This document shows, one piece after another, positions 1-62,633 of a stretch of DNA of 62,633 bases. A model generated the notes under the pieces. That model saw only the letters and a list, made by a program, of their open reading frames with translations. It was not told the origin of the DNA and did no database searches. The translations under genes and the position numbers were made by a program. Where the stretch lies: NCBI GenBank assembly GCA_937912115.1, contig CALDOI010000195.1, positions 1-62,633 on the forward strand, read 5' to 3'. Every line of letters begins with the position of its first letter. Position 1 is the stretch's first letter. Origin of the DNA: an uncultured Bacteroidota bacterium (GTDB lineage: Bacteria; Bacteroidota; Bacteroidia; Bacteroidales; F082).

Positions 1-76
1 TTTCAGCTTTGTATGTTTGGTTTTTACTCCAGTAATCCTGCCATTTTTTTTCTATGCTCTGAAAATCGTAACCCAT
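1..76 (-). CDS. leuS: Leucyl-tRNA synthetase, N-terminal fragment (cut by window edge)
   Basis: Only the first 25 codons lie in the window, read leftward from an ATG at 76. The peptide begins MGYDFQSIEKKWQDYW, the usual opening of bacterial LeuRS in this phylum (FxxIExKWQxYW). LeuRS charges tRNA-Leu in the cytoplasm. It is divergent from ftsX, and the leuS / ftsX / DUF3098 / uppP / truB neighbourhood is common in Bacteroidota, which supports the call. The 227 bases between leuS and ftsX hold no other gene that I can see. Confidence 0.85.
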   Translation of the reverse strand, partial: MGYDFQSIEKKWQDYWSKNQTYKAE

Positions 77-303
77 TGTATATTTGATATTTATTTTTGT
101 CTATTTATTATTTGGTTGTTCTGATTCTTCAAAGGAAATATCCATTAGCGAATATGCTTCCCAACTCATATTATTTTGATCTATAAAAATCAGGGGCAGG
201 TTTACCAGAATACCAATAGTTAAGTGTTTCATTGTTGCTCAAAAATGAGTTTGCGAAATTAATAAAAGTTGCAATTGGATTATTTTTTATTTTAGCCTGA
301 TAT

Positions 304-1188
304 ATGGCCAATTACAACGACAGTTATTATAAGCGTAAAATCAACACATCATACATTACTTCGGTGATAAGTATTACGCTTGTATTGTTTACTCTTGGAT
401 TTTTAGGATTGTTTGTATTACACACTAAAAGCCTATCGAATTATATTAAGGAAAATATTGGTTTCGAAATTATTATGAAAGACAATATTAAGGAAGCCGA
501 TATTGTATATCTGCAAAAGCAATTGGATATTGTAACTGGCATTAAATCAACAGAATATATAACAAAAGAAGAGGCTACAAGAAGACTAAATAATGTTCTG
601 GGAGAGGATTTCACAGGTTTTATTGATGACGAGAATAATCCATTATTACCATCCATTGATGTTAGGTTTAATGCAGATTGGGCAAACAATGATAGTATAC
701 AGAAAATGGAAAAATATGTGCTGGCTAATGAATCTGTTAAGGAGGTCTTCTATCAAAAATCGGTAGTTCATCTAATTAACAGTAACCTAAGGAAAATTAG
801 TTTAATCCTTTTCAGCTTTTCTTTATTGCTTCTATTCATTGCGGTTGCATTAATTAATAATACAATAAGGCTGTCAATATATTCCAGAAGGTTTACAATT
901 AGAACTATGCAGCTTGTTGGGGCAACCGAAATGTTTATAATAAAACCTTTTATTGCCATTGGATTTGTACAGGGATTAGTTAGCGCATTTATCGCCATGG
1001 CACTATTACATGGTATATTAATTGCTGCTCAACAAAGCATACCTGAATTAATGCTCCTTTCAAGTAGAGAAATGTTAATTTATCTTAATGTTTTTATACT
1101 TGTTTCAGGATTACTGATTACCGGATTATCAACATTATTTGCGGTTGAAAAGTATTTGCGAATGAAAACTGATGCTATGTACGGGTAG
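304..1188 (+). CDS. ftsX: Cell division protein FtsX (ABC-type permease)
   Basis: 294 residues, the usual size for FtsX. It has one N-terminal membrane helix (about 20-42), an extracytoplasmic domain (about 45-155), then three more helices (about 160-185, 208-235 and 256-280), the classic FtsX topology. The cytoplasmic stretch RRFTIRTMQLVGAT between helices 2 and 3 matches the family's IRTMQLVGA loop. FtsX partners with the ATPase FtsE at the divisome and is known to control cell-wall hydrolases from the inner membrane. ftsE is not in this window, as is usual in Bacteroidota where the two are unlinked. It is followed by DUF3098, uppP and truB on the same strand. Confidence 0.9.
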   Translation: MANYNDSYYKRKINTSYITSVISITLVLFTLGFLGLFVLHTKSLSNYIKENIGFEIIMKDNIKEADIVYLQKQLDIVTGIKSTEYITKEEATRRLNNVLGEDFTGFIDDENNPLLPSIDVRFNADWANNDSIQKMEKYVLANESVKEVFYQKSVVHLINSNLRKISLILFSFSLLLLFIAVALINNTIRLSIYSRRFTIRTMQLVGATEMFIIKPFIAIGFVQGLVSAFIAMALLHGILIAAQQSIPELMLLSSREMLIYLNVFILVSGLLITGLSTLFAVEKYLRMKTDAMYG

Positions 1189-1328
1189 TGCCAAATAGCT
1201 AACAATAAGAGACTAATGATTGTTTTAGTATATTAGATCAATTCATTTTATGGTTTACATTTATCCTTTTGCGAAAAAAAATGAAACTCTCCCTGTAATC
1301 AAAAAATAATCTTGTAGGTTAAATCAAA

Positions 1329-1358
1329 TTGAACCAAAGTGTTATTATTGTATTTTTG
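1329..1358 (+). promoter_or_regulatory. Bacteroidota-type promoter for the DUF3098-uppP-truB genes
   Basis: A TTG at 1329-1331 is followed after 19 bases by TATTTTTG at 1351-1358, an exact fit to the TTG-N19-TAnnTTTG (-33/-7) consensus of Bacteroidota sigma-A. It lies about 15 bases before the ATG at 1374, so the leader would be very short. It also argues against starting the gene at the TTG at 1329. Confidence 0.5.
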
Positions 1359-1373
1359 AAAAAAATTAAAATT

Positions 1374-1640
1374 ATGTCAGTGAAAGTTCAAAATCAAAAA
1401 ACCGAAGAAAAAGAACTGGGCTTTGCTTTTAACAAAACCAATTATACAATCTTAATTGTTGGTCTAATAGTAATAATATTGGGTTTCTTGTTAATGATTG
1501 GAGGTGGCTCTGATGATCCTGAAGTTTTTAGCGAAGCACTATTTGGATTTAGAAGGTTAACCCTTGCTCCAATTCTAATTTTAGCAGGTTATATTATTGA
1601 AATATTTGCAATAATGCATCGCCCAAAACAAACCAATTAA
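1374..1640 (+). CDS. DUF3098 family small membrane protein
   Basis: 88 residues starting MSVKVQNQKTEEKELGF. An upstream in-frame TTG at 1329 was rejected because it sits inside a good promoter match. The protein has a charged cytoplasmic N-terminus and two membrane helices (about 25-45 and 63-80) separated by a short loop with GGGSDDPEVFSEALFGFRR. The pattern FNKTNYxxLxxGxxxIxLGFxLMxGGGSDDP followed by FxxRRxxxAPxxxxxGY is diagnostic of DUF3098, a Bacteroidota family of unknown function regularly placed between ftsX and uppP. It sits 9 bases before uppP. A link to envelope growth is suggested only by the neighbours. Confidence 0.85.
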   Translation: MSVKVQNQKTEEKELGFAFNKTNYTILIVGLIVIILGFLLMIGGGSDDPEVFSEALFGFRRLTLAPILILAGYIIEIFAIMHRPKQTN

Positions 1641-1649
1641 AAAATAAGT

Positions 1650-2429
1650 ATGAGTTGGTTTGAAGCACTTGTACTAGCCATTGTAGAAGGTATAACGGAA
1701 TTTTTACCGGTTTCCTCAACTGGACACATGATATTAGCTGAGGGAATTATGGGCATGAAAAGCAATGATTTTATTCAGGCATTTATTATAAATATTCAAT
1801 TTGGAGCAATATTATCTGTAGTTGTACTTTATTGGAAAAGGTTTTTTCAAACAATTAAGTTTTATTATAAACTATTTATTGCCTTTTTGCCGGCAGCGGT
1901 TTTTGGGTTGTTATTAAGCGATTATATTGATATGCTACTTGAAAGCGTTTATGTAGTTGCTGTTATGCTAATTTTAGGAGGGGTGGTTTTGTTATTTATT
2001 GACAAGTGGTTTAATAAGGTAAGTGAAAATCAGGAGATAACATATTCAAAAGCTTTTAAAATTGGATTTTTTCAGGTGATTGCCATGATTCCCGGTGTAT
2101 CTCGTTCGGCTGCAACAATAATTGGTGGCATGACTCAAAAACTCGACAGAAAAACCGCGGCAGAATTTTCCTTTTTTCTAGCTGTTCCAACCATGTTAGC
2201 TGCCTCCGGATACAAACTATTAATGAATCATAGTGCTATAACTATGGATAACATCGACATACTAATTTTTGGTAATGTAATTGCATTTATTGTTGCAATG
2301 ATTGCCATTAAGTCGTTTATAAGCTATTTAACTAAACATGGATTTAAGATGTTTGGCTGGTATCGAATAATTGTAGGTGTAACAATATTGTTATTATATT
2401 TTCTTGGTGTTGACTTAACAATTTCCTAA
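1650..2429 (+). CDS. uppP: Undecaprenyl-diphosphatase UppP/BacA
   Basis: 259-residue polytopic membrane protein. Signature 1 ([14 protein letters not shown]) is at residues 13-26 and signature 2 ([13 protein letters not shown]) starts at residue 148. Both hold the catalytic Glu, Ser and Arg residues of the BacA fold. The enzyme dephosphorylates undecaprenyl diphosphate at the outer face of the inner membrane, recycling the lipid carrier for peptidoglycan and other surface glycans. Loss or gain of this activity changes bacitracin sensitivity. The stop codon overlaps the truB start (TAATG), so the two are translationally coupled. Confidence 0.95.
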
Positions 2430-3130
2430 TGGCATTTAACTTTCTAGAAGGAGAGGTGCTATTAATTGATAAGCCCCTAGGTTGGACATCTTTCGATGTT
2501 GTAAATTCATTGCGTTATACCATAAAGCGAGCATTGAATGTAAAGAAAATTAAAGTTGGACATGCCGGCACTTTGGATCCTCTGGCAACAGGACTGCTAA
2601 TAATTTGTACCGGAAAATTTACTAAGCAAATTGATTCTTTTCAGGGTCTCGACAAGGTATATATTGGAAGCTTGTACCTTGGAGCAACAACGCCATCCTT
2701 TGATAGGGAAACCGAGGTTCATCAAACATTCGATATAAGTAATATTAGAAATGATGACCTTATTTCAACAGCGAAGCGATTTGAAGGAGAAATAGATCAA
2801 ACCCCGCCTGTATTTTCAGCAGTAAAAATTGATGGTAAGCGTGCTTTTGAATATGCACGCAAAGATAATGAAGTAAAGATTAAATCCCGAAAAGTTACAA
2901 TACATGAATTTAAGTTGTTAAACTTGGTTCTTCCTGAATTGGCCTTTATGGTTAGCTGCACCAAAGGCACATATATTAGGTCATTGGTTAGTGACTTCGG
3001 TAAAGCCTTAAATAACGGGGCTTATATGAGTGGTCTAAGAAGAACTTCCATAGGAAACTATTCAGTATCTGATGCATATTCAATTGAAGAACTGAAAGCG
3101 GAAATTCAATCTCAGTATAATCATGAATAA
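2429..3130 (+). CDS. truB: tRNA pseudouridine(55) synthase TruB
   Basis: 233 residues. The catalytic motif GHAGTLDPLATG has its nucleophilic aspartate at D50. The N-terminal LLIDKPLGWTSFDVV and the later KGTYIRSLVSDFGKAL are further TruB landmarks. It isomerises U55 in the T-loop of tRNAs. It starts within the uppP stop codon. The C-terminus is short, without the PUA extension of E. coli TruB, as is normal for Bacteroidota. Confidence 0.95.
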   Translation: MAFNFLEGEVLLIDKPLGWTSFDVVNSLRYTIKRALNVKKIKVGHAGTLDPLATGLLIICTGKFTKQIDSFQGLDKVYIGSLYLGATTPSFDRETEVHQTFDISNIRNDDLISTAKRFEGEIDQTPPVFSAVKIDGKRAFEYARKDNEVKIKSRKVTIHEFKLLNLVLPELAFMVSCTKGTYIRSLVSDFGKALNNGAYMSGLRRTSIGNYSVSDAYSIEELKAEIQSQYNHE

Positions 3131-3325
3131 AGAATTTTGCAGCTAATAGATAATAATTATGCTCTATTCAATAACATCAAAAAAGCAATAATATATTATT
3201 AAAATCTAGTTTTTATCATCATTTTTTGGCACTAAAAAACCTTTAATATTATTCAAAACGGGTTACTATTGGCAATAATTTGAGTTATTTGCAGTTTATA
3301 GTTAAACAAAAAACACTCCTTACTA

Positions 3326-5665
3326 ATGCGAAAATACAAGTTTACCTTTATACTATTTTTAATTGCAATCATTTTACCAGCTATCAGCATATCGCAAGGT
3401 TCTGCAATCGGTAGCTGGAGAACACATCTGCCATATAGCCAACTTGTAGATGTTGTTGTAGTTGATGATATGGTTTATGCTGCCACTGCACTAAGTATAT
3501 TTACTTATAACAAGCTTGATAATCGTGTTGATAGGTTTGACAAGGTTAGAGGACTAAATGATATTGGCATTAACAAAATAGGATATAATAGTATTACCGA
3601 AGAAATCCTTGTCGCATATTCCAATACTAATTTGGACATAATAACCAAAGAAGGTACTATAATCAATCTGCCCGAAATAAAAGACAAAGAAATACTTGGG
3701 AACAAGACCATTAACAACATAACCTTTAGAGATCAACTAGCCTATCTATCCTGCGGATTTGGAATTGTAGTACTGGATATGGATAGGAAGGAAATATTTG
3801 ACACTTACTATATTGGACCAAATGGCGATGCTATTAATGTATATTCTATTACCTATAACGATACCTGTTTGATGGCAGGAACCGAATCGGGTATTTACTT
3901 TGCTGATATTAATGGATTAAACCTTGCCGATTTTCATCAATGGAATAAAGATCAAAAACTTATTTATCCTGATTTGCCTTATAATCATGTTGTTAGTTTT
4001 AACAATAAAATTTATTCAAATTACTTCAGCGATAATTTCCAACAGGATACAATGTTCGTTTATGATGGAAATACTTGGGAATATTTTGAAAGAGAAAACA
4101 ATCAACAGCATCGCCAGATGAATGTTGTTGGTGATAATATGTTGATAGTAAACCCATCAGATGTTCAGCTTTTTAATAGGGAGATGGTGTTACAATACAG
4201 CATATTTAAACCATCTGATAGTTATATTTCTCCATTGTCGGCAGATATGGATGATGAGTTTATATGGATTGGGGATAAATCGAAAGGACTAATTAAAATC
4301 TGGAATATGGGCTGGAACGGTGAATTTATTAAACCCAATGGCCCTGGTACAAATAGTGTATTTGAACTTGATGCAGGCGGTAACAATGTTTGGGTTGCTT
4401 CTGGAGGAAGGCAGTCAAACTGGTCGAAACTTTATATGAAGGATGGTGTTTTTTCATTTATTGATGAAAGCTGGCATACTCATAACCAGGTGACAATACC
4501 AGCTTTTGATACCATAAGTGATTTTGTATGTGCAAAAGTTGATCCCACTAATTCTGGTAATGCATATATTGGAACCTGGCAGGGGGGCATTATTAAATTT
4601 GTTAATAATGAGATTTCAACAATATATAATCAATTTAATAGCACTCTTAAACCATGGGTAGCTAGCCCATCCCTGGTGAATATAAGCGGAATTGACTTTG
4701 ACAGTCAGAATAATATGTGGGCTGCTAATTCAGGTGCTCCTAATTTATTATCGGTGATGAAAACTGATGGAGAATGGAAGTCGTTTAATTTTGGGGGCTC
4801 CCTTAGTGGAAAAGATATTGGAGAGTTAATGATTGATAATTATGATCAGAAGTGGATAATTAAGCGAAGCGATGGTTTAGTAATAGTGTTTACAAATAGT
4901 AATACGATTGATGATGTTGGTGATGATAAAGTTAAAGTGCTTTATTCAGCATCAGGACAAGGAAATATTCCAGGTAATAAGGTGTATTCATTTGCTACGG
5001 ATAGGGATGGGGAAGTTTGGGTTGGTACAGACAAAGGGATATGTGTGTTTTATTCACCTGAAAGCATATTTGTTACGGGGGCAAATTTTGATTCTCAACA
5101 AATACTAGTTCCAAGAAATGATGGCTCTGGCTTAGCTGATTATTTATTGGAGACAGAGCTTGTAACAGCTATTGCTGTTGATGGAGCTAACAAAAAATGG
5201 ATTGGCACCGAACGTGCCGGATTATTTTTATTCTCACCCGACGGGTTAGAACAAATTGAGCATTTTACTGCCGAAAATAGCCCACTACTTTCGAACAATA
5301 TAACTAGTTTATCAATCACCGTTGATGGGGAAGTATTTATCGGGACAGCAAATGGTATAATTTCATATAAAGGTACAGCCACACCTCCTCAACCTGCAGG
5401 CACAAAAGTATATGCCTATCCAAATCCAGTAAGAGAGAATTTTACAGGACTGATTGCCATAAAAGGCTTAGAAAACGATTCATTTATAAAAATAACCGAT
5501 AGCTATGGCAACCTGGTTTATCAAACAAAGTCAGAAGGCGGTCAGGCAATATGGGATAGAAATAATTTTAACGGAGAAAAGGTAGCAACGGGTATATATA
5601 TGGTTTTTGCTGTAACTACAGATAAATCAGAAAAGGTGGTAACAAAAATTCTGGTTGTAAAGTAA
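3326..5665 (+). CDS. porZ: PorZ-like beta-propeller protein with T9SS sorting domain
   Basis: 779 residues with an N-terminal signal peptide (MRKYKFTFILFLIAIILPAISISQ). The first domain opens GSWRTHLPYSQLVDVVVVDDMVYAAT, matching the PorZ N-terminal propeller. Many two-component-regulator-type propeller blades follow (IWIGDKSKGL, VWVGTDKGICVF, KWIGTERAGLFLF, VFIGTANGI). The last about 85 residues form a T9SS type A sorting domain (AYPNPVRENF ... GIYMVFAVTTDKSEKVVTKILVVK). PorZ is a surface component of the T9SS attachment complex that delivers anionic LPS to the sortase PorU in Porphyromonas. Assignment to PorZ rather than another propeller protein rests on the N-terminus and length. It has its own upstream region of about 195 bases. 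Confidence 0.75.
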   Translation: MRKYKFTFILFLIAIILPAISISQGSAIGSWRTHLPYSQLVDVVVVDDMVYAATALSIFTYNKLDNRVDRFDKVRGLNDIGINKIGYNSITEEILVAYSNTNLDIITKEGTIINLPEIKDKEILGNKTINNITFRDQLAYLSCGFGIVVLDMDRKEIFDTYYIGPNGDAINVYSITYNDTCLMAGTESGIYFADINGLNLADFHQWNKDQKLIYPDLPYNHVVSFNNKIYSNYFSDNFQQDTMFVYDGNTWEYFERENNQQHRQMNVVGDNMLIVNPSDVQLFNREMVLQYSIFKPSDSYISPLSADMDDEFIWIGDKSKGLIKIWNMGWNGEFIKPNGPGTNSVFELDAGGNNVWVASGGRQSNWSKLYMKDGVFSFIDESWHTHNQVTIPAFDTISDFVCAKVDPTNSGNAYIGTWQGGIIKFVNNEISTIYNQFNSTLKPWVASPSLVNISGIDFDSQNNMWAANSGAPNLLSVMKTDGEWKSFNFGGSLSGKDIGELMIDNYDQKWIIKRSDGLVIVFTNSNTIDDVGDDKVKVLYSASGQGNIPGNKVYSFATDRDGEVWVGTDKGICVFYSPESIFVTGANFDSQQILVPRNDGSGLADYLLETELVTAIAVDGANKKWIGTERAGLFLFSPDGLEQIEHFTAENSPLLSNNITSLSITVDGEVFIGTANGIISYKGTATPPQPAGTKVYAYPNPVRENFTGLIAIKGLENDSFIKITDSYGNLVYQTKSEGGQAIWDRNNFNGEKVATGIYMVFAVTTDKSEKVVTKILVVK

Positions 5666-5809
5666 TTCAAATCTGAATGGATTTTCTATATTGTAATCCA
5701 TCCCTATAATATCTATATACTATTTGTTAAATAACATATTTTGGTTAATTGGTATTATTAAGATTTTTTTTAAGTAATTTTATCGTACTTATTTTTAAAA
5801 TCTAATACT

Positions 5810-6889
5810 ATGACCACTGGACTTCCCCGTTATGTTAAAATGCATCCCTTATTTTATGCATCTGCTGCTATAATTGTTATTGCAGGATTAAAAATTGGAG
5901 CACCAATAATCAATCCAATTCTAATGGCAGTATTTTTTAGTGTTATTATTTCTCATCCAATAAATTGGCTAAAGAAAAAAGGGGTAAATGGTGTTCTATC
6001 CATAATAATTGTTGTTCTGGGATTGGCAATTGTTCTTTTTGGTATGGGAGGAGCTGTTACACGATCAATAATTAAGTTTTCTCAAAATTTGTCATATTAT
6101 GAAAATGAACTTCATGAAATTACTCGTTCCACAATTAGCACACTTAATGGGTATGGATTTGATATTTCATCAGATAATGTCATGAAAAACTTCAGCGCCA
6201 ATAGTGCGTTTTCGTTTGCAGGTAAATTTATTAGTGGTATAGGAGGTGTTTTGGGGCAACTTACTTTGTTAGTTCTTGTTGCTGCATTTATTCTTGGAGA
6301 AGCAAATAGTTTTCCTATTAAGCTTAAGGTAGTACTTAAAGACCCTGATGTTTCACTCGGCAACATTACACTTATTTCAAAAAATATTCGCCTATATTTG
6401 GGAGTAAAAACCTTAACGGGTCTAATAGGTGGTTCATTGGTTACAATAGTATTGCTTATCATGCACATTGAATATGCGATTATATGGGGAATATTGGTTC
6501 TTCTTATGAGGTATATACCAAATATTGGTTCAATAATTGCTGCTATTCCAATTATGCTTTTTGTTCTTATTCAGGATGGAATAACTGGAGTGCTGTATGT
6601 TGGCATTGCTTACGGAATAATAAATTTTGTGATAGGACAAATAATTGAACCTAAATTTTTAGCAAAAGGAATGAATCTTTCAACCCTGGCAGTATTTTTA
6701 TCATTGGTTTTCTGGGGATGGATACTGGGTGATGTAGGTATGTTGTTAGCGGTACCGATTACTATGGCCATGAAAATTAGCCTTGCATCAAGAGATAACT
6801 CAAGGTGGATGGCAATTATGTTGGGATCGGAAGAAAGTGCCAAAGAAGCACTTAATCAAAAATTCACAAAAAAAGGACAGCCCGAATAA
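5810..6889 (+). CDS. AI-2E (PerM/TqsA) family transporter
   Basis: 359-residue inner-membrane protein with about eight helices: four N-terminal ones, a soluble stretch (about 95-140), then a C-terminal membrane block. The C-terminal pattern RYIPNIGSIIAAIPI ... IEPKFLAKGMNLSTLAVFLSLVFWGWILGDVGMLLAVPIT is typical of the AI-2E/PerM family. Family members have been linked to autoinducer-2 export, Na+/H+ antiport and other roles, so the substrate cannot be named. Its last codons overlap a terminator that serves the convergent TPR gene. Confidence 0.85.
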   Translation: MTTGLPRYVKMHPLFYASAAIIVIAGLKIGAPIINPILMAVFFSVIISHPINWLKKKGVNGVLSIIIVVLGLAIVLFGMGGAVTRSIIKFSQNLSYYENELHEITRSTISTLNGYGFDISSDNVMKNFSANSAFSFAGKFISGIGGVLGQLTLLVLVAAFILGEANSFPIKLKVVLKDPDVSLGNITLISKNIRLYLGVKTLTGLIGGSLVTIVLLIMHIEYAIIWGILVLLMRYIPNIGSIIAAIPIMLFVLIQDGITGVLYVGIAYGIINFVIGQIIEPKFLAKGMNLSTLAVFLSLVFWGWILGDVGMLLAVPITMAMKISLASRDNSRWMAIMLGSEESAKEALNQKFTKKGQPE

Positions 6890-6901
6890 TTCGAGCTGCC
6901 C
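6868..6901 (-). terminator. Intrinsic terminator for the minus-strand TPR gene
   Basis: A 12-bp stem (6875-6886 with 6890-6901) closes a 3-base loop and is followed on the minus strand by seven T (6874-6868). On the minus strand the two non-Watson-Crick positions are G-U wobbles. On the plus strand the same positions would be A-C mismatches and no T-run follows. It therefore works for the gene at 6966-7934, and its T-run lies inside the last codons of the convergent transporter gene. Confidence 0.75.
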
Positions 6902-6965
6902 ATATAAATATTATATTTTGTATTAATATGATGCTATGTGTAAAGCTTACGCTAAGTTCAGGTTA

Positions 6966-7934
6966 TTAATTGCACTTTAGCACTTGTGTCATTTGATATT
7001 TGGCTGCCTCAACATTTGGTCCACCAGTAACGTTTTTGTAAGCAACACAAGCATCTCCTCCTGAACCATTACCTTCGTATGCTTGTCCCAGAGCAAAATA
7101 CATATCTGATTTATCCTTTTCTGTTTCTAAAGAAATAGCCATATTGGCTGCTTCAATTGATTTATCCCAGTTTTTAGTTTTTCCATAAGCCAACGAAAGG
7201 TAATAATATGTTGTTGAATTACCAGGAGCATAATTAAAAGAACTTTCTATTAATTCGATGGCTTTTTTACTTTGATCTTTTTGTATCTCCTTTGCCCCTG
7301 CATTAACTAATGCTTTAGAGGCTGTAGATTTTGTTTTTTTTATAATCTTGGCTGCTTTTTTTTTCGCAGCACCATACTCAATAACTTTATCAGCATTAAC
7401 AATCATATTTGCCATATCATCCTGATTGTTATAAACAAGCACTAAACCATAATATGCATTTACATACGTTGGTAAGAGTTCAATTGCCATCGTATATTCA
7501 GCGAATGCTTCGTCAACTTTATTTTTCTTAAGAAGCGAACCACCTTTAGATGTTCTAACTTTAGCAATAAATGATGTTGAACTTTGTTTTTTAGATTCAT
7601 CACCCAATTGCTCAGACATTGCATATGATTTTTCAAATGAAGCAATTGCAGCATCAAATTTTTTAGCTTTATATTGTTCTTTACCAATCGCATAAACAGT
7701 ATTTAATAATTGCTTTTCAATGCTTCCTTTAAGATCGGCAGCATCGGCACCTACTTTATTTGCTATCTTAAGTGCTGCTTCGTAAGATGTAATGGCAACT
7801 TTATAATTTTTCTCTTTGTAGTACTCATTTCCTTCATTATATTTAGCTCCTGCATCTTCAACAGACTGTGACATAACAGACATTGTTAGCATTACCACGC
7901 TAATCATCAATAGTGTTTTTTTAAATATACTCAT
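6966..7934 (-). CDS. Exported TPR-repeat protein
   Basis: 322 residues with a signal peptide (MSIFKKTLLMISVVMLTMSVMSQ) and tetratricopeptide repeats through most of its length. Visible units include AGAKYNEGNEYYKEKNYKVA, AKKFDAAIASFEKSYAM, KNKVDEAFAEYTMAIELLPTY, ATTYYYLSLAYGKTKNWDKSIEAANMAI and DMYFALGQAYEGNG. Such proteins act as periplasmic or outer-membrane-associated scaffolds. No catalytic motif is visible and I cannot name a partner. A terminator lies about 65 bases past the stop codon and a -7-like element lies upstream. Confidence 0.8.
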   Translation of the reverse strand: MSIFKKTLLMISVVMLTMSVMSQSVEDAGAKYNEGNEYYKEKNYKVAITSYEAALKIANKVGADAADLKGSIEKQLLNTVYAIGKEQYKAKKFDAAIASFEKSYAMSEQLGDESKKQSSTSFIAKVRTSKGGSLLKKNKVDEAFAEYTMAIELLPTYVNAYYGLVLVYNNQDDMANMIVNADKVIEYGAAKKKAAKIIKKTKSTASKALVNAGAKEIQKDQSKKAIELIESSFNYAPGNSTTYYYLSLAYGKTKNWDKSIEAANMAISLETEKDKSDMYFALGQAYEGNGSGGDACVAYKNVTGGPNVEAAKYQMTQVLKCN

Positions 7935-7973
7935 CGTTAAATTTATTAGTTATAATTTTTGCGGCGCAAGATA

Positions 7974-7981
7974 CAAAAATA
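7974..7981 (-). promoter_or_regulatory. Possible -7 element of the TPR gene promoter
   Basis: TATTTTTG reads on the minus strand from 7981 to 7974, an exact TAnnTTTG match 40 bases before the TPR gene start. No clear TTG is found at the expected -33 distance, so support is partial. Confidence 0.3.
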
Positions 7982-8127
7982 TTATAACCCTGTAAATATC
8001 ATTATTATAGTCTGTTAAATCATTTTAATCTGTCAGTGGTATTTCATGATTATGTTGGTGAATATTTATAGTTTTGCACCCTATTAGCAAAATGTTTATT
8101 TTTATCAGTTAATACATTTTTGAGCTC

Positions 8128-9495
8128 ATGAATATTATTATTGCTGGTGATGGGGAAGTTGGGTTTTATCTGGCAGAAGCACTTGTTGGATCAAATCATA
8201 ATATCACAATAGTTGACCCTCATGAAGAGCTTCTCAAGCTGGTTGAAGCACACGCAGACTTATTAACTATTGTTGGTGAGTCGAACTCGGTAGCAGTTCT
8301 TAAAAAGGCAAATGTTGCTAAAGCTGATCTGGTAATCTCAGTACTGCACAGCGAGCCGATTAATATTCTTACAGCAATACTGGCTAAAAAACTGGGAGCC
8401 AAATACACAATTGCACGAGTAAATACCCTTCAAGACATAGCTGAAGAAAATAAAAAAATTTATAATGAGTTGGGTATTGATGTACTACTCTCACCTGAGG
8501 ATATTGCCGGTCATGAAGTTGTAAAATTGCTTCAGCAACCCGGTGCAATTGAAATTTTCGAGCTGTCGGAAGGAAAATTGCTTGTGTTATTAATTAAAAT
8601 AAGCCCCGATGCTGCCGTTGTAAACAAATCACTTAACGATATTGCGGCACAATATAAAAGCCTTGACTTCAGGGCAGTCGCAATACATCGTGGCGATGAA
8701 ACCTTTATACCTAACGGTGACTCCGTGTTTTTATCCAATGATTTCGTTTATGTTATTACAAAACCTGAAGGACAGGATGAACTCCTAAAACTTGGAGGGA
8801 ATCTTGATTTTGAGATTAACAACATTATGGTTGTTGGAGGTGGAAGGGTTGGAAAAGTTATTGCTAAACAACTTGAATTGGAACTAAATATTAAACTCAT
8901 TGAACAAGACCGTGAACGGTCGATTAAACTAACAGATTTATTGAATGAGACCTTAATTATAAATGGTGATGCCCGTGATATTAAGTTATTGGAAGACGAA
9001 GGAATAGAAGGCGTTGATGCGTTTATTGCAGTTACCAATAGCTCAGAAACAAATATCCTAACCTGTCTTCATGCAAAAAAATTCGGCGTTAAGAAAACCA
9101 TTGCCCTTGTTGAAAACCTTGACTATATTGAAATATCACAAAATATTGGGATAGATACTATCATTAATAAAAAGCTAAGTGCTGCAAGTTATATGATAAA
9201 ACACTCAATGAGTGACGAGGTTACCTCACTAAAATGCCTGAGTGGCATAGACTCTGACGTAGCTGAATTTGTTGCAAAAGAAGGATCTCCGGTAACTAAA
9301 AAGACCATCAGAAACCTTAATATGCCCGAGGGTTCACTTATAGGAGGTATAATCAGGGGTAATGAATCATTTATTGCAATAGGTGATTTCCAGATAAATA
9401 AAAACGATAAGGTTGTTGTATTTGCCCTACCCGGAATTTCTAATAAAATTGAAAGAATGTTTCTCAAACCTGGTTTTAGTTCTTTATCCCATTAA
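8128..9495 (+). CDS. trkA: Trk system potassium transporter regulatory subunit TrkA
   Basis: 455 residues made of two tandem RCK units. The first Rossmann fold starts at residue 1 (MNIIIAGDGEVGFYLAEAL) and the second at about residue 232 (IMVVGGGRVGKVIAKQLE). Each is followed by a TrkA-C domain (around 150-225 and 375-450). TrkA binds nucleotide (NAD(H), ATP/ADP) on the cytoplasmic side and gates the TrkH channel. The next gene, 16 bases downstream, is trkH, so the pair forms a complete potassium uptake system in one operon. Confidence 0.93.
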   Translation: MNIIIAGDGEVGFYLAEALVGSNHNITIVDPHEELLKLVEAHADLLTIVGESNSVAVLKKANVAKADLVISVLHSEPINILTAILAKKLGAKYTIARVNTLQDIAEENKKIYNELGIDVLLSPEDIAGHEVVKLLQQPGAIEIFELSEGKLLVLLIKISPDAAVVNKSLNDIAAQYKSLDFRAVAIHRGDETFIPNGDSVFLSNDFVYVITKPEGQDELLKLGGNLDFEINNIMVVGGGRVGKVIAKQLELELNIKLIEQDRERSIKLTDLLNETLIINGDARDIKLLEDEGIEGVDAFIAVTNSSETNILTCLHAKKFGVKKTIALVENLDYIEISQNIGIDTIINKKLSAASYMIKHSMSDEVTSLKCLSGIDSDVAEFVAKEGSPVTKKTIRNLNMPEGSLIGGIIRGNESFIAIGDFQINKNDKVVVFALPGISNKIERMFLKPGFSSLSH

Positions 9496-9511
9496 TTTAT
9501 TATAGCAGGTA

Positions 9512-10972
9512 ATGCCAAATAAAAAACTCATAAACATACCCTTGGTTCTTAGGGTACTTAGCTTTTTGCTCATTTTTGAAAGCATTTTTATGTTAAGCGG
9601 GCTTGGATTTGCCATATATTTTAATGAATCGGTTTGGCCCTTACTTTTATCAGCAGCATTCACAGGAATTGTAGGTTGTGTAATATGGTTAATAACCAGA
9701 AAAAATGACAGAAAAAATATTGGAAAACGTGAGGGGTATTTAATTGTTTCGCTAACCTGGATAATAATTTCATTATTTGGAACACTACCCTTTATATTAA
9801 GCGGAACAATTTCGAACTTTGCTGATGCATTTTTTGAAACAATGTCTGGCTTCACAACTACCGGAGCAACAATATTAACAGATATTGAAGCCCTGCCAAA
9901 AAATATTCTATACTGGAGAGCTATGACTCATTGGATTGGTGGTATGGGTATTATTGTACTTACCGTAGCGATCCTGCCGTTTTTAGGAATTGGAGGATTG
10001 CAATTGATGATTGCCGAAATGCCAGGTATCACCCCCGACAAGCTCCATCCACGAATAACTGAAACAGCAAAGCGCTTTTGGGCTATTTACGTTATATTTA
10101 CGGTTACAGAAGTATTGCTGTTATGGTTAGGTGAAATGGACTTTTTTGAATCAGTATGCCATTCATTTGCAACCATGGCAACCGGGGGGTTCTCCACCCG
10201 AAACGACAGCATCGCGGCTTTTATGCCATATTCGCAATACGTTATAATCGTTTTTATGTTTTTTGCAGGCACAAACTTTACGCTTCATTACTTTGCAATG
10301 CACCGCCAGTTTAACAAGGTCCGTTCCAATGAAGAGTTTAGGATGTACTTTTGGATTATAGCCATAATATCAGTATTTATAGCATTGGGACTAACCATTG
10401 TTGATGGTCTAAATATTGAAATGTCGTTCCGTGATTCCCTCTTTACAGTAGTGTCAATACTAACAACCACAGGCTTTGTAACAGCCGATTATTCCATTTG
10501 GCCTTCATTTTTATGGATGTTAATATTTGCATTGATGTTCATTGGTGGTAGCGCAGGTTCAACTGGTGGAGGGGTGAAAATCATCCGGCATTTGTTGCTG
10601 ATAAAGAACTCATTACTTGAAATGAAACGGTCAATTCATCCCCAGGCAATAATACCGGTAAAATATAACGGGAAATCAGTTTCACAACAGATTATTTTCA
10701 ATGTAATGGCATTTTTTCTTATTTATATACTCGTATTTTCATTCGGAATAATAACCATGTCGATGCTTGGACACGATTTCCAAACCTCCATTGGTGCAAC
10801 AATTGCTACTTTAGGAAATATTGGTCCGGGAATAGGAAATGTTGGCCCTGTAGATAACTATGCTTTTTTCTCACCGGTTGCAAAATGGTTTCTGTCGTTT
10901 TTAATGCTGCTTGGCAGACTAGAATTGTTTACAGTGCTTATAGTGATTTCTCCGGCATTCTGGAGAAGGTAG
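9512..10972 (+). CDS. trkH: Trk potassium uptake channel TrkH
   Basis: 486 residues, polytopic, with four pore-loop repeats. Selectivity-filter glycines are visible as FTTTGATIL, MATGGFSTR, TTTGFVTADY and TLGNIGPGIGNVGP. The GGSAGSTGGGVKIIRH segment (about residue 345) is the gating-loop region typical of TrkH/KtrB. The protein moves K+ into the cell and is controlled by TrkA encoded immediately upstream. The ATG at 9512 follows an A/G-rich AGCAGGT sequence that is plausible as a ribosome site. Confidence 0.93.
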   Translation: MPNKKLINIPLVLRVLSFLLIFESIFMLSGLGFAIYFNESVWPLLLSAAFTGIVGCVIWLITRKNDRKNIGKREGYLIVSLTWIIISLFGTLPFILSGTISNFADAFFETMSGFTTTGATILTDIEALPKNILYWRAMTHWIGGMGIIVLTVAILPFLGIGGLQLMIAEMPGITPDKLHPRITETAKRFWAIYVIFTVTEVLLLWLGEMDFFESVCHSFATMATGGFSTRNDSIAAFMPYSQYVIIVFMFFAGTNFTLHYFAMHRQFNKVRSNEEFRMYFWIIAIISVFIALGLTIVDGLNIEMSFRDSLFTVVSILTTTGFVTADYSIWPSFLWMLIFALMFIGGSAGSTGGGVKIIRHLLLIKNSLLEMKRSIHPQAIIPVKYNGKSVSQQIIFNVMAFFLIYILVFSFGIITMSMLGHDFQTSIGATIATLGNIGPGIGNVGPVDNYAFFSPVAKWFLSFLMLLGRLELFTVLIVISPAFWRR

Positions 10973-11029
10973 GTATGAACTAATTGATATATACAGTATA
11001 TTACAGATTATTTTTTTACAAGTCCGGTA

Positions 11030-11425
11030 ATGATGAAAAAAATCTTTTCAAAAACTATATCCAATAGGCAAGCATCAGACTCAGGTATGGCACTGGTGCT
11101 GATTTTAATGTTATTTGGACTGTTCACAAAAAACAATGTGTTTTATCATATAGCAATCCCGGTATTAATATTAAATATGATATTCCCCAGGATTTTTTAT
11201 TTATTTGCCATTGTTTGGCTTGGCATTTCAGAATTATTAGGGGCTATTGTGTCAAGAATTTTTCTAACAATAGTATATGTAGTACTAGTTATTCCTGTTG
11301 GTTTATATCGACGAATAATAGGAAAAGATACATTGCGATTAAAGGATTTTAAAAAAGAAAGAACTTCTGTGATGATGGATCGAAATTATAAATTTTCATC
11401 ACAAGACATTGAAAAACCATATTAA
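11030..11425 (+). CDS. SxtJ family membrane protein
   Basis: 131 residues with about three hydrophobic helices and a basic C-terminal tail. The core FLTIVYVVLVIPVGLYRRIIGKDTLRLK matches the SxtJ family (named after a gene of the saxitoxin cluster, function unknown). Two adjacent ATGs (11030, 11033) are possible starts. It is followed after 16 bases by a 49-residue DUF5989 protein and then a NodU-type carbamoyltransferase. The same trio recurs in many genomes, so the three probably act together at the inner membrane. Confidence 0.7.
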   Translation: MMKKIFSKTISNRQASDSGMALVLILMLFGLFTKNNVFYHIAIPVLILNMIFPRIFYLFAIVWLGISELLGAIVSRIFLTIVYVVLVIPVGLYRRIIGKDTLRLKDFKKERTSVMMDRNYKFSSQDIEKPY

Positions 11426-11441
11426 ACATAATTATTAATTT

Positions 11442-11591
11442 ATGGAATTCTTGAAAGACATGTGGGCGTTTTTAGTTGTTCGTAAGAAGTTTTGGTTATT
11501 ACCACTTATTTTGGTGCTGCTGCTTTTCGGTGTATTAATAATTTTCTCAAGTGGTACCGCCATTGCGCCGTTTATTTATTCTATTTTCTAA
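11442..11591 (+). CDS. DUF5989 family micro-protein (49 aa)
   Basis: A short gene from ATG at 11442 to TAA at 11591. The sequence MEFLKDMWAFLVVRKKFWLLPLIL-VLLLFGVLIIFSSGTAIAPFIYSIF carries one membrane helix (about 17-37), a basic stretch (RKKFW) just before it and the SGTAIAPFIYxxF ending typical of DUF5989. The family is almost always found beside SxtJ-like and carbamoyltransferase genes, as here. It may anchor the carbamoyltransferase to the membrane; that is inference. Confidence 0.8.
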   Translation: MEFLKDMWAFLVVRKKFWLLPLILVLLLFGVLIIFSSGTAIAPFIYSIF

Positions 11592-11607
11592 CCATCAAAC
11601 TTATAAA

Positions 11608-13467
11608 ATGGCAACTGCAATTTTAGGAATTTCAGCCTACTATCATGATAGCGCAGCCGCATTAATTATTGATGGTGAAATAGTAGCTGCTGCCCATGAA
11701 GAACGATTTACAAGAAAAAAACATGATTCTTCATTTCCCATTAATGCTGTGAAATATGTTCTTGAAGAAGCTGGAATTGAAACTAGCGAATTAACCGCCA
11801 TTTCATTTTACGATAAACCGTTTATTAAATTTGAGAGATTACTGGAAACCTATCATGCATTTGCACCTAAAGGCTTGCCCAGTTTTCTGTTATCGATACC
11901 TGTGTGGATAAAGGAAAAATTATTTATCAAGAAATTATTGAGGGATGAGCTTGCAAAATTAGGGATTGAAAAAACACCATTACTCTTTCCCGAACATCAT
12001 TTATCTCATGCTGCCAGTGCTTTCTATCCATCGCCTTTTAAAAACGCTGCAATACTAACTATTGATGGGGTTGGTGAATGGGCTACAACTACTACTGGAT
12101 ATGGAGAAGGGCACGAAATTAGTATCATGAAAGAATTACATTTCCCGCATTCTTTAGGGTTACTTTATTCAGCATTTACTTATTATACGGGGTTTAGGGT
12201 AAATAGTGGAGAGTATAAGCTAATGGGGTTGGCTCCTTATGGTGATCCAAAGTCCCCTCAGACAATTGATATCAAGAAAAAAATATTGGAAGAACTGGTT
12301 GACATTCGCAAGGATGGTTCCCTGTTGTTAAATATGAAGTATTTTAAGTTTGCCACAGGTTTAAGGATGACCAACGACAAAAAGTGGACTAAGCTGTTTG
12401 GAATACCACCAAGAAATGCAGAGTCGGAAATATCACAGCCGTACATGAATATGGCACTTGCCATTCAACAAGTTACTGAAGATATTATTCTTAGTATGGC
12501 TATCACTGCAAAAGAGCTAACTAATTGCGACAACCTTGTTATGGCCGGTGGGGTTGCACTTAACAGTGTTGCCAATGGCAAACTAATGACCGCAGGAATA
12601 TTTAAAGAAATATGGATTCAGCCAGCAGCTGGTGATGCAGGTGGAGCCCTGGGGGCTGCTTATTTGGGATGGCATTTATGGAAAGGTGAAGAACGACCTC
12701 TAATCAATAAACCCGATTCGATGAAAGGTGCTTACCTTGGCCCTGAATTTGATGACAGAAGTATTTTAAGTGTTATCAGGAAATATAATGCTAACTATGA
12801 ATACTATGATGATTTTGATGAGTTGACAAAAGTTGTGGCCGCAATAATTTCTCAAGGTTATGTAGTTGGATGGTTTCAGGGGAGAATGGAATTTGGGCCA
12901 CGTGCATTGGGAAATAGAAGTATACTGGGTGATGCCAGAAACCCCGATATGCAAAAGAAAATGAATCTTAAAATAAAATATCGTGAAGGATTCAGGCCTT
13001 TTGCCCCAACCGTACTTGAGGAGGATATACATGAATATTTTGAATGGGATGTGACTTCACCATATATGTTGCATGTTATGCCCGTTAAAAAGGAAAGACT
13101 TTTTTCATTACCTGAAAATTATAATGAGATGAGTCTTTATGATAGATTATATTTTGTTCGTTCGGATATTCCCGCAATAACGCATATTGATAATTCTGCA
13201 CGTATACAAAGCGTTAATAAAGCCACAAATCCGAGATATTGGAAGCTTATTACTGAGTTTAAAAAACAAACAGGTTACGGAATAATTGTAAATACTAGCT
13301 TTAATGTTCGGGGAGAACCTATTGTTTGTACACCTGACGATGGGTTTCGTTGTTTTATGCGAACAGAAATGGACTATCTGGTAATAGGTAATTATTTATT
13401 TGCCAAATCAAAACAAGGGGAGCTGGTCAATGATTCAAACTGGAAAGAAGAATTCAAGTTGGATTAA
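11608..13467 (+). CDS. NodU/CmcH family O-carbamoyltransferase
   Basis: 619 residues from MATAILGISAYYHDSAAAL at 11608. An earlier in-frame codon would overlap the DUF5989 gene. The N-terminal Kae1-like domain shows the metal-binding HHLSHAASAFYPSPF, IDGVGEW and MAGGVALNSVANG. The C-terminal domain (about 395-600) shows WFQGRMEFGPRALGNRSILGDAR and NTSFNVRGEPIVCTPDD. Relatives (NodU, TobZ, CmcH) move a carbamoyl group from carbamoyl phosphate through carbamoyl-AMP to a hydroxyl group of a sugar or other small molecule. The acceptor here is unknown. The neighbours SxtJ, DUF5989 and an SGNH-like protein suggest a cell-envelope or exported acceptor. Confidence 0.88.
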   Translation: MATAILGISAYYHDSAAALIIDGEIVAAAHEERFTRKKHDSSFPINAVKYVLEEAGIETSELTAISFYDKPFIKFERLLETYHAFAPKGLPSFLLSIPVWIKEKLFIKKLLRDELAKLGIEKTPLLFPEHHLSHAASAFYPSPFKNAAILTIDGVGEWATTTTGYGEGHEISIMKELHFPHSLGLLYSAFTYYTGFRVNSGEYKLMGLAPYGDPKSPQTIDIKKKILEELVDIRKDGSLLLNMKYFKFATGLRMTNDKKWTKLFGIPPRNAESEISQPYMNMALAIQQVTEDIILSMAITAKELTNCDNLVMAGGVALNSVANGKLMTAGIFKEIWIQPAAGDAGGALGAAYLGWHLWKGEERPLINKPDSMKGAYLGPEFDDRSILSVIRKYNANYEYYDDFDELTKVVAAIISQGYVVGWFQGRMEFGPRALGNRSILGDARNPDMQKKMNLKIKYREGFRPFAPTVLEEDIHEYFEWDVTSPYMLHVMPVKKERLFSLPENYNEMSLYDRLYFVRSDIPAITHIDNSARIQSVNKATNPRYWKLITEFKKQTGYGIIVNTSFNVRGEPIVCTPDDGFRCFMRTEMDYLVIGNYLFAKSKQGELVNDSNWKEEFKLD

Positions 13468-13478
13468 ATCACTATGCG

Positions 13479-14555
13479 CTACTTTAATCTGTTTAATGTT
13501 TCTTTGGCGTAAGCCATATGAGCTTCAGGTTGGGGATGCTTCCCCTGGTATTCACTAGTTGAAACATTATATTTTTTAATTGCACTTTCCCCATCTACGA
13601 AAATGATATTAGTATGATCTGCAATCGCTTTTAATAACTCATCATTGGGTCGATCATTTAATTTAGTTGGCATATGTAAAACAATAATCTTTGTTTTGTT
13701 AGAAAATATATTTTCAATACCCGTAAAATAAAAGTCATATAACTCGTAATCACTTACTTTATTATTGGAAATAATCCCCCTTGCATTTCCATAGGTCATT
13801 TTGTTTTTAACAAAGACATAAACAAATTTGGGAACGGCAGCAAATATTTTTATGAACTTCTTAATACTTAGGTTGGGTCCATCTTTTCTGTATAAAGTTG
13901 CTAATTCAAAAACCTGCTGAGTACTTATTGGATATTTTATCATTATTCCATCGTCATTTTTGGTGATAAAGGCAGCTGTTAAAGGAATATTTTTTGAAGC
14001 AATGGGGGGGAATGGTGTTCTGGAACGATTGGTTAGCCCTCTCCAACAACCCAGAACAACAATACTTGGTCGAAGGGTATCTAATATCCCATTATCATTT
14101 AATTTTTGTGCCTTAACCAAAGCATGGATATATGAAAATGAAGAAACACCATAATTATAAGCTGGTAAACCCAAACTGTCGGCAATAAGTTGAGTAAACG
14201 TTTGATCCGATTCAACCTCATCACCATAAGTTACTGAACAGCCCAAAGATAAAACTCCACCAGATTGATATGTATCCGGATCATCATTTTCAGCAATTCT
14301 ATACCCAAATTTGTGACTTTTTACATAGTAACTGCTATCTGAAATATATCCTGAAATATTTGGCGAAAAATCAAACCCGATACCTGGATCATAAACATAG
14401 GCACCAGCCGGCCAACGTCCGGGGTTTTGTGCCATTTTTTCTAATTGGTTATGAATCTTAAATGTAAGGACGGTGTTGAAAACAGCAAATATCAAAACAA
14501 TAACAACAACCATATAGATGATAAAATTGCGTCTTTTTTTATTTAGATAGTTCAT
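13479..14555 (-). CDS. Membrane-anchored SGNH/GDSL-like hydrolase
   Basis: 358 residues with one N-terminal membrane helix (about 12-32) and an exported domain. Block I reads VLSLGCSVTYGDEV with the likely nucleophile S107. The C-terminal block KHPQPEAHMAYA holds the likely histidine H340. The aspartate usually three residues before that histidine appears to be glutamine. It is convergent with the carbamoyltransferase gene, with 11 bases between stop codons. Proteins of this type often accompany SxtJ/DUF5989/carbamoyltransferase genes and may add or remove acyl groups on envelope glycans. Substrate unknown. Confidence 0.65.
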   Translation of the reverse strand: MNYLNKKRRNFIIYMVVVIVLIFAVFNTVLTFKIHNQLEKMAQNPGRWPAGAYVYDPGIGFDFSPNISGYISDSSYYVKSHKFGYRIAENDDPDTYQSGGVLSLGCSVTYGDEVESDQTFTQLIADSLGLPAYNYGVSSFSYIHALVKAQKLNDNGILDTLRPSIVVLGCWRGLTNRSRTPFPPIASKNIPLTAAFITKNDDGIMIKYPISTQQVFELATLYRKDGPNLSIKKFIKIFAAVPKFVYVFVKNKMTYGNARGIISNNKVSDYELYDFYFTGIENIFSNKTKIIVLHMPTKLNDRPNDELLKAIADHTNIIFVDGESAIKKYNVSTSEYQGKHPQPEAHMAYAKETLNRLK

Positions 14556-14591
14556 AAGTCTTCTCTCTTTACAATAAATAAAACAGTGTTG

Positions 14592-15845
14592 TTAAAAATA
14601 TATCCAATACAAATATACAACTGTAAATCCAACAAAAAAAGTAATCCCCAGCCATGATAAGGTTCTCAGAAAAATTCCAGGGACTGCTTCCTTTGGCATA
14701 TGTTTATCGGTTACAACTCTGAGGTTGAGCCATGCTAATACCGGAGCTACTAAAAATGATAAAGTTGTTGCAATACTTACCATTGTTCCCATCGAACTAC
14801 CAGCAAAAGCAATTATCATTAACGATCCAATAATTAGAACCCCCAACCATATCCAGATAAGTATCTGCTTATTTTTTATTTTTTTCCAACTACCAGGGAA
14901 CAAATGTTGAAAAACCGGACTTAGCACCCTTGGATATGCATCTAATACAGTTATTGTTGTGCTAATCATAGTTGCTGTTGCAGCAATTGAAACTATCCAA
15001 TATGCCCAATCTCCAAGGCTTGTGGTATACATTCTGATAAGCTGTTCTGAAAATGTGGTTCCGTTTGGAGAAAATTGTTCGCCTGTGCCATACATAACAA
15101 GGGCTCCCATCAAAAGAAAGCCCAATGCAAGAATAGCCGTTCCAATATAACCAACCCTAAATTCAGTTAAGGCATCCTTTAGCTTTGGCATATATCCTAT
15201 TTCTTTGGCTTTGGCAATATTCCATACCGACGACCATACCGAAACATCAATAGGAGCAGGCATCCATCCAACAAATGCAATCATAAAAAACACATCAGCG
15301 CCCCTTGTCCAGGTGAACTTGGTTAGTGCTTCAGGAGTTACAACCTTATTGATTCCAATAGCTGCAAAAACAGCGATAATAGTTGATAATGCCAATAACA
15401 CAATAATGTATTTGATCACTTTGTCAAGAAGTGAGTATTTACCAATAACCAAAATTAACAGTGCTACTAATAGGATAATAATGCTTAGTACAGTAATGTT
15501 AATATTTATGTCAAAAACATATGAAATTAAGCCTACTGTAACAACGGTAATTGCTGCCTGAAAAATAAACATTGAACAGAAGGTTACAAAGGCATATAAA
15601 CTTACTGCCCACTTGCCAACTTTGTTGTAACCATCCACTAGATTATTCCCTGTTGAAACAGCATATCTGGGTCCAAATTCAAAAAACGGGTATTTTAGAA
15701 TATTTGCTAGTATTAACACCCAAACCAAATCAAAATTAAACATCGCCCCTGCTCGTGTTGATTGTACCAGGTGAGATACACCAACAGCAGCACCGGCATA
15801 AAGTAGTCCCGGGCCAAGTATTTTAAGAAGATTTTTCGATTTCAT
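14592..15845 (-). CDS. Nramp-like transporter lacking canonical metal-site motifs
   Basis: 417 residues, about eleven helices. The start LLKILGPGLLYAGAAVGVSHLVQSTRAGA aligns with helix 1 of Nramp/MntH, but the metal-binding DPGN is absent (AVGVSH instead). In helix 6 the canonical MPH is WMPAP. The protein therefore belongs to the Nramp superfamily but probably does not move Mn2+ or Fe2+ by the standard site. Mg2+-type relatives and uncharacterised branches are alternatives. A good minus-strand promoter with a 26-bp inverted repeat lies just upstream, so expression is probably regulated. Confidence 0.75.
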   Translation of the reverse strand: MKSKNLLKILGPGLLYAGAAVGVSHLVQSTRAGAMFNFDLVWVLILANILKYPFFEFGPRYAVSTGNNLVDGYNKVGKWAVSLYAFVTFCSMFIFQAAITVVTVGLISYVFDININITVLSIIILLVALLILVIGKYSLLDKVIKYIIVLLALSTIIAVFAAIGINKVVTPEALTKFTWTRGADVFFMIAFVGWMPAPIDVSVWSSVWNIAKAKEIGYMPKLKDALTEFRVGYIGTAILALGFLLMGALVMYGTGEQFSPNGTTFSEQLIRMYTTSLGDWAYWIVSIAATATMISTTITVLDAYPRVLSPVFQHLFPGSWKKIKNKQILIWIWLGVLIIGSLMIIAFAGSSMGTMVSIATTLSFLVAPVLAWLNLRVVTDKHMPKEAVPGIFLRTLSWLGITFFVGFTVVYLYWIYF

Positions 15846-15868
15846 TGTTGCTGTTTTTAGAGATTACA

Positions 15869-15897
15869 CAAAGTTATAATTTTAAGTAACTTTGCAA
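15869..15897 (-). promoter_or_regulatory. Promoter of the Nramp-like gene with overlapping inverted repeat
   Basis: On the minus strand a TTG (15897-15895) is followed after 18 bases by TAACTTTG (15876-15869), a full match to the Bacteroidota consensus, with the gene starting about 24 bases further on. The -7 box is also one arm of a perfect inverted repeat, CAAAGTTA (15869-15876) and TAACTTTG (15887-15894) with a 10-base spacer, which looks like a repressor operator. Confidence 0.6.
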
Positions 15898-16051
15898 TTG
15901 TCACATAATCTTTAATGTGATATTGACTAATAATTAATAATTCTATTGAACTTAAATCTAAAAACTTAGTAGGTCATTTAATGACTACACTTCGACCAGA
16001 ATTAATCGATTACTAATAACAAATTATCCAATGGCCAATTAACCAATACAA

Positions 16052-18538
16052 ATGACCCCCTTCAATAATCCCCAATTAAAACTAGCCTACGAGTTTGTTC
16101 AATTTACCGGGAAAAATATTTTTCTTACGGGAAAAGCTGGAACGGGCAAGACTACGTTTTTGCATAATTTAAAAAAGGTTGGCAATAAGCGCATGATAGT
16201 GGTTGCTCCCACAGGAGTAGCTGCAATAAATGCCGGAGGAGTTACAATACATTCATTTTTTCAGCTACCATTTGGGCCGCAAATTCCAGGTAATAGTTCT
16301 ATGGATTACCGGCAAACTGATCAATCAAAAATTAGGAGGTTTAGCAAAGATAAAATCAATATTATCAGAAGTATTGATTTGTTGGTTATTGATGAAATAA
16401 GTATGGTAAGAGCCGATTTACTTGATGGTATTGATAGTACACTTCGTAGATTCCGCGATAGAAACCTTCCCTTTGGCGGGGTTCAGTTATTGTTAATTGG
16501 CGATCTTCAGCAACTGGCACCTGTTGTTAAGGAAAATGAATGGAACTTATTAAGAGGTTATTATGAAACTGCATTTTTCTTTAGTAGCAAAGCCTTGCAG
16601 GAAACAAAATATGTGAGTATCGAGCTAAGGCATGTATATAGGCAAAGCGATGAAGAATTCATCAAACTACTAAACCGTGTCCGGGATAATCTTATTGATA
16701 ATGAAGTTATTGATGCATTAAATGCAAGGTATAACCCTGAGTTTGATTCATCTAATACAGGCCATATAATTCTTACAACACACAATGCAAAAGCAAGGGA
16801 CATAAATGAATCCCGACTGATAGGGCTTGATGGAAAACCTCATCATTATCAGGCTAGCACTACCGGAAACTTTCCTGAATTTGCTTATCCAACTGATTAT
16901 AAGCTAACCCTTAAAAATGGATCACAGGTGATGTTCATAAAAAATGATCCAAATCCTGAAAAAAGATATTTTAATGGAAAGATTGGTACAATAACAGAAA
17001 TCAGTAATAACTCAATAACAGTTGAGTGTGTTGATGATGAAGAACCAATATCGGTTGAGAAATTATTTTGGGAAAAGGTGAAATATACCCTTGATGAAAA
17101 GAGCAAAGAGATAAAAGAATCTATAGAAGGAACATTTGTGCAGTATCCCCTTAAACTAGCATGGGCAATTACCATTCATAAAAGTCAGGGACTTACCTTT
17201 GAAAATGCAATTATTGATGCACAATCTGCATTTGCTCACGGACAGGTTTATGTTGCACTTAGCAGATGCAAAACATTAGAAGGTTTGGTTTTGAGTTCCA
17301 AGATTCACGCAAAAAGCGTGGTAAACGACACTACTGTAAACAGTTTTACGAAAGATGTTGAAGAGAATCAACCGGGTGAAATGGAACTTAACGAGTCGAA
17401 AAAACAATTTCAAAAAGATCTTCTTCTAAACCTATTTGATTTTGTTTCACTTCAAAGATTGGTTAATTATTCGATTAAACTATTTCAGGAGCATTTTGCA
17501 AGTGTTTTAAATAACCCCATCAATGAACTTACAAGTGCAAGCAATATAATTTCAAGTGAAATTGTTTTGATATCAAATAAATTCAAAGGTCAATTGGAGA
17601 TGATGTGTTCAGAAAATGGGAATATTGAAGAAAACCTCCAGCTACAGGAAAGAATTAAAAAAGCCTCACCCTATTTCATCGAAAAACTAAAGAGTGCCCT
17701 TGAAACAACGTTAAACGAATTTATTCTGGAAACGGACAATAAAGTTACGCGAAAATACATCAATAATGTACTTGGTAATATCAATCATGAATATGCATAT
17801 AAATTAGGCTGCTTAACTGCATGTATTAACGGCTTTAATACAGAAGAATATCTAAAAGCAAAAGCTCTTGCTTCCATAACTGAAACCTCCTCTCCATCCA
17901 AACGAAAAGTACCAAAAATGGAAGCAACCGGAGATGAGCAACCTGAGCTATACAGAATTTTAAAAGCATGGCGTGATGCGAAAGCAGATGAACTCGATTG
18001 GCAGGTTTATCGTGTAATACAACTCAAAACCATGCGCGAGATTTGTAAACGGCTACCAACAAACCCGGTGGCTTTAAGCCTGATTACAGGCATGGGTAAG
18101 GTAAAAATGGAACTGTTTAGCAATGAATTACTGGAAATTGTAATTGATTATTGTGGTGAGTATAAGAAAACTTCCCCGGTAGATGAGGATGAAAAAGTAC
18201 CCACAAAAAAACCAAAAGAAGACACTAAAGAAGTAACATTAAAGCTGTGGAAAGAAGGTAGAAGCATTGAAAAAATTGCAAATGAACGTGGATTTGTAGT
18301 TTCAACAATCGAAAAGCATTTAACTCATTTTGTAAGAAATGGACAATTGCCCGTATCAGAGTTAATTGAGCAGGAAAAACTGGATCAAATCTCTGATTAT
18401 TTCTTAAACCATCCTGCAAGTACTACCACTGAAATCAAAGAAGGGCTTAATAATTTATATACTTATTCTGAGTTGCGATTTGTTTTGAATCATTTGGTTT
18501 TTACCGGTGAGATAATTAAAGATTCAATAATTAATTAA
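16052..18538 (+). CDS. Pif1/RecD-like superfamily 1 helicase with HRDC and HTH domains
   Basis: 828 residues. Walker A is GKAGTGKTT with K33. Walker B is LLVIDEISMVRADLLDGID. The UvrD-C2-like block WAITIHKSQGLTFENAIID ... QVYVALSRCKTLEGL (about 370-412) completes the SF1B helicase core. An HRDC domain follows (about 640-705, WRDAKADELDWQVYRVIQ ... LPTNPVALSLITGMG), then a helix-turn-helix domain (about 730-780, EVTLKLWKEGRSIEKIANERG, HTH_40-like). It is probably a DNA helicase in repair or replication restart. Its 3' end overlaps the convergent thiolase gene by 8 bases. Confidence 0.85.
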   Translation: MTPFNNPQLKLAYEFVQFTGKNIFLTGKAGTGKTTFLHNLKKVGNKRMIVVAPTGVAAINAGGVTIHSFFQLPFGPQIPGNSSMDYRQTDQSKIRRFSKDKINIIRSIDLLVIDEISMVRADLLDGIDSTLRRFRDRNLPFGGVQLLLIGDLQQLAPVVKENEWNLLRGYYETAFFFSSKALQETKYVSIELRHVYRQSDEEFIKLLNRVRDNLIDNEVIDALNARYNPEFDSSNTGHIILTTHNAKARDINESRLIGLDGKPHHYQASTTGNFPEFAYPTDYKLTLKNGSQVMFIKNDPNPEKRYFNGKIGTITEISNNSITVECVDDEEPISVEKLFWEKVKYTLDEKSKEIKESIEGTFVQYPLKLAWAITIHKSQGLTFENAIIDAQSAFAHGQVYVALSRCKTLEGLVLSSKIHAKSVVNDTTVNSFTKDVEENQPGEMELNESKKQFQKDLLLNLFDFVSLQRLVNYSIKLFQEHFASVLNNPINELTSASNIISSEIVLISNKFKGQLEMMCSENGNIEENLQLQERIKKASPYFIEKLKSALETTLNEFILETDNKVTRKYINNVLGNINHEYAYKLGCLTACINGFNTEEYLKAKALASITETSSPSKRKVPKMEATGDEQPELYRILKAWRDAKADELDWQVYRVIQLKTMREICKRLPTNPVALSLITGMGKVKMELFSNELLEIVIDYCGEYKKTSPVDEDEKVPTKKPKEDTKEVTLKLWKEGRSIEKIANERGFVVSTIEKHLTHFVRNGQLPVSELIEQEKLDQISDYFLNHPASTTTEIKEGLNNLYTYSELRFVLNHLVFTGEIIKDSIIN

Positions 18539-19736
18539 CCTTTTCAATCACAATTGCGATACCTTGTCCAACACCAATACACATGGTACAAAGGGCTAAT
18601 TTTGAATTCGTTCGTTGTAACTGATACATGGCCGAAGTAATCAGTCTTGCCCCACTCATACCAAGTGGATGCCCAAATGCAATTGCACCTCCAAGTGGAT
18701 TCACCCTTGGATCTTTATCATCGATTTTAAGTTCACGCATACAACCCAATGCTTGTGCAGCAAATGCTTCATTCAATTCAATGATATCCAATTGATCAAT
18801 ACTTAAACCCAATTGTTCTAGCAAATTATTGGTTGCAGGAACAGGTCCCATTCCCATAACCCTAGGAAGCACCCCTGCTGTTTTCATCCCTAATATTTTT
18901 GCCCGTGGCGTTAGTTTATATTTTTTCACCGCTTGCGCTGATGCAATAATCAAAGCAGCAGCACCATCATTTATTCCTGATGCATTACCTGCTGTTACTG
19001 TTCCATTGTCACCCAATATTGCTTTTAAATTTGCTAATTTATCCAAACTGGTCAAACGGGGATGTTCATCAATATTAACAATAATTGGATCAGCTTTTCG
19101 CTGTGGAACAGGTACATTAACAATTTCATCATAAAACAGCCCGTTCTTTTGTGCGTTGGCTGCTTTTTCCTGACTCCATAAAGCAAACTTATCCTGATCT
19201 TCACGGCTGATTTTAAAATCTGAAGCTATATTTTCAGCAGTCTGTATCATTGATTCTGTGCCATATTTCTTATCCAGTGCTTTGTTAATAAATCTCCAAC
19301 CCATAGTTGTATCGTACAATTCCTGTGATCTTGAATATGCTTCGGTTGGTTTTCCCATAACAAAAGGGGCACGTGACATACTTTCGACTCCGCCAGCAAT
19401 AATTATTTCAGCTTCACCCGCTTTAATTGCCCTGGCTGCGGTTCCTATTGCATCCATTCCCGAACCACAAAGCCTGTTTAAAGTCAGTCCTGGAATTGTT
19501 TCAGGATAACCTGCTAATAATAACGACATCCGGGCAATATTCCTATTATCTTCACCAGCCTGATTAGCACAACCCAGCATTACATCATCAATGGCATTCC
19601 AGTCTAAATTGGGGTTTCTATCCATTAAAGCCTTTAATGGAATAGCTGCCAGATCGTCGGTACGAACTGACGCTAAAGAACCTCCGTACCGACCTACGGG
19701 TGTTCTCACTGCATCGCATATAAATACTTCTATCAT
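18531..19736 (-). CDS. pcaF: 3-oxoadipyl-CoA thiolase (acetyl-CoA acyltransferase)
   Basis: 401 residues. The catalytic nucleophile C90 lies in NRLCGSGMDA, with H356 (GHPLGMSGAR) and C386 (CTMCIGVGQG) completing the thiolase triad at the positions usual for PcaF. Long stretches such as CDAVRTPVGRYGGSLASVRTDD and GCANQAGEDNRNIARMS are specific to the PcaF/PaaJ subgroup, not to plain acetoacetyl-CoA thiolases. It cleaves 3-oxoadipyl-CoA with CoA to acetyl-CoA and succinyl-CoA. It is the last gene of the six-gene minus-strand operon, 13 bases after the aminotransferase. No ring-cleavage genes are nearby, so the 3-oxoadipate probably comes from an amino acid. Confidence 0.85.
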   Translation of the reverse strand: MIEVFICDAVRTPVGRYGGSLASVRTDDLAAIPLKALMDRNPNLDWNAIDDVMLGCANQAGEDNRNIARMSLLLAGYPETIPGLTLNRLCGSGMDAIGTAARAIKAGEAEIIIAGGVESMSRAPFVMGKPTEAYSRSQELYDTTMGWRFINKALDKKYGTESMIQTAENIASDFKISREDQDKFALWSQEKAANAQKNGLFYDEIVNVPVPQRKADPIIVNIDEHPRLTSLDKLANLKAILGDNGTVTAGNASGINDGAAALIIASAQAVKKYKLTPRAKILGMKTAGVLPRVMGMGPVPATNNLLEQLGLSIDQLDIIELNEAFAAQALGCMRELKIDDKDPRVNPLGGAIAFGHPLGMSGARLITSAMYQLQRTNSKLALCTMCIGVGQGIAIVIEKVN

Positions 19737-19749
19737 ATAAAAATATAAA

Positions 19750-21102
19750 TTACTTCAAGTTTTCGATTTTTGATTTTAACAATCTAAAACCATCTAACAT
19801 TCCTTGGGAAAGTTTATCCACTTCTTTTTGAGTTAGCACCGTTGAAAACATACAGGCGCATGTATTGATCATCATTATATTTTCGTTAAAAAACAAATAA
19901 TCCAATAATTCATTAATCACATCTGTTGTTTCTTTGGTTTGATATGCATCACGATAAGTGGTAGGTGGATTTTCTTTCAAATGTATCCGGAACATTGATC
20001 CGGCACCAGTTATAGAAACAGGGACATCAGCAATTTTAATGGCATCCTCAATCTGATTTCGGGCAATCCGGGTTAACGCATTTAATTTCTCAACAGCTTC
20101 TTTATTGAACATCTCCATGGCAATTCTTCCTGCTGTCATTGTGATGGGATTTGCTGAAAATGTGCCTGAATGAGGAAATAATAATTTCGATTCGCGTGGA
20201 TCCAATACCTTCATCACATCAGAACGACCGGCTACAGCACCAACAGGAAAACCACCGCCTATGATTTTACCCAAAGCCGTTAAATCTGGTCTCACTTTAT
20301 AATATGCTTGTGCACCACTATAACTTGCACGGAATGTTACTACCTCATCAAATGCTAATAAAGCATTATTTTTGTGAGTCCAATTATATAAAGCCTCGAC
20401 ATAATCATTATCGGCTTTTATTAACCCGGCCCTATGAGCAACCGGATCAAGAACCACCGCAGCCAAATCATCTTTATGTTGCTCTAAAATATTTAATGTC
20501 CGCTCGATATCGTTGTATGGAAAAACAACCACATCATTTAAAACGGCCTGTGGGGTTCCATAAGCCAAAGGAACACTATTTGGATTATCGATATCTCCCC
20601 AATTCGAAGGATTTGCAGTTTGACTAACCTCTGCAAAATCGTATGTTCCATGGTAAGCGCCTTCTGCTTTTGCAATTTTTGGACGACCTGTAAAAGCTCT
20701 TGCAGCCTTTATCATGGTCATAACTGCTTCTGTGCCTGAATTAACAAATCTGATTTTTTCAAATGCGGGAACCCTATCGCATAGTAACTGAGCATATATT
20801 ACTTCTATTTCAGTAGCCATAGTATATGCAGTGCCTTTACGTAATTGTTCAATTACCTCCTCGATAATTGCGGGATGCGCATGCCCATGGATTAATGCGG
20901 CCATATTATTGGCAAAATCAATTCGTTGCACGCCATCGGTATCGGTAACATGACATCCGCTTGCACTAGCTGCATAATGTGGATGTGGTTTGCGAAAAAC
21001 GGTGTTTCTGCTTACACCTCCTGTAAGTACATTAATCGCCTGGTTATAAATCTCCTCGCCTGTTCTCTTTTGCTTAGTTGGGTTTGAATTCTGATTATCC
21101 AT
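19750..21102 (-). CDS. Class III PLP aminotransferase, probable beta-amino acid transaminase
   Basis: 450 residues of the glutamate-1-semialdehyde aminomutase-like branch of class III aminotransferases. The PLP lysine is K279 (LTALGKIIGGGFPVGA), with D252 in FDEVVTFR and the phosphate-binding NSGTEAVMTMIKAAR. A role in haem synthesis is unlikely because the gene is embedded in a catabolic operon between CoA-transferase and thiolase genes. Beta-phenylalanine transaminases belong to the same branch, so I infer that it converts the beta-amino acid made by the aminomutase to the beta-keto acid. The substrate is not shown directly. Confidence 0.75.
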   Translation of the reverse strand: MDNQNSNPTKQKRTGEEIYNQAINVLTGGVSRNTVFRKPHPHYAASASGCHVTDTDGVQRIDFANNMAALIHGHAHPAIIEEVIEQLRKGTAYTMATEIEVIYAQLLCDRVPAFEKIRFVNSGTEAVMTMIKAARAFTGRPKIAKAEGAYHGTYDFAEVSQTANPSNWGDIDNPNSVPLAYGTPQAVLNDVVVFPYNDIERTLNILEQHKDDLAAVVLDPVAHRAGLIKADNDYVEALYNWTHKNNALLAFDEVVTFRASYSGAQAYYKVRPDLTALGKIIGGGFPVGAVAGRSDVMKVLDPRESKLLFPHSGTFSANPITMTAGRIAMEMFNKEAVEKLNALTRIARNQIEDAIKIADVPVSITGAGSMFRIHLKENPPTTYRDAYQTKETTDVINELLDYLFFNENIMMINTCACMFSTVLTQKEVDKLSQGMLDGFRLLKSKIENLK

Positions 21103-21145
21103 TTTGGTATATTTACTTTTTAAGCCGAAAATTTTTTTTTAGGAT

Positions 21146-21817
21146 TTACTTTTTTACAGTTGGATATTGAAATAATTTAGCTCCGGTTTTTTGCTGCAGG
21201 TATTCAAAACTTACACCGGGAGCCAATTCTTTAACAAATAAACCATCGTGGGTAACATCAAGGACTGCCAAATCAGTATAAATTTTATCAACTACGGCCT
21301 TCCCTGTCAATGGGTATGTGCAATTTTCAACAATCTTTGGTTCTCCTTCCTTAGTATTATGCTGTGTAATAACAAATATTGTTTTTACACCAGCCACCAA
21401 ATCCATGGCTCCACCAACAGCAGGAACAGCATTGGGCTCACCAGTTGACCAGTTTGCCAGATCGCCTTGTTCAGAAACCTGCATGGCTCCTAGTACGCAA
21501 ACGTCAATATGTCTGCCACGAATCATTGTAAAACTATCGGCATGATGAAAAAAACAAGCACCAGGAATTGCTGTTACATGTTTCTTTCCAGCATTAATTA
21601 ATTCAGGGTCTTCATAACCTGTTTTTGGAACAGCACCCATTCCAAGTAATCCATTTTCGGTATGATAAATTACTTCCCTGCCTTCCGGAACAAAATCTGC
21701 AACCAGTTCCGGAATACCAATTCCCAGGTTTACATATGCTCCATCGGGAATATCAATGGCGGCTTTCTGCGCCATTTGATTACGATCCCAACCTTTTTTA
21801 CTTTCTGTTATTACCAT
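21146..21817 (-). CDS. pcaJ: CoA-transferase subunit B (3-oxoadipate CoA-transferase type)
   Basis: 223 residues. The catalytic glutamate is E54 in YHTENGLLGMG, the motif that forms the glutamyl-CoA thioester in family I CoA-transferases. FHHADSFTMIRGRHIDVCVLGAMQVS and GDLANWSTGEPNAVPAVGGAMDL closely follow PcaJ; AtoA and ScoB are related alternatives. It overlaps subunit A by 7 bases, as expected for a heteromer. With subunit A it would move CoA from succinyl-CoA to a 3-keto acid. Confidence 0.8.
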   Translation of the reverse strand: MVITESKKGWDRNQMAQKAAIDIPDGAYVNLGIGIPELVADFVPEGREVIYHTENGLLGMGAVPKTGYEDPELINAGKKHVTAIPGACFFHHADSFTMIRGRHIDVCVLGAMQVSEQGDLANWSTGEPNAVPAVGGAMDLVAGVKTIFVITQHNTKEGEPKIVENCTYPLTGKAVVDKIYTDLAVLDVTHDGLFVKELAPGVSFEYLQQKTGAKLFQYPTVKK

Positions 21818-22542
21818 GGGTACCTCCTGTCTTCCGAAACCAATTTAGATTCATCAGCCGGATTAGTTATTTCAACAACTCTTTTTACAAAAACGCCAGG
21901 TGTTACAACTATTTCAGGGTCGATATCACCAAGATTAACAATTTTTTTTGCCTGTACTATTGCTATTTCTGCGGCAGTACACATAATTGGCCCGAAATTT
22001 CTGGCAGTTTTATTATAGATCAAATTTCCATAACGATCAGCTTCTTTACATTTAACTAAAGCAAAATCAGCTTTTATTGCATGTTCCATTACATAGGTTT
22101 GCCCATTAAAAACACGAATTTCCTTACCTTCAGCTAATGGAGTATTAACAGAAGTTGCTGTATAAAACGCAGGAATACCCGCCCCTCCTGCCCTTATCCG
22201 TTCCGCAAGTGTTCCCTGAGGAACCAGCTCAAGCTCTATTTCCCCTTTTTTAAATAATTCCGGAAAAACAGTAGAATTAGCAGTTCTTGGAAATGAACAT
22301 ATCATTTTTCCTACCTGTTTATTCTCGATAAGTGCTGCAAGCCCAACATGGCCACTCCCGGTATTATTACTAACAACAGTAAGGTTATTTGCACCATGAT
22401 CGATTAAGGCATGAATTAATTCGATTGGGCTTCCTGCTTCACCAAACCCGCTAATCATAATAACTGCCCCGTCAAAAATATCTTTGACTGATTCAGATGC
22501 TGATTTTACTATTTTATTAATCATTATTGTTTCGTTTAACAA
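21811..22542 (-). CDS. pcaI: CoA-transferase subunit A (3-oxoadipate CoA-transferase type)
   Basis: 243 residues. The family I subunit A glycine-rich segment ISGFGEAGSPIELIHALI is near residue 32. NNLTVVSNNTGSGHVGLAALI, CSFPRTANSTVFPELFKKGEIELELVPQGTLAERIRAGG and ARNFGPIMCTAAE resemble PcaI closely. Two alternative starts exist (MLNET or MINKI). It lies 20 bases after the aminomutase gene and overlaps subunit B. The CoA acceptor is inferred to be 3-oxoadipate because of the PcaF-type thiolase in the same operon. Confidence 0.8.
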   Translation of the reverse strand: MLNETIMINKIVKSASESVKDIFDGAVIMISGFGEAGSPIELIHALIDHGANNLTVVSNNTGSGHVGLAALIENKQVGKMICSFPRTANSTVFPELFKKGEIELELVPQGTLAERIRAGGAGIPAFYTATSVNTPLAEGKEIRVFNGQTYVMEHAIKADFALVKCKEADRYGNLIYNKTARNFGPIMCTAAEIAIVQAKKIVNLGDIDPEIVVTPGVFVKRVVEITNPADESKLVSEDRRYPW

Positions 22543-22562
22543 TTATATCGTAAAAGTAGATT

Positions 22563-24122
22563 TTATTTTTTCGTTAAAGTTTCCTCAAGGGAATTTTCAA
22601 GTATATATAATTCATCTTCGAAGAAAAACTTGTCGGTATCAAATGGTTTAAGTTTTTCCATAGTATTTTCTTTTTCATCATATCTGGCAAGGTAAACCTT
22701 ATCCATCCATTCCATATTTCTACTTTCATTAAACTTTAATGCAAATACTTTTTGTCCGTTTATCTCCGTTACACCAAGTAAAGATGTTTTACCTCCGGAA
22801 GATGTCATGGTTATATATCTTGAAGGACGGCTAATTGAAGGTAACGACCTGTAAACTTTGTTAAATACCGTATTTATATCAGCCAATGGTACTGTGAAGT
22901 AGTGATGTTCGCCTGTAGGACGGGCACAATACATCGAGTGAAAACCAACAGTTAACATAGCAAATATATTTCCTAAATCAATCCAGTTCTGTGCTGATTT
23001 GTCCACGTCAATAGTTCCATCTCCTTTTGTAAATAAACTAATGTGGTTCATTACAGGGCTTTGACTTTTTATGACTATCCCGTTTGCCCTTAATCTTCGT
23101 ATGGCAGCAATAGTACTAATATTAAGCACTTCACGAGGGGTTGAAAAATGTGTCATCCACGATACCTGAATTCCATTATCAATCATCCTTTTAAATAAGG
23201 TTATAATTTTACTGTATTCAGAAGTTAAAATTAATTCAGGATGAAAGGTTAAGGCACGTGAACCGAGTCTCAAGGTTTTTATATGGGATAATCCGGGATC
23301 ATCAATAATAGGAAGAACATATTGTTTAAGTCTTTCATATGGCATATAACCTGCATCACCGCCAGTAATAAGCACATCGGTAATTTCTTTGTGCAGTTTT
23401 AAGTATTCATGAACCTGTGCAACTTCTTTTTGTAAAAACATATCTTCATCACCACGAACTTGTGCATGCCTAAAACAATAAGTACAAAATGCAAAACAAT
23501 TTTGAGTCGTTTTATCGAATATAAGGTGACATTGTGGATATTTGTGCTGTCCACCTTCAACTATTTCCAGTAAGCCCCCCTGATTTTCAAAACATGGCTT
23601 ATTTAACTTTTGTTTTCCATCATGGGGATTTGTTTTTTTAATGTAATCATCAACTATCTTCTTTCTATCAACATCATTAATAGAATTGATGTATAGATTA
23701 ACCATTTCGGTTTTTATCATTCCGGGTTGTGGGAAAACTAATTGAAAAATTGAATCGTTGGTAAAATCCTGCCAGTTAATAGAGTTTAGAACATGTTTTG
23801 TTGCTAAAAACCGGTAGATTTCAATAAAACACTCACGCTCTTTAATATATCCAATTTCAATTCCGTTTTTTTGTAATATTCCTACTATTTCCCTAAACCC
23901 TGTTAATCCAGCATAGTGGTTTTTACCTTCAAACAGAAATGCAGATACTTCAAATATTCCGGAACTTGATGGGTAAGCATTATGTAACCTGTTTAATAAA
24001 CCTGCTGGTAGTAGATTTTCATTTTCAATAATAATTCTTGTGGAATCAGGGTAATTATAACGGTCTATCATTTTTTTTACATCAGAATGTAAAAACTTTG
24101 TTTTGTTAATTGAATTGTTCAT
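22563..24122 (-). CDS. KamA-family radical SAM 2,3-aminomutase, substrate probably not lysine
   Basis: 519 residues, longer than KamA (about 415), with an N-terminal extension of about 100. The radical SAM cluster motif is CFAFCTYC (C209, C213, C216), followed by FRHAQVRG. The PLP lysine is K445 in SSGGKTS, matching K337 of clostridial KamA. The two aspartates that bind the lysine side-chain amine in KamA (D293, D330) fall at A400/R401 and T438 here. From memory, glutamate 2,3-aminomutase also has basic and polar residues at these sites. The enzyme would therefore shift the amino group from C2 to C3 of an acidic amino acid. It is second in the operon, 56 bases after the regulator. Confidence 0.75.
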   Translation of the reverse strand: MNNSINKTKFLHSDVKKMIDRYNYPDSTRIIIENENLLPAGLLNRLHNAYPSSSGIFEVSAFLFEGKNHYAGLTGFREIVGILQKNGIEIGYIKERECFIEIYRFLATKHVLNSINWQDFTNDSIFQLVFPQPGMIKTEMVNLYINSINDVDRKKIVDDYIKKTNPHDGKQKLNKPCFENQGGLLEIVEGGQHKYPQCHLIFDKTTQNCFAFCTYCFRHAQVRGDEDMFLQKEVAQVHEYLKLHKEITDVLITGGDAGYMPYERLKQYVLPIIDDPGLSHIKTLRLGSRALTFHPELILTSEYSKIITLFKRMIDNGIQVSWMTHFSTPREVLNISTIAAIRRLRANGIVIKSQSPVMNHISLFTKGDGTIDVDKSAQNWIDLGNIFAMLTVGFHSMYCARPTGEHHYFTVPLADINTVFNKVYRSLPSISRPSRYITMTSSGGKTSLLGVTEINGQKVFALKFNESRNMEWMDKVYLARYDEKENTMEKLKPFDTDKFFFEDELYILENSLEETLTKK

Positions 24123-24178
24123 AATCCTTAAACATTATTTAGTTAATTAAATCATACTTAATTATGTGAATAAAAATT

Positions 24179-24733
24179 TTAGGTGTTTGCTTGATTAACA
24201 ATCCATATTAATTGTGCATGTCCCTTGCTTATATTGGTGAATAAGTGATATTGATTTGAATTAAAGTAAAAGCTATCCCCTTCATTTAATATGTATTTTT
24301 TTGTATTTAAAGTAACATCAAAGATTCCCTTTAAAACAAAGCAGAATTCTTGTCCGGGATTATTTGTTGTCATTATTTCGCTTGAATCTGCCCTTATTTT
24401 AAAATTAATTATAAAAGGATCCATTTGTTTTTGAGGGTCGTGATGAGACAACAAAAATAAACTTGCCCCATTTTTGTTTTGTTTAACAAACTTTCGTTTG
24501 TTAGAACTTAATAGTGGACTTTCAATAAAATTTTCATATTCGCCAATTAGATCTCCAACAGTTGTATGAAGAGCATCGGCTATTTTTTTTAGGGTTAAAA
24601 TCGAAGGGAATGCTTTTGCTCTTTCAATTTGAGATATTAAACTTGGCGTAACGCCAATAGTATTAGCAAGATCATTGGTCTGAATATTAAGACTTTCCCT
24701 CTTTTTTTTTATCCTTTCACCCATTCGTTGCAT
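24179..24733 (-). CDS. XRE-family regulator with cupin domain
   Basis: 184 residues: an N-terminal HTH_3 domain (about 5-62, SLNIQTNDLANTIGVTPSLISQIERAKAFPSILTLKKIADAL) and a C-terminal cupin_2 domain (about 105-180, PGQEFCFVLKGIFDVTLNTKKYILNEGDSFYFNSNQYHLF). Regulators of this architecture (PuuR/SutR-like) usually sense a small metabolite and control adjacent catabolic genes. It is the first gene of the aminomutase/CoA-transferase operon, so it is its likely local regulator. An alternative start lies at the second ATG (MGERIKK). Confidence 0.85.
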   Translation of the reverse strand: MQRMGERIKKKRESLNIQTNDLANTIGVTPSLISQIERAKAFPSILTLKKIADALHTTVGDLIGEYENFIESPLLSSNKRKFVKQNKNGASLFLLSHHDPQKQMDPFIINFKIRADSSEIMTTNNPGQEFCFVLKGIFDVTLNTKKYILNEGDSFYFNSNQYHLFTNISKGHAQLIWIVNQANT

Positions 24734-24778
24734 AATACTAGTTTTAAGCTTTCCACAAACAAATTAAATTATACTTCA

Positions 24779-24810
24779 CAAAGTAAATACAATTTATTTT
24801 ATCGGGCAAA
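24779..24810 (-). promoter_or_regulatory. Probable promoter of the XRE-aminomutase operon
   Basis: On the minus strand TTTG (24810-24807) is followed after 20 bases by TTACTTTG (24786-24779), one mismatch from TAnnTTTG, and the gene starts 46 bases further on. Confidence 0.4.
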
Positions 24811-24880
24811 AGATTTTTTGAAAATAACAAGATTTAGTTTTTCTGACATATATTTGCATGAATCCTAACTATAGTATTAA

Positions 24881-24915
24881 CACAATGATCAACAACGAAA
24901 CTTGATCATTTTGTG
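24881..24915. promoter_or_regulatory. Imperfect inverted repeat, possible operator
   Basis: CACAATGATCAA (24881-24892) faces TTGATCATTTTGTG (24902-24915). The inner seven bases TGATCAA/TTGATCA are perfect and the outer CACAA/TTGTG pair after a two-base bulge. No T-run follows, so an operator is more likely than a terminator. It could serve the XRE regulator or the efflux operon. Confidence 0.4.
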
Positions 24916-25069
24916 AAAAGCAATCCAATGGTCTATTTCTGTCATTAACCGAAAGAATCCCGCTGTTCACCGATTTTCACATTCTATTAACAATTATTGA
25001 ATTATTTTCGCCAATCGGTTAGTCCAAAAAGAATTATTATTGCCATAACTTTTTAATTAATTAGTCAAA

Positions 25070-26197
25070 ATGAATATTCGTAAAGCCATAATTTCTATAG
25101 CTGTTGTTGCTGTAGTGATATTTTTAGCGATGATGCTAAGTCAGTATTTCGTTGATAACAAAGTTATTCCCGAATCCAGAGAGAAAGAAGACGCAAAACT
25201 TTTTGTGAAAGCACTACCTGTAACCTATGCGATTAATTCTTCCGGTATATCTGCAACGGGCAGGTTATCATCACAACATGCCGTTGATTTAAGTGCCGAA
25301 GTTTCGGGTCAGATTCTTCAGGGCAATGTTAATTTAAAACAGGGAAAATCATTTAACGAAGGCGACCTGTTAGTTCGGATTTTTGACGAAGAGGCAAAAA
25401 ACAACCTGAAAGCAAGTAAGAGCCGTTTTTTAAACGGGATTGCCGGAATACTTCCTGACATGAAGATTGATTTTCCTTTAAGTTACCAAAAATGGCTTAA
25501 GTTCTTCAACGATATAAATATTGACAAATCTTTACCAGAACTTCCAGATATTGATAGTGATAAGGAGAAGGTGTTTTTAGCCAGCCGTAATATCCTTAAC
25601 GATTATTACACAATTCTGGGCTCTCAAATCCGGTTATCAAAATACAATATTTATGCCCCATTTAATGGTTCATTTACAAATGTAATGATGCAAGTTGGTT
25701 CAATTGCAAATCCCGGAAGCAAAATCGCCACTATGATAAAAACCGATCAACTTGAGCTGGAAGTCCCTATTAGGGTTGAAGATATTTATTGGGTTAATAT
25801 TGGAGACGATGTAACTGCTACAACAAAAGATGGCTTGTTAAGCTGGGCTGGAAAAGTTGTCCGCAAGTCTGATTATATTGATCCAAATTCACAATCAATA
25901 ACAGTATATGTAGGTCTTGAACCTACCAAATCAAAGCCACTATATCAGGGACAATATCTAAAAGCGGTTTTTTCAGAAAAGAATCTTGAAGGTAGTATGG
26001 AAATACCAAGAAATGCCATTTTCAACAAAAATATGGTTTATACTATTGAAGATGGTAAAATAAACATACACAAGGTTGATATTCTTAAAACCAATGGAAC
26101 AACTGTATTATTTTCCGGATTAGATGAAGGAACAATGGTAGTGGTTGAACCATTAATAAATGCTCACATAGGTACTAACGCCGAAATACTTAATTAA
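25070..26197 (+). CDS. RND efflux periplasmic adaptor (HlyD/MFP family)
   Basis: 375 residues with an N-terminal membrane anchor (about 7-27). The first lipoyl half reads SGISATGRLSSQHAVDLSAEVSGQI, the second ISAP-like half is YNIYAPFNGSFTNVMMQVGSIANPGSKI, and beta-barrel and membrane-proximal domains follow. The hairpin between the lipoyl halves is short. Such adaptors bridge an inner-membrane RND pump to TolC. The RND gene starts 2 bases after its stop codon and a TolC gene follows, giving a full tripartite operon. Confidence 0.88.
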   Translation: MNIRKAIISIAVVAVVIFLAMMLSQYFVDNKVIPESREKEDAKLFVKALPVTYAINSSGISATGRLSSQHAVDLSAEVSGQILQGNVNLKQGKSFNEGDLLVRIFDEEAKNNLKASKSRFLNGIAGILPDMKIDFPLSYQKWLKFFNDINIDKSLPELPDIDSDKEKVFLASRNILNDYYTILGSQIRLSKYNIYAPFNGSFTNVMMQVGSIANPGSKIATMIKTDQLELEVPIRVEDIYWVNIGDDVTATTKDGLLSWAGKVVRKSDYIDPNSQSITVYVGLEPTKSKPLYQGQYLKAVFSEKNLEGSMEIPRNAIFNKNMVYTIEDGKINIHKVDILKTNGTTVLFSGLDEGTMVVVEPLINAHIGTNAEILN

Positions 26198-26198
26198 A

Positions 26199-29100
26199 AT
26201 GAGAAAGTTGATTAGTACATTCGTAAAATATCCATTTTACGCTAATATTATAATCTTCATAATACTTATTGCCGGTACTTTAAGTGTACTCTCGATGAAG
26301 AAATCCTTTTTCCCCGAAATGGCATCAAAGGATGTTTTTGTTACCGTTTTCTATCCGGGGGCATCACCAAAGGAAATGGAAGAAGGTATTACACTCAGGG
26401 TTGAAGAGGCTATCAGGGGTATTGTGGGAATAAAAGAAGTTACTTCCACATCATCCGAAAATGTATCAAGTGTAAAAATTACAACCACTGGCGAATATGA
26501 TATTGATGAAACCCTGGCAGAAGTAAAGAATGCCGTTGATGGAATTACTTCTTTCCCAGTTGATGCAGAAAGGCCGATTGTTTTTAAACAACGATCGGCA
26601 ACCTTTGCCCTTTTCATGGGTTTATCAGGCGATGCTGATAAAATTACCCTTAAGGGATATGCCGATGAAATAGAGTACGACCTTTATAATTCGGGAATTA
26701 TGTCGCAAATTACCATTGGCGGTTACCCCGATTTGGAAATATCGGTTGAGATTTCGGAAGAAAACCTGTTGCGATATAATTTGACCTTCGATGAAGTATC
26801 AAGGGCCATTGCTCAAAACAACCTTGATATGTCAGGGGGTCAGATACGCTCAGATATTGAGGAGATTATGATCAGATCGAGATATCGTACTGTTGTACCC
26901 GAGGAAATTGAACAGATTATCATCCGTGCAAATCCCGATGGCAGCTTTTTACGGATTGCAGATGTGGGAACCGTGAAAAAACAATTTGCAGATGTAGCCA
27001 GCCAGTCGTTAATGAATGGTAAACCATCAATTTCTTTTAATATTAACAAGCTTCCCGAAGAAGATCTTACGGAAATATCAGCATTTTGCAAAACCCTTGT
27101 TAAAGAGTTCAACGAAACCCACACCGATGCACAATTATATGTAACATACGATTTCCTTCAAATGCTTAAGGGTAGGCTTAATCTACTTTATCGTAATGGA
27201 GGTATCGGACTTCTCCTTATACTGATAACCTTGGGTTTATTCTTAAGTCTCCGACTATCTTTTTGGGTTGCTTTTGGAATTCCGGCATCGTTTTTATCAA
27301 TGTTTATACTTGCGGCAGCCTATGGTATAACAATAAATATGATTTCCCTTTTCGGGATGATATTGGTAATAGGTATACTGGTGGATGATGGAATTGTAAT
27401 CGCCGAAAATGTTTACACAAAGTTTGAAAAAGGGATGTCTCCCAAAAAGGCAGCTGTTGAAGGGACAATGGAGGTGCTTCCTGCTGTAATGACCTCTGTT
27501 ACAACAACAATCATTGCTTTTTCACCATTATTCTTTATCGAAGGACGAATGGAATTTATGTTCGAAATGGCATTTGTTGTGGTATTTAGCCTTGCGTTCT
27601 CTTTACTGGAAGCATTTTTTGTATTGCCAGCCCATCTTGGCAGCTCATTTATTCTGCGCAAAAGTCAAAAACAAAATACAGGCAAAAAGATACGCGATTT
27701 ATTGGAGAAGCTATTAACTTTCATGCGTGAGAAATTATACGGAAGTACCCTAAATTTTGTAATAAGGTGGAAGTATATCTTTATATTCACTCCATTGATA
27801 ATGATAATATTAACCGTTGGCCTATTTGGCGGAGGGTTGATTAAAGCTACATTTTTCCCTTCAATTCCTTTCGATCAGTTCACTGCTGAAATAGCATTTA
27901 AACCCGGATCGGGAGAAGCTCAAACCCTTGAATACGTTAAAAAAATTGATGATGCAATTTGGGAAGTTAACAGAGAGCTAATGGATGAGCTTAATGATAC
28001 TGCTAATTTTGTAAATTTCACCTTTGTTTCAACAGGTTCTGCATTTAACGGTCAGGAAGTTGGTTCACATGCCGGTAATGTGTTTGTACTGCTTCGCGAT
28101 CTTGAAGACTCAGGTACATCAAGTTTTGAGATAGTTACCAGAGTTCAAAATAAACTGGGGCCAATCCCGGAAGCCGAGAAAGTTAAGATTGCAGGTAGAA
28201 ACACATTTGGTACTCCTGTTTCAATTAGCCTTTTGGGTAAGGATATGGACGAGCTAAATGCGGCAAAAGATTATCTGTTAAGGGGCATGAAACAAATTAA
28301 GGCTCTCAATAATGTTACTGATGTTAATCCTGCGGGTAAACGTGAAATTCAATTAACACTTAAACCCAAGGCTTACTTTTTAGGATTTAGTCAGGCTAGT
28401 CTTACAAATCAGGTCCGTCAGGGTTTCTTTGGTGGACAAGCTCAGCGGTTACAGCAGGGAAAAGATGAGTTGCGGGTCTGGGTCAGGTACCCAAAAACTG
28501 ACAGAATAAACATTGGTCAGCTTGAAAACATGAAGATTAAAACAATGGCTGGTGAATACCCTCTTAGCGAATTAGCCGAATATACTATCGATCGTGGGCC
28601 AGTTAGCATTAAACATTTTAACAGTGCCAGGGAAGTAAGGGTAGATGCTGATTTGTTAAATCCATATGACGCTGTTCCTCCAATCATTGAAAAAATAAGA
28701 ACAGATATACTGCCGGTAATAGAAGAAACTTATCCGGGAGTAACAGTTGAGTATCAGGGTCAACAAAGAGACTCTAACGAGACCATGGAACAAATTATGA
28801 AGTATTTCAGTATTGCATTTGCTTTGATGTTTTTGGTTATTGTAATTCACTTTAAATCTTTTACACAAGGAGTTATTATTGTAGCAATGATTCCACTGGC
28901 ATGGCTTGGTGCCACCTGGGGGCATGGAATAGAGGGTATCCCTGTTTCAATGTTAAGCACTTGGGGCATGATAGCGCTTTCGGGTGTGATTATTAACGAT
29001 GCTGTCGTCTTCCTTTCCAAATACAACTCACTATTAGTTGAAGGTGTTAAGGTGCAAGATGCTGTTGTACAGGCAGGTAAAGCTCGTTTCAGGGCGATTG

Positions 29101-29432
29101 TTCTTACCACAATAACCACAACTGTTGGACTTTACCCAATTATACTGGAAAAAAGTTTTCAGGCTCAATTTTTAATCCCGTTGGCTGTTTCATTGGCATA
29201 TGGTGTGTTAATTGGAACAGGGTTTATTCTAATATTTTTCCCTGTTTTAATACTAATTCTTAACGATTTTAAAAGAGCCTGGAAATGGACTTTTAGGAAT
29301 ATTAATTTATGGATTAAACTTGGTGATAGAAATTCAACTTTAACCGAGGAACAAATAGCTGCAATTAGAAAGTATCCTGAACCGGAAGAAGTGGAAAAAG
29401 CAATTATTTTTCACCATAGAACGCTTGATTAG
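26199..29432 (+). CDS. RND family efflux pump, inner-membrane permease
   Basis: 1077 residues with the AcrB-type plan: one N-terminal helix, a large periplasmic loop, helices 2-6, an internal repeat (helix 7, second loop, helices 8-12). Helix 4 shows GILVDDGIVIAENVY with the paired proton-relay aspartates. Helix 10-11 carries LSGVIINDAVVFLSKYN. It is a proton-driven exporter acting with the flanking adaptor and TolC. The substrate cannot be told from sequence. A C-terminal tail of about 60 cytoplasmic residues is longer than in AcrB. Confidence 0.9.
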   Translation: MRKLISTFVKYPFYANIIIFIILIAGTLSVLSMKKSFFPEMASKDVFVTVFYPGASPKEMEEGITLRVEEAIRGIVGIKEVTSTSSENVSSVKITTTGEYDIDETLAEVKNAVDGITSFPVDAERPIVFKQRSATFALFMGLSGDADKITLKGYADEIEYDLYNSGIMSQITIGGYPDLEISVEISEENLLRYNLTFDEVSRAIAQNNLDMSGGQIRSDIEEIMIRSRYRTVVPEEIEQIIIRANPDGSFLRIADVGTVKKQFADVASQSLMNGKPSISFNINKLPEEDLTEISAFCKTLVKEFNETHTDAQLYVTYDFLQMLKGRLNLLYRNGGIGLLLILITLGLFLSLRLSFWVAFGIPASFLSMFILAAAYGITINMISLFGMILVIGILVDDGIVIAENVYTKFEKGMSPKKAAVEGTMEVLPAVMTSVTTTIIAFSPLFFIEGRMEFMFEMAFVVVFSLAFSLLEAFFVLPAHLGSSFILRKSQKQNTGKKIRDLLEKLLTFMREKLYGSTLNFVIRWKYIFIFTPLIMIILTVGLFGGGLIKATFFPSIPFDQFTAEIAFKPGSGEAQTLEYVKKIDDAIWEVNRELMDELNDTANFVNFTFVSTGSAFNGQEVGSHAGNVFVLLRDLEDSGTSSFEIVTRVQNKLGPIPEAEKVKIAGRNTFGTPVSISLLGKDMDELNAAKDYLLRGMKQIKALNNVTDVNPAGKREIQLTLKPKAYFLGFSQASLTNQVRQGFFGGQAQRLQQGKDELRVWVRYPKTDRINIGQLENMKIKTMAGEYPLSELAEYTIDRGPVSIKHFNSAREVRVDADLLNPYDAVPPIIEKIRTDILPVIEETYPGVTVEYQGQQRDSNETMEQIMKYFSIAFALMFLVIVIHFKSFTQGVIIVAMIPLAWLGATWGHGIEGIPVSMLSTWGMIALSGVIINDAVVFLSKYNSLLVEGVKVQDAVVQAGKARFRAIVLTTITTTVGLYPIILEKSFQAQFLIPLAVSLAYGVLIGTGFILIFFPVLILILNDFKRAWKWTFRNINLWIKLGDRNSTLTEEQIAAIRKYPEPEEVEKAIIFHHRTLD

Positions 29433-29447
29433 AGATTTGAAAAAGAA

Positions 29448-30782
29448 ATGATAATGAAAAATTCAAATAGTTATATAATGATTGTTTTGATTTTCCTTTC
29501 CGGGATTCTTACAGTCAACAACGCCAAAGCTCAACAGGAACTTTCCTTGGAAACAGCCATTCTTAAAGGGCTGGAAAACAATTTTCAGGTAAGGATTTTC
29601 GGGGAGTATTATAAATCAGCACAGCTAAACAATAGCTGGGGAACGGTTGGCCGTTATCCTTCAATAACTCTTGGGGTTAACAGCATCAACAGGTTCGATA
29701 ATACCCCATCAACACAAAATCCCGACAACCGAAGTGAGTTATACACCAACCGGTTATCACCTTACGTAAATGTAAATTGGATTCTGTTTAATGGATTTTC
29801 GGTAAAGATGGGTAAAGAAAAACTTGACCTGTTGGAAAATTACTCGGCAGGGAATTCAGCCCTGGTAGTTGAGAATACGGTTCAATCAATTATCCTTGGT
29901 TATTATCTGGCACTACTTGAACAGGAAAGGTTAAAGGTATTAAAAGAAGTAAAAGACCTCTCAGGCGACCGTTATGAATATGAGATGATACGCAAAGACA
30001 TTGGTAGTGCGGTTACCTTTGAAGTGTTGCAGGCAAAGAATTCGTTTTTAAGCGATTCGACAAATTACCTGCTTCAAAAGCTAAATGTCAGGAATGCGTT
30101 TCTTAGGTTAAATTTATTGTTGGGGGAGCCACCGGAAGTTAGTTTTGTGCTTGTTGACAGTTTTCAAACAGAGACGTATACGTATGATTTGAAAGATTTG
30201 GAACAAAAGATGATGTCGAGCAATAAAACTTTGCAAAATCAATACGTTAATCAAGAGATTCTTAAAAAGGGCACAGGCATTGCGAAGAGTGCCAGCTACC
30301 CATCTTTGATGCTAAATGCAGGAACAGATTATAATAAAGGGTATTACGATCTACCCAAGGATAATAATTACGACAGTCATTCATTTGACTATTACGCAAA
30401 TTTCACACTTAGTTTTAACCTTTTTAATGGAGGGAACACGCGCAGTGCCATCCAGCAGGCAGGTATTAGTGAGCATATAGGTTTGTTGGAAACTCTTGAG
30501 ATTAAACAAACTTTGGCCAACTTGTTGGTTAATCAATATGAACTTTACGATATTCGAAAGCAATTACTAAATGTTGCCAATTCAAATATGGAGAGTGCCG
30601 AGTTAAATATGCAGATTGCAACCGATAAATACCGCAATGGTACAATCAACTCATTTAACTTCCGTGATGTGCAGTTGATATACTTAAATGCCGCCCACCG
30701 CAAGCTAAATGCAATTTATGATATTATTGATACGCATACTGAGTTGTTGAGATTAACCGGGGGGATTGTTACGGAGAATTAG
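29448..30782 (+). CDS. TolC family outer-membrane efflux protein
   Basis: 444 residues with a signal peptide (about 1-29, ending NNAKAQ). There are two repeats of coiled-coil and beta-strand hairpin regions, for example LSLETAILKGLENNFQVRI at the N-terminus and LSFNLFNGGNTRSAIQQAG in the second half. It forms the outer-membrane exit duct for the adaptor and pump encoded directly upstream. It ends 78 bases before the convergent histidine kinase gene, with no obvious terminator between. Confidence 0.88.
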   Translation: MIMKNSNSYIMIVLIFLSGILTVNNAKAQQELSLETAILKGLENNFQVRIFGEYYKSAQLNNSWGTVGRYPSITLGVNSINRFDNTPSTQNPDNRSELYTNRLSPYVNVNWILFNGFSVKMGKEKLDLLENYSAGNSALVVENTVQSIILGYYLALLEQERLKVLKEVKDLSGDRYEYEMIRKDIGSAVTFEVLQAKNSFLSDSTNYLLQKLNVRNAFLRLNLLLGEPPEVSFVLVDSFQTETYTYDLKDLEQKMMSSNKTLQNQYVNQEILKKGTGIAKSASYPSLMLNAGTDYNKGYYDLPKDNNYDSHSFDYYANFTLSFNLFNGGNTRSAIQQAGISEHIGLLETLEIKQTLANLLVNQYELYDIRKQLLNVANSNMESAELNMQIATDKYRNGTINSFNFRDVQLIYLNAAHRKLNAIYDIIDTHTELLRLTGGIVTEN

Positions 30783-30860
30783 AGTCTGTAATCGACTTCT
30801 TTTACGATAGTATCTTATTGCCTTTTTCACTTTTCCTGCGGTAATTAAATACATAAACAG

Positions 30861-32900
30861 TTATATTGGTATTTCAAAACGAACTTTTGTGCCGGCAGGA
30901 TTGCTTTTTTCATCCTCTAAATCTTCGATGAACAGCGTAATTTTTGATTTGAGTTTTTTGTTTAATACTTTTATCCTTTCTGAAGTTATTGATGTTGCCA
31001 GCGATTTATGATCTTTGTCATTATCCTGCATGATCTCCATTGCCTTTTTTCGGCCAATGCCATTATCTATTACTTCGTAAATTATGCTGTTATCTTCGAA
31101 ATTAAAATTGATAGTGATATCACCCATGGTTTGTTTATTTCTAAAACCATGCTCAATAGCATTTTCAATGAAAGGTTGCCCCAGCATAGGTGGTATTTGG
31201 ACACTAATGGTGTCAATTTTTTCATCAATAAAAATTGTGTAATCAAATTTTTCGGGGAAACGAATTTTCTGTAATGAAAGGTAATTTTCGATTGTAATGA
31301 TTTCTTCTTCTAAGGGGATAGTTTCTTCTATTGAACTATCAAGTATATTTCGCACTAATTTGGAAAACATCGCCAGGTATTTACTGGCTTTAGCCGGTTC
31401 TTCATTAATAATTGAGTTTTGGATACTGGCTAGTGAATTAAAAATAAAGTGTGGATTCATTTGAGAGCGAAGTAGCTTTTGCTGGAGGTTTGCCTTATCA
31501 TGTACTATCTCTAGACGGTTATGTCTAAGATAGAGAATTATAGCTATCATAAGAATGATTACAAATCCTGCAACACCAAAATTAATAAGCATTGTTTGTT
31601 GGTTATTACTTTGTTGAAGTTCTTTTTCTTTTTTAAGAAATTCGATCTGCTGTTTTTTTAGTTCATTCTCAGAATTTGCAAGTAAATAATATATTTGATT
31701 GCGAGTTTGCATTTGGTACAAGCTATCCAGAGCCTTGTGTCGATATTCGGAATATAATATAGCTTTATCATGTTGCCCCATGTATTGATATAACTCCATA
31801 TAACCTGTATAAATATAATATTTTGACCACCATGAATAATTTATATCATTGTATATTCTGTCAAATTGAAAATAAATTGTTGTGTCTATTTCATGTGAAT
31901 TGAGAGCTGTAATTTTTTTTAATCCAATATCCAAATAAAATTTCGACAGGTCATATTTCCCAATATCAGCATATAATTCTCCTAACCACCCTAATGTTGC
32001 GGCTCTGTTTTTGTATTTTTCACCATCTAATTTAACGCTTAAAGCTTTAAGGTAAAATTCTTCTGCTTTTTGATAATCAGGAGGGTAAATGTAATGGTGG
32101 TAGCATTCGCCAATATTTGATAAACTAATTTCTTTGTACAAATCAAAGTCACATAAATTAGCATAGTAATAACACGAATCTAAATATGGTATTGCATCCC
32201 ATCCCCCGCTACGTTCATGTTCAGGCATCAAATCATCCCTCCATTCATAAGTTATACCAATATAATCGTATATGATAGTTAAGTGTTTTATCTCGTCTAG
32301 CTTTTTACAAGCTCTTAATGCTTCATGTAGGTTTAAAAAAGCACTATCAAATTGATTTGACCTAATATAAGAATAACCAATTTCATATGTTGCCACTACT
32401 TCTGAAATTTCGTTGTCAACATTCATAAATTCGGTTTTTGCTCGCCTGTAATACTCAATTGCTTTTAAATCGTTTTCTAAATATCTGCACAATGCTCCGA
32501 TTTGCAAGAGCAGATTACCATATTGTTGTGAAGGCTTTAAATTCTCAAATAGCGAAACGGCAAACAGGTAATTAATCGTGGCGTTTTTAATATCTAACTT
32601 AAAATAGTATCCATTTCCTATATTGAAAACAGCCTCTGCTTCACCAAAGGAATAATTTAGTGATTTTGATAATTCCATTGCTTTGTTGGCATAATAAAAG
32701 CAACTATCTGGATATCTCTGTGATATAGAAGTAGCTACTAAGTTTAGATGATCGACTTTTTTTATACCATCAAAAAGTTCAGTTATTCCAATTAAACTGT
32801 CAATTTCAGATTTAAAGACAAATGTTCGTATTTGCCCGTATGAGAATGGATTAGATAGTAAAATAACAAAGAATAATATAGTACCAATGTTTTTAATCAT
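30861..32900 (-). CDS. LytS-type sensor histidine kinase with N-terminal TPR sensor
   Basis: 679 residues: signal peptide, a periplasmic region of about 400 residues with TPR-like repeats (EAVFNIGNGYYFKLDIKNATINYL, ATLGWLGELYADIGKYDLSKFYL), one membrane helix (about 440-462), and a His_kinase (LytS/YehU) domain. The phospho-acceptor is H484 in QMNPHFIFNSLASIQ. The ATPase domain shows PFIENAIEHGF and IYEVIDNGIGRKKA. It is encoded 14 bases after its cognate LytTR regulator, which it is expected to phosphorylate. The signal is unknown. Confidence 0.88.
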   Translation of the reverse strand: MIKNIGTILFFVILLSNPFSYGQIRTFVFKSEIDSLIGITELFDGIKKVDHLNLVATSISQRYPDSCFYYANKAMELSKSLNYSFGEAEAVFNIGNGYYFKLDIKNATINYLFAVSLFENLKPSQQYGNLLLQIGALCRYLENDLKAIEYYRRAKTEFMNVDNEISEVVATYEIGYSYIRSNQFDSAFLNLHEALRACKKLDEIKHLTIIYDYIGITYEWRDDLMPEHERSGGWDAIPYLDSCYYYANLCDFDLYKEISLSNIGECYHHYIYPPDYQKAEEFYLKALSVKLDGEKYKNRAATLGWLGELYADIGKYDLSKFYLDIGLKKITALNSHEIDTTIYFQFDRIYNDINYSWWSKYYIYTGYMELYQYMGQHDKAILYSEYRHKALDSLYQMQTRNQIYYLLANSENELKKQQIEFLKKEKELQQSNNQQTMLINFGVAGFVIILMIAIILYLRHNRLEIVHDKANLQQKLLRSQMNPHFIFNSLASIQNSIINEEPAKASKYLAMFSKLVRNILDSSIEETIPLEEEIITIENYLSLQKIRFPEKFDYTIFIDEKIDTISVQIPPMLGQPFIENAIEHGFRNKQTMGDITINFNFEDNSIIYEVIDNGIGRKKAMEIMQDNDKDHKSLATSITSERIKVLNKKLKSKITLFIEDLEDEKSNPAGTKVRFEIPI

Positions 32901-32914
32901 AATTCGTTAAAAAA

Positions 32915-33703
32915 TCATATTCCTGCTAATCTTTCAAACATTTCAAGCAATTGTTCACGTTTACGTGAAGCAACAGGTATTTTGCAATCGTTTTCCAGTA
33001 TCACATATCCACCATCGGCTTTTTCAAACCTGTTTATATGTCGCATATTTATCAGATACGATTTGTGCACCCTGTAATAACCTACATCACTGAGCATTTC
33101 ATCATATTCTTTTAGTGTGTTTGAAACCATTATCTTTTTGTTATTCAAAAGGTGGATATTTGTATAACCACCTTCCGATTCACAATAATTAATATCCCGG
33201 ATTTTCACAAGATGAATATTGTTGTGGGTTTTAAGGATGATTTTTCTGTTGACATTATCTTCTGGTTTTAGGTTGTCCTTTAAAGTGTTAAGCTGTGTAT
33301 TAAAATCTTTTTGAACCAGACTTTCTGCTTTGCAAACAGCTCCCTTTAATTCATCAGGATCAATAGGTTTAAGGAGATAATCAATGGCGCTAAATTTAAA
33401 AGCTTTAATTGCAAACTTATCGTATGCCGTAATAAAGATTACTTTAAAATCAACAGGCTCTAATAGTTTTAGCAAGTCAAATCCGGTTCCGTCTCCCATT
33501 TTAATATCTAACAGAACAAGGTCGGGATGGAATTTATGAATTGCTTCCACCCCGCTTTTGACACTATCAGCCGTTGCCACCGATTTTATATTAGGACAAG
33601 TCTGTTTTACCAGCTTTTCCAATGTTTGGCGTATGTGGGCTTCGTCATCTATTATGATGGTGCGGAGCATGTTAAGGTCAGAATTTTTTCTAAAGATAGA
33701 CAT
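32915..33703 (-). CDS. LytTR family response regulator
   Basis: 262 residues, or 251 if the internal ATG at 33670 (MLRTIIIDDEAH) is the start; both are plausible and neither has a clear ribosome site. The receiver domain has acidic pocket DDE and phospho-acceptor D66 (VLLDIKMGDG; D55 in the short form). A C-terminal LytTR DNA-binding domain follows (about 160-258, INYCESEGGYTNIHL ... FYRVHKSYLINMRHI-like, IPVASRKREQLLEM). It forms an operon with the LytS-type kinase downstream. Neighbouring T9SS-exported surface proteins are possible targets. Confidence 0.88.
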   Translation of the reverse strand: MSIFRKNSDLNMLRTIIIDDEAHIRQTLEKLVKQTCPNIKSVATADSVKSGVEAIHKFHPDLVLLDIKMGDGTGFDLLKLLEPVDFKVIFITAYDKFAIKAFKFSAIDYLLKPIDPDELKGAVCKAESLVQKDFNTQLNTLKDNLKPEDNVNRKIILKTHNNIHLVKIRDINYCESEGGYTNIHLLNNKKIMVSNTLKEYDEMLSDVGYYRVHKSYLINMRHINRFEKADGGYVILENDCKIPVASRKREQLLEMFERLAGI

Positions 33704-33808
33704 AATTATTTAAATTCAAAAATTCGCTGTTATGATTTTATGCAGTGGGGATATTATTTGATGCTAAATAATTTAGTAAAATCAAAGGTTGCCATTTGTG
33801 GAGCACAG

Positions 33809-35089
33809 CTATTTATTTATCATCAATTTCTTTCTGATTTTCGTATCATGGGTGACGATTTCCACAAAACAAAGCCCTGTATTAAATGATGAAACATCAA
33901 TCTCATTGGTTAATGGTTTCAACTTGAGCACCAATTGTCCAACTGTGTTGTAAATAGTTACGCCAATTATGTGTGTTTCACCCTTACTTAAAATGGAAAT
34001 TTTATTAGTTGCAGGATTTGGATAGATTATAAACTTATCGTTAAGTATAACTTCCTTTGTGCTAACCGCTTCGCAAGCTTGTTCCACTTCTTGCTTGCTA
34101 TTGCAGCCGGGGGCGTTGTCATGGATTACAACGGTTCCGTTTGGAGTAGAAAGGTAATCACAGATACTTTTAACCTCACAAGTTGTTAAATGATCATTGT
34201 TTATTATATATAGGCTATCTATGGTAGATGGGTCAATATTATCCAGTCCTGCTAAACTAGTTAGTCCATTATTTCCATCAAGTGTAAGCCGTCCTCCAAT
34301 AGAGGTAATGTTTTCTATGGCTAATAAACTATTCAATAAGTCACAAGAAAGAATTGTAATGCTACCACCTATTGAGCTTAATGTTTCCAACCCGGATAAA
34401 CTGGTTAAAAATATATTACCACCTAAATCCAATCCTCCTAAAGAGGTGAGTGAGCTGAGACCTGTTAGATCAACTAGGTTTGATCCCCATATATTAATAC
34501 TACCCCCAACTGAGGTTAAAGCCTCCAGCCCTGTAAAGTTTGATAGGGAATATTGATGAAGAAGTGTAATGTCTCCTCCAATGGAAGTTAATGAGTTGAG
34601 TCCGGTTAAACTAGTTATACATGAACCGCCAAGGTGGAATTCAGCGCCAATAGTGGTTAGTGCATTAAGGCCTTCTAAATTTGTAATTGGGATATTCGAG
34701 CAATTAAAATCAAAATCTCCCCCTATGGATGTTAAGGCGTTAAGTCCTGTCAAATTTGTAAGCGTTATATTTGCGCTAACAAATTGAAAATCTCCTCCAA
34801 TAGAAGTTAAGGAATCGAGTCCTGTTAAATTTGAAAGTGTACCACTAAAACAACTAAAATCAAAATCTCCCCCGATAGATGTTAAAACACTTAATCCATG
34901 TAAATTGATAAGGTCATCTCCAATAATGGTGACACTACCTTCAATTTCAGTACAGTTTGGATAATTGATCTGGAAATTATTAATTTGTTCCTGGTTGTAA
35001 AAAGTTATTCCTTCCGGCAGGCAGCCCTGCGAAAAGGCAATACCGTAGCTGAAAGCTATTGCTGCCATAATAAGTGTAAATTTTTTCAT
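33809..35089 (-). CDS. T9SS-exported L-domain/LRR-like repeat protein
   Basis: 426 residues. After the signal peptide (MKKFTLIMAAIAFSYGIAFSQG) come nine or ten repeats of about 24 residues built on the pattern LTGLxxLTSIGGDFxF, which resembles the receptor L-domain/leucine-rich solenoid. The last about 75 residues form a T9SS type A sorting domain (FIIYPNPATNKISIL ... GLCFVEIVTHDTKIRKKLMINK). It is expected on the cell surface or secreted, probably for adhesion or binding. The period is also visible in the DNA, making recombinational change in repeat number possible. Confidence 0.8.
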   Translation of the reverse strand: MKKFTLIMAAIAFSYGIAFSQGCLPEGITFYNQEQINNFQINYPNCTEIEGSVTIIGDDLINLHGLSVLTSIGGDFDFSCFSGTLSNLTGLDSLTSIGGDFQFVSANITLTNLTGLNALTSIGGDFDFNCSNIPITNLEGLNALTTIGAEFHLGGSCITSLTGLNSLTSIGGDITLLHQYSLSNFTGLEALTSVGGSINIWGSNLVDLTGLSSLTSLGGLDLGGNIFLTSLSGLETLSSIGGSITILSCDLLNSLLAIENITSIGGRLTLDGNNGLTSLAGLDNIDPSTIDSLYIINNDHLTTCEVKSICDYLSTPNGTVVIHDNAPGCNSKQEVEQACEAVSTKEVILNDKFIIYPNPATNKISILSKGETHIIGVTIYNTVGQLVLKLKPLTNEIDVSSFNTGLCFVEIVTHDTKIRKKLMINK

Positions 35090-35212
35090 GACGTTTAATT
35101 TGGTTAGTATTTCTGTTTCTTAGCTTGCATATAGCGGATAAATAACTGCTTTTAATTTCATGGCTTTTTATATTAGATAATTAGTTGTTAGATAATAATT
35201 ATTGGAGTTGTT

Positions 35213-37324
35213 TTACAATTTTATTATTTTTCTGGTAATAGTTTCATTGGCAATGTTAAACTTAAGGTAGTATGTGCCTTTTTGAATATCATTAATATTA
35301 AGCGTGTGCTTTTGATTGCCCGGAGATTGTATTCCTAAATCAAATTCCATTACTTTTTGTCCTATAATGGAGAATAATTCAACATAAGCTTTTTCGGATT
35401 GTTGTATTGTAAACTGTAGATTAATCTGATCATTGGTTGGATTGGGATAAATCACAATATTTTCAAGTGCTGTATTATCTTCAATTCCTAAGAATTGCCC
35501 ATAAAAAGCCGACCAGCCATGACTTCTTACACTACTGTTTGTAGCAAATAGTAATAACATACTACCACTTGGTGATGATACAGGTGTGGGTGGTTCATCA
35601 TAATAGCCACTGTATTGAGCCAGAACTTCCTGAGATTGTGGATCAATAATTCGTAAATAATCATTTTCAGCTTCAGTATCGAAATAATCGAAGTAAAGGG
35701 TTAATGTACTATCACAGCCTTCTGGTTGTAAATACCACATACATGTTCTGCTATTATTATAGTAAAATTTGCCACTTCCATCATCAAAACGAAATATGGA
35801 ATCGGTAACTAAATCCTGGCCTGAACAAAATATGGGAATCTTAGAACTATAATTGATATAAAAACCAGGGCCGGTATTTTGTTCATTGCTTGTAAATTCT
35901 ACATATAATTGATTACCTAATGAAACAATGGGGTCGGGAATATTATCTCCTGTAATTTCAGCAAGTATAGTTGCACTATTGTTCATCCCATCATAAATTC
36001 TTAGATAATCACCCTCACCCAATTGGCTACGAACAACATTAAGGGTAATACTTGTCACTGAATCCATTTCATTTTGAGGGTCGATTAGCCATGAAGCAAA
36101 GGTGTTATTAAGATAATTTTTAACAGGTCCGCTGCCATCGGTTATGCTGCCTTCAAATCTAAAGCAAGTATCAGCACCTGATGCATAACTAGGATATTCA
36201 AAACTAACTGTATCGGGATAAAAGTTGATTCCAAGAAATTGGTTTTCATTAAATCCTTGCAAGTTATCAAGAGTATAATAACCGTTAGATGAACCTCCCC
36301 AGCCCCAATTCATATGGAAATATGATGTGTCCTGATAGCCATCACAAACCCACATATGTCCAGTTGAGCTATCAGGGGTAAATCCTATATAGCCCACAGG
36401 ATAATTAAAATCAAGTTGTTCGAGAAGTATGTTTCTCCATTCCGTATTTGTATAGAAGTCATGTCTTAACGAATCATAATCAAGTGAAATGTTAAAATAT
36501 GGCTCTACTTGTTCAGGATAACCCATAGCTCCCGAGGAAGTTGGTCCATAATTCATGTCCAATGCAACTCCCATCTGGTACATAAGTTCGCCAATGGCTG
36601 TATTTGACGTTTTTGGGTCATCGCACATTTCATCCCATCTATAATAGGTATTTTCAAAATCAGCACATAATTCTCCATAAACAGGATGTTCATAGCAATG
36701 GAAGCCCGAACCGCGCCAAGGGAATCTCCAGTAATAAAGCATTTGAGCATAAGCGGTTGCCACACATCCTGTTAATGCCTGGCCACCAACACCTTTAGGA
36801 CAGGATATATTATAAGGCCACCCCTGATCCCATAGTGTTGTTAATAATGGTTCAATTTCCCTATCCTTTGTTGGGTAACTAAGAATGTTAATATCATTGG
36901 TTGAGTAATGAGTCCATTTTTCAGAAACTTCCATATTGGGGACAAGTTTATTCTCTCTCGCATAAATTACCTGATCAGCATATTGCTTTAACCACCACTT
37001 TACATTTGGTGGTTGATTATGAGTAACGTAGTTATGTTTAAATGAGTAACCAATTACAGGAGCAAGGCAATCATCGGCAGGAACTATAACAAAACCACCA
37101 TTGGTAAAACTAACAACGTAATAGTAGGTTTCATTGTCTTGCTTCTCAGAAAAGATGTTTGAAATTTGAAGGTTCTTAAAATCTATTGCCCCTTCATATC
37201 GGTTATATTTTTCAAAATAGAAGTTGGTAGCAACTTTTTGTGCTTTTTCAAGGGGAACATTTTCGGCTGCCAAAGTAAGGCCAAATATTAGAGTTAAGAA
37301 TAAAAGTAAAGATTTTGTTTTCAT
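35213..37324 (-). CDS. C10 family (streptopain-like) cysteine protease, T9SS-exported
   Basis: 703 residues: signal peptide, Spi/propeptide domain (about 20-110, ENVPLEKAQKVATNFYFEKYN), peptidase C10 domain with C187 in GGQALTGCVATAYAQ and H323 in GHMWVCDGY followed by YFHMNWGWGGSSNGYYTL. Two CUB-like domains follow (about 385-485 and 495-605, FRFEGSITDGSGPVKNY, RFDDGSGKFYYNN). A C-terminal T9SS type A sorting domain ends the protein (IVIYPNPTNDQINL ... TITRKIIKL). It is expected to be processed and secreted, degrading proteins outside the cell. Relatives include SpeB, interpain and the Bacteroides Bfp proteases. Confidence 0.9.
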   Translation of the reverse strand: MKTKSLLLFLTLIFGLTLAAENVPLEKAQKVATNFYFEKYNRYEGAIDFKNLQISNIFSEKQDNETYYYVVSFTNGGFVIVPADDCLAPVIGYSFKHNYVTHNQPPNVKWWLKQYADQVIYARENKLVPNMEVSEKWTHYSTNDINILSYPTKDREIEPLLTTLWDQGWPYNISCPKGVGGQALTGCVATAYAQMLYYWRFPWRGSGFHCYEHPVYGELCADFENTYYRWDEMCDDPKTSNTAIGELMYQMGVALDMNYGPTSSGAMGYPEQVEPYFNISLDYDSLRHDFYTNTEWRNILLEQLDFNYPVGYIGFTPDSSTGHMWVCDGYQDTSYFHMNWGWGGSSNGYYTLDNLQGFNENQFLGINFYPDTVSFEYPSYASGADTCFRFEGSITDGSGPVKNYLNNTFASWLIDPQNEMDSVTSITLNVVRSQLGEGDYLRIYDGMNNSATILAEITGDNIPDPIVSLGNQLYVEFTSNEQNTGPGFYINYSSKIPIFCSGQDLVTDSIFRFDDGSGKFYYNNSRTCMWYLQPEGCDSTLTLYFDYFDTEAENDYLRIIDPQSQEVLAQYSGYYDEPPTPVSSPSGSMLLLFATNSSVRSHGWSAFYGQFLGIEDNTALENIVIYPNPTNDQINLQFTIQQSEKAYVELFSIIGQKVMEFDLGIQSPGNQKHTLNINDIQKGTYYLKFNIANETITRKIIKL

Positions 37325-37467
37325 GGCTTCTGACTATTAATTAATATGATTTTTAAGCATTGTAAAGGTACTATGCTGAAAATGGGAAAATGAGTTAGAT
37401 TTATAAACGCCAGGAATTAACTTATGAACGCTGGAGTTTTTCTTTTTATCGTAAAAGAAGTTCTGAT

Positions 37468-37530
37468 TGTCTTAAGCATAGAAAAGGATATCATAGTCAA
37501 TAGAGATACTTCGCTGTGCTCAGTATGACA
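37468..37530. repeat. Degenerate copy of the dispersed TGTCATTCTGA palindromic repeat
   Basis: The right half (37503-37530) reads close to the two better copies at 46183-46257 and 54755-54824 (ACTTCGCTGTGCTCAGTATGACA). The left half is eroded. Confidence 0.5.
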
Positions 37531-37566
37531 AAAACTATATTTGAGCCCTAAGATCTTCCTAAATAT

Positions 37567-37595
37567 GCTCTTCCGAATTTACAATCAGGAAGAGC
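37567..37595. repeat. Perfect 8-bp inverted repeat
   Basis: GCTCTTCC (37567-37574) and GGAAGAGC (37588-37595) with a 13-base loop, just beyond the end of the YkvA-like gene. No T-run follows on either strand, so it is not a standard terminator. Confidence 0.35.
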
Positions 37596-37617
37596 GAGGA
37601 AAATCAGAATAGCGGTA

Positions 37618-38001
37618 CTACTTCTCAACTAACTCGGCATCTTCAGCTTCATTATCGATCCACTTGCCCATTTTCACTTTAGCCCTATCCTTAACTTCCG
37701 GAGTAATATACTCGCTTGCGTTACTTACTACATAAGTTAAAAATGCAATATCATCTGTAAAGCCAATAATCGGTAGTATATCTGCAACTAAATCGGTGGG
37801 TAGTATTAAATATCCAATAGCAGCCATAAAAACTATTCTAACTTTCATGGGAATTCTCGAGTCGCTAATAAGAGTCACCATTATTAGTACATATAGCACC
37901 ACTTGTGAACCTATTTTTTTTCCCGCCACTTTAAGCATCGAAAATAGTTCCGATTCATCATAATGTTCTATATATTGCTTTATGTTCTTAATTAACTTCA
38001 T
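37618..38001 (-). CDS. DUF1232 (YkvA family) membrane protein
   Basis: 127 residues. The DUF1232 core is visible at about 55-95: IPMKVRIVFMAAIGYLILPTDLVADILPIIGFTDDIAFLTYVV, with the PxDLxxDxxPxxGxxDD motif. It is a small inner-membrane-associated protein of unknown function. It is preceded on the same strand by the IPExxxVDY protein after a 64-base gap. Confidence 0.85.
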   Translation of the reverse strand: MKLIKNIKQYIEHYDESELFSMLKVAGKKIGSQVVLYVLIMVTLISDSRIPMKVRIVFMAAIGYLILPTDLVADILPIIGFTDDIAFLTYVVSNASEYITPEVKDRAKVKMGKWIDNEAEDAELVEK

Positions 38002-38065
38002 CTACCCTTTAAACGAAATATGGTGTTTTTTGTTTCTTTAAAAGAAATATTATTTGATACTTCTA

Positions 38066-38539
38066 TTATCCCTTGCGCTTCTTGATAACTTCTAATTCAT
38101 GAAGTTCAATCGACTCAAGGAGCAAATCCATATCTTTTGTAATCCCCATATTCAAATCAAAAACAGCAGTAATATTAGGTATCTTTCTCAAACCATTTGC
38201 ATAAACTTTTACACTATCGATACTGATAGGGCTCTTAATTAATAAAAAATAATCAACTATTTTTTGTGATGGAATTAAAAGTCGACTCGCATCTTTATTT
38301 CCTATTAAATAGTATGTTGTTCTGCTTATCATGTCATAATAATAATACCATGAAAAGCTATTTTCTGTATCTGTAGTTGTTGCAAAAATCAAATCTTCAT
38401 ACTTGATAAAATCGAACTTTAAATCACTATTTATATGATAACAAAGAGTATAATCCGTTAAGTGGCTTACAATGGCTAGCATCTGGTAATCCTCGAAATA
38501 GTTAATATTCTTCAACCGCTTTTTCGACATTCTCATCAA
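38066..38539 (-). CDS. IPExxxVDY family protein
   Basis: 157 residues, soluble. The diagnostic stretch is seen as LLIPSQKIVDYFLLIKS at about residue 95, and WYYYYDMISRTTYYLIGNK lies before it. This family is restricted to Bacteroidota and has no known function. The start could be MMRMSKK or the inner MSKK. It is the farthest upstream gene of the minus-strand group that ends with the YkvA-like gene. Confidence 0.75.
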   Translation of the reverse strand: MMRMSKKRLKNINYFEDYQMLAIVSHLTDYTLCYHINSDLKFDFIKYEDLIFATTTDTENSFSWYYYYDMISRTTYYLIGNKDASRLLIPSQKIVDYFLLIKSPISIDSVKVYANGLRKIPNITAVFDLNMGITKDMDLLLESIELHELEVIKKRKG

Positions 38540-38582
38540 TTTTAAAACAAAAGTAATGAATAAATGGATTAGAGGGGGTTGG

Positions 38583-38657
38583 CATGGTTGTCGTTGTTGT
38601 CATGGTTATCGTTGTTGTTTTACCCAAATAACCCGACAACTTGATAACCCGACAACC
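38583..38657. repeat. Tandem and inverted GGTTGTC/GACAACC repeats
   Basis: Two 18-bp units (38583-38600 and 38601-38618) differ at one base. They are followed by two 13-bp units ATAACCCGACAAC (38628-38640 and 38644-38656). The second set is complementary to the first (GGTTGTCG at 38586-38593 with CGACAACC at 38650-38657), so the tract can fold into a long imperfect hairpin. Confidence 0.6.
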
Positions 38658-38740
38658 CTTTTACAACTTCCCACCCCTCCACTCACCGAAAAAATCACGC
38701 CATTCACCTAATAATGGTTTACGGGGATTACTTTGCTCCA

Positions 38741-38748
38741 TATTTTTG
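38741..38748 (+). promoter_or_regulatory. -7 promoter element of the small acidic protein gene
   Basis: TATTTTTG, an exact TAnnTTTG match 32 bases before the ATG at 38780. The -33 position has TTT instead of TTG at a 20-base spacing. Confidence 0.4.
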
Positions 38749-38779
38749 CCAATAAATAATAACAACAAAATCTAAGACG

Positions 38780-39088
38780 ATGAAATCAAGATTCATAAAT
38801 ATCACAATGATTGTTTCACTAGTAGTTCTAATATCACTTCATTTAAACGCTACCATACTATTTTATACAGGAAGCTTAACCAATAATGATATTTACAATA
38901 ATTCGGAAATAATAGTAGCAAACGAAATAATTGCCGATGCATTTGAAGCTGTGTTTGAAATGGAAGAAGAAACTTACATAGATGATATTCCATTCGATAC
39001 AGAAGCATTATCGGATAAACTAAATTACGAAAAAGCAATTGCTGTAGAGTTTAACTTTGACGAAGAAGAATATATTGACGATATATAA
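38780..39088 (+). CDS. Small exported acidic protein with YIDDI motifs
   Basis: 102 residues. A signal peptide or anchor (about 1-25) is followed by a very acidic tail with two copies of EEE(T)YIDDI, at residues 62-70 (continuing PFDTEAL) and 95-102. The second copy stops at the point where PF would follow. Similar YIDDIPFDT motifs occur in small Bacteroidota proteins of unknown function. No enzyme signature is visible. It lies alone, 234 bases before the ABC/RND locus. Confidence 0.6.
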   Translation: MKSRFINITMIVSLVVLISLHLNATILFYTGSLTNNDIYNNSEIIVANEIIADAFEAVFEMEEETYIDDIPFDTEALSDKLNYEKAIAVEFNFDEEEYIDDI

Positions 39089-39322
39089 TTCGAAATAAAT
39101 ACTTTTTTAATTGAGGAATATAATCAAAAATTTCTTGTCTAATTATTGGCTCATAATAAATTATTAATTATAGCACAAAGTAACCTATTTCAAAAATTTA
39201 TGTCAAATAAAAATTAAGATGAAAGTATTGTTGAAAATTATCAAGTAATGCACAACAAAGTATATCAAAAAGAAGTTTTATATTGTGACCACAAATAACC
39301 AAATTCTCATAAACGCAACCGG

Positions 39323-40207
39323 ATGAAAATATCTATACAAAACCTAAACAAAGTATATGATAATGGAAAACAAGCCTTAAGCGATGTTAATTTGGAAATT
39401 GAAAGTGGCATGTTCGGTTTGTTGGGGCCAAATGGAGCAGGGAAATCAACATTAATGCGAATACTGGTTACTCTCATGAAACCTACAAATGGCAATGTGC
39501 TAATTGATGGGTTAGACATCAGTAAAAACCGAAAGGAAATTAGAGATATCCTGGGATACCTACCTCAGGATTTTAGGTTTTTTACAAAACTTAAAACATG
39601 GGAGTTTTTAGATTATGCTGCACGGCTTTCCGGAATAAAAAACAAAAAAGAGAGATTACAAAAAGTTGATATGTGGCTCGAAAAAGTAGGCCTTTTCGAC
39701 GCTCGTGAACGTAATGCCGACAAGCTATCAGGCGGAATGAAACGCCGGCTGGGCATTGCCCAGGCACTAATTGGCGATCCAAAACTACTCGTGGTTGATG
39801 AGCCAACAACAGGCCTGGATCCCGAAGAACGAATTAGATTCCGAAACATCCTTTCTGATATTAGTCGTCATGATGCAATTATAATATTATCCACACATAT
39901 TGTTGGTGATATTTCGAGTATTTGTCAAAGTATGACATTGCTCGATGATGGTTTTTTAAGTTTTAGTGGTTCACCCGAAGAGCTTATTGAAAAATCGAGA
40001 GGCCATGTTTGGCAAATCAACACATCAGGAACTGATTACGATATATTAAAAAATACATATCCCGTTATATCTACAATACCTACTGACGATGGCTGGGATG
40101 TGCAGTTTGTAGCCGACAGTATTAGCAACTCAAATGCAATACAAATTGAACCAACTCTTGAGCATGCATATGTTTATTTTATGGAGTATATGAGTAACAA
40201 AAACTAG
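39323..40207 (+). CDS. ABC transporter ATP-binding protein (stand-alone)
   Basis: 294 residues. Walker A GPNGAGKST (K41), Q-loop GYLPQDF, signature LSGGMKRR, Walker B LLVVDEPTTGLDP and the switch histidine in LSTHIVGD are all intact. The tail of about 80 residues beyond the NBD is variable. It is the ATPase for the permease encoded 55 bases downstream. It closely resembles the ATPase domain fused to the RND pump at 49961-54676, sharing GMFGLLGPNGAGKSTLMRI and ERIRFRN, so the two are paralogues. It opens the composite ABC/RND locus. Confidence 0.93.
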   Translation: MKISIQNLNKVYDNGKQALSDVNLEIESGMFGLLGPNGAGKSTLMRILVTLMKPTNGNVLIDGLDISKNRKEIRDILGYLPQDFRFFTKLKTWEFLDYAARLSGIKNKKERLQKVDMWLEKVGLFDARERNADKLSGGMKRRLGIAQALIGDPKLLVVDEPTTGLDPEERIRFRNILSDISRHDAIIILSTHIVGDISSICQSMTLLDDGFLSFSGSPEELIEKSRGHVWQINTSGTDYDILKNTYPVISTIPTDDGWDVQFVADSISNSNAIQIEPTLEHAYVYFMEYMSNKN

Positions 40208-40262
40208 ATTGAGAATGAATCTGTGGCTATTAAATAATCAAATGACTAATAATATTTAATAA

Positions 40263-43200
40263 ATGATCTCTATTCATAAAATACTAACAATTGGTCTTTA
40301 CGAGATGCGTACATTGTTGCGTAGTTGGTTTTTTAGAATTTTTGCCGGACTATCAGTACTCTTTATCGGTATTTTCAATATTGCCGCAAATATTACCAAT
40401 AGCGGTGCCCCATTTATATATCGCGCCTTACCTGCATCGCTGCCTTATACCAACCTGCTAATTCTAAACTTAGGACAGGCGATAGTTGCCGTTTTTCTTG
40501 CCTCGGAATTTTTAAAACAGGACAAAAAAAATGATACTGTGGAGGTTATTTATGCCAGGTCGATGACCAATGCAGAATATATTCTAGGTAAAGCGTTTGG
40601 AATACTATCTGTGTTTTTCATTCTAAACATTATCATTCTTGTAATGGGAATAGGTTTTTCATTCTTAAGTGGTGATGCAACACAGGGAGTACTTGAGTAT
40701 TTTTACTACCCATTACTTATAAGTTTACCAACGCTGATTTATATACTCGGTTTATCATTTTTCATAATGATAATGACCAAAAATCAGGCAATTACATTTA
40801 TTCTACTCTTGGGGTATATAGCAGTATCCATCTTTTATCTTGACAAGAAATTCTATCAGGTATTTGACTTTATCGCATATCAGGTACCGATGATGAATTC
40901 TACCATTGGTGGTTTTGGAGATTTTAATGAAATACTAATTCACAGAGGTATATATTTATTTATCGGACTTGCTTTAATCTTTTTTACAATAACTCGTCTC
41001 GATAGATTACCACAATCCCGAAGATTCAAGTATTTGCCAATTTTGCTTTCCACAATCTTTTTGGTTGCCGGGGTCTATACAGCCTACTTGTATGTGAATA
41101 ATAAAAAAGATATTATCAGTTTCAAAAAAGAGCTAATTAGTTTAAATAACCAGTATTTAAATTATCCAAGAGCAACTGTAGATTCCTGTAACATTGATTT
41201 GACACACAAGAATGATATAATTGAAGCAGAAGCCACTTTAGTAATATCAAATAATAATTTGGAAATTCTTGACACTGTTATACTAAGTCTTAATCCATCG
41301 TTGGATATTGTTGAATCAAAAATTAACAACAGCATTGTTTCAATAATACGGGAGAAGCAAATAATAAAAATAATTATCCCGGGAGGCTTGTTACCATCAA
41401 AAACCACATGTCTAACTTTAAAGTATCAGGGTACAATTAACGAGAACACCTGCTTTTTGGATCAGAATCTAGAAGAATATAAGGACAATTTTTCATTTGA
41501 GATTTTCAGAATTAAAAAGCGTTACTCATACCTCAACGATAAATTTGTTCTGCTAACTCGCGATGCTCTTTGGTATCCCATTTCAGGTGTTGGGTTTTCA
41601 TCCATAAGCCCGGCAAGTTATTCACCCGATTTTACAAATTACTCACTTAATGTAACCACCCATCCTGATCTACAGGCAATATCACAGGGAACAATGAGTA
41701 ATCCTGATGCTGGTGTTTTTGAGTTTAATACCGATGTTCCACTACCACAAATTAGCTTGCTGATAGGTAATTATATAAACTACAGTATTAATGTTGATTC
41801 CATTGATTATAGCATATATACATTACAGGGTAATGATTATTATTTGGAGTATTTTACAGATATAACAGACAGTCTTCCGGGCGTTATTCGTGAACTAAAA
41901 AACGAATATGAAACTCAAATTGGATTTCAATATCCATTTAAACGTTTTTCTCTGGCAGAGGTTCCCATTCAATTTGACTTAAGTAAACATATTTGGTCGT
42001 TAACAAGCGATGCTGTACAGCCCGAACTCACCTTTTACACAGAAAAAGGCGTTGTGCTTGAAGAAACTGATTTTAAAAAGAGGAAAAAGAGAACCGAAAG
42101 GAACATGAACAGGAATAAAGAGGAGGTAAGTCCTACCGAATTACAATCCCGTATTTTCAAGCGATTTACCCGGGGCAACTTTATGGCAAATCATACTGAA
42201 AGGTATATGTTTAGGGATAAAATGGACCGTAATACTCTTTCTCTGTTTCCAAACTACTATACATTTGTTACTTCTCTTGATTCCAAAAAATGGCCTGCCC
42301 TTAATTTATCACTACAAGCATATTTAAAAGACAGGTATTCAAATCCTATTTCATCATATCGCTGGTTTTTTACCGATCTCAGCAAAAGCGAACGTATAAA
42401 TCTTGAATTAAAAGAATCATCGTTAGCAAACTATTCAAAGCTAACCAATACCGATGAAAATGATGATGACGTAGTTACGCTTTATGATTTGATAATTGCA
42501 AAAGGCGATTATTTGTTTTCTGTTTTCAGGGCTCGTTATGGTGATGTAGATTTTAATTCGTTTCTTGACGAATTTATCGCTAACCACAAACATGAAAATT
42601 TCACCCTTGAAATCTTCGATTCAGCCATGCAAAGCAAATTTGGTGAATCTGTAATTGATGAGGTTAATAATTGGTACTATGGTCAGGAGCTACCGGGTTT
42701 CTTATTAAAAGATTTGGAAACATATAAGGTTAGAGTTGACGAATACACAAAATATCAAATCAAGTTTAAGATTACTAATCCCGAAAAGGCCGATGGAATA
42801 GTAACCATCAATATTGATTTATTCGACCCTAATAGTCAGCAAAACAATAGTGATGATCCGCCAGATTTTTCAAAGAAAATATATCTGCCCGCAGGCACAG
42901 CCAAGGAAATTGGATTTGTTTTTGCCACCGAACCGGTGAGGATGAATTTATTCACACATATCTCTCTCAATATGCCAAACAACCTAATCTACGATTTTGG
43001 AGGATTTAGTGAGACCAGGAAAGCTGATGTTTTTGATGGTATACAGGATTGTGAAGTGTTTGACAATGTTTTGGTTGATGGCGAATTAATTGTTGACAAT
43101 GAGGATAGTTTATTCAGCTATTATCACGATAGTAAAGTAAGTTATTTGAAAAGCCTTGTAGATGCCAACAAAGATCCGGGTTACGAATATTCAGGTATTA

Positions 43201-43601
43201 GATTCTGGAACCCTCCTGCCGACTGGCGCAAAGTATTACGATCGGGTTTTTACGGTAAATATGTGCGGTCGGCTGTTTACACACGAAGTGGTCACGACGA
43301 AAGAACTGCAACATGGAATGCACCAATCGATCACAATGCATATTATGATGTTTATTGTCATGTTGAAAAAATAAATATTAATACTCGCAGGAATAGAGAT
43401 AATAAAAAGGCTGACTATAATTTCAGTGTTTATCATGAAGGAGGAGTAGAAAATATCAACCTTACAGATGGTGATATGGAAAATGGATGGAATTATCTTG
43501 GCACATATTTTATAACTCCCGAAACAGGAAAGGTTGAATTAAGTAATAAATCAGTTGGATCAATGGTTTTTGCTGATGCAATTAAATGGGTAGAAAATTA
43601 A
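40263..43601 (+). CDS. Giant ABC-2 permease with degenerate M1-peptidase-like region and golvesin-like C-terminus
   Basis: 1112 residues. The N-terminal about 280 residues hold six or seven helices like an ABC-2 permease (TLLRSWFFRIFAGLSVLFIG, ASEFLKQDKKNDTVEVIYARSMTNAEYILGK). The region from about 290 to 850 resembles the M1 aminopeptidase fold of known permease/M1 fusions (YPFKRFSLAEVPIQF), but no HExxH zinc motif is present. The last about 135 residues (RSGFYGKYVRSAVYTRSGHDERTATWNAP ... GSMVFADAIKWVEN) match golvesin/xanthan-lyase C-terminal-like carbohydrate-binding domains. It is the likely partner of the ATPase upstream. I infer an exporter with an extracytoplasmic binding module; the substrate is unknown. 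Confidence 0.75.
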   Translation: MISIHKILTIGLYEMRTLLRSWFFRIFAGLSVLFIGIFNIAANITNSGAPFIYRALPASLPYTNLLILNLGQAIVAVFLASEFLKQDKKNDTVEVIYARSMTNAEYILGKAFGILSVFFILNIIILVMGIGFSFLSGDATQGVLEYFYYPLLISLPTLIYILGLSFFIMIMTKNQAITFILLLGYIAVSIFYLDKKFYQVFDFIAYQVPMMNSTIGGFGDFNEILIHRGIYLFIGLALIFFTITRLDRLPQSRRFKYLPILLSTIFLVAGVYTAYLYVNNKKDIISFKKELISLNNQYLNYPRATVDSCNIDLTHKNDIIEAEATLVISNNNLEILDTVILSLNPSLDIVESKINNSIVSIIREKQIIKIIIPGGLLPSKTTCLTLKYQGTINENTCFLDQNLEEYKDNFSFEIFRIKKRYSYLNDKFVLLTRDALWYPISGVGFSSISPASYSPDFTNYSLNVTTHPDLQAISQGTMSNPDAGVFEFNTDVPLPQISLLIGNYINYSINVDSIDYSIYTLQGNDYYLEYFTDITDSLPGVIRELKNEYETQIGFQYPFKRFSLAEVPIQFDLSKHIWSLTSDAVQPELTFYTEKGVVLEETDFKKRKKRTERNMNRNKEEVSPTELQSRIFKRFTRGNFMANHTERYMFRDKMDRNTLSLFPNYYTFVTSLDSKKWPALNLSLQAYLKDRYSNPISSYRWFFTDLSKSERINLELKESSLANYSKLTNTDENDDDVVTLYDLIIAKGDYLFSVFRARYGDVDFNSFLDEFIANHKHENFTLEIFDSAMQSKFGESVIDEVNNWYYGQELPGFLLKDLETYKVRVDEYTKYQIKFKITNPEKADGIVTINIDLFDPNSQQNNSDDPPDFSKKIYLPAGTAKEIGFVFATEPVRMNLFTHISLNMPNNLIYDFGGFSETRKADVFDGIQDCEVFDNVLVDGELIVDNEDSLFSYYHDSKVSYLKSLVDANKDPGYEYSGIRFWNPPADWRKVLRSGFYGKYVRSAVYTRSGHDERTATWNAPIDHNAYYDVYCHVEKININTRRNRDNKKADYNFSVYHEGGVENINLTDGDMENGWNYLGTYFITPETGKVELSNKSVGSMVFADAIKWVEN

Positions 43602-43618
43602 ATTATAAATAAGAAGAG

Positions 43619-45109
43619 ATGAAAATCGTGAAATCATTATTATTAACATGTTTGCTGATCTGCGGGGGATATTTGTTTTCGCAACAGGTATTAACCCTCG
43701 ACGAATCGATGAACATTGCTATAAAAAATAGCCCTGCTATTCAAAAGTCGAAATTGAATATGGAGATGAATAAGGAATATTTGAATGCACAATTAGCCAA
43801 TTTAAAAACTAATTTTTTATTGGATGTTGCTCCTTTGGATTTTTCACATTCATTGACATACGATAAATATAATGCAAAATGGTATGAAGATCAGGTATTT
43901 GAGCCAAAGGCAAATCTAATTGTTTCTCAACCGGTAAAATTTACAGATGGTTTATTAACGTTGCGTAATGAGTTCAAATACCAGGATAACTACTCAATAA
44001 GAGACGGAGTTCAAACACCTCCTGATAAAGGTTTTAACAACTATCTTTTTCTACAATATGACCAACCCATTTTTACATATAATCGTTTAAAACTCAATTT
44101 GGAGAAGATTAAACTTAATCTAGAAACGGCAACAATGGCCTATGCGATTGAGATGTTAAATATGGAGTATCAAGTTAATCAGGCATTCTATGCAGTATAT
44201 CAAAAAGAAACAGCCGTTCAAATTGCTCAGGAAGAGTTTGACAACCAGAAGGTAAGTTTAGAAATTATAAAAAGTAAGGTTGAAGCCGGACTATCAGCCA
44301 AGGAGGAACTTCTTCAAGGTGAGCTTAACTATGCAACAAGTGTGTCTAATCTTGATAATAGTAAGGTTGATCTTGACAACACACGCGATCAATTTAAACT
44401 CCTTATTGGAATGTCGTTATATGACACTATTGCTGTAAAAACCGATATAGATTTCAAATTAGTGTATGTAAATATGGAAAAAGCAATTGAAAATGGCTTA
44501 AGTCAACGACTTGAACTAACCCAAAGAAATATTGATCTTAAGATGGCAGAATTTGATCTTACAGAAACATCCGCACAAAATGAATTCAGAGGAGATGTAA
44601 GTTTGTCGGTGGGCATTAATGGTTTTAATGAAGATGTCACAAACATATATCAAAACACTACTAATAGTCCTGCTATTGGCCTCACTTTCTCAATACCTCT
44701 ATGGGATTGGGGTGAAAGAAAAGCAAGGATGAAAGCTGCTGAAATAAATATTCAGTCTAAGGAAATAGATCTTCAGGATCAGAAAAACAATATCGTTATT
44801 AGTATACGTCAAACATATCGCAGTCTTCAAAATCTTGTAAACCAAATCGATATTGCTAAACAAAATGAAAAAAACGCACAACTTACTTACGACATAAACC
44901 TTGAACGTTATCAAAACGGAGATCTTACAAGTATTGACCTTCAGAGGTTTCAAAACCAATTATCAGAAAAAAAGACGGCCCTTGTTAATGCTTTAATTAA
45001 CTACAGGCTCGAAATTATAAATATGAAAGTGCAATCGCTTTGGGATTTTGAGAATAATACCTCATTTATCCCTAAAGAATTACAAGAAAACTTAACTCCT
45101 GAAAATTAA
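43619..45109 (+). CDS. TolC family outer-membrane efflux protein
   Basis: 496 residues with a signal peptide (about 1-21, CGGYLFSQQ). The two TolC half-repeats are visible, with long coiled-coil helices (MNKEYLNAQLANLKTN, QEEFDNQKVSLEIIKSKVEAGL) and SIPLWDWGERKARMKAAE in the second. It starts 17 bases after the giant permease and its stop codon overlaps the start of the adaptor gene, so it belongs to one transcription unit with both ABC and RND parts. Confidence 0.9.
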   Translation: MKIVKSLLLTCLLICGGYLFSQQVLTLDESMNIAIKNSPAIQKSKLNMEMNKEYLNAQLANLKTNFLLDVAPLDFSHSLTYDKYNAKWYEDQVFEPKANLIVSQPVKFTDGLLTLRNEFKYQDNYSIRDGVQTPPDKGFNNYLFLQYDQPIFTYNRLKLNLEKIKLNLETATMAYAIEMLNMEYQVNQAFYAVYQKETAVQIAQEEFDNQKVSLEIIKSKVEAGLSAKEELLQGELNYATSVSNLDNSKVDLDNTRDQFKLLIGMSLYDTIAVKTDIDFKLVYVNMEKAIENGLSQRLELTQRNIDLKMAEFDLTETSAQNEFRGDVSLSVGINGFNEDVTNIYQNTTNSPAIGLTFSIPLWDWGERKARMKAAEINIQSKEIDLQDQKNNIVISIRQTYRSLQNLVNQIDIAKQNEKNAQLTYDINLERYQNGDLTSIDLQRFQNQLSEKKTALVNALINYRLEIINMKVQSLWDFENNTSFIPKELQENLTPEN

Positions 45110-46170
45110 TGTATTCTACTATGAAACGAATAGCAATTATATTACTAGTAACAGTTATCATGGCATCATGCGATGATGAAGGAAGAGATTTAAACAAAGA
45201 TATTTCAGTACCCGTTTCGGTTATGGATATATCTCCGGGCTCACTGGAAGAATACATCTCAACTACAGGTACAGTAATTCCTGTAAAAGAGGTTACCCTA
45301 AAATCGGAAATTAGCGGAAGATACAAGCTAATGAAAAACCCGGCAACAGGTAAACCTTACGCTTTAGGTGATTTTGTTAAAGCCGGAGCCAAGATCATTC
45401 AGCTTGAAGATGAGGAATATGAAAACAACATAAAAATCACCTCTCTGGAGCTCCAGCTTGAAATATCAAAGCAAGTTTTCGATAAACAAAAATCACTTTA
45501 TGCTAAAGGTGGAGTAACATTAAGTGAGCTTAAAAATTCCGAGATAGAATATATTAATTCCAAATATTCTTATGAGGATGCCCTTATCAGATTACGGAAG
45601 ATGAATGTAATTGCTCCATTTAACGGGACCATAGTTTCGTTGACATATACTACAACCGGGAATAAAATTGATGCAGGATTGGATCTCATCACTTTAATGG
45701 ATTACAGTAATTTAATAATGGATTTAAACCTTGCTGTAAAAAATATCGAGGTAATTGATGTTGGTCAGAAAGTCAGGATTATGAATTATACCATTCCTGA
45801 TGATACCTTAACGGGAGTAATATCACAATTATCACCGGCAATAGATCCACAGTCGCGTTCATTTAAAGCAGTTGTAACCATTAAAAACGATGAATTATTA
45901 CTACGTCCCGGAATGTTTGCAAAAGGTGAAATTATTGTTGCCTCAAAGGACAGCACAATTGTAATCCCAAAAAATATCATTCTATCAAAACAGCGGGGAA
46001 ATACGGTTTTTGTCATTGATAAAGGTCAGGCTCAGGAGCGAATATTAACATTTGGACTGGAGAACCCGGAATTTGTAGAAGTGATATCAGGTCTTGATAT
46101 AAAAGAAAAACTTGTAATTAAAGGATTTGAAACCTTAAGAAATCAATCGAAAGTGAAAGTTGTGAAATAA
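45109..46170 (+). CDS. RND adaptor lipoprotein (HlyD/MFP family)
   Basis: 353 residues starting MYSTMKRIAI; the ATG at 45121 (MKRIAI) is an equally good start. A lipobox (VIMASC, cysteine 21) marks it as a lipoprotein. Lipoyl half-motifs are EISGRYKLM and VIAPFNGTIVSLTYTTTGNKIDAG, with a coiled-coil hairpin between and a beta-barrel after (QKVRIMNYTIPDDTLTGVISQLSPAIDPQSRSFKA). It links the TolC upstream with one or both RND pumps downstream. Confidence 0.9.
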   Translation: MYSTMKRIAIILLVTVIMASCDDEGRDLNKDISVPVSVMDISPGSLEEYISTTGTVIPVKEVTLKSEISGRYKLMKNPATGKPYALGDFVKAGAKIIQLEDEEYENNIKITSLELQLEISKQVFDKQKSLYAKGGVTLSELKNSEIEYINSKYSYEDALIRLRKMNVIAPFNGTIVSLTYTTTGNKIDAGLDLITLMDYSNLIMDLNLAVKNIEVIDVGQKVRIMNYTIPDDTLTGVISQLSPAIDPQSRSFKAVVTIKNDELLLRPGMFAKGEIIVASKDSTIVIPKNIILSKQRGNTVFVIDKGQAQERILTFGLENPEFVEVISGLDIKEKLVIKGFETLRNQSKVKVVK

Positions 46171-46182
46171 ATCTCTCTTTTT

Positions 46183-46257
46183 TGTCATTCTGAACGCAGT
46201 GAAGAATCTCATCCATGAAAATTTCAAATTAGATTCTTCGCTTTGCTCAGAATGACA
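46183..46257. repeat. Dispersed palindromic intergenic repeat, copy 1
   Basis: 75 bases between the adaptor and RND genes. The left arm TGTCATTCTGAACGCAGTGA and the right arm ending GCTCAGAATGACA are inverted copies separated by AAGAATCT ... AGATTCTT. A second copy lies at 54755-54824. This type of element is widespread in Bacteroidota intergenic regions. Confidence 0.75.
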
Positions 46258-46301
46258 AACTCACAAAACATCAGTAATAAATTACCAATGACGAATAACA
46301 C

Positions 46302-49300
46302 ATGAAAAAACTAACTCAATTTTCGGTTAATTATCCGGTAACGGTTTCCATGATGGTGATTGCAATTATCCTGCTTGGATATATTTCGTTCAACAGGCTT
46401 GGAGTTGATCTGCTTCCCGATTTAAATGCACCGCGAATATTTATCGAAATATCGGCCGGAGAAAAACCTCCCGAAGAAATTGAAAAACAATATATTGAAG
46501 ACATAGAGGCTCAAAGTATCAGGCAAAAAGGTGTAAAACAAGTAAGCTCCATTTGTATGGTGGGCACCGCTCAGGTTACAGTTGAGTATGAGTGGGGTCA
46601 TGATATGGACGAAGCTTTTCTGGACTTACAAAAGGCACTAACTGCCTATAGCCAAAGTTCAGATATTGATGATTTTACAATCAGTCAGCACAACCCAAAT
46701 GCAACTCCAATAATGATCATCGGGATGGTAAACCCTGAGATTACCGATATGGATGAGTTAAGACAGGTTGGAGAAAATTATATTCGAAATGAGTTAATTC
46801 GTTTAGATGGAATAGCCGACGTTGTTATAACTGGAGCTGAAGAAAAAGAAGTTCTTATTGAAACAAACAAATACCTGTTGGATGCCTATGGACTAACTGC
46901 CGGACAGGTAGTTCAGCAAATTCAAAACATGAACCGCAATGTGAGCGGAGGCACAATTGTTGAGATGGGGAAAAAATACATCATTAAAGGTGTCTCAACA
47001 CTTAAAAGCATTGAAGAATTAAACGATATTGTTGTTGCATATACCCAGCCAAACCAAAATAACCTATCTCCAACCGATGCAGGCAACAATGAAAAAACGG
47101 CCATCCTACTTAGGGACATTGCTGTAGTAAGTTTTACAAACAAAAAGCCCGATAACATAGTGAGGATTAATGGTCAGCGATGTTTGGGTTTGTCGATATA
47201 TAAAGAAACAGGTTATAATACAGTACTTGCTGCTGACGACCTACTTGAATCACTGGAAAACATAAAAAAGGCATTACCAAGTTATAATTTCGAAGTAATA
47301 CAAAATCAGGGACATTTTATAAATGCTGCAATAAATGAGGTTGAGGAAACGGCATTATTGGGAGCTCTTATGGCCGTTTTCATTCTTTATATTTTCTTGA
47401 GAAGAATTAAGGTAACTGCTATAATTAGTTTTGTTATTCCGGTTTCTGTTATTGCGACATTTAACCTGATGTATTTTAATGGGCTCACCCTTAATATAAT
47501 GACTCTGGGAGGATTAGCGCTTGGGGCCGGAATGCTGGTTGACAACGCCATTGTGGTTGTGGAAAATATTTTCCGAAACATGGAGCAGGGTATGGGCGTT
47601 AAAGAAGCTGCAATAAACGGAACAGCGGAAGTGGGAGGTGCTATAGTTGCATCAACACTAACTACAATTGTGGTTTTTCTACCCATTGTTTACCTCCATG
47701 GCGCTTCAGGTGAATTATTTAAAGATCAGGCCTGGACAGTAGCATTTTCGTTGCTTGCGTCACTTTTTGTGGCAATATTGGTAATCCCGATGTTATTCAA
47801 TTTTGCATACTCCGAAAAATCGAAAAAAAGATTGGTAAAATCAGTGCGCCTCGGGTGGTATGGAAAAGTATTATCTAGCATACTTAAATATCGATATATC
47901 GTTATCATATTGGCCGCAGGTTTAGTAACATTAACCGTACTAATACTACCATATGTGGGAAGTGAATATTTGCCAAAAGGAAGCACGGGTGAGTTTAGCA
48001 TCGACATAAAACTGAAAGAAGGAACCGAAATAAATACAACTTCTCGAACAGTTGAAGCCATTGAAAATCTAATGGAGGAAGCATTTCCTGACGAAATAGA
48101 AACGATATATTCAACCATTGGTAAAGCCGATGCTTCTACCAATGTATCGGTTTTCAAAAATGAGAATACAGCAGTAATAAAAATCAAAATAGCGGAAAAC
48201 TCCCTTAGCCGTTCGGAAGATATAATAAGCGCAACAAGCAATCTATTGAGTAATTTATCAGACGCCGAAATATCAATAATTCGTGATGAAACGGCTCTTA
48301 TGTCGACAATGGGATCGGAAACTGCACCACTGGTTATCGAAGTAAAGGGTAGGGAACTACAGGAAATCAATGATATTACGGCTGATATAAAAGCGAAACT
48401 TGGCGATCTGCCAATGGTGGTAAATCCCAAAACCAGCATCGAAGAAGGTGCTCCTGAAATTGATATTGTAATCGACAGATATAAGGCCGGAATAAATAAT
48501 CTCAGTGTCAATGAAATTAGTTCACAATTAACTGATATACTACAGGGCAAAAGCGCAGGTAAATACGAAAGCAATGGTGAAATGAACGACATCACCATTA
48601 AAATGCCGGATGTAAACAAGTATGAATTTAATTCATTAACCATAAAAACTGCTGATGGTGAAGTGCCATTATACGAGGTTGCTGACATTGTAGAATCTGT
48701 TTCACCAAAGCAGCTTATCAGAAGAAACCAAAACAGAATTGGAAAAATCACAGCTGATATCGACCGATCTCTTCCATTTGATAAGGTAATAAAAACAGTA
48801 CAGGAACAAATCAACAATTCGCACTATCCTCCGGATTATGAAATAAGTATAATTGGCGAAGAGGAAAAACGGAAGGAGGCAATGTCAAATCTTGGTTTTG
48901 CTTTAATGCTTTCGATTATACTGGTTTACATGGTTATGGCATCACAGTTTGAATCACTGATCCACCCATTCACAATACTGCTTACCATTCCTTTGGCTGG
49001 TGTTGGTGCTATATGGGCATTTTATTTTCTAGGTAAACCATTAAGTATTATGGCCTTTATCGGAATTATAATGCTAGCAGGTATTGCCGTTAACGATTCC
49101 ATCATTCTTGTTGATGCCATAAATAAATTCAGGGATGCAGGAAAATCTATACGTGAATCAATTATCAGCGCAGGCGAAAACCGCATCCGACCTATTATCA
49201 TGACCAGTATTACAACAATTCTGGCATTATTACCACTTACCATCGGGATGGGAGAAAGCGCAGCGCTACGATCACCAATGGCCATAGCAGTAATTGCAGG

Positions 49301-49391
49301 ACTTGTAAGCTCAACATTACTAACACTCGTTGTAATACCATGTGTATATTATGTTTTCGAAACAGCAAAGGAGTCTGTTTTTGGTAAATAG
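46302..49391 (+). CDS. RND family efflux pump, inner-membrane permease
   Basis: 1029 residues with full AcrB-like duplication: helix 1 (VTVSMMVIAIILLGYISFNRLG), first periplasmic loop, helices 2-6, and the second half. Helix 4 reads GAGMLVDNAIVVVENIFR, so the second of the two classic aspartates is asparagine. Helix 10-11 carries IAVNDSIILVDAINKF. It follows the adaptor after a 131-base gap that contains a palindromic repeat. It may pair with the second RND protein encoded 570 bases downstream, as MdtB does with MdtC; that is inference. Confidence 0.9.
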   Translation: MKKLTQFSVNYPVTVSMMVIAIILLGYISFNRLGVDLLPDLNAPRIFIEISAGEKPPEEIEKQYIEDIEAQSIRQKGVKQVSSICMVGTAQVTVEYEWGHDMDEAFLDLQKALTAYSQSSDIDDFTISQHNPNATPIMIIGMVNPEITDMDELRQVGENYIRNELIRLDGIADVVITGAEEKEVLIETNKYLLDAYGLTAGQVVQQIQNMNRNVSGGTIVEMGKKYIIKGVSTLKSIEELNDIVVAYTQPNQNNLSPTDAGNNEKTAILLRDIAVVSFTNKKPDNIVRINGQRCLGLSIYKETGYNTVLAADDLLESLENIKKALPSYNFEVIQNQGHFINAAINEVEETALLGALMAVFILYIFLRRIKVTAIISFVIPVSVIATFNLMYFNGLTLNIMTLGGLALGAGMLVDNAIVVVENIFRNMEQGMGVKEAAINGTAEVGGAIVASTLTTIVVFLPIVYLHGASGELFKDQAWTVAFSLLASLFVAILVIPMLFNFAYSEKSKKRLVKSVRLGWYGKVLSSILKYRYIVIILAAGLVTLTVLILPYVGSEYLPKGSTGEFSIDIKLKEGTEINTTSRTVEAIENLMEEAFPDEIETIYSTIGKADASTNVSVFKNENTAVIKIKIAENSLSRSEDIISATSNLLSNLSDAEISIIRDETALMSTMGSETAPLVIEVKGRELQEINDITADIKAKLGDLPMVVNPKTSIEEGAPEIDIVIDRYKAGINNLSVNEISSQLTDILQGKSAGKYESNGEMNDITIKMPDVNKYEFNSLTIKTADGEVPLYEVADIVESVSPKQLIRRNQNRIGKITADIDRSLPFDKVIKTVQEQINNSHYPPDYEISIIGEEEKRKEAMSNLGFALMLSIILVYMVMASQFESLIHPFTILLTIPLAGVGAIWAFYFLGKPLSIMAFIGIIMLAGIAVNDSIILVDAINKFRDAGKSIRESIISAGENRIRPIIMTSITTILALLPLTIGMGESAALRSPMAIAVIAGLVSSTLLTLVVIPCVYYVFETAKESVFGK

Positions 49392-49399
49392 CAAAGGAT

Positions 49400-49936
49400 A
49401 TGGTAGAAAATAAATTAGCAATACCCGAAGAAGTTATTATGAATAAGATCTACCTTATCAGGGATCAAAAGGTAATGTTAGATAGTGATTTGGCTGAACT
49501 TTACGGTGTTGAAACCAAGCAACTAAAAAGACAGGTAAGAAGAAATTTGGATCGTTTTCCTGAAGATTTTATGTTTGAGTTGACTAAAGAAGAGTATGAT
49601 TTTTTAAGGAGCCAAATTGGCACCTTAAAGAGGGGTGCTCATTCAAAATATATACCTATTGTATTTACCGAACAAGGGGTTTCAATGCTCTCAAGTGTAT
49701 TAAACAGTGAACAGGCAATGAGAGTAAACATTGAAATAATGCGAATATTCACAAAAATTCGCAAGATGTTAATGGAAAACCTAAATGTGAAACTCGAAAT
49801 CGAGCAAATAAAAAAGAAACTCAAAAATCATGACAAAAATATAGAATTAGTTTTTAGCTATTTAGATGAATTAATAGCAAAGCAACAAAACCCCACAAGG
49901 AAAAAGATCGGATATAAAAGGCAAAATGAAAAATAA
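49400..49936 (+). CDS. ORF6N (KilA-N/Bro-related) domain protein
   Basis: 178 residues. The ORF6N domain occupies about 10-95: VIMNKIYLIRDQKVMLDSDLAELYGVETKQLKRQVRRNLDRFPEDFMFELTKEE, then the typical YIPIVFTEQGVSMLSSVLNSEQAMRVNIEIMR. A lysine-rich coiled coil ends the protein. The domain is common in phage and mobile elements and is thought to bind DNA. Here it sits 8 bases after one RND gene and 24 bases before the next on the same strand, an odd position inside an export operon. It could be a regulator or an inserted passenger. Confidence 0.88.
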   Translation: MVENKLAIPEEVIMNKIYLIRDQKVMLDSDLAELYGVETKQLKRQVRRNLDRFPEDFMFELTKEEYDFLRSQIGTLKRGAHSKYIPIVFTEQGVSMLSSVLNSEQAMRVNIEIMRIFTKIRKMLMENLNVKLEIEQIKKKLKNHDKNIELVFSYLDELIAKQQNPTRKKIGYKRQNEK

Positions 49937-49960
49937 CCAATCAACAAACGCCCTCTAGAA

Positions 49961-52900
49961 ATGAATTTTATCATTAAAAGAAAAGTTCTGATAACCATGC
50001 TGTTCACGGCACTTACTATGCTGGGGTGGTTTTCATATAAGCAGCTTTCCGTTGAGTTATATCCAAATGCTCAAATCCCATTTCTATTTGTAAATGTGGG
50101 AAGCGCACTTGAGGTTGACCCTGAATACATGGAAAAACAAGCTATTATTCCGATTGAAGGAGCAGTGGGAACCTTGGCTGGGGTTGATAAAATTGAATCC
50201 ACAGCAGGACAGCAACAGGGTACTATCAGAGTATCGTATGATAAGTCAACAAACATAAAACTTGCTTATTTAAAACTCATTGAAAAAATTGACGAAATAA
50301 GAGGAACCCTGCCTGAAGAATTTATGGTGCAGGTTTTTAAGTTCGATCTGGAGCAGTTAAATAATATGTTCATGACAATCCAGGCACGAGGTGGTGGAGG
50401 TGTTGACAGAGTAAGGCATGTTGTTGAACAAGAAATTGTAAATAAATTTAAAAATATAAATGGTATCTCAAATGCCGAAATATTTGGCGGCAGGGAAAAA
50501 TCTGTTGATATAATACTTAAAGAAGATGTTTGTAAGGGCTATAACATCACTCCTGCCGATGTACGATCAGCGATAAATTCAAATAGCCTTGCCCGTACAT
50601 ATGTTGGTAAGGTAACCGAAAACAATCAGCTACATTCGGTAAATGTTGTATGTGAATTTGTAAATGTTAACGATCTGTATGAGGTGGTCATTATCGAATC
50701 GGGAGATGTTAAGCTTAAGGATATTGCCACAATCAATTTTGGCTTAAAGGAGCAAGACTCATACAGCCGTGTAAACGGAAAAGAGGCCGTCACCATTCAA
50801 CTAACCCGTGATTCGCAAGCCAACATTATTGAACTCGCCGAAACAACAGAAAAGCTTATTGCTTCTCTCAACGAAGAATTTAGCCGTAAGGATATTCAGC
50901 TTGTTATTCAAAACAACTCTGCCGAAATAATGGAAAAGAATATCGACCTTATTATCGAGCTTGCGATGATTGGCGGGATACTGGCAATATTCATCCTTTG
51001 GGTATTTCTCAGGAATTTAAAACTCGTTATTGCTGTTGCCCTTGCAATACCAATCTCTGTTTATACTGCCTTCAACTTTTTCTATGCCTACGACATTACA
51101 ATTAACAGTCTAACCCTCCTGGGAATGGCACTGGCAATTGGAATGTTACTTGATAATAGTGTTGTGGTACTCGAAAATATTTATCGACTCGCTGCAAAAA
51201 AAATAAGCCCTGCCATAGCAGTCGTTCAGGGAACCAAAGAGGTGTCGCGTTCCATAATTGCAGCAACATTAACTACTGTTACAGTATTCCTTCCTTTTTT
51301 GTTTTCATCAAACTTTTTTATCGGACTACTTGGTAAGCATATCGGAGTATCAATAATATCAACATTAATAGTTTCCCTAGCTGTTGCTTTGTTGTTTATT
51401 CCAATGATAACCTACGTTTTCCTTACCTGGAAAAAAAGTTCAAATGAAATCATTTTCGAACGAATTTCGCACCACAACAGATTAATTCAAATATATCTGG
51501 TGTTCCTTAAAACCAGTATGCGAAATCCTGGCAAAGTAATTATGGGAGCTTTGGGTGTGTTTTTTATTACCCTGTTAATAAGTCTTGGGATTAGTACGTT
51601 TTCCACTGAAGAACCCGAAATTAAGGACCTAAACTTATATGTGACAATGCCCGGAGGTACAACTTTGGAAAATACCGATTTGCTTATTGCAGAAGTTGAA
51701 AAGAAATTAGACAGCCTTCAGGAAAAGAAAGATGTGCTGAGTCAAATATACGAAGAGGAGGCTGTGCTTACAATAACATTATCTGATGAATATCGGGATA
51801 TAAGAAATATGAGTATTCCCAACATTAAAAATGATATTATCGAATCACTTCAGGATTTTAAACAAGCAGAATTTACATGGGATCCATCGGCAACGGGTAA
51901 CAGATTTGGAAACGGTGGTTTTGATGATGTTGATGGCATGGCTCGAATACTTGGAATAGGAACCCAACAGGAAAAAATCCTGATTAAGGGACAGGATTTC
52001 GCTCAAATGCAAAACAAAGCACAAGATATTGAATATTACTTAAATCAGATTTCATCAATAAAAAGAATCAATATCAAAGTGCCCGAAAAGCGCCCCGAAG
52101 TTCAATTACTTTTCGATAAACAATTAATGTCGTTATATGACATTCCGGTTACTTCAGTACTTTCGGAACTCAACTCATTCCAGCCAAGTTTTTCAAGTGG
52201 AGTATTGCTAAAACAAGGTAACGAAGAATACGATATTCAGATAAAAATGCCCGAATTGGATGAAACCGTTACCGATCGAAATATCCACGACCTTAAAACT
52301 CTAAATGTAAGAGGTAGTACCGGATCAACATTTGAACTCCAGAATATTAGTGATTTTAATTTCACAACCGGGTTATCAACCATCAAAAGGAAAAATCAGG
52401 AAAAACAAATAGAAATATCCTATGAATTTTTAGATGAGGTAAAGGATGAAAACGATCTTCTAACTGCTGCCAGAGCAGAAGTAGATGATCTGATTTCAAC
52501 TATAAGTCTTAGCTCGGATATGGTAATTGAGGTAATACATGAAGACGATGAACTTGGTGAATTTGGTTTTTTATTATTGATGGCAGTGATGCTAATATAT
52601 ATGATCCTTGCTTCAGTATTTGAGTCCTTCACCATGCCTGTCGTAATGATGTTTTCAATTCCTCTTGCTGCAATTGGCTCGCTCATTTTGCTAATCCTTA
52701 CAGGCACTTCCATAATGAATGCAAACGTATTTACGGGATTCCTTATTTTGCTTGGTATAGTTGTGAATAATGGAATTATTATGATCGATTATACGCGTGT
52801 GCTTCAAAAGCGTGGTTATCGCGAAACCCGGGCATTGATGACAGCCGGCCTTGCCAGAGTGCGACCAATATTAATTACAGCAATTACCACCATTATAGCT

Positions 52901-54676
52901 TTAATTCCTCTGGCCTTAGGTAAAGCAGAGTATGTTACACAAATTGGTGTTCCTTTTGCAATAACAGTTATTGGTGGTTTGGCTTTAAGCACGTTGCTAA
53001 CACTTGTGTTTATTCCTACTTTTTATTCAGGTTTACAATCTGCGTTAAGCTGGATAAAAGAGCAGCCTGTTTTTATCAAAGCGATTCAAATTATACTATG
53101 GGTAGTTGGAACCTATTATATTTATACTGAAGTAGACAGCAAAGTTTGGATGTTGATATACTTCATTGTTCTGATAATATCTGTACCAACAGCAATATAT
53201 TTTATAAAAACAAGCCTCCGAAAAGCTTCTGAAAAGCTTATTGATGATGATAAACCTATACTAATAGAAATACGAAATGTCGTTAAAATTTACGATTGGG
53301 ATAATCGTTTTTCACGTGAGTGGAAATCAGGGTTAAATATCCGCAAACGACTTGGTATTCACGATACATCTTCCAAATCAAGTATACTTGCAGGTTTGAT
53401 ATGGCAGCTCCCGGTTATTGCCTTTTCGTACTACTTGATATATTTCCATATCGAAAGTGGCTTTTGGTATTTTATATTGCAGATGGTGTTTTATGTACTG
53501 GTTATTGGAATGCTTTCTTCATTAAAAACACATCTCACATCAAGCAAAAGAAATAAGATTGTCCGGCTATTCAGCAGGGTGATTTTTGGTTCATTCTATT
53601 GGTTATATCCGGGAATTGCCATGTACAGTTTTTACAGTATCTATTCACTGCCGGGTCTTGTTATTCCTGTAGGAATTATATGGTATTTAGCATCAGCGAT
53701 TAAGGTAACCGCCGACAATCTCCACAACAACAAAGTTGATGTTAACAGAGTAAAGGGATGGTTTAAAGGAATACGAAAAATGTTCTATCGGTTTGTATTG
53801 GTTATTCCTGTTCTTGGTAAGAAAAAGAAACCATTTAAAGCTGTAACCGGCGTAAAATTCGATATTGAAAACGGCATGTTCGGATTATTGGGGCCAAATG
53901 GTGCCGGTAAGTCAACGCTTATGCGCATAATTTGTGGAATACTTGAGCCCAGCTACGGACAAATTACCATTAACGACATTGATCTTAAAGAAAATCGTGA
54001 AGAACTTCAGGGACTAATAGGTTATCTACCACAGGAATTTGGTATGTATGAAAATATGACGGCATGGGATTTTCTTAACTATATTGGGGTTCTAAAAAAG
54101 TTATACGACAAAAAAACCAGAGAAAGCCGGGTAGAATATGTATTGAAGGCTGTCCATATGTATGATAACAGAAATGGAAAAATTGGATCCTTTTCGGGAG
54201 GAATGAAACAGCGAATTGGTATAGCACAAATACTATTGCATCTGCCTCGCATACTTGTTGTTGACGAACCTACAGCTGGTTTAGACCCCAGGGAACGCAT
54301 AAGATTCCGCAACTTATTGGTTGAATTAAGCAAAGATCGTATTGTCATTTTCTCAACTCATATTATTGAAGATGTTGCCAGCTCATGCAACAGAGTAGCT
54401 GTTATGAAAAAAGGCGGTGTTGTTTATCTTGGCAAACCAATTGAAATGGCTGATATTGCAAAGGGTAAAATATGGACGATGAACCTACCTGTTTCTGAAT
54501 TTGAGAGTATTAAAGATGATCTCACAATTATTCATCATATGCGTGAAAATGAAATAATCAGGGTTAGATGCTTATCAGATTCAGCCCCAACTGAAAATGC
54601 TCAATCGGTTAAAGCTAATCTGGAAGATGCATATTTGTATTTGTTGAAAAGAGATATCGGATTGAATAGATTATAG
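49961..54676 (+). CDS. RND efflux pump fused to an ABC ATPase domain
   Basis: 1571 residues in one uninterrupted frame. Residues 1 to about 1030 are a complete RND permease (helix 4 AIGMLLDNSVVVLENIYR; helix 10-11 GIVVNNGIIMIDYTR). Two extra helices follow (about 1045-1090), then an ABC-like first strand ILIEIRNVVKIYDWDN (about 1100-1115), a membrane insert with about four helices (about 1130-1260), and a full NBD: Walker A GPNGAGKS with K1317, Q-loop GYLPQEF, signature FSGGMKQR at 1411, Walker B ILVVDEP at 1431 and switch histidine FSTHIIED. All ATPase motifs are intact. A six-helix ABC-2-like protein is encoded next. Proton-driven and ATP-driven parts in one chain are unusual. Confidence 0.9.
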   Translation: MNFIIKRKVLITMLFTALTMLGWFSYKQLSVELYPNAQIPFLFVNVGSALEVDPEYMEKQAIIPIEGAVGTLAGVDKIESTAGQQQGTIRVSYDKSTNIKLAYLKLIEKIDEIRGTLPEEFMVQVFKFDLEQLNNMFMTIQARGGGGVDRVRHVVEQEIVNKFKNINGISNAEIFGGREKSVDIILKEDVCKGYNITPADVRSAINSNSLARTYVGKVTENNQLHSVNVVCEFVNVNDLYEVVIIESGDVKLKDIATINFGLKEQDSYSRVNGKEAVTIQLTRDSQANIIELAETTEKLIASLNEEFSRKDIQLVIQNNSAEIMEKNIDLIIELAMIGGILAIFILWVFLRNLKLVIAVALAIPISVYTAFNFFYAYDITINSLTLLGMALAIGMLLDNSVVVLENIYRLAAKKISPAIAVVQGTKEVSRSIIAATLTTVTVFLPFLFSSNFFIGLLGKHIGVSIISTLIVSLAVALLFIPMITYVFLTWKKSSNEIIFERISHHNRLIQIYLVFLKTSMRNPGKVIMGALGVFFITLLISLGISTFSTEEPEIKDLNLYVTMPGGTTLENTDLLIAEVEKKLDSLQEKKDVLSQIYEEEAVLTITLSDEYRDIRNMSIPNIKNDIIESLQDFKQAEFTWDPSATGNRFGNGGFDDVDGMARILGIGTQQEKILIKGQDFAQMQNKAQDIEYYLNQISSIKRINIKVPEKRPEVQLLFDKQLMSLYDIPVTSVLSELNSFQPSFSSGVLLKQGNEEYDIQIKMPELDETVTDRNIHDLKTLNVRGSTGSTFELQNISDFNFTTGLSTIKRKNQEKQIEISYEFLDEVKDENDLLTAARAEVDDLISTISLSSDMVIEVIHEDDELGEFGFLLLMAVMLIYMILASVFESFTMPVVMMFSIPLAAIGSLILLILTGTSIMNANVFTGFLILLGIVVNNGIIMIDYTRVLQKRGYRETRALMTAGLARVRPILITAITTIIALIPLALGKAEYVTQIGVPFAITVIGGLALSTLLTLVFIPTFYSGLQSALSWIKEQPVFIKAIQIILWVVGTYYIYTEVDSKVWMLIYFIVLIISVPTAIYFIKTSLRKASEKLIDDDKPILIEIRNVVKIYDWDNRFSREWKSGLNIRKRLGIHDTSSKSSILAGLIWQLPVIAFSYYLIYFHIESGFWYFILQMVFYVLVIGMLSSLKTHLTSSKRNKIVRLFSRVIFGSFYWLYPGIAMYSFYSIYSLPGLVIPVGIIWYLASAIKVTADNLHNNKVDVNRVKGWFKGIRKMFYRFVLVIPVLGKKKKPFKAVTGVKFDIENGMFGLLGPNGAGKSTLMRIICGILEPSYGQITINDIDLKENREELQGLIGYLPQEFGMYENMTAWDFLNYIGVLKKLYDKKTRESRVEYVLKAVHMYDNRNGKIGSFSGGMKQRIGIAQILLHLPRILVVDEPTAGLDPRERIRFRNLLVELSKDRIVIFSTHIIEDVASSCNRVAVMKKGGVVYLGKPIEMADIAKGKIWTMNLPVSEFESIKDDLTIIHHMRENEIIRVRCLSDSAPTENAQSVKANLEDAYLYLLKRDIGLNRL

Positions 54677-54754
54677 CGGAATGGTTTATGGATATAGAGT
54701 ATATGTTATATGCAAAAAGTTTAAATTAATAACAGAAAAATATAAAGAAACTTT

Positions 54755-54824
54755 TGTCATTCTAAACGTAGTGAAGAATCTCATTTCCTTAACATTTAGA
54801 TTCTTCGCTACGCACAAAATGACA
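54755..54824. repeat. Dispersed palindromic intergenic repeat, copy 2
   Basis: 70 bases just before the last permease gene. TGTCATTCTAAACGTAGTGA on the left and TTCGCTACGCACAAAATGACA-type sequence on the right form an inverted pair matching the copy at 46183-46257, with point changes. Confidence 0.75.
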
Positions 54825-54844
54825 CTCAAATAATAGTTTGAAAA

Positions 54845-55546
54845 ATGAAGAACAAAATACATCTTGTAATAAGCATGATAAACTACAATTTGAAAATTAT
54901 TTTTGCAAATAAGTTTATTTATTTCATGATTGCAGCCGTGGCATTCTATTTCCTTGTGATTGGAATTATGCTTTTTTCCGACCAACCACCACTTGAAGAA
55001 TATATCTACAATTCACTTATTTTTCCCGGATTATTAATAATCTTCTATCCCGTCCTATTCAATATCCAAAACGATAAGGATGCCCGAATGCTTGAAATTG
55101 TTTTTAGTATTCCCAACTACCGTTACAAAATATATTTGGTGCGATTTGTTATAAGCCTGCTCCTATTGACTGTTGTTATATTTCTTATGACTCTCTTTTC
55201 GGTGTTTGCAATTATTCAGGTTCCGGTATTTTACATGGTTTATCAGGTAATGTACCCTCTTGTTTTTCTTGCTTGCCTTTCCTTTTTATTTACCACGCTG
55301 GTAAAAAATGCTAGTGGAGCTGCAGTTATAATGGTTATTATCGGATTGTTTTTTTGGATTCTGGCTGAACCCCTTTCTCACAGCAAGTGGAATATTTTTT
55401 TAAATCCATTAAATATTCCTTCCGATATTAGCTATTCCATTTGGATAAACATCGTATTTCAAAATCGTCTTATGCTTGTTGTTGGCTCAGTAATATCAAT
55501 ACTTTGGGCCTTGATAAACCTCCAGAAACGGGAAAAATTCGTTTAA
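54845..55546 (+). CDS. ABC-2-like permease, six helices
   Basis: 233 residues, almost entirely hydrophobic, with about six helices and no other domain. The N-terminus INYNLKIIFANKFIYFMIAAVAFY and the loop NIQNDKDARMLEIVFSIPNYRYKIYLVRFVIS are of the ABC-2/ABC exporter permease type (compare DTVEVIYARSMTNAEYILGK in the giant permease). No dedicated ATPase gene lies beside it, so the most obvious partner is the ATPase domain fused to the RND pump encoded 168 bases upstream. Confidence 0.75.
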   Translation: MKNKIHLVISMINYNLKIIFANKFIYFMIAAVAFYFLVIGIMLFSDQPPLEEYIYNSLIFPGLLIIFYPVLFNIQNDKDARMLEIVFSIPNYRYKIYLVRFVISLLLLTVVIFLMTLFSVFAIIQVPVFYMVYQVMYPLVFLACLSFLFTTLVKNASGAAVIMVIIGLFFWILAEPLSHSKWNIFLNPLNIPSDISYSIWINIVFQNRLMLVVGSVISILWALINLQKREKFV

Positions 55547-55906
55547 GTCATCTATTTTTTTGTACACATTTATTACTATAATTTGACATCCTGAGACCCA
55601 ACACCCCCGGAAAAAGGGGCGCACATAGTATAATTACAAAAATTCCAAATCTCAACTTTCCAAACCTAAAAATACTTTTCACATTCCTTTTTTGGAAGCA
55701 ATATGGGGGGGGTAAATTTGTTTTTTGGTTTTTTTTAACAGGAAAGCATATTTCGTTATTTGGATACAGGGAAGAATCATATATTGATGCCGAAGAGTTT
55801 AAAGATGCTGATTAAAGTGAGACTAACCATAGTTTATGCCTAATTAACATAGTTTGATATAATCAAAATGCTTATTTTAGTCGAAACATTATGAATACCT
55901 AACATC
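55547..55906. other. Intergenic region, 360 bp, with a possible short gene remnant
   Basis: No complete gene seen. The frame ending at the TAA at 55813-55815 encodes GYREESYIDAEEFKDAD, which recalls the acidic EEETYIDDI motif of the protein at 38780 and may be the decayed end of such a gene. A C5/G4 hairpin lies near 55603-55619 without a T-run. The rest is AT-rich spacer. Confidence 0.3.
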
Positions 55907-57769
55907 ATGAAAGAACTGACCAGATTACTATTCTATTTTATAATATTTATTGCATTTGTATTTTCTGCAAACGCTCAACAAAAATCAGATTCAATTGTAG
56001 AAAAGGCAGTTCCTGTTTTTGAAAATGGAGAAGCGCAAGAAGTTCAGGCTTTTAGTGATTCCGAAAAATGGATAAGACACGACCTTTGGGTTGAAACAGA
56101 GTTTGATACCGATGGTGATGGTAAACCCGACAGAATGCATGTTGATGTAACACGACCATATCAAACCGATACTGAAGGGCTTAAGCTCCCAATTGTTTAT
56201 GTTTCCAGCCCATATTTCGCCGGAGTAGCTCCTGATGTTGAAGGTGGTTTTTGGGACGTTAAGCATGAACTTGGTGAACCCGCTCCCCAAGAAAGAGTAC
56301 ACGCTGATGTTACTCGTACAGGAGAACGTCCAATAATTTCAACCTCTCATACTAAAACCTGGGTTCCACGAGGATATATTGTTGTGCATTCTTCTTCACC
56401 CGGCACCGGACTTTCACAGGGTGCTCCAACTGTTGGAGGTGATAATGAATCGTTGGCTCCCAAGGCTGTAATTGATTGGTTATGTGGCCGTATTCCTGGT
56501 TACACTTCCGTGGATGGTGATGAGGAAGTTGAAGCCTATTGGTCGACAGGAAAAGTGGGTATGACAGGAACTTCTTATAATGGCACAATCCCTGTAGCAG
56601 CTGCAACTACTGGAGTTGATGGGCTTGAAGCTATTATTCCCATTGCCCCAAATACTTCATACTATCACTATTACAGAGCTAATGGTTTAGTAAGGTCTCC
56701 CGGTGGTTACCTGGGCGAAGATGTTGATGTTCTTTACGATTTTATTCACAGCGGAGATGAATCAAAACGTGCATATAACAATGCAACTGTTCGTGATACC
56801 GAGATGAAAAATGGTATGGATAGAATAACCGGCGACTATAACGATTTCTGGGCTGGCCGAGATTATCTAAACGATATGAAACCTTTTAAGGCTGCCCTTC
56901 TTATGTCGCATGGGTTTAATGATTGGAATGTAATGCCCGAGCACAGCTATAGAATATGGAAGGCAGCAAAAGACAAAGGTTTGCCAGTGCAATTATACTA
57001 TCACCAATACGGCCATGGTGGCCCACCGCCAATGAAAATGCAGAATCGCTGGTTTACCAGATACCTTCATGGAGTGGAAAATGGTGTTGAAAATGATACC
57101 ATGGTATGGATTGTGAGAGAAAACGACAAAATGGATAACCCTACCCCATATTTGGATTATCCTAATCCGGATAGCAAACCTGTTACACTTTACCTGGCTC
57201 CTGGCGCTCCTGAAAGAGGAATCTTAGGTACAGAAAAGCCATCTACTAAAGTGACTGAAACTTTGATTGATAATTATTCATTTTCGGGAAGCGCATTAGC
57301 ACAAGCTGAAATAACGGAACATCGTTTAATATATGTTACACCAACATTGACGAAGGATATTCATATATCGGGTATACCACAAGTAACTGTTAAACTGGCA
57401 AGTAGTAAACCAGCTGTAAATTTGTCGGTTTGGTTAGTATCCCTGCCATGGAACGAAGGAAGGCGTGCGAAAATTACAGATAATATTATTACACGAGGCT
57501 GGGCAGATCCTCAAAACCAAAAATCCCTATCAAAGAGTAAGCCTTTAAAGCCCGGTAAATTCTACGAAGTAACATTTAACCTGATGCCCGACGATCAAAT
57601 AATTCAGGCAGGTCAGCAAATTGGACTTTTAATTTTTTCAAGTGATCGGGAATTTACCCTTTGGCCAACTCCGGGAACTGAATTAACCATTGATTTGGAT
57701 GGAACAAGTTTAACATTGCCTGTTGTGGGAGGTGGCGAGGCTTTTTATAATGCGTTGAAGGAAGATTAA
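55907..57769 (+). CDS. Exported Xaa-Pro dipeptidyl-peptidase (S15, PepX/CocE type)
   Basis: 620 residues with a signal peptide (about 1-24, ending FSANAQ). The alpha/beta hydrolase domain shows WSTGKVGMTGTSYNGTIPVAA with nucleophile S223, the acid in LLMSHGFNDWNVMPEH and the histidine in YYHQYGHGGPP. A C-terminal jelly-roll domain follows (about 420-615). The N-terminal DTDGDGKPDRMHVDVTRP is typical of X-Pro dipeptidyl-peptidases. It would release Xaa-Pro dipeptides from peptides in the periplasm or outside. A CocE-like esterase or acylase activity is the alternative. Confidence 0.85.
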   Translation: MKELTRLLFYFIIFIAFVFSANAQQKSDSIVEKAVPVFENGEAQEVQAFSDSEKWIRHDLWVETEFDTDGDGKPDRMHVDVTRPYQTDTEGLKLPIVYVSSPYFAGVAPDVEGGFWDVKHELGEPAPQERVHADVTRTGERPIISTSHTKTWVPRGYIVVHSSSPGTGLSQGAPTVGGDNESLAPKAVIDWLCGRIPGYTSVDGDEEVEAYWSTGKVGMTGTSYNGTIPVAAATTGVDGLEAIIPIAPNTSYYHYYRANGLVRSPGGYLGEDVDVLYDFIHSGDESKRAYNNATVRDTEMKNGMDRITGDYNDFWAGRDYLNDMKPFKAALLMSHGFNDWNVMPEHSYRIWKAAKDKGLPVQLYYHQYGHGGPPPMKMQNRWFTRYLHGVENGVENDTMVWIVRENDKMDNPTPYLDYPNPDSKPVTLYLAPGAPERGILGTEKPSTKVTETLIDNYSFSGSALAQAEITEHRLIYVTPTLTKDIHISGIPQVTVKLASSKPAVNLSVWLVSLPWNEGRRAKITDNIITRGWADPQNQKSLSKSKPLKPGKFYEVTFNLMPDDQIIQAGQQIGLLIFSSDREFTLWPTPGTELTIDLDGTSLTLPVVGGGEAFYNALKED

Positions 57770-57793
57770 AACATATACGTTAATTACATAAAT

Positions 57794-58018
57794 ATGGAAA
57801 TAATACTAATAATGACACTAAGTTTTTTGACCCTAATTATTGTATTCTGGGCATTGATTGATATAGTTAGATCTAGATTTATAAATCCAAATATGAGAAC
57901 AGTTTGGTTGGTTGTCGTTTTGTTCTTTCCAATAATTGGATCAATACTATACTTTCAAATGAGGAAGACATTAACAACAGGTGAATCATTGAAATTCAAT
58001 CCCAAATTCAAGAATTGA
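57794..58018 (+). CDS. Small PLDc_N (phospholipase D N-terminal-like) membrane protein
   Basis: 74 residues with two helices (about 4-24 and 37-55). FWALIDIVRSRFINPNMRTVWLVVVLFFPIIGSILYF fits the PLDc_N family (two helices with RTVWLxVVxFxPxxGxxxYF). Function unknown; it lies 24 bases after the peptidase gene. Confidence 0.8.
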   Translation: MEIILIMTLSFLTLIIVFWALIDIVRSRFINPNMRTVWLVVVLFFPIIGSILYFQMRKTLTTGESLKFNPKFKN

Positions 58019-58123
58019 AAATAATATGGGTATAATATTCAACGTAAACGGCCTGAACGATTGTATTGGTGGGCTCTCGAAAAGAATGCCAAATTGCGAT
58101 GGTTCACATTAAATTATAATAAC

Positions 58124-58633
58124 ATGAAACATATAATCTCACTACTTATCATTGGACTATTCCTAAATTCTTGTGATACAAAAAAAGAAACCAGTTTTAA
58201 TGACCCTGAAAACTGGAAGAAAAGAACAATTAATTATAGCTTAAGTGACTCTCTTGAGTCGGGGACGACTTATCTGTCAGTTTATTCTCAAATTTATAGT
58301 ATGACAGAGCATAGAACTCACAATTTAACAGCAACGATAAGCATGAGAAATATGAATAGGTTTGATACTGCTTTTATTCAAAAAGCAGAATACTATAATA
58401 CAAAAGGTGAACTTATTAGGACATATTTCAACAAACCGATTTTTATTGCCCCATTGGAAACTGTTGAAATTGTAATTAACCAAGTTGACAAAGACGGTGG
58501 CTCAGGAGCCAACTTCATATTTGAATGGAAAATAAAACAGAATTTAAACGAACCATTTTTTGAAAGTGTAATGATTTCAACTTCGGGACAACAAGGAATA
58601 TCATTTACTACTCAAGGGAGAAAAATAAATTAA
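58124..58633 (+). CDS. DUF3124 family lipoprotein
   Basis: 169 residues from MKHIISLLIIGLFLNSCDTKK at 58124. An upstream in-frame ATG at 58061 would bury the signal peptide, so I reject it. The lipobox cysteine is C17. The core YLSVYSQIYSMTEHRTHNLTATISMRNMN ... IAPLETVEIVINQVDKDGGSGANFIFEW matches DUF3124. It is expected to be anchored in the envelope facing the periplasm. Function unknown. Confidence 0.8.
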   Translation: MKHIISLLIIGLFLNSCDTKKETSFNDPENWKKRTINYSLSDSLESGTTYLSVYSQIYSMTEHRTHNLTATISMRNMNRFDTAFIQKAEYYNTKGELIRTYFNKPIFIAPLETVEIVINQVDKDGGSGANFIFEWKIKQNLNEPFFESVMISTSGQQGISFTTQGRKIN

Positions 58634-58738
58634 TAATATTATTACCTGTGTTTTATATTGCATTCTTCCATCAATAAAAACTTCTTTGGATTAATCATAT
58701 CCGATCATTAGCACAAATTATGTCAAAATCAAATAAAG

Positions 58739-59107
58739 ATGAAAGTAACAGCTGAGAAAAATGAAAAAGTTGCAAAAATGATATTTGCATCTATTTATCC
58801 ACTTTACCTAAATAGATTGGCGAAAAATGGAAGAACCAAGGAAGAACTAAACCAAGTAATAGAATGGTTAACTGGATTTGATGAAGGTAAATTACAAGCA
58901 CTTATTGAAGAGAAAGTAACTTTTAGAACATTTTTTCAAAAAGCTAAAATACATCCAAACGCACACTTGATTAAAGGAGTCGTTTGTGGTTATCGAATTG
59001 AAGAAATAGAGGATGAATTTGAATTGTATAAACAATGCAGACGTATGGAAAAGCTGATTGATGAATTGGCAAGAGGTAGAAAGATGGAAAAGATTTTAAG
59101 ACAATAA
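58739..59107 (+). CDS. DUF2200 family protein
   Basis: 122 residues, soluble, basic. The stretch KMIFASIYPLYLNRLAKNGRTKEELNQVIEWLTGF and TFRTFFQKAKIHPNAHLIKGVVCGYRIEEIEDE match DUF2200 end to end. No catalytic site is recognised. It is followed after 14 bases by the DUF1801 protein; the two may be co-transcribed. Confidence 0.85.
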   Translation: MKVTAEKNEKVAKMIFASIYPLYLNRLAKNGRTKEELNQVIEWLTGFDEGKLQALIEEKVTFRTFFQKAKIHPNAHLIKGVVCGYRIEEIEDEFELYKQCRRMEKLIDELARGRKMEKILRQ

Positions 59108-59121
59108 TCAAAATCGGAATT

Positions 59122-59568
59122 ATGGCAAAAACAAAGACAACTTACACTGGAGAAAACGTAACAGATTTCATAAACTCATACGTTGATAACGATCAGAAAA
59201 AAGCTGATAGTTTTCGTTTGATCAAATTGATGGAGGAATGGTCTAGTGCTGAACCTAAAATGTGGGGGCCGACAATTATAGGATTCGACAACTACCATTA
59301 CAAATATGCTAGCGGACACGAAGGAGATGCGCCTGTTCTTGGATTCTCACCGAGAAAAGCAGCGTTCTCGCTTTACGTTTATTCTGATACCAAGAGAAGT
59401 AAATTATTATTAGCTGAACTCGGTAAATTCAAAATGGGAAAGGCTTGTATTTATGTGAAAAAACTTTCTGATATCAATATTTCGGTTTTAAAAGAACTCT
59501 GCATAGAATCAATTAAATACATTAACGAGCATCACGAATGTTCTTGCAGAATAAAACAAACCAATTAA
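59122..59568 (+). CDS. DUF1801 (YdhG-like) family protein
   Basis: 148 residues, soluble. KADSFRLIKLMEEWSSAEPKMWGPTIIGFDNYHYKYASGHEGDAPVLGFSPRKAAFSLYVY is the DUF1801 core with the conserved MWG and GFSPRKAAFSLY signatures, followed by GKACIYVKKLSDINISVLKELC. Function is unknown in the family. It precedes the restriction-modification gene by 137 bases. Confidence 0.85.
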   Translation: MAKTKTTYTGENVTDFINSYVDNDQKKADSFRLIKLMEEWSSAEPKMWGPTIIGFDNYHYKYASGHEGDAPVLGFSPRKAAFSLYVYSDTKRSKLLLAELGKFKMGKACIYVKKLSDINISVLKELCIESIKYINEHHECSCRIKQTN

Positions 59569-59705
59569 CGAAAGAAAGAAAAACTTGTGCTAACACCGTA
59601 TATAAAAAATAAGCGAGATCACAGTAGCATCAAGGTTTGTAGTTACGCAATAAAATGTAACTTTGAGGTCTTGGTTCATTGCTATACCTAACTCAATATA
59701 TGTAA

Positions 59706-62633
59706 ATGCCCCTATTTCAAAAATCAGTACTCAACAAATATTTGAACGAACAAAACAATGAAGTAGTTCAACAAGCATATCAAAAGTATAGTTCATACTT
59801 TCATAACACTACCATTCAACAAAACATAATTAACAGCAAGGAGGAGCAATTTCAGGAGGGTTTTCTTCGTGAATTATTTGTTACCATTATGGGATATGTA
59901 CTAAATCCACAACCCAACTTTAACCTGACTACCGAGTTTAAGAATGAGAAAGGAGCTAAAAAAGCTGATGGTGCAATTCTGAAAGACGGAAAAGCCGTTG
60001 CTGTGATTGAATTGAAATCAACTAAAACAAAAGACCTCGAAACAATAAGGCAACAGGCATTTGATTACAAGGCTAATCATAGCGAATGCGTATTTGTTAT
60101 CACTTCAAACTTTCAAAAACTTCGATTCTACATTAATAATGCAGTGGAATTTGAAGAATTTGACCTGTTTATACTTTCGGAAGAACAGTTTAGGTTACTT
60201 TATCTATGTTTGAACAATGAAAACCTTTTGAATGACCTTCCCTTAAAGGTAAAAAACGCATCAATACTGGAAGAAGAGCAGATTACGAAAAAGTTTTACG
60301 ATGATTACTCCAATTTTAAGAAGGAACTATTCGAAAATATTGCCATTCGCAACGAAAATCTCGACGGAGTAACCAAACTTCATCTTTATAAAAAGACACA
60401 GAAACTACTTGATCGATTCCTCTTCATATTTTTTGCTGAAGACCGTAATCTTCTACCACCGAATTCAATTTCCCGGATGATTACACGGTGGAACCTTCTA
60501 AAAGATGAAGATGCTTACAAGCCATTATATGAAATATACAAGCAATATTTCGGGTACATCAATACCGGACGTGATGGTAAAATTCCGGCTGATGATATTC
60601 ATGAGTATAATGGTGGTTTATTTTTACCGGATGAAATCCTCGATAGCATTAAAATAGATGATGATATTCTGCTAAAACATACCTCAATACTTACAAACTA
60701 CGATTTTGAATCCCAGGTCGACGTAAATATCCTCGGGCACATCTTCGAACACAGTCTGAATGAAATCGAAAGCACCACTGCCGAACTTCAGGGAGTTGAT
60801 TTTGATAAACAAAAATCCAAACGCAAGAAAGACGGTGTTTTCTATACCCCAAAGTATATTACCAAATACATTGTTGATAATACCGTTGGCAAGCTATGCG
60901 AAGAGAAAAAAACTGAGCTTGGTATCATAGATGAAGAGTTTATTCCAAACAGACAAAAGGATACTAAACGAAAACTTCTGCACAATCTTGATGCTTACCG
61001 TGTTTGGTTATTACAGATTACAATTTGTGACCCCGCTTGTGGTTCGGGCGCATTTCTTAACCAGGCGTTGGAATTCTTAATCAATGAGCATCATTACATA
61101 GATCAGCTAAGTGCTCAGTTGTTTGGCAGCACTATGGTATTCCAGGATGTGGAGAATCAGATATTGGAAAAGAACATCTTTGGAGTTGATATAAATGAGG
61201 AGAGTGTTGATATTGCAAGGTTATCCCTATGGTTACGAACAGCGCAACGTGGAAGGAAACTCACAACACTCAACAAGAACATAAAGTGTGGAAACTCGCT
61301 GATTGATGATCCTGAGGTAGCCGGAGATAAAGCTTTTAAGTGGGAAGAGGAATTTCCGGATGTGTTTGCCAGAGGTGGGTTTGATGTTGTGATTGGGAAT
61401 CCGCCTTACACATATAGGAATGCTATTTCAATAAGTAATAAAGAATATTACAAACAAAATTATAATAGTATAGAAGGAAACTTTGATCTTTATAAATTCT
61501 TTATGGAGAAAACAACATTTCTTACAAAAGAATTAGGCTATGCAAGCTTTATCGTACCAAATACTTTTTTAACTGCTAATACTTACAAAAAGCTCCGGCA
61601 AATATTACTAAAGTGCTTTAAAATAGTTGAAATATTTGATCTAGGATTGGAAATATTTGAAAACGTTGTTGTTGAAAGCGTAATTTTCACTTTTCGAAAG
61701 GATATTTCAGAAGTAAAAAGAGATACTGTTGTTAAAATACAAAGAGATCGAAAAAGAGAGTTTGAAGCATTACAGGTTAAGTATACAATTGATATAAATA
61801 AATATTCTGGCAAGGATAGCACCTTCAATATTAACATTTCTGATTCTTTTTCTGGTATAATTGACAAAATGAAAAGTGATTCAATATCTCTTGGTAAAAT
61901 TTGTTATTGTACAGTTGGAATTAATACAGGGTACATTAAAAACGAATTAACATCAAATGATAAGATAGATTATCGTTATCATAAAATGCTAAATGGTAAA
62001 GATATAGGGCGATATAAAATATTATGGCCGGGTGAATATATTATGTATGATAATGAATATGTAAAAAGCCAAGGTGATCGTGGGCGTTCTCTTCCTCCTG
62101 AATACATATTCACTTCAAACAAAATACTTGTTCAAAGAACCAGAAGAGGAATGAAACGCAAACTTGTCTGTTGCTTAGATGAACAGAAACACTATAATCT
62201 AAACAGACTATCTAATGTAGTTATAACTGATATCAATTATAGCTTGAGCATTCTATTACCTATTCTTAATTCCAAGCTACTTGACTTTTATTTTAATGTT
62301 TTTTTTAATGAGTATGAGGTTAAACCACTACATTTAAGTCAGCTACCTATAAAAGAAAACTGTAAAAATTATAAAAGTCTTACTCTTCATGGCGAACATA
62401 TACAAGATTTAATCGGCCAATTTTTAAACCACTCAAGTATTCTGGTAAAATATATTCAGTCTATTTTCTCAATTGAAACATTCAGTAAGAAACTTAAGAA
62501 CTGGTATAAGCTAGACTTTGGAGAATTCATCAGTGAACTCAACAATGCAATAAAAAAAGCAGGTGGACACAAGTTATCCAAAATTGATGAGATGGAATGG
62601 ATGGAAGTGTTTGAAGCAAAGAAATCCGAAGCC
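59706..62633 (+). CDS. Type IIG restriction-modification enzyme (Eco57I-like), truncated by window edge
   Basis: An open frame of 976 codons from ATG at 59706 to the last base of the window. The N-terminal nuclease has a PD-(D/E)xK site: D88, E102 and K104 (KADGAILKD ... AVIELKST). The helical region leads to an N6-adenine methyltransferase with motif I DPACGSGAFLNQALE (D442) and motif IV NPPY (N565), preceded by GVFYTPKYITKYIVD. After residue about 570 comes the TaqI-like target-recognition domain (IGRYKILWPGEYIMYDN, KPLHLSQLPIKEN). One polypeptide would both methylate and cut DNA, defending against phage. The C-terminus is missing. Confidence 0.88.
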   Translation, partial: MPLFQKSVLNKYLNEQNNEVVQQAYQKYSSYFHNTTIQQNIINSKEEQFQEGFLRELFVTIMGYVLNPQPNFNLTTEFKNEKGAKKADGAILKDGKAVAVIELKSTKTKDLETIRQQAFDYKANHSECVFVITSNFQKLRFYINNAVEFEEFDLFILSEEQFRLLYLCLNNENLLNDLPLKVKNASILEEEQITKKFYDDYSNFKKELFENIAIRNENLDGVTKLHLYKKTQKLLDRFLFIFFAEDRNLLPPNSISRMITRWNLLKDEDAYKPLYEIYKQYFGYINTGRDGKIPADDIHEYNGGLFLPDEILDSIKIDDDILLKHTSILTNYDFESQVDVNILGHIFEHSLNEIESTTAELQGVDFDKQKSKRKKDGVFYTPKYITKYIVDNTVGKLCEEKKTELGIIDEEFIPNRQKDTKRKLLHNLDAYRVWLLQITICDPACGSGAFLNQALEFLINEHHYIDQLSAQLFGSTMVFQDVENQILEKNIFGVDINEESVDIARLSLWLRTAQRGRKLTTLNKNIKCGNSLIDDPEVAGDKAFKWEEEFPDVFARGGFDVVIGNPPYTYRNAISISNKEYYKQNYNSIEGNFDLYKFFMEKTTFLTKELGYASFIVPNTFLTANTYKKLRQILLKCFKIVEIFDLGLEIFENVVVESVIFTFRKDISEVKRDTVVKIQRDRKREFEALQVKYTIDINKYSGKDSTFNINISDSFSGIIDKMKSDSISLGKICYCTVGINTGYIKNELTSNDKIDYRYHKMLNGKDIGRYKILWPGEYIMYDNEYVKSQGDRGRSLPPEYIFTSNKILVQRTRRGMKRKLVCCLDEQKHYNLNRLSNVVITDINYSLSILLPILNSKLLDFYFNVFFNEYEVKPLHLSQLPIKENCKNYKSLTLHGEHIQDLIGQFLNHSSILVKYIQSIFSIETFSKKLKNWYKLDFGEFISELNNAIKKAGGHKLSKIDEMEWMEVFEAKKSEA

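Follow-up and report, generated by a model that had tools for sequence, protein, structure and literature searches.

The window, meaning the whole 62,633-nucleotide stretch of DNA from an uncultured Bacteroidota bacterium that was analyzed here, contains a module of seven genes. Their order is ABC ATPase, large permease, outer membrane channel, adaptor, RND permease (RND1), RND-ABC fusion and small permease (Table 1). By convention, RND pumps and ABC exporters form two classes, each with its own source of energy, whereas the sixth gene of this module encodes an RND permease and an ABC ATPase in one chain. Its frame starts with ATG and has 1571 codons and zero internal stops. The Pfam model ACR_tran matches the protein full-length (505.8 bits, residues 2-1023) and ABC_tran matches residues 1297-1439 (104.2 bits), both far above cut-off. 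The nucleotide-binding domain (NBD) contains the Walker A lysine K1317, the Q-loop residue Q1358, the signature FSGGM at 1411-1415, Walker B at 1431-1436 and the switch histidine H1467. A preliminary description of this DNA had reported one continuous frame with a whole RND permease and an ABC domain. The open reading frame and the Pfam matches confirm this, and the residue numbers that it gave for K1317, the signature (1411) and Walker B (1431) hold, as does the presence of the switch histidine.

Table 1. Genes of the seven-gene module and parts of the fusion protein, with their positions in the window
Feature	Coordinates	Strand	Basis
Gene 1: stand-alone ABC ATPase, 294 aa	39323..40207	+	ABC_tran 113.3 bits
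Gene 2: ABC-2-type permease with degenerate M1-peptidase-like part and Golvesin_C, 1112 aa	40263..43601	+	Golvesin_C 43.2 bits
Gene 3: TolC-like outer membrane channel, 496 aa	43619..45109	+	OEP 140.7 bits
Gene 4: RND periplasmic adaptor (MFP), 353 aa	45109..46170	+	TIGR01730 RND_mfp 172.4 bits, cut-off 94.9
Gene 5: unfused RND permease (RND1), 1029 aa	46302..49391	+	ACR_tran 692.8 bits
Gene 6: RND-ABC fusion, 1571 aa	49961..54676	+	Single ORF, Pfam, motifs
Fusion: RND permease part, residues 1-1025	49961..53035	+	ACR_tran 2-1023; D398 and N936 each in 68/68
Fusion: linker with two further predicted membrane helices, residues 1026-1095	53036..53245	+	Alignment-averaged hydropathy
Fusion: first strand and A-loop of ABC domain (IEIRNVVKIYD), within residues 1096-1116	53246..53308	+	Motif scan; Y1111 and K1109 in 68/68
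Fusion: membrane insert within ABC domain, two predicted helix pairs with K/R-rich flanks, residues 1117-1290	53309..53830	+	Hydropathy, K+R counts
Fusion: remaining ABC ATPase domain with all catalytic motifs, residues 1291-1571	53831..54673	+	ABC_tran 1297-1439; motifs in 68/68
Gene 7: small ABC-2-like permease, about six predicted helices, 233 aa	54845..55546	+	ABC2_membrane_3 21.5 bits, cut-off 31.6; hydropathy

No NCBIfam model reached its cut-off among the best 25 matches, either for the window copy of the fusion or for the copy in Bacteroides faecis, which means that routine annotation may hide the RND-ABC architecture. The best RND subfamily model was RND_permease_2 (439 bits, with a cut-off of 1250), and no model in Pfam or NCBIfam spans the whole joined protein.

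A search of 84,980 species genomes yielded 282 stretches that code for relatives of the fusion, and the best 80 of these 282 loci were analyzed. Complete single frames of 1544-1605 aa are found in 68 of the 80 loci, one of which (L103) includes a stretch of unknown bases. Walker A, the Q-loop, the signature, Walker B with its glutamate and the switch histidine are kept in all 68. The other 12 loci are incomplete – ten are cut only by contig ends, one (L100) enters unknown bases, and one (L114:6808-10921) encodes the fusion in two overlapping frames that break near residue 790-805, within the RND part, on a contig that also ends inside the ABC part. The break in L114 is probably a local sequence error or decay. 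None of these 12 loci has a break where the RND part meets the ABC part.

The region around the junction (residues about 1004-1300) gave matches in 10 of 41 genomes, these being the genome of the window and 40 relatives. One match (L018, a 250-aa frame, E 7.9e-4) was set aside as weak and probably due to chance. The nine convincing matches fall within open frames of 844-1591 aa, and the two smallest of these frames are on contigs of 3473 and 5973 bases. The 41-genome set is not independent of the collection of 84,980, as several loci come from genomes common to both. In a phylum-wide set of 395 genomes, the junction region was found in six, including the genome of the window, and each time the frame that holds it is 1561-1640 aa long. 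The identical six were recovered with a profile of greater diversity. No split-gene ancestor was found among the best 80 of the 282 loci or in the six of 395 phylum genomes with the fusion. A stop between residues 1030 and 1300, or homologues that are always two separate genes, had been named in the preliminary description as signs against a fusion; neither was seen, and the relatives have single frames.

Named carriers include Marinifilum, with M. flexuosum DSM 21950 (L070) as one marine example, Labilibaculum, Ancylomarina, Perlabentimonas and Mangrovibacterium, and also Bacteroides faecis, B. faecichinchillae, B. bouchesdurhonensis and Parabacteroides. Several carriers are records without a metagenome-assembled label. 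The fusion is also present in two metagenome-assembled genomes labelled KSB1 and in one labelled Krumholzibacteriota. Among the best 5000 plasmid records, none covers 80% of the fusion.

Compared with its 97%-identical relative L043, the fusion has a dN/dS of 0.03 in the RND part, 0.16 in residues 1026-1095, 0.05 in residues 1096-1116 (21 codons only), 0.04 in the insert and 0.05 in the NBD. These values rest on this one pair, as dS was saturated or high in the other four pairs. An assembly or frameshift artefact that joined two genes has in its favor that the window belongs to a draft genome of 321 contigs. Such an artefact is very unlikely indeed, since intact single chains of like architecture are found in 68 of 80 relatives, some of them without a metagenome-assembled label; the absence of any break at the junction in the 12 incomplete loci and the purifying selection across it argue against it as well. 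The genome comparisons confirm the RND-ABC fusion as a real protein-coding architecture, conserved across Bacteroidota, with its predicted catalytic residues kept.

The ABC domain of the fusion appears to be split by an insert that holds four predicted membrane helices, as suggested by a motif scan and by residue conservation. In the ordinary ABC ATPase at 39323, the first strand and A-loop (ISIQNLNKVYD) run almost directly into the second strand. In the fusion, the motif IEIRNVVKIYD is at about 1102-1112 and the second strand (FKAVTGVKFDI) begins near 1292, with the A-loop motif about 170 residues ahead of the remaining domain. A motif model was made from 14 ABC N-termini, 13 of them from other ATPases of the same genome and one from the ATPase at 39323, and was scanned over 78 of the 80 loci, as two start too near the ABC core. 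Its best hit fell at this site in 77 of the 78 members (median score 13.9, versus 2.05 for the runner-up), and 1 in 1560 shuffled regions reached the median of 13.9. The sole exception (L111) still has VKIYD. V1108, K1109, I1110 and Y1111 are invariant in the 68 complete fusions. When profiles of the fused NBD and the stand-alone ATPase were compared, 277 columns aligned through to the C-terminus (E 1.1e-85) and the first strand was left unaligned, as expected if the insert is present.

Hydropathy was averaged over a C-terminal alignment of 36 sequences, the window and 35 loci (55 of the 80 loci passed a start-motif filter, and 36 remained after removal at 85% identity, with L043 omitted). The peaks are modest and the method is crude. 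Two helices are predicted at about 1040-1080, followed by a K/R-rich stretch that holds the A-loop, then two helix pairs at about 1147-1248 with short outer loops poor in K/R, and then another K/R-rich stretch ahead of the NBD. As the extra predicted helices are even in number and follow a positive-inside pattern, the NBD is predicted to be cytoplasmic. The insert is the least conserved part of the protein, with a mean identity of about 0.41 compared to 0.72 for the NBD (corrected scale, 54 loci). It has no match in the PDB better than E 0.13, and its sole Pfam match is below cut-off. The regulatory insertion of CFTR NBD1 is also between the first two NBD strands, but is short and soluble, while the insert of the fusion has about 170 residues and four predicted membrane helices. 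An ABC ATPase domain may thus, to judge by the fusion, be able to accommodate a membrane domain beside its A-loop.

The neighbors of the fusion are conserved along with it. By tblastn among the best 80 of the 282 loci, the small permease is found 3' of the fusion in 73 of the 74 loci with room for it, RND1 upstream in 64 of 65, the TolC-like channel upstream in 61 of 62, and the adaptor upstream in 61 of 63. The adaptor of L114 is present, and fell outside the counted distance because of the broken fusion frame. Tallied by blastp, the numbers are 70 of 74 for the small permease, 64 of 65 for RND1, 60 of 62 for the adaptor and 60 of 61 for the channel; the large permease (PermM1) was found in 53 of 61, as a C-terminal stub at the locus edge. 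One locus, L099, has the fusion without any partner gene in 17.9 kb and is the sole exception on all four counts; it could be an orphan fusion or a mis-assembly. The full seven-gene order is present in 10 of the 10 relatives with long enough contigs, and three further fusion loci are too near a contig end. Across the phylum, searches for the insert, for the small permease and for the large permease at full length all led to one set of 6 genomes out of 395 (with at most 7, 7 and 2 candidates scored per genome, respectively), and 54 further genomes of the 395 had only partial matches to the large permease, of at most 48.5 bits. The module appears, from these patterns of gene content, to be inherited as a unit.

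The large permease has matches to Peptidase_M1 (21.9 bits) and ABC2_membrane_2 (14.4 bits), both below the Pfam cut-offs. It was rejected as an active M1 peptidase, as no HEXXH motif is present in the window copy or in any of the ten homologues longer than 900 aa. Homology between its N-terminus and the small permease was not supported. A profile comparison of the two was not significant (probability 0.7%, E 0.079). The small-permease alignment comprised the window copy and 34 of 70 small permeases. No solved structure was a convincing match to the small permease; the best (E 0.053) was an unrelated soluble protein.

Between RND1 and the fusion, the window also has a gene with an ORF6N domain (phage anti-repressor-like, 49400-49936, +). 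Among the best 80 of the 282 loci, only the 97%-identical L043 has a match to it at that site, as a shortened remnant, and the gene therefore looks like a late insertion. A second adaptor-RND-channel set is found by ORF order elsewhere in the window (25070-30782, +), and its RND permease, at 26199, shares 22% identity with the fusion. Bacteroides faecis has a further adaptor-RND-channel set, which is found downstream of the module, past one opposite-strand gene (L107:14811-20470).

A tree was built from 14 NBDs of fusions, 7 operon ATPases and 13 of 14 ABC stretches taken from the genome of the window. In it the fused NBDs form one clade (100/99), and together with the operon ATPases form a joint clade (99/97) apart from the 13 other ABC ATPases of that genome. 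This grouping suggests that a duplication took place inside the operon and that fusion happened once. The RND parts of the fusions are likewise one clade (100/100), with a weak grouping with RND1 (85/75), which shares 27% identity with the RND part of the fusion. Both trees have long branches and call for caution. Pairwise distances of the RND part and the NBD part are correlated at 0.95 in the 54 of 80 loci with all parts complete, and none of 999 permutations was as high. The correlation is consistent with joint inheritance of the two parts, and is not specific to them, as the RND part correlates with RND1, the adaptor and the channel at 0.95-0.98 as well.

The RND part resembles the HAE-1 RND permeases (AcrB, MdtB, CmeB) in its full-length ACR_tran match and in an operon with an RND adaptor and a TolC-like channel. 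Unlike them, it is followed by 2 + 4 extra predicted membrane helices and a C-terminal ABC ATPase. The nearest solved chains to it are MdtB (E 1.8e-63) and CmeB (E 1e-59). The canonical RND proton relay consists of two aspartates in TM4 and a lysine in TM10, and the fusion departs from it. D398 in TM4 and R968 are invariant in the 68 complete fusions, but the second TM4 aspartate is replaced by asparagine in 67 and by serine in one, and all 68 have an asparagine (N936) at the position of the MdtB TM10 lysine (positions were mapped on MdtB). In RND1, D414 is present in 64 of 64 sequences and N931 in 61 of 64, and position 932 is Asp in 37, Asn in 26 and Tyr in 1. Proton coupling by a non-canonical relay is plausible for both RND proteins, judging by these residues.

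The NBD of the fusion resembles a different group of proteins. It matches the ABCA exporter ABCA4 at E 8.5e-48 and the NCBIfam models of the GldA and DrrA ATPases below cut-off, and the adjacent permeases may be of the ABC-2 or type V kind, with Pfam matches below cut-offs. It differs from the ABC-2, type V and ABCA proteins in its attachment to an RND pump and in the membrane insert that appears to part its first strand from the second. Like MacB, it is an ABC ATPase encoded with an adaptor and a TolC-like channel. The NBD of MacB is fused to its own ABC permease, according to PMC8277102, while the fused NBD described here is attached to an RND permease and the fusion has no MacB- or FtsX-like permease domain by Pfam. 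The same paper describes MdtBC, in which two different RND subunits form one trimer. The module is like MdtBC in encoding two different RND permeases and one adaptor in an operon, and unlike it in that an ABC ATPase is fused to one of these permeases.

The reading that we favor, and to which we give nearly an even chance, is that an ABC exporter is yoked to a tripartite RND pump by one polypeptide, which would be the hinge of a seven-part envelope exporter. The RND half would join RND1, perhaps in a mixed trimer of the MdtBC kind, and the two would form a proton-driven conduit with the adaptor and the TolC-like channel. The fused ATPase would pair with its sister ATPase at 39323, and the two would drive two ABC-2-like permeases, the N-terminus of the protein at 40263 and the small permease at 54845. 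The insert would anchor and orient the ATPase beneath the RND trimer. The ABC part would move the substrate out of the cytoplasm or the inner leaflet, and the yoked RND pump would pick it up on the periplasmic side and expel it by way of the adaptor and channel that they share, with two energy sources acting in series on one substrate route. That the small permease has no ATPase of its own and adjoins the fusion in 73 of 74 loci makes it the simplest reading that the fused ATPase drives it. That the large permease was found at full length, among the 395 genomes, only where the fusion occurs argues for one machine. The adjacency and the shared presence in the identical six of 395 genomes give genomic support to one proposal of the preliminary description, that the ATPase drives the permease at 54845 while tied to the RND pump. 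Its reading stood in part – the fusion was borne out and this proposal gained support, while the insert, the partners at 39323-43601 and the named species had been missed. The substrate could be lipid-like or amphiphilic, which is a guess, no more, prompted by the ABCA lipid exporters being the nearest solved relatives of the NBD.

The same adjacency and shared distribution of the fusion and the small permease would also fit a homodimer. In that arrangement two fusion chains and one RND1 would form the trimer, the two fused NBDs would pair with each other and drive two copies of the small permease, and the genes at 39323 and 40263 would encode a separate exporter that feeds the same channel. 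The ATPase at 39323 adjoins the large permease, so each ATPase-permease pair could be self-sufficient, and the catalytic residues are invariant in the 8 aligned operon ATPases as in the 68 fused NBDs. The finding of the full-length large permease only in the six of 395 genomes with the fusion argues for one machine instead, and we consider the homodimer unlikely, if still a serious candidate.

Two other readings give the fused ATPase a task other than driving the small permease. If the ATPase gated or drove the conformational cycle of the RND protein, the fusion would be a truly dual-energised pump. The covalent fusion in all 68 complete members, with the ATPase residues intact, and the altered proton relay (TM10 Lys to Asn in 68 of 68, second TM4 Asp lost) are compatible with this. 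The invariance of D398 and R968 suggests that proton coupling may be retained, RND1 has the same TM4 pattern and a similar TM10 pattern without any ABC domain, and the small permease would be left without an obvious motor, all of which make such a pump improbable. The preliminary description had raised direct double energising of the RND protein itself; beyond the covalent link, no specific support for it was found. The ATPase could also be a switch for assembly or opening, acting by mechanotransmission as has been proposed for MacB or FtsEX, and not a transport motor. ABC ATPases in tripartite systems can power periplasmic work, and the module has a shared adaptor and channel, but a switch does not account for the ABC-2-like permease without its own ATPase beside the fusion in 73 of 74 loci, and is no less improbable.

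On the boldest reading, the fusion would belong to a new, dual-energised class of exporter in which ATP and the proton gradient act on one substrate route through one covalent protein, with an ABC fold around a membrane insert tied to an RND trimer. We hold this class to be a real possibility, somewhat short of an even chance. No description of an RND-ABC fusion was found among the titles and abstract openings listed from the literature searched, which covered open-licence papers and a few subscription papers, with no bioRxiv. The parts are each of a known kind; what is undescribed, to our knowledge, is their union, the insert and the seven-gene module that recurs. The fusion has the look of a genuine kind of exporter, possibly run on two energy sources. 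It offers a direct system in which to ask whether proton and ATP energy couple in one export route, and raises the question of which substrate needs both energies; carriers include records of Bacteroides, Parabacteroides, Marinifilum and Labilibaculum. One lead is in Bacteroides uniformis, where PMC12694919 describes an ABC-type pump operon induced by dicumarol, BACUNI_01926-01932. Its tags span seven numbers, and we note it, as a lead only, as a candidate for the seven-gene module.
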